From the IMG/VR virus record IMGVR_UViG_3300031857_001331, positions 1-24,384 of that record: a stretch of DNA of 24,384 nt. One strand, 5' to 3'. Positions 1 through 24,384 of this stretch are shown here, piece after piece (within the stretch, counting starts at the first letter, position 1; the number at the start of each line of letters is the position of its first letter). The position numbers and the translations under genes are program-made. Below the pieces are notes generated by a model that saw only the letters and a program-made list of their open reading frames with translations, did not search any database and had not been told where the DNA came from. This DNA is from a virus.

Positions 1-1
1 C

Positions 2-805
2 AAGTTCCGCTGGCTGTTCCCGGCTGAGATTTTTGACGCCCAGAAGCTCTCGATCTTTGAGACCGGCGAGCACTGGGAGACCCGCCTCGTTCAGCGGCTC
101 CGCGACGCCGGCATGATCGTCGACGACCTCGACCCGGCCACCGGCGAGCAATGGCGCATCGTGTTCGCGGGCGGTCACGCATCCGGCCGGACCGACGGCA
201 AGGTCACGGGCGTGCCCGAGGCGCCGAAGACCATGCACGTCTTCGAGGCCAAGAGCATGAACGACCGCGCCTTTAAGGCGCTGCTGAAGGCTGGCTGCGT
301 GCGCGAGGGCAAGCCTGAGCATTTCGCCCAGGTCCAGACCTACCTGCACTGTCAGGGCCTGACGCGGGCGCTGTATCTTGGCGTCAACAAGAACACGGAC
401 GAACTGTACTGCGAGCGCATCGAGTACGACGTCCTGTTCGCGGTCGGGCTGATGACGAAGGCCGAGCGCATCGTGACGAGCGATCGTCGCCCGGCGTGTT
501 CGTGCCCCGTCTATTTCCTCAAGGCCGGCTACGGTTGCGCGCCGAACGACGGGCTCATGCCGGCGCGCTCGTGCCGCTCGTGCTTGCACGTCACGTTCCA
601 TCTGGACGGCGACGCTCGCGTTTCATGCGGTCGCCACAACCGCGACCTCTGCCTCGACGAGCAGCGCTTTGGCTGCCCGCAGCACCTGTTCAACCCGGAC
701 GCAGTGCCCGGTGAGCAGACCGACGTCGACCACGAGACCGAGCGGGTGACGTACCGGCTCGCGAGCGGCGACGTGTGGGTGGATTGCGGCGGGGTGGCCG
801 CATGA
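2..805 (+). CDS. PD-(D/E)XK family nuclease (5' end cut by window edge)
   Basis: The frame is open from base 2, so the start codon lies outside the window; 267 residues are visible. Motifs fit a RecB/YqaJ/Cas4-like PD-(D/E)XK exonuclease: an early Glu in GEHWETRL (about residues 22-29), the metal-binding Asp in GRTDG (62-66), FEAKS (81-85) as the E-x-K pair, and QVQTYL (110-115) as the Q-x-x-x-Y motif. The C-terminal third holds about a dozen cysteines (CSCPVYF, SCRSC, CGRHNRDLC and others), which may bind zinc or an Fe-S cluster. Phage enzymes of this type process DNA ends for recombination or replication. The stop overlaps the next start (ATGA), so it belongs to the early operon. Family assignment is fairly safe; the exact role is inferred. 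Confidence 0.72.
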   Translation, partial: KFRWLFPAEIFDAQKLSIFETGEHWETRLVQRLRDAGMIVDDLDPATGEQWRIVFAGGHASGRTDGKVTGVPEAPKTMHVFEAKSMNDRAFKALLKAGCVREGKPEHFAQVQTYLHCQGLTRALYLGVNKNTDELYCERIEYDVLFAVGLMTKAERIVTSDRRPACSCPVYFLKAGYGCAPNDGLMPARSCRSCLHVTFHLDGDARVSCGRHNRDLCLDEQRFGCPQHLFNPDAVPGEQTDVDHETERVTYRLASGDVWVDCGGVAA

Positions 806-2691
806 GTGCGCTCACCTACGGATCCGTCTGCTCCGGCATCGAGGCCGCGTCCGCCGCATGGCATCCGCTTGGCTGGAAGGCGTCGTTTTTTTCCGAGATC
901 GAGGCGTTCCCGCGCTCGGTCCTTGCTCACCATTACCCGGAGACCCCGCTTCATGGCGACTTCACCACGATCAAGGCTGGCGAATACGAGCCAATCGACC
1001 TTTTGGTCGGAGGAACACCTTGCCAGTCTTTCAGCGTCGCCGGGCTCAGAGGCGGACTGGATGACGACCGGGGCAACCTGGCCCTCGAATATCTTAGGCT
1101 GGCTGACCGACTGCGGCCCCGATGGCTGGTGTGGGAGAACGTCCCCGGCGTCCTGTCATCGAACGGAGGACGGGACTTTGGAGCCATTCTCGGGGGCATG
1201 GTCGAACTCGGGTATGGCGTCGCCTACCGAGTCCTTGACGCTCAGTTCTTCGGAGTGGCCCAGCGCCGCCGCCGTGTGTTCGTTGTCGGATACCTTGGAG
1301 ACTGGCGACGTGCCGCAGCGGTTCTATTTGAGCGCCACAGCCTGTCGGGGAATCCTGCGCCGCGCAGAGAAAAGGGGCCGGGCGTTGCCGCGCTCACTGC
1401 AAACGGCGTTGGAACTTGTGGCGCGGACGACAACCAGGGACAGGCCGGTCACCTGATCGCCCACACCCTCAAGGGCGAGGGCTTCGACGCCAGCGAGGAC
1501 GGGACGGGTCGCGGGACGCCGATCGTGCCTGTGGCGTTCTCCATCATGCCGATGAACAGCGGCAAGGACTTCAAGGGCCGGGAGACGAACGTATCGCAGC
1601 CCGTCATGGCTGCGGGGCCTACGGGGGGAAACCAGGGCGGGGATTACATTGTCCAGCCCGCGGTGGCTTACGCCATTCAGGAGCGCGCCGTCTGCGAGAA
1701 CCCGAACGCCGGGCCTGACGGTGCTGGGTTCAGGTCAGATGATGCCGCCTACACGCTGGAAGCTCGGACCGTGCCGCAAGCGGTGGCGCACGTCAGCGCA
1801 AGCCCCACGCTTCGGGCCGGGGGGAACGCCACAGGCGGAAACCGACCGCAGGGGACCGACGCCGACACTGCGGAAAGCCTGCTCACAGCCGGCTCCGCCG
1901 TCCGCCGCCTAACCCCCCGCGAATGCGAGCGCCTTCAGGGCTTCCCCGAAATCACGAATGAGCTCAGGATTCTCGTATGCAGAAGCGAGGACGAGAAACA
2001 CGCGCTTGCGTCGTCTGCGGCGAGGGGTTCAGCAGCCCTCGCGCTCGGGCCAAGCGCACCTGTGGCCGTCAATGTGCTGATCGACTTAGAGCGGCAGGTT
2101 CTTCAGCTACACAGTGCCGGAAAGTCGTCTTGGTCTGCGAGCATTGCGGAACTCGAAAGCTCGTCTCTCCCACCTATGCCGAGCGACGCTTTTGCTCTCC
2201 TGGCTGTGCTCATGAACGCCGCCGTGGCGAACTCAACCCGCATTGGAAGGGCGGAATCACCACAGAGCACCAAGCCTTTTATTCATCCGCTGAATGGAAG
2301 CGCGTTTGTGGCTCTGTCTGGGCCCGAGATCACCGAACGTGCCAGCGATGCGGCGTGGTTCATCGACGGCCTGACCCGATGTTCGAGGTCCACCACATCG
2401 CCACTTGGGTCAAACGACCCGACCTTCGCCTCGACACTGGAAACCTTGTCCTGCTGTGTGGCGATTGCCATGGCTGGGTTCATTCCCGAGGCAATGCGGA
2501 GCGGCTGTTCCTACGAGATTAGGTTCACGACGCACCACGGCTACACCTCCGTCCCGCATCGCGGAAAGCCCGCCGCTGACGGCCCTCGATACAAGGCTCT
2601 GGGCAACAGCATGGCGGTTCCGTGCATGCGCTGGATCGGTGAGCGCATCCAGGCTGTCGAGGCGGTTCGGTCGCTGGAGCAGGCCGCATGA
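802..2691 (+). CDS. DNA (cytosine-5-)-methyltransferase with a 196-residue insertion
   Basis: A C5-cytosine DNA methyltransferase of 629 aa. Motif I is CSGIEAASAAW (10-20), motif IV GGTPCQSFS with catalytic Cys74, motif VI WENVPG (111-116), motif VIII QRRRRVF, motif IX RRLTPRECERLQGFP, and motif X GPRYKALGNSMAVP near the C-terminus. The ATG at 802 overlaps the upstream stop and directly precedes the SAM-binding motif, so it is preferred over longer alternatives. Residues 384-579 (nt 1951-2538), between motifs IX and X, match nothing in the family. In relatives GFP is followed within a few residues by a Y-T-x-x-P segment, found here only at 2539 (GYTSVPHRGKPA). The insert encodes an HNH endonuclease in another frame, yet this frame stays open throughout. 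Whether the enzyme works with the insert is unknown. Likely role: self-methylation against host restriction. Confidence 0.9.
   Translation: MSALTYGSVCSGIEAASAAWHPLGWKASFFSEIEAFPRSVLAHHYPETPLHGDFTTIKAGEYEPIDLLVGGTPCQSFSVAGLRGGLDDDRGNLALEYLRLADRLRPRWLVWENVPGVLSSNGGRDFGAILGGMVELGYGVAYRVLDAQFFGVAQRRRRVFVVGYLGDWRRAAAVLFERHSLSGNPAPRREKGPGVAALTANGVGTCGADDNQGQAGHLIAHTLKGEGFDASEDGTGRGTPIVPVAFSIMPMNSGKDFKGRETNVSQPVMAAGPTGGNQGGDYIVQPAVAYAIQERAVCENPNAGPDGAGFRSDDAAYTLEARTVPQAVAHVSASPTLRAGGNATGGNRPQGTDADTAESLLTAGSAVRRLTPRECERLQGFPEITNELRILVCRSEDEKHALASSAARGSAALALGPSAPVAVNVLIDLERQVLQLHSAGKSSWSASIAELESSSLPPMPSDAFALLAVLMNAAVANSTRIGRAESPQSTKPFIHPLNGSAFVALSGPEITERASDAAWFIDGLTRCSRSTTSPLGSNDPTFASTLETLSCCVAIAMAGFIPEAMRSGCSYEIRFTTHHGYTSVPHRGKPAADGPRYKALGNSMAVPCMRWIGERIQAVEAVRSLEQAA
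1977..2522 (+). CDS. HNH homing endonuclease nested out of frame in the methyltransferase gene
   Basis: A 181-aa HNH endonuclease read one base earlier in register than the surrounding methyltransferase. Two CxxC-CxxxC zinc fingers come first (C11/C14/C29/C33 and C54/C57/C73/C77), then the NPHWKGG linker motif (87-93) common in phage HNH proteins. The HNH core follows: CQRC (122-125), VHHI (138-141), Asn156 in TGNLVLLC, and CGDCH (161-165). The ATG at 1977 has an AGGA at 1966-1969, and an in-frame TGA at 1959-1961 excludes an upstream start, so it is not a frameshift product of the methyltransferase. It probably cleaves an insert-free methyltransferase allele to home into it. The 588-nt insertion is almost all coding, leaving no room for a group I intron core. 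Confidence 0.88.
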   Translation: MQKRGRETRACVVCGEGFSSPRARAKRTCGRQCADRLRAAGSSATQCRKVVLVCEHCGTRKLVSPTYAERRFCSPGCAHERRRGELNPHWKGGITTEHQAFYSSAEWKRVCGSVWARDHRTCQRCGVVHRRPDPMFEVHHIATWVKRPDLRLDTGNLVLLCGDCHGWVHSRGNAERLFLRD

Positions 2692-4316
2692 CCCAACTCC
2701 GCCCCTACCAATCCGCCGCCATCGACTCCGTCCTCTCATACTGGGAACGGGGCGGCGGCAACCCCCTCGTCGACATGGCGACCGGCCTCGGCAAGTCCGT
2801 CACGATCGGCGACCTGACGCAGCGCCTCATGGGCGCCTACCCCCAGATGCGCGTGCTCATGCTCGTGCATGTGCGGGAGCTGGTCGCCCAGAACGCCAAG
2901 GCGCTGCTCTCCCTCTGGCCGCAAGCCCCTGTCGGCATCTACTCGGCCGGTCTCGGCCGGCGCGACACCAGTCAGCGGATCATCTTCGCCAGCATCCAGT
3001 CGGTCTATCGGCGGGCGAAGGAGCTCGGCGCGTTCGACCTGGTCCTGATCGACGAGGCGCATCTGGTCCCGTCGGCAGGCGAGGGCATGTACCGGCACCT
3101 GCTCGATGCCCTGCGTGAGATGCGGCCGGACCTGCGTGTCGCCGGCTTCACCGCCACGCCGTTCCGCATGGACTCGGGTCGCCTCGACGACGGCAAGGAC
3201 CGCCTGTTCGACGAGATCGTGTTCTCCTACGGCATCGGCAAAGGCATCGACGACGGCTGGCTGTCGCCGCTGGTGTCCAAGTCCGGCGCGACCGAGATCG
3301 ACGTGTCGATGGTGGCCAAGCGGGGAGGGGAGTTCGTCTCCGGCGCCCTCGAGGCCGCGGCAGATGACGACGCAGTCACCCAGGCTGCCGTCTCGGAGAT
3401 CATCACGCTCGGCGAGGGGCGGCGATCGTGGCTGGCGTTCTGCGCCGGCGTGAAGCACGCGCACCATGTCCGCGACGAGTTCGTGCGGCAGGGCGTGTCG
3501 TGCGAGGTCATCTCTGGCGAGACGCATCCGGGCGACCGGGCCCGGTTCATCGACGACTTCCGTGCCGGACGCCTGCGCTGCCTCACCAACTGCAACGTCC
3601 TGACGACCGGCTTCGACGCGCCCGGCCTCGACATGATCGCGCTGCTGCGTCCGACGCTCTCGCCCGGCCTGCTCGTGCAGATGCTTGGCCGCGGCACCCG
3701 ACTGGCGGAGGGCAAAGCGGACTGTCTCGTGCTCGACTACACCGGCACGATCCGCCGCCTCGGCCCAGTCGACACGCTCACCGTTGATCGTCGGCCGGGC
3801 AAGAAGGGTGCGCCCGACGCGGCGAAGGTCACGGACGTCCGCGCCAAGGAGTGCCCGACCTGCAAGTCCCTCGCCGCGCTTAACGCCCAGACCTGCGCCT
3901 TCTGTGGCCACGAATGGACGCTCGACAAGGCCCGGCACGACGCTGAGGCGGACGACGTCGCGATCCTCTCACGGGATCTGCGCAACCAGCCGCCGGAGGA
4001 GATCCCGGTCGTCACCTGGATGGCGCGTCGGCACGTCAAGGCCGGATCGCCGGACAGTCTGCGCGTCACCTACTCGGCCGGGCTGATGTCCTACCCCGAG
4101 TGGGTGCTGCTGCAACACAGCGGGCCCGGACGATACCGCGCCGAGAAGTGGTGGGTCGCGCACGGCGGGCGATTGCCGGTGCCGGACACGATCGAGGACG
4201 CCTTGGTGCGTTGGAGCGAGCTTTCGCAGCCCGCCTTCATTGGAATTCAAAAAAACGGAAAGTGGTGGAACATCGTTTCGCGCCGCTTCACTCAATCACA
4301 GGAGCAAGCGGCATGA
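2688..4316 (+). CDS. SF2 DEAH-box helicase with zinc ribbon
   Basis: A 542-aa superfamily 2 helicase. Visible motifs are the Q-like LRPYQ (4-8), Walker A ATGLGKS (31-37), DEAH (122-125), motif III FTATP (154-158), motif V TTGFDAP (306-312) and motif VI QMLGRGTR (331-338). A four-cysteine zinc ribbon follows (C389, C392, C403, C406), then about 135 residues without recognised motifs. This type unwinds duplex or branched DNA in phage replication and recombination, like UvsW or RecG-like proteins. The ATG overlaps the methyltransferase stop by four bases, placing it in the same operon beside the nuclease. The family is certain; whether it serves replication, repair or recombination is inferred from context. 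Confidence 0.9.
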   Translation: MTQLRPYQSAAIDSVLSYWERGGGNPLVDMATGLGKSVTIGDLTQRLMGAYPQMRVLMLVHVRELVAQNAKALLSLWPQAPVGIYSAGLGRRDTSQRIIFASIQSVYRRAKELGAFDLVLIDEAHLVPSAGEGMYRHLLDALREMRPDLRVAGFTATPFRMDSGRLDDGKDRLFDEIVFSYGIGKGIDDGWLSPLVSKSGATEIDVSMVAKRGGEFVSGALEAAADDDAVTQAAVSEIITLGEGRRSWLAFCAGVKHAHHVRDEFVRQGVSCEVISGETHPGDRARFIDDFRAGRLRCLTNCNVLTTGFDAPGLDMIALLRPTLSPGLLVQMLGRGTRLAEGKADCLVLDYTGTIRRLGPVDTLTVDRRPGKKGAPDAAKVTDVRAKECPTCKSLAALNAQTCAFCGHEWTLDKARHDAEADDVAILSRDLRNQPPEEIPVVTWMARRHVKAGSPDSLRVTYSAGLMSYPEWVLLQHSGPGRYRAEKWWVAHGGRLPVPDTIEDALVRWSELSQPAFIGIQKNGKWWNIVSRRFTQSQEQAA

Positions 4317-4687
4317 CCGCGACCATCGAATCCCTCCGCGCTGAGGTCGAGTACCTGCGCGAGCAACTGTCTGGCCTGACCGGCAGTATCGACTACCAGT
4401 CCCGCCTCCGCATGGAGTTCGGCCTGACACCCAAGCAGGCGGGCATCCTCGCCCTGTTCATGAACACGTCGCGGCCCGTGTCGCAGTCGATCGTGTACGC
4501 GAACGTGTACGAATATCCGGGCGGCGACGGTCCTGACTTCCCGATCGTCAAGGTCGGCATCTCGCAACTGCGCCGCAAACTGGCATCGTTCAACGCGCCT
4601 GGCCGCATCGCCAACTCCTACGGGACCGGCACCTACCAACTGTCCGACGACCTGCGCGAATGGGTCAGCGAGAGGGTCGCGGCATGA
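4313..4687 (+). CDS. Coiled-coil plus winged-helix DNA-binding protein
   Basis: A 124-aa protein starting at ATG 4313, with GGAG at 4301-4304, overlapping the helicase stop. The first 20 or so residues form a heptad-like coiled coil (IESLRAEVEYLREQL). The rest resembles the winged helix of OmpR/PhoB effector domains: LTPKQAGILALFM (helix 1), VGISQLRRKLASFN (recognition helix) and IANSYGTGTYQL (wing hairpin). There is no receiver domain, so it is not a classical response regulator. It probably dimerises through the coiled coil and binds DNA, as a regulator of this operon or of host genes. The fold is a moderately confident reading; the target is unknown. Confidence 0.6.
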   Translation: MTATIESLRAEVEYLREQLSGLTGSIDYQSRLRMEFGLTPKQAGILALFMNTSRPVSQSIVYANVYEYPGGDGPDFPIVKVGISQLRRKLASFNAPGRIANSYGTGTYQLSDDLREWVSERVAA

Positions 4688-5136
4688 TCGACTGGAACGA
4701 GGGTGTCGTGCGCGACCTGTGGCGCGAGGGCAAGTCGGCGCAGCAAATCGCCCAGTATTTTGGCATGAGCCGGAACGCTGTGTGCGGGCGGCTGTGGCGC
4801 ATGGGCGTTAAGCGCGAGGGCGCGGCCTCGCTCGGCATCAGAACCAGGGCTGCGCCCAAGCCTCAGCGCGTCAAGAAGTTCAAGGTGGTCAAGCCGCCCA
4901 AGCCGCCGCGTGTCGAGGCGGTGGTCGCGGTGCCGGTGGTCATCGACATCATGGCCGCGCGCCCGTTCCTGTCGCGGACCATGCGCGAGTGCTCGTGGAT
5001 TCTCGACGACGGCAACGCCTGCTGCAACCCGTGTGACGGGGGCACGAGCTACTGCGCCGGCCACCGCGCGATCGTCTATCGCCCGACGGTCAAGGCGAAG
5101 GAATACGAGCGGTCCCTGCGGAGGTTCGTCGCATGA
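4684..5136 (+). CDS. gcrA: GcrA-like cell cycle regulator
   Basis: A 150-aa homologue of GcrA, the alphaproteobacterial cell-cycle regulator that binds RNA polymerase sigma-70 and reads CcrM (GANTC) methylation. The N-terminus MIDWNEGVVRDLW is the family signature, followed by a helix-turn-helix (KSAQQIAQYFGMSRNAVCGR, 17-36). Next come a basic, Pro-rich linker (KPQRVKKFKVVKPPKPP) and a Cys-rich C-terminal domain (RECSWIL, CCNPC, SYCAGH) like the sigma-binding domain of GcrA. The ATG at 4684 overlaps the previous stop (ATGA). It sits two genes upstream of a small protein that precedes the phage adenine methyltransferase. It probably redirects host RNA polymerase or disturbs the host methylation-controlled programme; this is inferred. 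Confidence 0.87.
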   Translation: MIDWNEGVVRDLWREGKSAQQIAQYFGMSRNAVCGRLWRMGVKREGAASLGIRTRAAPKPQRVKKFKVVKPPKPPRVEAVVAVPVVIDIMAARPFLSRTMRECSWILDDGNACCNPCDGGTSYCAGHRAIVYRPTVKAKEYERSLRRFVA

Positions 5137-5303
5137 CCCGCTTCAACGCAACAATCACCGGCGGCTACGTCACGCGAACCGGCGAGATCGTCCTGAACGT
5201 GAAGCCTGATCGGGGCGACGTCGTGCAGGTGAAATACTGGGAGGCGCTGCCGGACGGCAAGCGCGTGCTGCTGGCTGATGGTCAGATTGTGGGGGTTCAG
5301 TGA
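5133..5303 (+). CDS. Small hypothetical protein
   Basis: A 56-aa protein, ATG at 5133 overlapping the GcrA stop and ending in TGA 5301-5303, which overlaps the next ATG. The sequence alternates hydrophobic and polar residues (FNATITGGYVTR, GEIVLNVKP, VVQVKYWEAL, RVLLADGQIVGV), suggesting a small all-beta domain. There is no signal peptide, cysteine or catalytic motif. Its place in an unbroken chain of overlapping genes is the main reason to believe it is real. Function not recognised. Confidence 0.6.
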   Translation: MTRFNATITGGYVTRTGEIVLNVKPDRGDVVQVKYWEALPDGKRVLLADGQIVGVQ

Positions 5304-5506
5304 TGCAGTTTCTCACACTCGACGACATCAAGCGCGCGTCCGAGATCGGCGGCGCGCACCTGGACGCACTGGGCAAGTTCGACCTGCGCACCCTGTCCGC
5401 GGACGAGTACGTCACCTTCTGCCTGATCATCGTCAATGAGGCGAACAAGGCCGCGGGCGACCGCATCGTGTCGGCGTGGACGATTCCGGTGGGGGGTCTG
5501 GGGTGA
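5303..5506 (+). CDS. Small hypothetical protein
   Basis: A 67-aa protein (MQFLTLDDIKRASEIGG...) that begins in the TGATG overlap with the preceding gene and ends in a GTGA overlap with the adenine methyltransferase. It looks mostly helical with acidic patches and has no recognised motif. Translational coupling on both sides supports it as a real gene. Its stop lies in the G-rich stretch that also supplies the ribosome binding site of the methyltransferase gene. Function unknown. Confidence 0.6.
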   Translation: MQFLTLDDIKRASEIGGAHLDALGKFDLRTLSADEYVTFCLIIVNEANKAAGDRIVSAWTIPVGGLG

Positions 5507-5823
5507 GTAGCTGGGAAACTCCGGGCGCGTCCGACGAATGGTTCACGCCCGCGTATGTGTTCGACGCGCTCGGCGTCCGCTTCGATCTTGACGTTGCCTC
5601 GCCTGACGGCCTGACGACACACGTCCCGGCCGATGAAAGCATCACCGCCGACAGCTTGGCCGTCGACTGGGCCGGCTTCGTCTGGATGAACCCGCCGTTC
5701 GGGGGGCGGAACGGCATCGCCCCGTGGCTGGACAAGTTCTTCGCTCACGATGGGGGGGGGGATCGCCCTCACGCCGGATCGAACATCGGCGCCGTGGTTC
5801 CGCTCCGCTTGGACTCGCGCTGA
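5503..5823 (+). CDS. Phage N6-adenine DNA methyltransferase, N-terminal part (frameshifted at G10)
   Basis: Starts at GTG 5503 (GTGA overlap, G-rich ribosome site upstream). The first 86 residues match the phage Dam family: DEWFTPAYVFDAL (11-23), FDLDVASP (27-34) and the catalytic NPPF (63-66, a D/N-PP-Y/F motif). After the G10 tract at 5752-5761 the frame runs into 21 unrelated residues and stops at 5821-5823. With nine Gs instead of ten, the frame would continue into the ORF ending at 5998 and give a 164-aa enzyme of usual family length. The family methylates adenine N6, commonly to protect phage DNA. As written the product lacks the C-terminal half; slippage, phase variation or a homopolymer sequencing error could explain it. 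Confidence 0.8.
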   Translation: MSSWETPGASDEWFTPAYVFDALGVRFDLDVASPDGLTTHVPADESITADSLAVDWAGFVWMNPPFGGRNGIAPWLDKFFAHDGGGDRPHAGSNIGAVVPLRLDSR

Positions 5824-5998
5824 CATGGTTATGTTCACTCCCAAGATCCGGTTCCTCCGCCCCGATGGCAGCGAGGGCGTTTCGCCGTCGAACGGCACCG
5901 CCCTGTTCGCCAAGGGTGACCGCGCCTGCGCGGCCCTGTCGCGTGCCGCGCGTGCTGGCCTCGGCATCATCGCATTGCCCCAGAGCGTCGCAGCATGA
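5750..5998 (+). CDS. Phage N6-adenine DNA methyltransferase, C-terminal part (out of frame with the N-terminal part)
   Basis: Continues the adenine methyltransferase in the next register after the G10 tract. The family-typical C-terminus is seen in IALTPDRTSAPWF, ADMVMFTPKIRFLRPDG and SPSNGTALFA, ending in an Ala/Gly-rich helix. An ATG at 5750-5752 abuts the G tract, but independent translation would lack the NPPF catalytic motif, so this fragment needs fusion to the upstream part to work. The stop overlaps the ATG of the primase gene (ATGA), showing that the operon structure is intact and that the break is only at the homopolymer. The sequence is well preserved on both sides, which argues against an old pseudogene. 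Confidence 0.75.
   Translation: MGGGIALTPDRTSAPWFRSAWTRADMVMFTPKIRFLRPDGSEGVSPSNGTALFAKGDRACAALSRAARAGLGIIALPQSVAA
5752..5761 (+). repeat. G10 homopolymer tract inside the adenine methyltransferase gene
   Basis: Ten consecutive Gs, counted as nine at 5752-5760 plus one at 5761. Reading one G fewer joins the two methyltransferase halves exactly in frame. Poly-G tracts are classic slippage sites and control phase-variable DNA methyltransferases in several bacteria; that use here is inferred. Confidence 0.9.
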
Positions 5999-8370
5999 GC
6001 CCCTTCTCCGCATCTGCCTCCGACCTGCAGGCGCTCGGTTTCTCGGTCCTGCCATTGATACCAGCCGACTGGTCATCACACGCCGGTCGCGGGAAATGCC
6101 CTGGCGAGTATCGCTCGGGCGGCTGGCAGGGCATGTCCAAGTGGCAACGGTTCCGTGATACGACGCCGTCGGCGTTCGAGTTGGGGCTGTGGGCCAAGGC
6201 GCCGGGCGCGAACATCGGCCTGCTCATGGGCACGGTCGCGCGCAAGGATCTGCACGTCGTCGTGCTGGATTTTGACGCCCAGGATGCCGACGTGCTGGAC
6301 ACCCTGCTGCGTTCGGCACCGGCAAGCCCGATGGTCAAGCGTGGCGCAAAGGGCGAGAGCAGGTTTTACCTCGCCCCCAAGACGCTGAAGACCGCCTCGT
6401 ATGACGGGCCCGACGGACGCCTGCTCGATCGCCTGACCGGGTTCGATACCCGCCAGACCGTCGTGCCGCCGTCGATCCACCCGGAAACCGGCAAGCCCTA
6501 CGTCTGGCTGGCCGGGCCCGTGCGCGCGGACGAGCTGCCTGTGCTGACAGATGACGACATGACGGCGCTGGAGGAGGCGCTGGAGGTGTGTGGGTGGTCG
6601 CGGGAGCGTGTGTCCGTCGGCAAGGATCGTGCGCCACGCCCGCCCCGTTGCGGTGAGCTTGACCCCGACGACATCTGGTCTGAGACAAAAAGTGCGGCGT
6701 TGGCGAATCTCGACAAGTGGGTGCCCGCCCTCGACCTGTACGGATGCAGGCCTGCACGCGGTGGGTTTGAGGCGGTCGCGACATGGCGGGCGTCCAGCAC
6801 CGGGCAGCCGATCCCGGACCGCAAGCGCAACCTCTCGATCCAGCGCGACGGCATCAAGGATTTTGGGACGAACGAGACCTATTCGGCAATCGACCTGGTG
6901 ATGGCCGCGCGGGACTGCGAGCAAGCGGCGGCGACGGACTGGCTGCGTGAGCGACTGGGCCTGAAGGATGACAGCGTGGTGATCGCGCTGGATATGCCGA
7001 CGGTGGTTGACGACGACCTGCCTGAGCCGTTGCGGAGAAAAGAGCCGGTAATCTTCGCACCCGATCGACCGCAGCCTGTCACCGCGCCGGTTTCTGATAG
7101 CCTGCAGGTGTTCGGCGGCGAGCTTCCCGACGCGCTCACCCGCGCACCAGGCCTTGTCGGCTCGATCACGGACTGGATCTGCGATACGGCGCGCAAGCCT
7201 CAGCGTGCCGGCGCGCTCATGGCGGCGCTGGAGATCGTCGGAACGGCTGCAGGGCGCACGTTTTCAGGCCCTACACGCACCGGAACGCACCTGTATGGGC
7301 TATTTCTGGCACCGTCTGGCGCGGCAAAGGATCACCCGCTCAAGGCGATTGATCGCGTGCTGCGTGCGGCAACCCTCGGCGCCCATGTCGGGCCCGGCGA
7401 GTTCATGTCCATGTCGGCGCTGGTCTCGCGTCTCAATCGCCAGCCGCTCACGCTCACCTGCATTGATGAGTTCGGCGGCTATCTCGGCCGGATCAATGGG
7501 CGCAAGGCCTCGCCGCACGAGAAGGCGATCACCCGCACCCTGCGCTCGGCCTGGGGCTCGAGCTTTGACACGATGGCCACGCCGGAATGGGCGGGCAGGG
7601 TAGGGGAGCCGATCTTCTCGCCGGCGCTCTCGATCTACGGGGTGTCCACGCACGAGGAGTTCTTCGCCAACCTCGACGGCGCGGACGTTTTCAACGGCTT
7701 CCTCAATCGCTTCCTGATTTTCTCGACGCACGCCCGTGTTGAGGAGCGCGAGCCGCTGCTGGACAAGACTGCCGTGCCGGATGCGATCACGGACGGGCTG
7801 GTTGCGATCGTCGCGTCCCTGCCTCCGCTCAGTCGCGCAACGTCACACAACTCCGCCTCGGACGGCCCCTCGATCGTCGTGCCATGGGACGACAAGTATG
7901 CGCACCAGGCCTACATGGCGTTCGGGCAGGAGTGTGAGCGGCGCGAGCTGGACGCGGTGTTCTTCACCCGCTCGGCGGAAATGGCGCAGCGCATGGCCAC
8001 GATCAGGGCGATCGGTCGCGACGGTGCCGCGGCGCGCGTCACGCTCGAGGACATGGACTGGGGTATCGCGCTTGCACGGTGGTCCGCGGAACAGACGGTC
8101 GAGATGGCCGCCGATTACATGGCCGAGACGCAGCACCAGGGCGAGGCGCAGCGTGTCATCCGTGCACTGCAGGGGCGTGGCTGGATGACGTTTCGGGAAA
8201 TATCCCAGTCGCTCAAGAACCGGCTCAAGGCAAAGGAGCTTCGCGACATGCTGGACGGCCTGGTCGACGGCGGGGATCTGGACCGGCGAGAGGATCAGCC
8301 GCCGGCAGGCGGGCACAAGATCAAGTCGTATCGCGTGTCCGTCGAGCGCCCCTCTCCCGGCACGTCCTGA
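5995..8370 (+). CDS. Primase-polymerase / DUF3987-type replication protein
   Basis: A 791-aa protein, ATG 5995 overlapping the methyltransferase stop. The N-terminus is an archaeo-eukaryotic prim-pol domain: VVVLDFDAQD with the metal-binding D-x-D (Asp92, Asp94), GESRFYL in the place of the usual S-x-H, and VVPPSIHPETGKPYVW. The middle resembles DUF3987/helicase-like domains: LFLAPSGAAKDHP (around residue 440) sits where Walker A belongs but lacks the canonical GKS/T, while LTCIDEFGGYL (around 490) is a good Walker B. The C-terminus looks like a winged helix (WMTFREISQSL, LDGLVDGGDLDRRE). It is probably the phage replisome primase-helicase. It is the last gene of the rightward early operon, followed by a hairpin. 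Confidence 0.78.
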   Translation: MSPFSASASDLQALGFSVLPLIPADWSSHAGRGKCPGEYRSGGWQGMSKWQRFRDTTPSAFELGLWAKAPGANIGLLMGTVARKDLHVVVLDFDAQDADVLDTLLRSAPASPMVKRGAKGESRFYLAPKTLKTASYDGPDGRLLDRLTGFDTRQTVVPPSIHPETGKPYVWLAGPVRADELPVLTDDDMTALEEALEVCGWSRERVSVGKDRAPRPPRCGELDPDDIWSETKSAALANLDKWVPALDLYGCRPARGGFEAVATWRASSTGQPIPDRKRNLSIQRDGIKDFGTNETYSAIDLVMAARDCEQAAATDWLRERLGLKDDSVVIALDMPTVVDDDLPEPLRRKEPVIFAPDRPQPVTAPVSDSLQVFGGELPDALTRAPGLVGSITDWICDTARKPQRAGALMAALEIVGTAAGRTFSGPTRTGTHLYGLFLAPSGAAKDHPLKAIDRVLRAATLGAHVGPGEFMSMSALVSRLNRQPLTLTCIDEFGGYLGRINGRKASPHEKAITRTLRSAWGSSFDTMATPEWAGRVGEPIFSPALSIYGVSTHEEFFANLDGADVFNGFLNRFLIFSTHARVEEREPLLDKTAVPDAITDGLVAIVASLPPLSRATSHNSASDGPSIVVPWDDKYAHQAYMAFGQECERRELDAVFFTRSAEMAQRMATIRAIGRDGAAARVTLEDMDWGIALARWSAEQTVEMAADYMAETQHQGEAQRVIRALQGRGWMTFREISQSLKNRLKAKELRDMLDGLVDGGDLDRREDQPPAGGHKIKSYRVSVERPSPGTS

Positions 8371-8396
8371 TTCCCCGCTCTTTTCCGCCCACGCAA

Positions 8397-8430
8397 AAGG
8401 CCCGACCGGCGTTTCTGCCAGTCGGGCCTT
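8397..8430. terminator. Bidirectional transcription terminator between converging operons
   Basis: A 14-bp stem with one C-A mismatch, AAGGCCCGACCGGC (8397-8410) and GCCAGTCGGGCCTT (8417-8430), with loop GTTTCT. It lies between the rightward early operon (ends 8370) and the leftward operon (ends 8459). A short T run follows on the - strand and a weaker one on the + strand. Confidence 0.8.
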
Positions 8431-8458
8431 GGATTTTGAAAAATCTGTTGGCGGGATT

Positions 8459-8668
8459 TTATTCGGGCTTGCCACGCTGCGAGATATGCGCGGGCGCGGG
8501 CGCCAGAATCGCCCTCATGGCGGCCTGCAGGGTACCGTGGCGGGCAATCAGGGAGTCGAGCGCGGCCGCCATATCGGGCGACGCACGGAACGTGACCTTG
8601 CGCCAGCCTTCGCCCTGCAGCTTGGCGTCGTGGGCTGCAGCGGCCTTGCGTCGGGCGGGGCTATTCAT
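8459..8668 (-). CDS. Small ribbon-helix-helix-like protein
   Basis: A 69-aa basic protein; the ATG at 8668 overlaps the stop of the upstream gene by eight bases. After a basic N-terminus (SPARRKAAAAHDAKLQ), GWRKVTFRASPDMAAALDSL resembles the strand and first helix of an RHH/Arc-type DNA-binding domain, followed by a second helix GTLQAAMRAIL. An in-frame TTG at 8674 would add two residues but is less likely. It is the last gene of the leftward operon, just before the shared terminator. Probably a small transcriptional regulator; target unknown. Confidence 0.55.
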   Translation of the reverse strand: MNSPARRKAAAAHDAKLQGEGWRKVTFRASPDMAAALDSLIARHGTLQAAMRAILAPAPAHISQRGKPE

Positions 8669-8879
8669 CTGCAAAGCCTGCAGGCCGGAACCCGGTTAGG
8701 AACGCCTCAACACACACCGTGACCGGGCCGCTGATAGGCCGGGCGCCTGATTCCATATCCCGCACGCGGTCCGGGCCCTTTGTCTCAACCTGGGCAAGGC
8801 GCAAGGCACGGGCCATATCGCGGAGACTCCATCCTAGCGCGAGGCGGGCGGCCTTTAGGTCGTCGGGCGTGGTGATCAT
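8661..8879 (-). CDS. Helix-turn-helix protein
   Basis: A 72-aa protein starting at ATG 8879, which overlaps the ArdA stop (ATGA). DDLKAARLALGWSLRDMARAL is an Xre/Cro-like helix-turn-helix, and GPDRVRDMESGARPISGPV continues it as in compact phage and plasmid regulators (the R-x-x-E-x-G segment). Longer in-frame starts exist upstream but would run into the ArdA coding region. Likely a regulator within the antirestriction/regulation operon. The HTH call is moderately strong. Confidence 0.65.
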   Translation of the reverse strand: MITTPDDLKAARLALGWSLRDMARALRLAQVETKGPDRVRDMESGARPISGPVTVCVEAFLTGFRPAGFADE

Positions 8880-9217
8880 GGCATGGCCGGGGGCGTGTCG
8901 AGAAAGACTCGCGCCTGATCCAGGTCGCCGCACCAATTCGCGGCAATGGCGGCGACGTCGTCCGAGTCGAGAAAGTCGAATTCTTCACACAACGCGACAA
9001 AGGCCGCGATCTTGTCGAGCCCGGGATATTCGCCCAGGCCGGACGGAACGCCGTCGTAATCATGCACCGCCCATTCCTCCGCGCCCGGTTCGCGGCTCGC
9101 CTTAAGCATGGCGTCAATCTCGCCTTGCATGGCGTCGGGATCAGAGCTCGCGTCAATCCAGCGGCCGTGAAGGATTCCGGCGTTATAACTGGCGAGACAA
9201 GCGACATAGATACGCAT
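8876..9217 (-). CDS. ardA: ArdA-like antirestriction protein (short form)
   Basis: A 113-aa acidic protein matching the N-terminal part of ArdA, the DNA mimic that inhibits type I restriction-modification enzymes. Family hallmarks are MRIYVACLASYNAGILHGRW (1-20), IDASSDPDAMQGEIDAML (21-38), EEWAVHDYDG (47-56) and LGEYPGL (61-67). The ATG at 9217 is preceded on the - strand by GGAG nine bases away. Usual ArdA is about 165-170 residues with three domains; this one stops after about 113, so the C-terminal domain (dimer interface in known ArdA) is missing or replaced by a short unrelated tail. It belongs to the leftward operon and protects incoming phage DNA, alongside the two phage methyltransferases. 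Confidence 0.85.
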   Translation of the reverse strand: MRIYVACLASYNAGILHGRWIDASSDPDAMQGEIDAMLKASREPGAEEWAVHDYDGVPSGLGEYPGLDKIAAFVALCEEFDFLDSDDVAAIAANWCGDLDQARVFLDTPPAMP

Positions 9218-9270
9218 GGGGTGGATCTCCAATAGGCGCCCAGACTGGGCAAACAGAACGCAACAGGCGT

Positions 9271-9307
9271 TCAAGAAACCGGCCGCCATTGACGGCCGGA
9301 AACTTGA
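9271..9307 (-). terminator. Hairpin between two leftward genes
   Basis: Nested inverted repeats: TCAAG/CTTGA outside and CCGGCCG/CGGCCGG inside, separated by symmetrical AAA bulges, with loop CCATTGA. On the - strand the second arm is followed by GGTTTCTTG. It may attenuate transcription between the 9316-9690 gene and ardA, though no clean T tract follows. Confidence 0.5.
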
Positions 9308-9315
9308 GCGTCGGC

Positions 9316-9690
9316 TTAGGCGAGCACCTGGGCTGCAATCTGGCGAAGCGCGGGGGCGAGGGCCGCGCCCTTCGCCGGGTCCATGTATTGCGTCCCGTTG
9401 AAACCGGGACCCAGTTCCTGCAGTTCGTCAAAGGCGGCCCAGTTCAAGTGCGTTTGCGCTTCAAAGGCCGCGGCAACGGCGAGCTTATCGGCAAGCGTGA
9501 CCTTGCGGGCCAGTGCCGGGAGAAGCGAGTTAACCGGCATTCCTGAACGTGTATGGATCAGGGACCACGGCGCGTCGGCGTTCACCCGGACCACGGCGAA
9601 GCGGCTGGACTCCGTCGGGCGATAGCCGGACACTGTAAGCCGGGCCGTCATGTAGGGAATTTGGCCGGTGTAGGGGATGCGGCGAGTCAT
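9316..9690 (-). CDS. Hypothetical protein
   Basis: A 124-aa protein starting at ATG 9690, which overlaps the stop of the upstream 62-aa gene (TAATG). The N-terminal half looks beta-rich (ARLTVSGYRPTESSRFAVVRVN) and the C-terminal half helical (LLPALARKVTLADKLAVAAAFEAQ, DPAKGAALAPALRQIAAQVL). There is no membrane segment, signal peptide or known motif. A longer upstream extension is open but coincides with the neighbouring gene in another frame and is rejected. It shares the leftward operon with ardA; function unknown. Confidence 0.6.
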   Translation of the reverse strand: MTRRIPYTGQIPYMTARLTVSGYRPTESSRFAVVRVNADAPWSLIHTRSGMPVNSLLPALARKVTLADKLAVAAAFEAQTHLNWAAFDELQELGPGFNGTQYMDPAKGAALAPALRQIAAQVLA

Positions 9691-9878
9691 TAGCGGGCGC
9701 CCATGGCGAACGCTTGCCGGTTGACCCGGCGAGTCTCGCGAGCCGCGCGGAATGCGTCGCGAGCGTTGACCTTGCACCACGCACGGCCGGTTGAGCCTGC
9801 AGGATAGAAGGCGGCCCGGCGGGCAAGCGAATGCCCGAATGCGAGCCAGTCGAGATAGGCGAGGCGAGGGCTTGTCAT
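9690..9878 (-). CDS. Small basic hypothetical protein
   Basis: A 62-aa arginine- and alanine-rich protein (LDWLAFGHSLARRAAF..., NARDAFRAARETRRVNRQAF), start ATG 9878. It is the first gene after a recognisable - strand promoter and overlaps the next gene by TAATG. It looks helical and strongly basic and may bind nucleic acid, but no family is recognised. Confidence 0.55.
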   Translation of the reverse strand: MTSPRLAYLDWLAFGHSLARRAAFYPAGSTGRAWCKVNARDAFRAARETRRVNRQAFAMGAR

Positions 9879-9925
9879 CTTGTCTCATTCCATTCCAGGC
9901 GCCCCGCTTCGGGGCCGACGCCGCG

Positions 9926-9955
9926 TATATGCCAGCACATACCTAACCCCGTCAA
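9926..9955 (-). promoter_or_regulatory. Candidate sigma-70-type promoter of the leftward ardA operon
   Basis: On the - strand, TTGACG (9955-9950), an 18-bp spacer and CATATA (9931-9926), about 48 bases ahead of the first start at 9878. The short leader contains the G+C hairpin GCCCCG-CTT-CGGGGC (9901-9915). This is one of the few AT-containing stretches nearby. Confidence 0.55.
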
Positions 9956-9965
9956 CCCCCTTTCG

Positions 9966-10559
9966 CTATTGCATCGGATAGGGCGGGACGCTCGCCAGCC
10001 GGAACGTGCTCAATCGGCCCTTGCCGCGCCGCTCTTTCAGGACGATCGCGCCCATTTCCGCCAGCTTGCGCGCCGCTTTCACGGCCGCCAGCCCGTCCGC
10101 AATGTCATTCAGCGGCCTATCAACGGCGTATTTCCATGGCGTCCGGTAAAGTCTGATCAGTAGATCGCGCGCCGCTTCCAGGACCGGCCGCGCCGCCGAG
10201 TCCGCCAGCGTGACTGCCTTCGCCGCTTCCAAATCGGCAAACCATACCCGCAACCGCGCCTCCGCTTCGCCCTGGACCCCAATCGCCTCCGCGCTCATAC
10301 GGACTAGCAGGGGGTCGCGGGCGGCGCGCGCTGGATCGGCCAGGCGAAGCATCGTCCGGACGCCGCGCCCGTTCCGGATGATCGTCTCGGCGATATGTCC
10401 CGACGCCTTAAGCGTGTCGATCACGCCTTGAACGCGCGCCGTCGGATGCGCATTGCAGCGGCGGCCAAGGTCCGTCCGGCTCATTTCGCCCACGGATAGC
10501 ACGGCCCGCACCCGGTCCAGACAGGCCCGATCGGCCTGATATTCGGCGGAATCGATCAT
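9966..10559 (-). CDS. Winged-helix DNA-binding protein (regulator or replication initiator)
   Basis: A 197-aa protein starting at ATG 10559, chosen because GGGGAG lies eight bases upstream on the - strand; longer frames would cover the promoter. Residues 15-75 look like a winged helix (LDRVRAVLSVGEMSRTDLGR, VQGVIDTLKASGHIAETIIR, RGVRTMLRL). A central helical region (EAEARLRVWFADLEAAKAV) and a basic C-terminus (ILKERRGKGRLSTFRL) follow. It is transcribed away from the CACTCGA repeat array and has its own promoter with a TGTAA-N3-TTACA palindrome, so it probably binds one or both. It could be an early/late switch repressor or a Rep-like initiator; the sequence does not decide. Confidence 0.6.
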   Translation of the reverse strand: MIDSAEYQADRACLDRVRAVLSVGEMSRTDLGRRCNAHPTARVQGVIDTLKASGHIAETIIRNGRGVRTMLRLADPARAARDPLLVRMSAEAIGVQGEAEARLRVWFADLEAAKAVTLADSAARPVLEAARDLLIRLYRTPWKYAVDRPLNDIADGLAAVKAARKLAEMGAIVLKERRGKGRLSTFRLASVPPYPMQ

Positions 10560-10589
10560 GTCGAGTGCTCCCCTTTTGCCCGTCGGCCA

Positions 10590-10618
10590 TATGTAAGCGT
10601 TACACACGAAACCGGCAA
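10590..10618 (-). promoter_or_regulatory. Candidate promoter of the winged-helix gene
   Basis: On the - strand, TTGCCG (10618-10613), a 17-bp spacer and TACATA (10595-10590), giving a leader of roughly 25 bases before ATG 10559. The 3' part is covered by a palindromic operator, consistent with autoregulation. Confidence 0.5.
10592..10604. promoter_or_regulatory. Palindromic operator TGTAA-GCG-TTACA
   Basis: A perfect 5-bp inverted repeat with a 3-bp centre, overlapping the -10 region and spacer of the leftward promoter. Its form fits a dimeric HTH repressor site, probably for the product of the adjacent gene or of the Xre-like gene at 10886. Confidence 0.5.
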
Positions 10619-10698
10619 GTGCGCCCTCACTCGATCCCACTCGATAAAGGCTATTCAGTCAGGCAGTGACAGGGTTTAGGGCTCTATATATCAATCGA

Positions 10699-10727
10699 GT
10701 GAGAATATAGGGGGGGGTGTATATAAC
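10699..10727 (+). promoter_or_regulatory. Weak candidate rightward promoter in the repeat array
   Basis: GTGAGA (10699-10704), a 17-bp spacer and TATAAC (10722-10727), with the -35 overlapping the reverse CACTCGA copy at 10694-10703. It would leave a leader of about 150 bases before the gene at 10886. The -35 match is modest. Confidence 0.3.
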
Positions 10728-10885
10728 TGCACAATGGTAACAGTTTAGAGGAGTAGGCATACAGGAGCACTCGATCGCCTCACTCGACAAAACGGCGATA
10801 ACCCGGCGCTAACCCGCAACCGCCATATTGCCCTTGCGTTGGCGCGCCCCAGGTCACTGATCCCGCCCCGATCAAGGGGGCGATG

Positions 10886-11284
10886 ATGAACCATTGTGCG
10901 ACCATAGACTCTGCAGGATGCGAACCCCGCCCCGTCCGTTACGCGGACCAGGCCTATCGCATTACCCGCCCCGTTATCGTTCATTCCCGCGCCGATATTG
11001 CGTCGCTGCTACGCGCGCACCGGATCGCATCAAATGAGACTTGCGAGCAGTTTGACGGGCGAGCTGGATGGAGTGACCGCTACGTCACCAAAGCGGAGCA
11101 CGGTTACCGGGCCCGGATCACCATTGACCCGCCCGCACCGGACAAGCCGGACGGTGAGATCGCCCTAAGCTTCATGGCCGAAGTCTGGCTCGAGACCGCG
11201 GGGATTGCCCTCGTGCTCATGCCTGCAGAGCTTGCCCAGTCGATCGGCGCGGTTCCGGCGCCTAAGCGGGATTGCACGCGTTGA
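10886..11284 (+). CDS. Xre-like helix-turn-helix protein
   Basis: A 132-aa protein with two adjacent ATGs (10883 and 10886); 10886 is preferred because the AAGGGGG at 10874-10880 is then better spaced. Residues about 35-75 (VHSRADIASLLRAHRIASNE..., GWSDRYVTKAEHG) follow the Xre pattern seen in many alphaproteobacterial phage regulators, where the last segment is normally YVSKLE-G. Near the C-terminus, WLETAGIALVLMPAEL resembles the short strand-turn found in that group. It is divergent from the winged-helix gene across the repeat array, so the two may form a bistable or timing switch. Regulator function is inferred. Confidence 0.55.
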   Translation: MNHCATIDSAGCEPRPVRYADQAYRITRPVIVHSRADIASLLRAHRIASNETCEQFDGRAGWSDRYVTKAEHGYRARITIDPPAPDKPDGEIALSFMAEVWLETAGIALVLMPAELAQSIGAVPAPKRDCTR

Positions 11285-11820
11285 GCGCCGACGCGCATCC
11301 GATCATTGACGAAAAGGCTAGGGCGGCCGTTGCGATTGCACGCGCGCCACAGATTAGGCCGCGATTGCAAGAGGCTTGCACGCTGATTGTGACAGAGGGC
11401 CTTTCGCAACAGGACGCCGCTCGCCGTGCCGGTATGACGCCGCATAGCCTCAACGTGGCGATGAAAAAGCCTCACGTTCGGGCGTTCCTTTCCTCTGTCA
11501 AACACGCATGGCTCGAGTCCCGAACCTCGAAAGCGTGGCTCAACGTGGCCCAGTTGGCCGACTCCGCCTGCTCAGAGGATGTCCGGCTAAAGGCGAACCG
11601 CGTGTTTCTCGAAGCTGCAGGCGAGCTTGGCGCGAAGGGCACGGACCCTAACGCGACAGCCCGGACCCTTGTGCAAATCGTGGTCAATGCGGCGCAAGGC
11701 ATGGGGCATCTGCCTGCTAGTCAGATGCCCGGTGTGATCGAAAGCCCGCCCTACACGCCATTACCGCCTTACCCGTCCAACTCCGACGCAGTTGGATGCG
11801 ATGAGTCGGACGATGAATAG
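11281..11820 (+). CDS. HTH protein, possible terminase small subunit
   Basis: A 179-aa protein. The start is probably TTG 11281, which overlaps the preceding stop (TTGA); another TTG at 11272 would add three residues. LSQQDAARRAGMTPHSLNVAMKKP is a homeodomain-like HTH as found at the N-terminus of terminase small subunits. A helical centre (VKHAWLESRTSKAWLNVAQLADSA in part) and a Pro-rich, acidic tail follow. The position at the head of the late rightward block, just before a structured G-rich region, suits a packaging-site-recognising small terminase, although the large subunit lies 6 kb further on. It might instead be a late regulator. Confidence 0.45.
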   Translation: MSADAHPIIDEKARAAVAIARAPQIRPRLQEACTLIVTEGLSQQDAARRAGMTPHSLNVAMKKPHVRAFLSSVKHAWLESRTSKAWLNVAQLADSACSEDVRLKANRVFLEAAGELGAKGTDPNATARTLVQIVVNAAQGMGHLPASQMPGVIESPPYTPLPPYPSNSDAVGCDESDDE

Positions 11821-11856
11821 GCCCCTAGTGGCCCCGGTTAACGGGCCTCCGATTCC

Positions 11857-11893
11857 GGGCGGCCGTTCCGACGGGGTACCCTGCCGGCCGCCC
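11857..11893. repeat. Long GC inverted repeat
   Basis: GGGCGGCCG (11857-11865) and CGGCCGCCC (11885-11893) form a perfect 9-bp stem. The 19-nt loop contains the palindrome GGGTACCC (11874-11881). It lies 37 bases after the small-terminase-like gene. It could be a terminator without a T tract, or part of a packaging site. Confidence 0.6.
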
Positions 11894-11916
11894 CGCATTG
11901 CCGGGCGAGATGCGCC

Positions 11917-11956
11917 GGGGCGGGGGGTACGGGGGGCGGGGGGTAATCGCGGGGGG
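11917..11956 (+). other. G-quadruplex-forming G-run block
   Basis: Five consecutive G runs on the + strand: 11917-11920 (4), 11922-11927 (6), 11931-11936 (6), 11938-11943 (6) and 11951-11956 (6), with short linkers of 1-7 nt. This meets the usual four-run G-quadruplex pattern. A T9 run follows at 12007-12015, just before the gene at 12043. The rest of 11821-12042 contains no recognisable gene. Confidence 0.75.
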
Positions 11957-12042
11957 CGATGGTCCCGGCAGGTGTCACACCCGCAACTTTTCCCGACCGG
12001 ACCTCATTTTTTTTTCACCCCTCCAAAACCTCCGAGGTTTCA

Positions 12043-12231
12043 ATGACCCTGTTCGAGCAATGCGTTGAGGCGGCTGACCAGACCGACCTGGTCGATGGCC
12101 TGCCGGATTACATCGAGATCACCCGATCCGTGCTCGAGTGCCTGCGCGACAATACCGGCTCGCCGTACACGGTCGACGAGGTGACGCGGGTGTTGGCGGA
12201 GGGTGCGGTCGTGGCGCCGTACGTCGCATGA
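12043..12231 (+). CDS. Small acidic hypothetical protein
   Basis: A 62-aa protein starting at ATG 12043 with GAGG at 12034-12037. It is acidic and helical (MTLFEQCVEAADQTDLVDGL, ITRSVLECLRDNTG, TVDEVTRVLAEGA). The stop overlaps the next ATG (ATGA), so it is coupled to the fibre-like gene. A longer in-frame start at 11959 would have to read through the T9 and G-run leader and is unlikely. Function not recognised. Confidence 0.6.
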   Translation: MTLFEQCVEAADQTDLVDGLPDYIEITRSVLECLRDNTGSPYTVDEVTRVLAEGAVVAPYVA

Positions 12232-12911
12232 CCACTGTCCGTCGTTCCATCCCGACCACGCGGCCGGAGCCGACGCTTGAGCAGCGGCTGGCCAGGGCTG
12301 CCCGCAAGACCGAGTTGGCGGCGTTGGCCGCGGCTGCGGCTCAGGCGGATGCGACCGCGGTAGATGATCGCGTCGATGACGTGCTGGCGGGCGACGAGGC
12401 GTTCACGGGTCTGAATGTCGGCGGGACGGACGTGAAGCCGTTTCTGGATCTGACGGACGGGGAGAAGATCACGGACTCGGCGGCGCTGGATGACGGGCTG
12501 GTTCCGACAGCCAAGGTGGCGAGTTCTGCGATTACGGCCGGCGCGACCTCCGCGGTCGGCGGGGTCGTGGCCTTGAACGCGGCGCTTGAGACGACGATTG
12601 CGAGCCGGACCTATACGACGACGGGTGGTGAGCTTGAGATTCAGGCCAACTTCCACCTGACGGTCTGGCACCCGACGGCCGGCGGTGTCTCGTGCCGGGT
12701 CCGCATGTACCGGGACTCGACTGTGATTTTTGACAAGACCTTTGTGGCGATCAGCGGTGACTTGATCCAGGGCTGGCAGACGCCGCGCGCGGTCGAGACC
12801 CTGTCGGCGGGGACGTACACCTACAGCGTCACGGCGCAGGCAAGCGTCAGCAACTACGAAACGGGCGAGGCCGATGCGGCGACCGTGTCCGTACGGGAGT
12901 TCAAGCGGTGA
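12228..12911 (+). CDS. Fibre-like structural protein
   Basis: A 227-aa protein, ATG 12228 overlapping the previous stop. The N-terminal 60 residues are helical and Ala-rich (LARAARKTELAALAAAAAQ), like trimeric fibre stems. The middle is Gly/Asp/Thr-rich, and the C-terminal 110 residues look like a beta-sandwich (TTTGGELEIQANFHLTVW, SCRVRMYRDSTVIFDKTF, AGTYTYSVTAQA). This arrangement is usual for small phage fibres or attachment proteins next to lysis genes. No close family is recognised, so host-binding is inferred. The first GTGCGTTGAG element lies five bases after its stop. Confidence 0.5.
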   Translation: MTTVRRSIPTTRPEPTLEQRLARAARKTELAALAAAAAQADATAVDDRVDDVLAGDEAFTGLNVGGTDVKPFLDLTDGEKITDSAALDDGLVPTAKVASSAITAGATSAVGGVVALNAALETTIASRTYTTTGGELEIQANFHLTVWHPTAGGVSCRVRMYRDSTVIFDKTFVAISGDLIQGWQTPRAVETLSAGTYTYSVTAQASVSNYETGEADAATVSVREFKR

Positions 12912-12915
12912 CCTT

Positions 12916-12925
12916 GTGCGTTGAG
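12916..12925 (+). promoter_or_regulatory. GTGCGTTGAG late-region element, copy 1
   Basis: Exact 10-mer starting five bases after a stop codon and 78 bases upstream (start to start) of the membrane-protein ATG at 12994. It is the first of six + strand copies in the late region. The role is inferred from repetition and position. Confidence 0.7.
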
Positions 12926-12993
12926 GGTGCGAGGTCGAGGCGGCGATGTGCGGGCATGCAAACGCGCGCGCACGAAGGCTGGGGTGGCAACGG

Positions 12994-13221
12994 ATGACTC
13001 TGCATTCGGACGCGCGAAAGTTGAACTGGGCGATGATTGGCGTGATCGTCGCGCTGGTAGCTCAGGCGACGACGCTGGTCTTCTGGGGTGGCGGGATCAA
13101 TCAGCGCGTCTCGACCCTTGAGCGCACGGTCGCGCCGCTGGCGGATGGGACGCTGGCCCGGCTGGATGAGCGGACAGAGGCCATGCAGAAGCAGCTTGAC
13201 CGCATAGAGCGTGCGCGATGA
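12994..13221 (+). CDS. Single-span membrane protein with coiled coil (lysis cassette)
   Basis: A 75-aa protein. ATG 12994 is chosen because it leaves a short N-terminus before one transmembrane helix (WAMIGVIVALVAQATTLVFW, about residues 12-31). A heptad-rich coiled coil follows (VSTLERTVAPL, LDERTEAMQKQLDRIERAR). This one-helix plus coiled-coil layout occurs in accessory holins and antiholins and in i-spanin-like proteins. Its stop overlaps the ATG of the holin-like gene. It lies first in the lysis cassette; the exact role is uncertain because a better i-spanin candidate lies at 14151-14480. Confidence 0.6.
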   Translation: MTLHSDARKLNWAMIGVIVALVAQATTLVFWGGGINQRVSTLERTVAPLADGTLARLDERTEAMQKQLDRIERAR

Positions 13222-13457
13222 CCGACCACACCGCCCTGCCGGACCATCCGATCCGCACGCACTGGGCGTGGCAGTGCTTTGACCGTCTGTGGCGGCCGTC
13301 TGCTGGATGGGTCGTCGTTGCCGGACTGGCCTACGCCGGCGTGATCGGCCCCGCAATCCAGCGCCCCATGCCGGAGGGCTACCTCGTCGCCTGGCTCACC
13401 TTCTGCGCGGCGATGCTGGGCCTCAAGACCATCGAGAAAATCCGGGGGGTGGCGTGA
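13218..13457 (+). CDS. Holin-like membrane protein
   Basis: A 79-aa protein with two hydrophobic segments, GWVVVAGLAYAGVIGPAI (about 30-47) and YLVAWLTFCAAMLGLKTI (about 55-72), and a charged C-terminal end (EKIRGVA). Size, the two spans and position directly upstream of an endolysin fit a holin that opens the inner membrane at lysis. The ATG overlaps the preceding gene and the stop overlaps the endolysin GTG (GTGA), a tightly coupled arrangement. The holin subfamily is not assigned. Confidence 0.68.
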   Translation: MTDHTALPDHPIRTHWAWQCFDRLWRPSAGWVVVAGLAYAGVIGPAIQRPMPEGYLVAWLTFCAAMLGLKTIEKIRGVA

Positions 13458-13948
13458 GTATCTGGATGCCTTACGCGCGTTCGCTGATCGGCGTGCGCGA
13501 AGTCCCCGGCGCGGGCAATAGCGCCACGATCATGGGCTGGGCCAAGCGGCTCGGCGCGAAGGTTCTCGGCATCAGCTACGCCGCCGACTCCGTCCCGTGG
13601 TGCGGCCTGTTCTGCGCGCACGTCATGGACCATGCAGGCATCAAGTCCCCGCCGATCGCCGTCCGTGCATCGGAGTGGGGCAAGTGGGGCCGCAAGTTGC
13701 TGGCTCCCCGACCTGGCTGCATCCTGACCTTCACGCGGGCCGGAGGAGGTCACGTCGGCTTCTATGTCGGCGAGGACGACACACACCTGCACGTCCTTGG
13801 CGGCAATCAGGGCGACGCCGTCTCGATCACCCGCATCGCCCGCAATCGCCTGTCGGAGATGCGCTGGCCGAATGAGATACCGCTGCCCGTCGCTCGGGTT
13901 GTCAGGCTGAAGGCCAACGGCACGCCGATCACGGTGAACGAGCAATGA
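13454..13948 (+). CDS. Endolysin, CHAP/NlpC-type peptidase (TIGR02594-like)
   Basis: A 164-aa protein starting at GTG 13454 with a G6 run at 13444-13449 as ribosome site. It fits the TIGR02594/CHAP papain-like group: LIGVREVPG (11-19), the Cys nucleophile in VPWCGLFCA (Cys50), His100 in GGGHVGFYVG, and a polar GGNQGD segment (116-121). SEWGKWG (73-79) is also typical. There is no signal peptide, so export depends on the adjacent holin. It should cleave peptidoglycan peptide bonds. Longer starts upstream would overlap the holin gene and are rejected. Confidence 0.82.
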   Translation: MSIWMPYARSLIGVREVPGAGNSATIMGWAKRLGAKVLGISYAADSVPWCGLFCAHVMDHAGIKSPPIAVRASEWGKWGRKLLAPRPGCILTFTRAGGGHVGFYVGEDDTHLHVLGGNQGDAVSITRIARNRLSEMRWPNEIPLPVARVVRLKANGTPITVNEQ

Positions 13949-14154
13949 CCGACTTCCGCGACATGCAAGACGCCCCGCAAGATGGGACGTGGATTGTCGG
14001 CATCGACGAGGACGGGCGCGAGGCCCGAATCCAGTCGCGCATCACGCATCCGCTGTGTCCGACCGTCAGACACTGGGGGGAAGGCGAGGTCGTGATGGAG
14101 GGGCACTGGGAGCGCAGCAAGTGCTTCTATCCTGTCGCGTGGAGGCCGGAATGA
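13945..14154 (+). CDS. Small hypothetical protein
   Basis: A 69-aa protein overlapping the endolysin stop (ATGA) and followed after its TGA overlap by the spanin gene. The sequence (MQDAPQDGTWIVGIDEDG..., HWGEGEVVMEGHWERSKCFYPVAWRP) resembles the small tryptophan-rich proteins often found in phage lysis cassettes, with regularly spaced W and H and a compact beta pattern. No catalytic motif or membrane segment is visible. Function unknown. Confidence 0.6.
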   Translation: MTDFRDMQDAPQDGTWIVGIDEDGREARIQSRITHPLCPTVRHWGEGEVVMEGHWERSKCFYPVAWRPE

Positions 14155-14480
14155 CCCGCTACCTGCTCGCTGCATTGGCCGTGGCTCTGGCGCTTGCCGG
14201 CGTGCAGTCGTGGCGCGTCGACCGGCTCAAGAACGAGCTGATCGAGGCCAACGCCGAACTCAAGACCCTGCGTGACTTCAAGGTCGCTGCGCAGGATGAC
14301 GCCCAAACCCAGGCCGATCAATGCCTGGCCCGCGTGAACGAGGCCCGTCAGTCGGCCCGGCGCATCGAGACCATCATCGAGAGGCCGATCCATGTCGATC
14401 CCCAAGGCTGTGCTGTGCGCGAGCTTGTTCCTTCTGGCGAGTTGCGCGACGCACTCCAACCAACCGCCCCTGCCGCCTAG
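14151..14480 (+). CDS. Rz-like inner-membrane spanin
   Basis: A 109-aa protein with an N-terminal membrane anchor (YLLAALAVALALAGV, 4-18) and a long charged helical region (LKNELIEANAELKTLRDFK onward) that should form a periplasmic coiled coil. This is the Rz (i-spanin) layout. A lipoprotein gene overlaps its 3' end in another frame, as in the classic Rz/Rz1 pair. The ATG at 14151 overlaps the previous stop. Together the pair fuses inner and outer membranes in the last step of lysis, which implies a Gram-negative host. Confidence 0.72.
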   Translation: MTRYLLAALAVALALAGVQSWRVDRLKNELIEANAELKTLRDFKVAAQDDAQTQADQCLARVNEARQSARRIETIIERPIHVDPQGCAVRELVPSGELRDALQPTAPAA

Positions 14481-14658
14481 CCTCTGCACCGAGGTCCGGC
14501 CGGAGCCTGTGCTGCCGGATAGCGCCGGTCTTGTCGCTCCCGTCACCAATGCCGAGAAGGACGCCACGCGCGACCTGCTGGCATGGGCGTCCGAGGTTCT
14601 GGACTGGGGCCGTGAGGGCTGGGGCCGGGCCGGCACGGCGCGGGAGTTGTGCGAGTGA
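14392..14658 (+). CDS. Rz1-like outer-membrane lipoprotein spanin
   Basis: An 88-aa lipoprotein whose first 89 nt overlap the Rz-like gene in a different frame. It has a signal peptide (MSIPKAVLCASLFLLASC) ending in the lipobox LASC with acylated Cys18, followed by a Pro-rich segment (QPPLPPS) typical of Rz1. A GAGAGG lies about ten bases before ATG 14392. It continues well beyond Rz, to 14658, and its stop overlaps the next GTG start. It is longer than classic Rz1 (about 40-60 mature residues), the extra part being a helical tail (NAEKDATRDLLAWASEVLDW). Confidence 0.75.
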   Translation: MSIPKAVLCASLFLLASCATHSNQPPLPPSLCTEVRPEPVLPDSAGLVAPVTNAEKDATRDLLAWASEVLDWGREGWGRAGTARELCE

Positions 14659-15866
14659 CCGGCCTCCGGTTCGTCCCGCCGCAGGACGCGGTGCCGACCG
14701 AGGCTCTGCTCCGCTTCTGCGAGACGGAGCGCCAGCGAGAGTGCGTGCAGGCCGTCATTGACATTGGCAGCATTACCCACGCCGCCAGACACCTGAACAC
14801 GGACGACCGCAGCTTCCGACGGATGCTGGCGCAGATCCGCGCCCGCGCTGCTGCGCAGGGCCACGCGCCTGAGTACGGCATGACCGAGCAGGTGCCGGAC
14901 GGGTTCAAGCTCAAAGGCCGATCTGTCCTGCGCAAACTGGATCCGGTCACCGGCCAGCGTGTCGAGGTGCTGTCCTGGGACAAGTCGAGCGCGGACGATG
15001 AGCGCCGGGCTGAGATGCTGCGGGAGGCGTTTGCCGCCCTCAGCGAGGAGGTGCCGCGCGTTGCGTCCATAGCCCCGCCGGCGAGCACCAACGAGGCGCT
15101 GTGCAACCTGTTCACCCTGACCGATTCCCATGTCGGCATGCTGGCGTGGCGCAAGGAGGGCGGGGCCGACTGGGACATGCAGATCGCCGAGGACACGCTG
15201 GTCGGCTGCTTTGAGCAGATGGTCGAGCGATCGCCCTGCGCCGACACCTGCGTCGTCAACCAGCTTGGCGATTTTCTGCACTATGACGGCCTGCTGCCGG
15301 TGACGCCGGGCCACGGGCATGTGCTGGACGCCGACGGACGGTTCTCCAAGATGGTCCGCACGGCGATCCGCATTCTGCGCCGGGTGATTGATCTGGCGCT
15401 CTCCCGCCACAAGACCGTCTTTGTCGTCATGGCCGAGGGTAACCACGACCTTGCCTCGAGCGTCTGGCTCCGCATCATGTTCGGCGCCCTGTACGAGAAC
15501 GAGCCGCGCGTGAAGGTCATCGACAGCGAGCTGCCTTACTACGTCCACGTCCACGGCGAGACCATGCTGGCGTTCCACCACGGGCACCTGAAGAAGAACG
15601 ACGGCCTGCCCCTGCTGTTCGCCGCTCAGTACCCGCGCGAGTGGGGCGCGACGACAAAGCGATACGCCCACACCGGCCACCGGCATCACGAGGAGATCAA
15701 GGAGCACAGCGGCATGAAGGTGACGCAGCACTCGACCCTTGCGGCGCGCGACGCCTATGCGGCCCGCGGCGGCTGGCACAGCGACAGGCAGGCCACGGCC
15801 TACACCTACCACAGTCGGTGGGGGCAGGTCGGCTCTGTGACCGTCTCGCCGGAGATGGTCGCATGA
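14655..15866 (+). CDS. Calcineurin-like metallophosphoesterase with N-terminal HTH
   Basis: A 403-aa protein starting at GTG 14655 (GTGA overlap with the spanin). Residues about 17-68 look like a helix-turn-helix (IGSITHAARHLNTDDRSFRR), followed by a linker. The C-terminal 250 residues carry the metallophosphoesterase motifs in order: Asp157/His159 in TDSHVGM, Asp206 in LGDFLHYD, EGNHD (261-265), FHHGH (307-311) and GHRHH (341-345). All metal ligands look intact, so an active di-metal nuclease or phosphatase is expected. Similar proteins occur in phage late regions with undefined roles. The N-terminal domain probably directs it to DNA. A GTG at 14649 would add two residues. Confidence 0.82.
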   Translation: MTGLRFVPPQDAVPTEALLRFCETERQRECVQAVIDIGSITHAARHLNTDDRSFRRMLAQIRARAAAQGHAPEYGMTEQVPDGFKLKGRSVLRKLDPVTGQRVEVLSWDKSSADDERRAEMLREAFAALSEEVPRVASIAPPASTNEALCNLFTLTDSHVGMLAWRKEGGADWDMQIAEDTLVGCFEQMVERSPCADTCVVNQLGDFLHYDGLLPVTPGHGHVLDADGRFSKMVRTAIRILRRVIDLALSRHKTVFVVMAEGNHDLASSVWLRIMFGALYENEPRVKVIDSELPYYVHVHGETMLAFHHGHLKKNDGLPLLFAAQYPREWGATTKRYAHTGHRHHEEIKEHSGMKVTQHSTLAARDAYAARGGWHSDRQATAYTYHSRWGQVGSVTVSPEMVA

Positions 15867-16045
15867 TCGTGGCCGGCACACCCGAGCACGCTGTCTGGCA
15901 GGCAGAGCAACTGGTCAAAAACAAGAAAGCCTCCGCCAAGCGCGCACGCTGGGCCGCGCGCCTTGGCCGCCCGTTCCCGAGATCCGCGACCGACCTGCGG
16001 CCTGATCCGGGCACCCTGGACGTCGACGATGTGGAGATGGGGTAG
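15863..16045 (+). CDS. Small basic hypothetical protein
   Basis: A 60-aa protein beginning at ATG 15863, which overlaps the phosphoesterase stop. A helical basic half (VWQAEQLVKNKKASAKRARWAAR in part) is followed by a Pro- and Asp-rich tail (DLRPDPGTLDVDDVEMG). A single base separates it from the next gene. The charge pattern suggests nucleic-acid contact but no family is recognised. Confidence 0.5.
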   Translation: MIVAGTPEHAVWQAEQLVKNKKASAKRARWAARLGRPFPRSATDLRPDPGTLDVDDVEMG

Positions 16046-16046
16046 G

Positions 16047-16250
16047 ATGGACGACTGGGACGACGAGGACTGGCTGCCGTGGTTTGAGACTGGCACCTGC
16101 TACGATCTGAGCGGGCAGGAGGAACCGCCACGGTTCAAGTCCGTAAGCCCCGCCGCCCACCGCGCCTTTCAGATCGGCAAGGCCATGAAGGCGCGAGATG
16201 CCGCCGAATCGCATCGCGGCCCGCTCGGCTTTCACCGCCCCGTGCGTTGA
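16047..16250 (+). CDS. Small acidic/aromatic hypothetical protein
   Basis: A 67-aa protein. The ATG at 16047 is chosen because the N-terminus MDDWDDEDWLPWFETG is strikingly acidic and tryptophan-rich, and GGGGTAGG precedes it. The C-terminal half is helical and basic (AAHRAFQIGKAMKARDAAE). The stop TGA lies inside the second GTGCGTTGAG copy. Function unknown; the charge segregation suggests protein-protein or DNA-mimic behaviour but this is speculative. Confidence 0.5.
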   Translation: MDDWDDEDWLPWFETGTCYDLSGQEEPPRFKSVSPAAHRAFQIGKAMKARDAAESHRGPLGFHRPVR

Positions 16251-16251
16251 G
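16242..16251 (+). promoter_or_regulatory. GTGCGTTGAG late-region element, copy 2
   Basis: Exact 10-mer that contains the stop codon of the preceding gene (TGA 16248-16250) and lies 51 bases upstream of ATG 16293. An RBS-occluding hairpin lies between it and the start. Confidence 0.7.
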
Positions 16252-16267
16252 GCAGCCCCACCCCGAC

Positions 16268-16289
16268 CCCCTCCTACACACAGGAGGGG
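16268..16289 (+). promoter_or_regulatory. Hairpin sequestering the ribosome binding site of the secreted HExxH protein
   Basis: CCCCTCCT (16268-16275) and AGGAGGGG (16282-16289) form a perfect 8-bp stem with loop ACACAC. The right arm is the Shine-Dalgarno of ATG 16293. In mRNA it should hide the site until opened; it could also be a terminator, but no T tract follows. Confidence 0.65.
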
Positions 16290-16292
16290 CGC

Positions 16293-16646
16293 ATGCTGAA
16301 AACCCTGATCGCAGCCTTGGCTGTCACGCTCATACCCACCATGTCAGGCCCCTCCGCCTCTACGCAGGAAGTCCGGCTCTTTGTGCCCTCGCCTGAAGCG
16401 GTCGAGGCCCCGCCGGCCAAATACGATCATGCCCCTGACCAGCCGTTCGTCGTCATCGTCGGCACGCCGTATCAGGTGCACATGGCGTGCGGTGGCCAGC
16501 CGCCCCCGGCGCGGGACATCATCATGGCCTGCACCTTCATGCCCAGGCGCGTGATCCTGCTGCCGCACTGTCCGGCCGAGCAGGACGCCTATTGCGGCAA
16601 GCTCCTGCGTCACGAGATTGCGCACCTCAACGGCTGGGTTCACTGA
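16293..16646 (+). CDS. Secreted HExxH metallopeptidase-like protein
   Basis: A 117-aa protein with a Sec-type signal peptide (MLKTLIAALAVTLIPTMSG, cleavage probably near residues 18-22). At the very C-terminus, LRHEIAHLNGW gives the zinc motif HEIAH (107-111). Four cysteines in the mature part (C66, C80, C93, C101) suggest two periplasmic disulfides. The HExxHxxGW ending occurs in small exported proteins of alphaproteobacterial phages and mobile elements; a third zinc ligand is not obvious. Its place after the lysis genes suggests a role in envelope opening or entry, but this is inference. Translation may be regulated by the hairpin over its ribosome binding site. Confidence 0.65.
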   Translation: MLKTLIAALAVTLIPTMSGPSASTQEVRLFVPSPEAVEAPPAKYDHAPDQPFVVIVGTPYQVHMACGGQPPPARDIIMACTFMPRRVILLPHCPAEQDAYCGKLLRHEIAHLNGWVH

Positions 16647-16648
16647 CG

Positions 16649-16658
16649 GTGCGTTGAG
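16649..16658 (+). promoter_or_regulatory. GTGCGTTGAG late-region element, copy 3
   Basis: Exact 10-mer starting three bases after the stop of the HExxH protein gene and 57 bases upstream of ATG 16706. A small perfect hairpin CGTGG-TGT-CCACG (16677-16689) lies between it and the AGGAG ribosome site. Confidence 0.72.
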
Positions 16659-16705
16659 CGACCCTTGGGCTTGCGGCGTGGTGTCCACGAACAGGAGACC
16701 CAACG

Positions 16706-16966
16706 ATGCCCGTTGTGCGCAACCCATTCGCTGCCGGTGATAACGGCGCTGCAGACGACGCGGTGGCGATCACGCCGTCCGACACGACCTATTTTGCGAT
16801 CTGCCGCGGCATCTACGTCGGCGTAGGTGGCGACGTCGTCGTCATCACCGCCCAGGACAATGCGGTGACGTTCAAGAACGCTGCGTCTGGCACGGTGCTC
16901 CCGGTGAACTGCCAGCGGGTGAACGCCACCAGCACCACCGCAACGAACCTGGTCGCCCTCTACTGA
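16706..16966 (+). CDS. Spike-base-like protein (RCAP_rcc01079-type)
   Basis: An 86-aa protein with a strong ribosome site (AGGAG) before ATG 16706. The sequence (MPVVRNPFAAGDN..., AVAITPSDTT, ICRGIYVGVGGDVVVITA, VTFKNAASGTVLPVNCQRV, TTATNLVALY) fits my memory of the spike base family first named in the Rhodobacter capsulatus gene transfer agent. It is a small all-beta protein that anchors head spikes or fibres. Its TGA overlaps the ATG of the next appendage gene (TGATG), consistent with a base-plus-fibre pair. The family name is from recollection, not a search. Confidence 0.65.
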   Translation: MPVVRNPFAAGDNGAADDAVAITPSDTTYFAICRGIYVGVGGDVVVITAQDNAVTFKNAASGTVLPVNCQRVNATSTTATNLVALY

Positions 16967-17883
16967 TGCTCGGGATCGGCATAGATCTCGCATCGCTTTC
17001 CAAGGCTGCCATTTTCCACGACTTCCGCGCCGCCATGCCCGCAGGCTCGACCTACACGCGGGTCGGCGCGGCGACCGCGCTGACAGCGGCAGGCGTGATC
17101 GAGACGTTTGCGGAGGATGCGCCACAGCGGACGGATCGGGGCCTTGCGCTAGAGCCTGCCGCGACCAACCTTCTGCGGCGCTCGCAAGAGTTCGACAACG
17201 GTTCGTATGCCAGAACCAATATCTTTGGTGTGACGGCCAACGCCGTTATCGCTCCGGACGGCACAACGACCGCTGATACCGTGGTCGCCAGCACGGCCAA
17301 CGCGCAACACCGCCTCGATCAGACGCCGGTATCGTCGGCAGGAACGCAGACGTATTCCATATTCGGTGTCCCGACGGGTTACGGGTTCGTCACTCAACGG
17401 CTGGGCACGGTCGGTTCCGGGGTGGTGTTTGACCTCAACACGGGCACGATTGTCGGCAATGAGGCGGGCGTTACGCCATCCCTGCTGGCGGTATCCCGCA
17501 GCTTCTACCGTAGCGCTGTGGCGATTACGGGCGTGGCCGCGAACGCGATCGCGCGCGTCAACATCAGCCCCACCTCCAACGTCACCTTCGCGGGCGACGA
17601 CGTTTCCGGTGTTACTCTGTGGCAGGCCCAACTTGAGCTTGGCTCGGTCGCAACGTCTCCCATCGTCACGACAGGCACAACGGCATCACGCAGCCTGCCG
17701 GTGTTCACGGAGCCGGTTCCTGCCGGCCACACCAGGGCGCTGCTGACCTATGCCGACGCCACGACGACTCTGGTCACAGGCCTGACGCCGGGCGGGACGC
17801 TTGACGTTGCGACCGCTGTGATCGGCGCGAGCAAGGGTCGTTTTGGTGCGTCGGAACTGGTGTCGCGGACCTGGCTGCCGTAA
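16966..17883 (+). CDS. Tail or head appendage (fibre/spike) protein
   Basis: A 305-aa protein, ATG 16966 in a TGATG overlap with the spike-base gene. GLALEPAATNLLRRSQEFDN (65-84) is the hallmark of phage fibre/spike proteins with a carbohydrate-binding, jelly-roll-like domain. The rest is Thr/Ala/Gly-rich beta structure (VTANAVIAPDGTTTADTVV, FDLNTGTIVG, LWQAQLELGS). The C-terminal 60 residues may be a trimer tip. Likely a receptor-binding or decoration appendage seated on the preceding protein. The general class is fairly safe; the location on the virion is inferred. Confidence 0.7.
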   Translation: MLGIGIDLASLSKAAIFHDFRAAMPAGSTYTRVGAATALTAAGVIETFAEDAPQRTDRGLALEPAATNLLRRSQEFDNGSYARTNIFGVTANAVIAPDGTTTADTVVASTANAQHRLDQTPVSSAGTQTYSIFGVPTGYGFVTQRLGTVGSGVVFDLNTGTIVGNEAGVTPSLLAVSRSFYRSAVAITGVAANAIARVNISPTSNVTFAGDDVSGVTLWQAQLELGSVATSPIVTTGTTASRSLPVFTEPVPAGHTRALLTYADATTTLVTGLTPGGTLDVATAVIGASKGRFGASELVSRTWLP

Positions 17884-17888
17884 TCCTC

Positions 17889-17898
17889 GTGCGTTGAG
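17889..17898 (+). promoter_or_regulatory. GTGCGTTGAG late-region element, copy 4
   Basis: Exact 10-mer five bases after the appendage stop codon and 40 bases upstream of the large terminase ATG at 17929. No Shine-Dalgarno is visible between the element and the start. Confidence 0.72.
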
Positions 17899-17928
17899 CC
17901 CATAGCCAGCGCCGCGCCTTCTCCGCGT

Positions 17929-20517
17929 ATGGCCCGCAAGGCAGCATCCCAACCACCGCGCGAGCCGATCCGCTTTGAGCCTGATGGCCGAATCCTGTCG
18001 GCGTTCCTGCTCGCGGACAATGAGTTCGACATCATCCAGGGGCCGATCGGCTCGGGCAAGACCGACGCCGCGATCATGCGCCTGTTCCGGCATGCAAGTC
18101 AGCAACCGCCGCAAGGCGATAAGGTCCGGCGCTCCCGCTTCGCCATCGTCCGCTCGACCTTCCCTGAGCTGAAGACGACGACGATCCCCTCGTTCGTGAA
18201 CCTGTTTCCCGAGGGCTCGGAGGCGCAGGGCGGCTTCGGCGAGATGTCGTGGTCGCCGCCGTTCACCTACCACATGCGCTACGGCGACATGGAAGCCGAG
18301 TTCATCTTCCTCGCGCTGGACAAAGACGACGATGTCAAGAAGCTGCGCTCGCTGCAGTTGACCGGGATCTATTTCAACGAGCTTCAGTACATCAGCCTGA
18401 TGCTGGTGACGGAGGGGTTGTCGCGTTGCGGCCGCTATCCGTCCGTCAAGAACGGCGGGTGCAACTGGTCCGGCGGCATCGCTGACATGAACGCGCCCGA
18501 GAGCCTGCACTGGGCGCCCATCATGTTCGGCAAGGCGCCCGTGCCGGACCACTTCACGCCGGACGACGTGCAGAAGCACCGCCGCCCGCCCGGCTGGTGC
18601 CTGTATGTCCAGCCGCCGGCGCTGCTGGTGCTGGACGATGCGCTGAAGGCCTCTGGGCTGGAGCCGCTGAATCCGGGCGACGAGGTCGAGTACTGCGTCA
18701 ACCCTGGCGCCGAGAACCTGCGCTGGCTTAGGCCGGACTACTACCCCAAGAAAATCCACGGCGTGACGCGCCAGTGGATCGACGCCAACTGCCGCAACAT
18801 CGCCGCCAGCCAGATGAAGGGTAAGGCGGTGCACCCGCTGTTCCGCGGCGAGGGTGAGCGCAACAGCCACGTCAGCCCGAACGCGCTCAAGTTCAATCCC
18901 GAGCTGGAGCTCTACGTCGGCATGGACTTCGGCCTGACGCCGGCGGTCGTGTTTGGCCAGACCATCCGCGGCCGCGTCTTCGTGCTGGGCGAGCTCTACG
19001 CCGAGGGCGTCGGCGCGGTGAGCTTCGCGCCCGTGGTCAAGCGCGAGATCCTGCGCCGCTTCGGCGGCCTCGATCTGGCGCGCGTCAAGTTCATCGGCGA
19101 CCCTGGCAGCGCCGTCCGGTCACAGACCGACGAGCAAACCCCGTTCGACATCTTCCGCCAGCAAGGCATGCCGGTCCGACCGGCCCCCGGCGCCAACCGC
19201 TTCTCCAAGGTCGGCGGGCGCAAGGAGGTGGTCGACAGCCTGCTCGAGCGTCAGGTCGACGGCTATCAGGCGCTGATGATTGACCCCGGCTGCCGCATGC
19301 TGGTGCAAGGCCTGAGCGGCGGCTACCAGTTCAAGGTCACCAAGTCCTCGTTCGGCGAGTTCGTCTCCGACGACGTCGTCAAGAACCAGTACAGTCACAC
19401 CTGCTTTGTGGCCGGGACGTTGGTGAGCACGCCGTCCGGCCGCGTGCCGATTGAGACGCTTCAGCCCGGTGATCTCGTCCTGACCCCAAATGGCGCGCAG
19501 AGGGTCGCGGCCTGCATGAACCGCCCCGCGTCCGACTTGGTGCAGGTTCATCTCTCCAATGGCCGCAAGATCACTTGCACGCCCGAGCATCACTTCGCTG
19601 TTGATGGCGTGCGTTTTGTGCGTGCTGATGCTTTGCAGTATAATGATCTCCTAGTCGGAGAATGTGATTCATGGGCAGACCCGCGAAGTACCCAATCCAA
19701 GAGTTCAACGGGCGGCGCTATTACCGTCGACCCGGCCCCAGCGGTTATTACCGCTGCGACCCCAAGTTTGGCGGGCGCTACATGCATCGCGTCGTCTGGG
19801 AGCACCATCACGGGCCGATCCCCGATGACCATCATATCCACCACGTCGACGGAGACGCAGCCAACAACGCAATCGAAAATCTGGAGGCGATGCACGCGGA
19901 GGATCACGCAAAGCACCACTGGATTCACGACGGACCTATGCCGCAAAACTGCGCGGGGTTTCTGGCTACCATGCGGCTCAAAGCTGCTGAGGCAAAGAAG
20001 TGCCCAGAATATCGCCGACGCGCCAGCGCCGCCGCCAAGCTCGACGCCTCAAAGCGCGAGCCTCAGCAACACGAGTGCGTCTGGTGCGCTAAGCCCTACT
20101 GGGTCAAATACGGCTACAGAAAAAAGGGCTTCTGCTCCATGTCCTGTCAGGGCATGGCCCGCAGGGCTTCCGGCGTGGATGACGTGGATCGGATCTGCGT
20201 TCAGTGCGGCGTCGGCTTCCGCACCAACAAATATTCAAAGGTCACGCACTGCTCCAAGAGTTGTTCGGGTCGAACCGCTGCGGCTCTACGGCTCGCTACC
20301 CGTCTATGACTTAGAGGTCGAAAACGAGCACGTCTTCTACGTGGAGGGCGCGCTGGTCTCGAACTGTGACGCGTTCCAATACCTCCTGCTGGGTATGGGC
20401 GAGGGCGGGAACCTGCTGTTCGGTGCCGGCCGCAACGTCGCCGCAGTACAGACCAAGGTGCAGGCGCGGGTGTTCGATCGCGGATCGCGCGCGCCGCTGT
20501 TCCGGGCCCGGCGATGA
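17929..20517 (+). CDS. terL: Terminase large subunit interrupted by an intein
   Basis: An 862-aa precursor. The ATPase domain shows Walker A GPIGSGKT (38-45) and a Walker B-like LTGIYFNEL (144-152). The nuclease domain shows YVGMDFGLTP (around 333) and KFIGDPGSA (around 390). At Cys492 an intein begins (CFVAGTLV) and ends at VSN812; the C-extein resumes as CDAFQYLLLG (813 on). Without the intein the junction reads SHT-CDAFQYL, the conserved end of the nuclease domain with its last acidic residue, and a protein of 541 aa, normal for the family. It drives ATP-dependent DNA packaging and cuts the concatemer. The start ATG 17929 has no obvious ribosome site. Splicing is needed for the nuclease to be complete. 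Confidence 0.93.
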   Translation: MARKAASQPPREPIRFEPDGRILSAFLLADNEFDIIQGPIGSGKTDAAIMRLFRHASQQPPQGDKVRRSRFAIVRSTFPELKTTTIPSFVNLFPEGSEAQGGFGEMSWSPPFTYHMRYGDMEAEFIFLALDKDDDVKKLRSLQLTGIYFNELQYISLMLVTEGLSRCGRYPSVKNGGCNWSGGIADMNAPESLHWAPIMFGKAPVPDHFTPDDVQKHRRPPGWCLYVQPPALLVLDDALKASGLEPLNPGDEVEYCVNPGAENLRWLRPDYYPKKIHGVTRQWIDANCRNIAASQMKGKAVHPLFRGEGERNSHVSPNALKFNPELELYVGMDFGLTPAVVFGQTIRGRVFVLGELYAEGVGAVSFAPVVKREILRRFGGLDLARVKFIGDPGSAVRSQTDEQTPFDIFRQQGMPVRPAPGANRFSKVGGRKEVVDSLLERQVDGYQALMIDPGCRMLVQGLSGGYQFKVTKSSFGEFVSDDVVKNQYSHTCFVAGTLVSTPSGRVPIETLQPGDLVLTPNGAQRVAACMNRPASDLVQVHLSNGRKITCTPEHHFAVDGVRFVRADALQYNDLLVGECDSWADPRSTQSKSSTGGAITVDPAPAVITAATPSLAGATCIASSGSTITGRSPMTIISTTSTETQPTTQSKIWRRCTRRITQSTTGFTTDLCRKTARGFWLPCGSKLLRQRSAQNIADAPAPPPSSTPQSASLSNTSASGALSPTGSNTATEKRASAPCPVRAWPAGLPAWMTWIGSAFSAASASAPTNIQRSRTAPRVVRVEPLRLYGSLPVYDLEVENEHVFYVEGALVSNCDAFQYLLLGMGEGGNLLFGAGRNVAAVQTKVQARVFDRGSRAPLFRARR
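19402..20364 (+). mobile_element. Terminase intein (Hint domain) with out-of-frame endonuclease insert
   Basis: A 321-aa intein, residues 492-812 of the terminase precursor. Block A is CFVAGTLVSTPSGRVPIETL with nucleophile Cys1, and block B is ITCTPEHHF with the T-x-x-H motif. Blocks F/G are VYDLEVENEHVFYVEGALVSN followed by Cys+1. The penultimate residue is Ser instead of the common His. Between about residue 90 and 287 of the intein the terminase frame encodes only low-complexity Ser/Thr/Ala/Pro-rich sequence, because that DNA codes for an HNH endonuclease in another frame. It therefore behaves as a mini-intein with a long linker. It is inserted at a highly conserved terminase position, as is usual for inteins. 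Confidence 0.9.
19671..20309 (+). CDS. HNH homing endonuclease nested out of frame inside the terminase intein
   Basis: A 212-aa HNH endonuclease with its own start (ATG 19671, CGGAG at 19656-19660), read one base earlier in register than the terminase. The HNH_3-type core is MHRVVWEHHHG (38-48), HHIHHVDGD (54-62), NNAIENLE (65-72) and HAEDHAKHH (75-83). Two zinc fingers follow (C136/C139/C155/C159 and C176/C179/C194/C198). Its last 30 or so codons overlap the DNA encoding the start of the intein C-terminal splicing region. It probably cuts intein-less terminase genes and so spreads the intein. Unlike standard large inteins the nuclease is not fused to the splicing domain, so it should be made independently of precursor splicing. 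Confidence 0.88.
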   Translation: MGRPAKYPIQEFNGRRYYRRPGPSGYYRCDPKFGGRYMHRVVWEHHHGPIPDDHHIHHVDGDAANNAIENLEAMHAEDHAKHHWIHDGPMPQNCAGFLATMRLKAAEAKKCPEYRRRASAAAKLDASKREPQQHECVWCAKPYWVKYGYRKKGFCSMSCQGMARRASGVDDVDRICVQCGVGFRTNKYSKVTHCSKSCSGRTAAALRLATRL

Positions 20518-20942
20518 TCGAAACCGACGACGCTCTCTCGGGCATGCCGCCGCATTGGTATGTCGCTTTTTACGACGGCGATCGGCGGTATTGGTGGTCG
20601 AGCCTGTGCCGCGTTGGCTTTCGCCACGTCGCCGCGTTCGGCTATTGCGCCGAGCAGGCCGCGTGGCTGCTGTACGACGTCACGACCCGCCGTACCCTGA
20701 TCCGCATGCTGACGCCCAGTCAGATGGACGCATGGGTCGAGGCCTTGCCGGACAACCGCCGCATCGTCGCGTTCGAGCCGGTCGGCGAGCCTGTTGAGCC
20801 CGGCGTCCGCATTGGCTTCTGGTGCACGCCGGCGGTCGCGCATCTGGTCGGCGCGCGGTCCCGTGCGTTGAGACCGGAGGCCTTCTACCGCGATCTGATT
20901 GCTCAAGGTGCGCGACCCGCGTTCGAGAGCAGGCAGGCATGA
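20514..20942 (+). CDS. Hypothetical protein downstream of terminase
   Basis: A 142-aa protein, ATG 20514 overlapping the terminase stop. It is rich in aromatic residues (HWYVAFYDGDRRYWWSSLCR, FRHVAAFGYC) with a conserved-looking mixed alpha/beta pattern. Similar small proteins sit between terminase and portal in several podoviruses, but no function is known to me. It contains the fifth GTGCGTTGAG copy in its coding sequence (20863-20872), read as SRALR. Not recognised further. Confidence 0.6.
   Translation: MIETDDALSGMPPHWYVAFYDGDRRYWWSSLCRVGFRHVAAFGYCAEQAAWLLYDVTTRRTLIRMLTPSQMDAWVEALPDNRRIVAFEPVGEPVEPGVRIGFWCTPAVAHLVGARSRALRPEAFYRDLIAQGARPAFESRQA
20863..20872 (+). promoter_or_regulatory. 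GTGCGTTGAG late-region element, copy 5 (inside a coding region)
   Basis: Exact 10-mer 76 bases upstream of the start at 20939, but within the coding sequence of the preceding gene. It is the only one of the six copies not at a gene junction, so it could be fortuitous. Confidence 0.5.
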
Positions 20943-21247
20943 GGACTCCGAAGGTCACGCTTCCCGAAGAAGATCCGGCCACGAAAGCCGCGCGCGAGCG
21001 TGAGGAGCGTCGGGCTGAGAACGCGCGCACCGAGGAGACCCAAGCCTGGCTGCTGGGGGCAACCGGACGGCGCAACCGCCGTTTTGGCTCGCTGCCCGGC
21101 GGCGGTGGCGGGTCCGTCCCGATCGTGGGCGGCCCGATGACTCCCGGCGTCGGCTCGCCCGGCGGTTCAGGCGCGGGGTCTGGCACCGCTTTCGCCGGCG
21201 GCTCGCGTTTCGGCTCCGCTGACCGCAGCCTCTCGGTGATGTACTGA
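20939..21247 (+). CDS. Small Gly-rich hypothetical head-module protein
   Basis: A 102-aa protein, ATG 20939 overlapping the preceding stop (ATGA) and ending in a TGATG overlap with the portal gene. The N-terminal half is a charged helix (ATKAAREREERRAENARTEE). The C-terminal half is Gly/Ser-rich and probably disordered (LPGGGGGSVP, GSPGGSGAGSGTAFAGGSRF). Proteins of this composition often precede podovirus portal genes. A longer reading from 20822 is open but lies within the upstream gene. Role unknown, perhaps a head or portal accessory. Confidence 0.6.
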   Translation: MRTPKVTLPEEDPATKAAREREERRAENARTEETQAWLLGATGRRNRRFGSLPGGGGGSVPIVGGPMTPGVGSPGGSGAGSGTAFAGGSRFGSADRSLSVMY

Positions 21248-22770
21248 TGGCCAACGCCAAACAGATCCTCGCCCGCGTTGCCGCAGCGAGGCAGGACAAG
21301 GCGCGTCACGCGACATGGATTGACGAGACGCTGCGCCTGGCGCTGCCGACCTATCGCCGATGCAACGACCGATCCGACTCCTCGCTCCGCATTGAGGAGC
21401 AGGACGACCAGTTCGACAATGAGCTCGAGATCGTCGCCGAGGATTTCGCGTCGGACATGATCTCGACCTTCACCCCGCGCCACGAGCGGTGGGTGATGTT
21501 CGAGCCGGCGGACGACCTGTCGGAGGGCCAGAAGCGCGAGATCGCGCCTCAGCTCGCCGCGATCGGCGACGCCGTGTTCGCTGAGATCGAGCGGTCAAAC
21601 TACTGGGACGCCGCGCAGGAGTGCTTCGCGTACTGGGGCGTGTCGGCGATGGCGGTGGCCCTGTCGGACATGGGGCCGCTGAACCCGCTGCATTTCCAGC
21701 CGATCGAGATTCCCGACTTGCTGATGGAGCGCGGCCCCGACGGGTCCGTGACCGGCAAGTGGCGTGAGATGAAACTGACCCAGGCGGAGCAAAACATGCT
21801 CTGGGGCGCGTCGATGGGGAAAGAGTTTCCAGCGTTCAGCGGTGTCGGCAAGGACAAGAAGCAACGGATCGTCGAGGGCTGTGACCGCGACTGGTCGACG
21901 CCGGGCGTTGAGCGGTGGAGCTACCGGATCTTCGTCGACGACAAGGAGCGGGTGAACCTCACCTATGAGGGTGCCGGCTCCTGCCCGATCATCACCTGCC
22001 GCTTTCGCCAGCAGGCCGATTCCGCGTGGGGCCCCGGCCCGTTCAAGAAGGCGACGCCGCGTGCTCGCGTGCTGGATGAGCTTGCGTACCTGAACCTTAA
22101 GGGTCTGGGCCGCACGATCGACCCGGCCTTCTCCTACGAGGAGGACGGCCTCGCCAACTTTGACGGCGGCATGGAGCCCGGCAAGGGCTTCGCCCGCGCG
22201 CCGCAATCCAAGGCGCCCGAGGCCTTCCTGCCGGACGTGCGGTTCGACGCCTCGTTCTTCGCCGCCGACGAGATGCGCAAGGGCATCAAGCGCGCCTGCT
22301 ACCAGGACCGTCCCGAGCAGCCCGGCGATACGCCGCCGACGCTGGGTCAGTGGATGGACGAGAAGGCGTGGAACACGCGCCGCAAGGAGCTGCCGCGCGA
22401 CCGCTGCGTCCGCGAGTGGGTGCTGCCGATCATCGAGCGCGTGGCGTGGATTCTCGCCAAGCGCGGCGTGCTGCCCGAGGTCAAGCTCAAGGGTGGCAAG
22501 ATCGTGAACTGCCGGCCGATCAGCCCGCTGTCCAAGGCCAAGGATCTCGAGGACATGAACCTCACGGGGCAGGTGCTGTCGATGGCCGCCAGCATCGGAG
22601 GGGCCATGCAGGTCGGCGTGCCGGTCGATGCCAAGGCCACGATGGAGAACCTGATCGCCACGGCGAAGGAACGCCACATCGTCATGAAGTCGGACGAGCA
22701 GATCATGGCCGAGCAGGCCGCTCAAATGATGGCCCAAGGCGGAGGCATGCCAGATGTCGGGGCCGCGTAG
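21247..22770 (+). CDS. Head-to-tail connector (portal) protein, podovirus type
   Basis: A 507-aa protein of the podoviral connector family (T7 gp8/BPP-1-like). It starts with a helix (AKQILARVAAARQDKARHATWIDE in part), then LALPTYRR, ELEIVAEDFASDMISTFTP and AYWGVSAMAVALSDMG. The mid region has the usual SCPIITCRFRQQADSAWGPGP and YLNLKGLGRTIDPAFSY, and helical C-terminal sequences end in a Met/Gln/Ala-rich tail. Length is typical for the family (about 500-560). It forms the dodecameric ring through which terminase pumps DNA. This gene is the main evidence that the phage is a podovirus. The ATG 21247 shares bases with the preceding TGA. Confidence 0.88.
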   Translation: MANAKQILARVAAARQDKARHATWIDETLRLALPTYRRCNDRSDSSLRIEEQDDQFDNELEIVAEDFASDMISTFTPRHERWVMFEPADDLSEGQKREIAPQLAAIGDAVFAEIERSNYWDAAQECFAYWGVSAMAVALSDMGPLNPLHFQPIEIPDLLMERGPDGSVTGKWREMKLTQAEQNMLWGASMGKEFPAFSGVGKDKKQRIVEGCDRDWSTPGVERWSYRIFVDDKERVNLTYEGAGSCPIITCRFRQQADSAWGPGPFKKATPRARVLDELAYLNLKGLGRTIDPAFSYEEDGLANFDGGMEPGKGFARAPQSKAPEAFLPDVRFDASFFAADEMRKGIKRACYQDRPEQPGDTPPTLGQWMDEKAWNTRRKELPRDRCVREWVLPIIERVAWILAKRGVLPEVKLKGGKIVNCRPISPLSKAKDLEDMNLTGQVLSMAASIGGAMQVGVPVDAKATMENLIATAKERHIVMKSDEQIMAEQAAQMMAQGGGMPDVGAA

Positions 22771-23014
22771 GTTCGACCGTCTCCGCGCGGCCAACGCACG
22801 GCCCGCCTCGATCGCCTCGCAAGAGGAGCCAATCGAGTCGGTGATCTGCCGGCACATGCTGATCAGCGCCGATGGCCAGCGCGTCCTCGACTGGCTCATG
22901 GACGAGGTCAGCGACGCCACGCCCCTGGGCTGCAGCGAGGCGGCCCTGCGTGACGCCGAGGGCGCGCGTCGGATTGTCCAGAAACTGATCGCCAAAGGCG
23001 CGCCCGCACCATGA
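22754..23014 (+). CDS. Bbp19-like small head protein
   Basis: An 86-aa protein that begins inside the last codons of the portal gene (ATG 22754, GGAGG just upstream). The segment SADGQRVLDWLMDEV followed by EAALRDAEGARRIVQKLI resembles the Bbp19 family, small proteins encoded right after the portal in BPP-1-like podoviruses. It is followed by a GTGCGTTGAA element and the scaffold gene, matching BPP-1 order. The family assignment rests on this pattern and position. Function in virion assembly is not established. Confidence 0.6.
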   Translation: MSGPRRFDRLRAANARPASIASQEEPIESVICRHMLISADGQRVLDWLMDEVSDATPLGCSEAALRDAEGARRIVQKLIAKGAPAP

Positions 23015-23019
23015 GGTCC

Positions 23020-23029
23020 GTGCGTTGAA
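23020..23029 (+). promoter_or_regulatory. GTGCGTTGAA late-region element, copy 6 (one change)
   Basis: Nine of ten bases match the other copies. It starts six bases after the Bbp19-like stop codon and 41 bases upstream of the scaffold ATG at 23061, which, like the terminase start, has no visible Shine-Dalgarno. Confidence 0.65.
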
Positions 23030-23060
23030 GCTCGCCGCCCACGACCTCACGGTTCCGATT

Positions 23061-23765
23061 ATGACGGACCAAACACCCGCTCCCGAAGCTGCCGAACCGG
23101 CTGCCCCCGCGCCTGAAGTCTCTGTCATGGCTGCTGCGCCGGAGGTGTCGGCCCCCGCCATGCCCGCGCGCCCGGATGGACTGCCCGACACCTACTGGGA
23201 CGACGCCGCCGGCGTGAAGCCCGAAGCCTTCTCCCGCCTCGCCGAGCTTGAAGCCGCTGAGGCCGCCCGCCGCGAGGGTGTGCCGGAGTCGGCTGACAAG
23301 TACGAGCTCAAGCTGGGCGAGGACATCGTCGGCCTGGACGGCAAGCCGGTCCAGTTCGACCCGACCGATCCTCTGGCGCAAGCCGTCCTGCCCGTGCTGC
23401 ACGAGTGCGGCGTTCCGCAGGCCGGCGTCGAGAAGCTGCTGGCCGCCTTCACCAAGCTCGAGGTCGAGGCCGCGAAGGCCGAGCAGGCGCACATCACCGC
23501 CGAGCAGGCCAAACTGGGCGCCGAGCATGTCAAGCGCACCGGCGCGATCCACTCGTCCCTTGTCGCCGCCGTAGGCGCTGAAGGGGCCAACGCCATTCGC
23601 CAGTCGATGCGTTCCGCTGACGCGGTGATCGCACTGGAAGCCCTCGTCTCGAAACTAACCGGCTCGGCCATTTCGGCCGGTCCGCCCGCCACCCCAACCT
23701 CAGACCTCGACGGCCTGTCCGGCCAAGCACTTCTCACCGCAATCCGCGCCCGCCAGGCCGGCTAA
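23061..23765 (+). CDS. Capsid scaffold protein
   Basis: A 234-aa protein directly upstream of the major capsid gene. ATG 23061 is preferred over a TTG at 23025 that lies inside the repeated 10-mer. It is Ala/Glu/Pro-rich and highly helical: an unstructured N-terminus (TPAPEAAEPAAPAPEVS), then DTYWDDAAGVKPEAF, KYELKLGEDIVGLDGKPV, a coiled-coil core (LEVEAAKAEQAHITAEQAKL) and a short C-terminal helix (LDGLSGQALLTAIRARQ). This matches podovirus scaffolding proteins, which guide capsid assembly and are then lost or cleaved. Position and composition make the call fairly secure. Confidence 0.78.
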   Translation: MTDQTPAPEAAEPAAPAPEVSVMAAAPEVSAPAMPARPDGLPDTYWDDAAGVKPEAFSRLAELEAAEAARREGVPESADKYELKLGEDIVGLDGKPVQFDPTDPLAQAVLPVLHECGVPQAGVEKLLAAFTKLEVEAAKAEQAHITAEQAKLGAEHVKRTGAIHSSLVAAVGAEGANAIRQSMRSADAVIALEALVSKLTGSAISAGPPATPTSDLDGLSGQALLTAIRARQAG

Positions 23766-23780
23766 GGGGAATCGACCAAC

Positions 23781-24384
23781 ATGACTGCTCAGAATCTCGT
23801 TGAATACTCCAAGGGCCTGCAGCCCGGCGTCGAAAAGGCGGTCGTTGAGCTCTATGCTCAGTCGTCCGACCTGCTGGCTGCCGTGCCGTGGAAGACCACT
23901 GGCGGCGCTTACCAATACACGCTGGAGGCCACCCTGCCGGGCATCGCCTACCGCGGCGTGAACGAGAGCTACACGCCCGACACCTCGGTTGAGAACCCGC
24001 AGGTCGAGCAGGTGTTCATCGCCGGCGGCGAGGCCGACGTCGACAACTACCTGCTGGCGCTGGACCCCGGTCGCCGCGCCCGCGAGGAAAGCCGCAAGAT
24101 CAAGCAGATGGCCCGCGCGGTTACCTCTGCCCTGATCACCGGCGACAACTCGACCAACCCCAAGTCGCCCGACGGCCTGCAGCGTCGCCTGACCGGCCGC
24201 GCCGTGATTGCCAACTCGGCTGCTTCGGGCGGTGCCGCCCTGTCCCTGGCCGCCCTGGACGAGGCGATCGCCAACACGGTCGACCCGACCCACATCCTGC
24301 TGCCCTTCGCCCTTCGCACCAAGTTCGGCGCGACGATGCGGAACCAGACCCTGTCGGGCAACCTGAACCTGACCAAGGACGACT
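23781..24384 (+). CDS. Major capsid protein (3' end cut by window edge)
   Basis: The first 201 residues of a capsid protein; the frame is open to the end of the window. It begins MTAQNLVEYSKGLQPGVEKA, followed by AAVPWKTTGGAYQYTLEA, TLPGIAYRGVNESYTPDT, DVDNYLLALDPGRRAREES, ITGDNSTNPKSPDGLQRR and THILLPFALRTKFGA. This is typical of HK97-fold capsids in BPP-1-like podoviruses (N-terminal arm, then the PDGLQ region after the A-type helix). AAGGGGA at 23764-23770 is its ribosome site. The 3' half is not visible, so total length cannot be given. Confidence 0.85.
   Translation, partial: MTAQNLVEYSKGLQPGVEKAVVELYAQSSDLLAAVPWKTTGGAYQYTLEATLPGIAYRGVNESYTPDTSVENPQVEQVFIAGGEADVDNYLLALDPGRRAREESRKIKQMARAVTSALITGDNSTNPKSPDGLQRRLTGRAVIANSAASGGAALSLAALDEAIANTVDPTHILLPFALRTKFGATMRNQTLSGNLNLTKDD

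What the first reader, a model, noticed from the sequence alone, without database searches (positions are those of the whole stretch)
19402..20364. Terminase intein whose homing endonuclease is encoded out of frame rather than fused
The terminase frame carries clear intein blocks A, B, F and G, but the middle is Ser/Thr-rich filler. The same DNA encodes a complete HNH protein (19671-20309) in another frame, with its own start and ribosome site. Standard large inteins carry the endonuclease in frame between the splicing blocks. Here one stretch must be open in two frames, and the endonuclease can be made without terminase translation or splicing. This is an unusual gene-in-gene form of mobile element.
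Basis: partly seen in the sequence, partly recalled or inferred. Interest (0 to 1): 0.85.

Follow-up and report, generated by a model that had tools for sequence, protein, structure and literature searches.

The report
Homing endonuclease gene overprinted inside intein
Inside the DNA-packaging gene of this phage sits a self-splicing protein insert whose DNA is read in two frames, one giving the splicing protein and the other a complete DNA-cutting enzyme of the homing kind, and the same layout recurs in many distantly related phages.

Summary
Confirmed and extended. A 321-codon intein (19402-20364) interrupts TerL. Its middle is predicted to be disordered filler, because that DNA encodes a 212-aa HNH endonuclease (19671-20309) in the +1 frame, with its own ATG and Shine-Dalgarno. 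It is no indel artefact: four other contigs carry identical DNA. Of 132 loci classed, 70 have both Hint halves in one ORF and the HNH between them out of frame, all 70 at offset +1; none has it in frame. Chosen by a strong HintN alone, 61 of 62 loci are open through the HNH. Fifty-seven representatives have 0 TerL-frame stops against 107-193 expected; free-standing and split relatives match expectation. Substitutions favour HNH third positions: the HNH frame is conserved as protein, the TerL frame only kept stop-free. Six TerLs 99-100% identical to the window's lack the element exactly at the junction, as expected of a mobile element. Out-of-frame HNH insertions without splicing domains are published (ShiLan, 2025). 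I found no held paper on an intein with one, but a 2025 preprint I could not read may describe it. Splicing, cleavage and homing are inferred.

The parts
17929..19401 (+). N-extein of the terminase large subunit (TerL)
   Evidence: phrog_2 terminase large subunit 2.9e-13 over residues 15-344 of the precursor; tblastn to intein-less TerLs of phages
19402..20364 (+). Intein in the TerL frame, 321 residues, Cys1 to Asn321
   Evidence: Hint_2 and intein_Nterm/intein_Cterm hits; junction aligns without gap to intein-less TerLs
19402..19671 (+). HintN half of the intein (about residues 1-90)
   Evidence: HintN profile 19402-19665 (L001 coordinates plus 17901); pLDDT 87-98
19657..19661 (+). Shine-Dalgarno GGAGA of the HNH gene
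   Evidence: sequence; duplex energy -6.6 kcal/mol
19671..20309 (+). HNH endonuclease gene in the +1 frame, 212 aa
   Evidence: HNH_3 9.6e-16; phrog_15471 2.4e-30; AlphaFold mean pLDDT 93
19776..19910 (+). HNH_3 catalytic domain (residues 36-80 of the HNH protein)
   Evidence: H57, H58, N66, N70, H79, H83 invariant in 31 sequences
20076..20264 (+). Two four-cysteine clusters of the HNH protein (residues 136-198), probably zinc-binding
   Evidence: C136, C139, C155, C159 invariant and C176, C179, C194, C198 in 90% or more of 31 sequences; zinc binding is inferred
19690..20181 (+). Disordered Ser/Thr-rich filler of the TerL frame (about residues 97-260)
   Evidence: pLDDT about 40-50; drifts faster than the HNH frame
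20254..20364 (+). HintC half of the intein (about residues 285-321)
   Evidence: pLDDT 87-96; HintC profile from 20302
20365..20517 (+). C-extein of TerL, begins CDAFQYLLLG
   Evidence: aligns to intein-less TerLs, which have A or N (nearest) or C (more distant) at this first position

Best explanation
A mobile intein in the phage terminase large subunit that carries an overprinted homing endonuclease. TerL is translated straight through; the two Hint halves fold together around an unstructured loop, excise themselves and join the exteins at the conserved SH-x|C-DA-x-QY motif (inferred from residues, predicted fold and empty-site comparison). Independently, a ribosome starting at 19671 makes the HNH endonuclease from the +1 frame of the same mRNA (inferred from start, ribosome site and conservation). 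The endonuclease is expected to cut intein-less TerL alleles in mixed infections so that repair copies the intein in (inferred). Selection keeps the TerL frame free of stops inside the HNH gene and otherwise lets it drift (shown statistically). The offset is +1 throughout this family, probably because that frame of the HNH gene holds about a third as many stops as the +2 frame, so insertion there was easiest to tolerate, or because of one origin (inferred).
For: Two ORFs with family matches; predicted folds; identical copies; 70 of 132 loci nested at offset +1, 0 in frame; 61 of 62 loci chosen by HintN open through the HNH; 0 stops against 107-193 expected, with calibrated controls; +1 frame 4.5 and +2 frame 14.5 stops in free-standing relatives; codon-position pattern; invariant HNH and intein residues; precise presence/absence in near-identical TerLs; three different inteins of this build in one TerL family; ribosome-site enrichment.
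Against: No experiment. The window's own open frame has a 2-5% chance. About half of the relatives lack a strong ribosome site and one (L107) has no candidate start. Hint and HNH distances correlate only loosely (0.34), so the two parts are also exchanged. No co-conversion tract was seen at the window's junction. The 57 representatives were classed as nested by their open frame, so the fair figure is the 61 of 62.
Confidence: 0.86

Rival explanations
1. Sequencing or assembly indel: in truth Hint and HNH form one ordinary in-frame intein.
For: The two frames differ by one base, which one indel could produce.
Against: Identical DNA in four other contigs. HintN and HintC share one frame, so two compensating indels would be needed, in 70 loci alike. 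A stop lies between HintN and the HNH start in the HNH frame.
Confidence: 0.01
2. The HNH gene is a free-standing gene that landed in TerL, and the element neither splices nor homes as an intein (like the ShiLan insertion).
For: Published precedent in phage methylases (PMC11855218). Free-standing relatives of this HNH exist (30 of 132 loci without a detected Hint).
Against: Intein residues Cys1, Thr60, His63 and Asn321 are invariant in 30 sequences and the Hint halves model well; the junction restores a conserved TerL motif.
Confidence: 0.05
3. The HNH is a decayed relic and only the mini-intein works now.
For: Homing endonucleases often decay (recalled). The window alone gives no test of activity.
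Against: HNH residues and cysteines invariant or nearly so in 31 sequences; HNH identity exceeds that of the +1 frame in all 26 pairs; recent presence/absence differences.
Confidence: 0.06
4. Programmed frameshifting joins HintN to the HNH instead of separate initiation.
For: The frames are adjacent, and some relatives lack a clear ribosome site.
Against: In the window a TGA lies two codons before the HNH ATG, leaving almost no room for a shift, and a ribosome site sits at the right distance.
Confidence: 0.02

Closest known systems
ShiLan domain and Pacc40 gp60 insertion: hidden out-of-frame HNH in phage DNA methylases (PMC11855218; abstract, passages and sections 17-19 seen)
   Same: Complete HNH gene inserted out of frame in a phage gene whose own frame stays open; patchy distribution.
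   Different: There the host frame has no splicing motifs and no ribosome site was found; here the host frame is an intein and a ribosome site is present.
Canonical large inteins with a fused endonuclease (PMC6801210, passages seen)
   Same: Endonuclease sits at the usual place between the two Hint halves.
   Different: Endonuclease is a separate protein in another frame, not a domain of the intein.
Fractured genes with split inteins and an endonuclease gene between the halves (Dassa 2009; cited in papers seen, itself not held; content recalled)
   Same: Endonuclease encoded separately between intein halves; some relatives found here have that layout.
   Different: In the window both halves are one polypeptide and the endonuclease gene overlaps it.
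I-HmuI, HNH homing endonuclease (PDB 1u3e; that it comes from a group I intron of phage SPO1 is recalled)
   Same: Only PDB match of the HNH profile at E 0.01 or better (E 0.0041) and Foldseek's first hit.
   Different: The match is weak (Foldseek E 0.029, TM 0.29-0.35), and the splicing element here is a protein, so the host frame must stay open.

Membership tests
Intein | Hint fold with N- and C-terminal splicing blocks in the host frame | tested here: met
Intein | Cys/Ser1, block B Thr and His, terminal Asn, Cys/Ser/Thr at +1 | tested here: met
   window; C1, T60, H63, N321 invariant in 30 sequences; +1 is Cys in the window
Intein | Removal restores the host protein | tested here: met
   spliced TerL aligns without gap to intein-less TerLs; by sequence only
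Intein | Protein splicing activity | not testable with these tools
   needs expression
Canonical large intein | Endonuclease domain in the intein's own frame | tested here: not met
HNH homing endonuclease | HNH motif with conserved catalytic residues | tested here: met
HNH homing endonuclease | Cuts the intein-less allele and drives homing | not testable with these tools
   only presence/absence in near-identical TerLs was shown
ShiLan-type out-of-frame HNH insertion | HNH gene in another frame than its open host gene | tested here: met
ShiLan-type out-of-frame HNH insertion | No splicing domain in the host frame | tested here: not met
Split intein / fractured gene | Intein halves on separate polypeptides | tested here: not met
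   both halves in one ORF in the window; met in some relatives

The most novel reading that the evidence does not exclude
Overprinted inteins are a distinct, widespread and old class in which homing is uncoupled from splicing by reading frame: a stable alternative to fused inteins, and a bridge to fractured genes. Once the host frame takes a stop inside the HNH gene and the C-terminal half gains a start, a split intein with a free endonuclease between its halves results, as seen in related TerLs. No earlier description of an intein of this build exists.
Probability: 0.35. Interest if true: 0.87.

Novelty: new variant of a known kind. Interest (0 to 1): 0.74.

Why it matters
It is a third way to pair splicing with homing, besides fusion and splitting: one stretch of DNA, two frames, two proteins that can be regulated apart. 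One frame is bound only to lack stops, which makes it a clean natural measure of what an overlapping frame costs. It suggests a testable route to split inteins. In the four annotated records that I looked at (TJE1, LS06-2018-MD07, Highwayman, pGSL19_54.9) the overlapping HNH gene is not annotated (the plasmid table is by its own account incomplete), so homing endonucleases may often be missed this way.

Tried and rejected
Assembly error: rejected. In-frame homologues: none among 132 loci. One locus (L132) had a HintN hit in the ORF of its HNH, but at E 0.02 and without HintC. Chance openness: rejected for the family, not for the window alone. Recoded stops as the reason why some relatives look split: TAA is among the listed stops in nearly all of those loci, with TAG or TGA too, so no single reassignment would open them. 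A search with a HintN alignment, meant to find TerL inteins without an HNH or with another endonuclease, was not possible (alignment too variable), so that control is missing. A first scan of genome contigs with the window's HNH alone found no relative; the scan with alignment A2 found 41. Foldseek for the HNH model gave nothing at E 0.001 or better. Prior art: ten searches of the held library. bioRxiv 10.1101/2025.01.02.630785, Gorbalenya 1998 and Dassa 2009 are not held, so one of them may report this build already.

On recount I corrected the loose-cut figures, the statement about the residue at +1 in empty alleles and the identity range, and lowered the probability of the novel case from 0.40 to 0.35, because it now also claims that no earlier description exists.

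Full report
WHAT IS THERE. The terminase large subunit ORF runs 17929-20517 (862 aa). Its frame holds an insert at 19402-20364, and the HNH ORF 19671-20309 lies one base out of that frame. The insert begins with Cys, holds TPEHH and VYDLEVENEHVFY and ends ALVSN before a Cys (that these are intein blocks B, F and G is recalled). Hint_2 (9e-11), intein_Nterm (5.6e-6) and intein_Cterm (0.002) match it above their cut-offs; Pfam Intein_splicing (4.4e-8) stays just below its own. HNH_3 (9.6e-16) and phrog_15471 (2.4e-30) match the other frame. GGAGA ends 9 nt before the HNH ATG, and a TGA lies two codons before it in its own frame.

STRUCTURE. AlphaFold models residues 1-90 and about 285-321 of the insert at pLDDT mostly 87-98 and the middle at about 40-50. 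The model's first PDB hits are 2lwy (intein-like domain, 5.9e-7) and the gp41-1 intein (4.8e-6). The HNH protein models at mean pLDDT 93, pTM 0.53. By profile its only PDB match at E 0.01 is I-HmuI (1u3e, 0.0041), which is also Foldseek's first but weak hit (E 0.029).

NOT AN ARTEFACT. Four other IMG/VR contigs carry the 963-base insert without a difference. Tetrasphaera phage TJE1 is hit by TerL and by the HNH in different frames of one annotated terL. Rhodobacteraceae phage LS06-2018-MD07, Acinetobacter phage Highwayman, a gut phage contig and the IMG/VR relatives have the same layout and offset.

FAMILY SURVEY. With profiles for HintN, HNH and HintC I classed 132 loci, the window's own copy among them: 70 nested at offset +1; 1 at offset +2 (L123, weak Hint match); 14 with HintN and HintC in different ORFs; 11 with only HintN and 4 with only HintC, in another ORF than the HNH; 30 with no Hint found; 1 with a weak HintN in the HNH's ORF; 1 without an HNH hit. 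None had the HNH in frame between the halves. There are copies: at 60% identity the HNHs of 150 aa or more fall into 91 clusters, 54 of which hold nested loci. A later scan gave 8 more nested, 3 split and 6 free loci (L133 and L135 come from contigs already in the set). 'Nested' presupposes an open frame, so I also chose loci by HintN alone, leaving out listed near-copies and weak HNHs: at E below 1e-15, 61 of 62 are at offset +1 and open through the HNH. The exception, L095, has a frameshift within HintN. At 1e-5, 72 of 84 are at offset +1; 69 of these 72 are open, and L066, L104 and L117 are not. Ten are at offset +2 and not open. Two are at offset 0, which I identify by coordinates as the split loci L088 and L143, with a stop between HintN and HNH. 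The call itself counts 71 open, including those two. Of 62 N-exteins scanned, 53 match phrog_2 and 43 Pfam Terminase_3. In the loci listed the insert lies mostly at the NH|x-x-DA-x-RY motif of TerL. A Hint-domain protein beside a portal gene on Halobacterium plasmid pGSL19_54.9 has the same layout.

TWO FRAMES UNDER DIFFERENT SELECTION. Inside the HNH, 70 of 70 nested loci lack +1 stops (by definition) while their +2 frame has 15.0 on average. Of 30 loci without Hint, 28 have +1 stops (mean 4.5, against 14.5 in +2); the other two are short matches. Shuffling synonymous codons within each gene predicts 106.7 stops for 57 nested representatives, and 192.6 if the codons of the same TerL are drawn; none is seen. 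The same null fits 22 free-standing relatives (123 seen, 126.5 expected) and 13 split ones (78, 75.7). For the window alone the chance is 2% and 5%. Substitutions between 26 nested pairs fall on HNH positions 1/2/3 with frequencies 0.319/0.279/0.543 over 5037 codons (four of these pairs are one and the same comparison of the window's type with L012's). HNH identity exceeds +1-frame identity in all 26, for instance 61% against 34% for the window's type and L012's. Fourfold sites look much as in free-standing pairs, which I did not test formally. So the HNH is conserved as a protein, and the TerL frame there is only kept open.

MOBILITY. Of 19 relatives of the window's TerL, 18 were examined and 17 reach the site: 4 occupied (contigs already seen) and 13 empty, six of the empty ones at 99-100% protein identity. 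Where the window reads KNQYSHT|CDAFQY, the eight nearest empty alleles read KNQYSHT|ADAFQY or |NDAFQY; five more distant ones already have Cys there. I saw no co-conversion tract beside the junction. In the TerL family of L007, 60 of 61 relatives were examined: 6 are occupied, by three different inteins that all carry the HNH at offset +1, and 54 are empty. Among 58 nested loci the rank correlations of distances are HNH-Hint 0.34, HNH-TerL 0.27 and Hint-TerL 0.17: Hint and HNH go together somewhat more than either goes with TerL, but loosely. L141 and L142 share 31% in TerL, 74% in Hint and 67% in HNH.

TRANSLATION. Of 66 nested representatives 65 have a candidate start near the HNH; 30 of the 65 have a ribosome site of -6 kcal/mol or better, against 12% of control draws. 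In relatives of L007 the leaders are often A-rich instead; that Bacteroidota lean little on Shine-Dalgarno sites is recalled.

SPLIT RELATIVES. In the loci printed, apart from L095 and L098, the TerL-HintN ORF ends near the HNH start, and HintC, where found, sits in another ORF. L109, L117, L063, L055/L038 and, weaker, L028 have a start with a ribosome site just before a C-terminal half of about 35 residues. For L056/L057, L086, L088, L094, L097 and L143-145 the start is unclear or poorly supported; L103 is in between. On the HNH tree split forms cluster (7 changes, 13.3 shuffled), nested forms too (14, 31.3), free-standing ones do not (16, 16.8) (quick method, 49 of 96 inner forks open; I relabelled 11 loci by hand beforehand). 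The direction of change is not resolved.

PRIOR ART. PMC11855218 (abstract, passages, sections 17-19) describes an out-of-frame HNH in a mycobacteriophage methylase insertion, without splicing motifs and without a detectable ribosome site. PMC12613952 (passages) names another in phage Applejack. In PMC3229294, PMC10448857 and PMC6801210 I saw passages only, and none describes this build. Ten searches of the held library found no paper on an intein with an out-of-frame endonuclease. The preprint 10.1101/2025.01.02.630785, whose title names non-canonical architecture of inteins, could not be read. I therefore call this a new variant of a known kind, with that reservation.

SHOWN AND INFERRED. 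Shown: both ORFs, family matches, predicted folds, recurrence of the arrangement, avoidance of stops, the codon-position pattern, precise presence and absence. Inferred: splicing, separate translation, cleavage of the empty site, homing, and the reason for the constant offset.

Noticed in passing
L109, L117, L063, L055, L038, L028 (HNH gene and flanks): TerL split in two genes: HintN half ends near the HNH start, and a C-terminal half of about 35 residues has its own start and ribosome site after it; looks like a fractured gene with a split intein.
   Followed up: partly
L118:3321-5645: Same nested layout (offset +1), but the intein sits at HDAAW|CDELAAW in the ATPase part of a Terminase_6-type TerL, a second insertion site; that this is the Walker B motif is recalled.
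   Followed up: partly
L123:1531-3210, HNH ORF 2225-2986: Intein-like insert in a protein with no terminase hit, with an HNH_3 ORF at the other offset (+2): possibly an independent origin of overprinting.
   Followed up: partly
L098:3351-4727: Methanimicrococcus contig: TerL frame open through the HNH, then one TAG followed at once by ATG ATG. Either a fresh split, or TAG read as pyrrolysine (recalled for related archaea).
   Followed up: no
L187, L188, L190, L207 against L176 and L203: Three different overprinted inteins occupy the same site in one TerL family, amid 54 empty relatives.
   Followed up: partly
L002, L003, L004, L235: Annotation tables of TJE1, LS06-2018-MD07, Highwayman and pGSL19_54.9 show only the terminase or Hint protein at this place, not the overlapping HNH gene (the plasmid table is incomplete by its own account).
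   Followed up: yes
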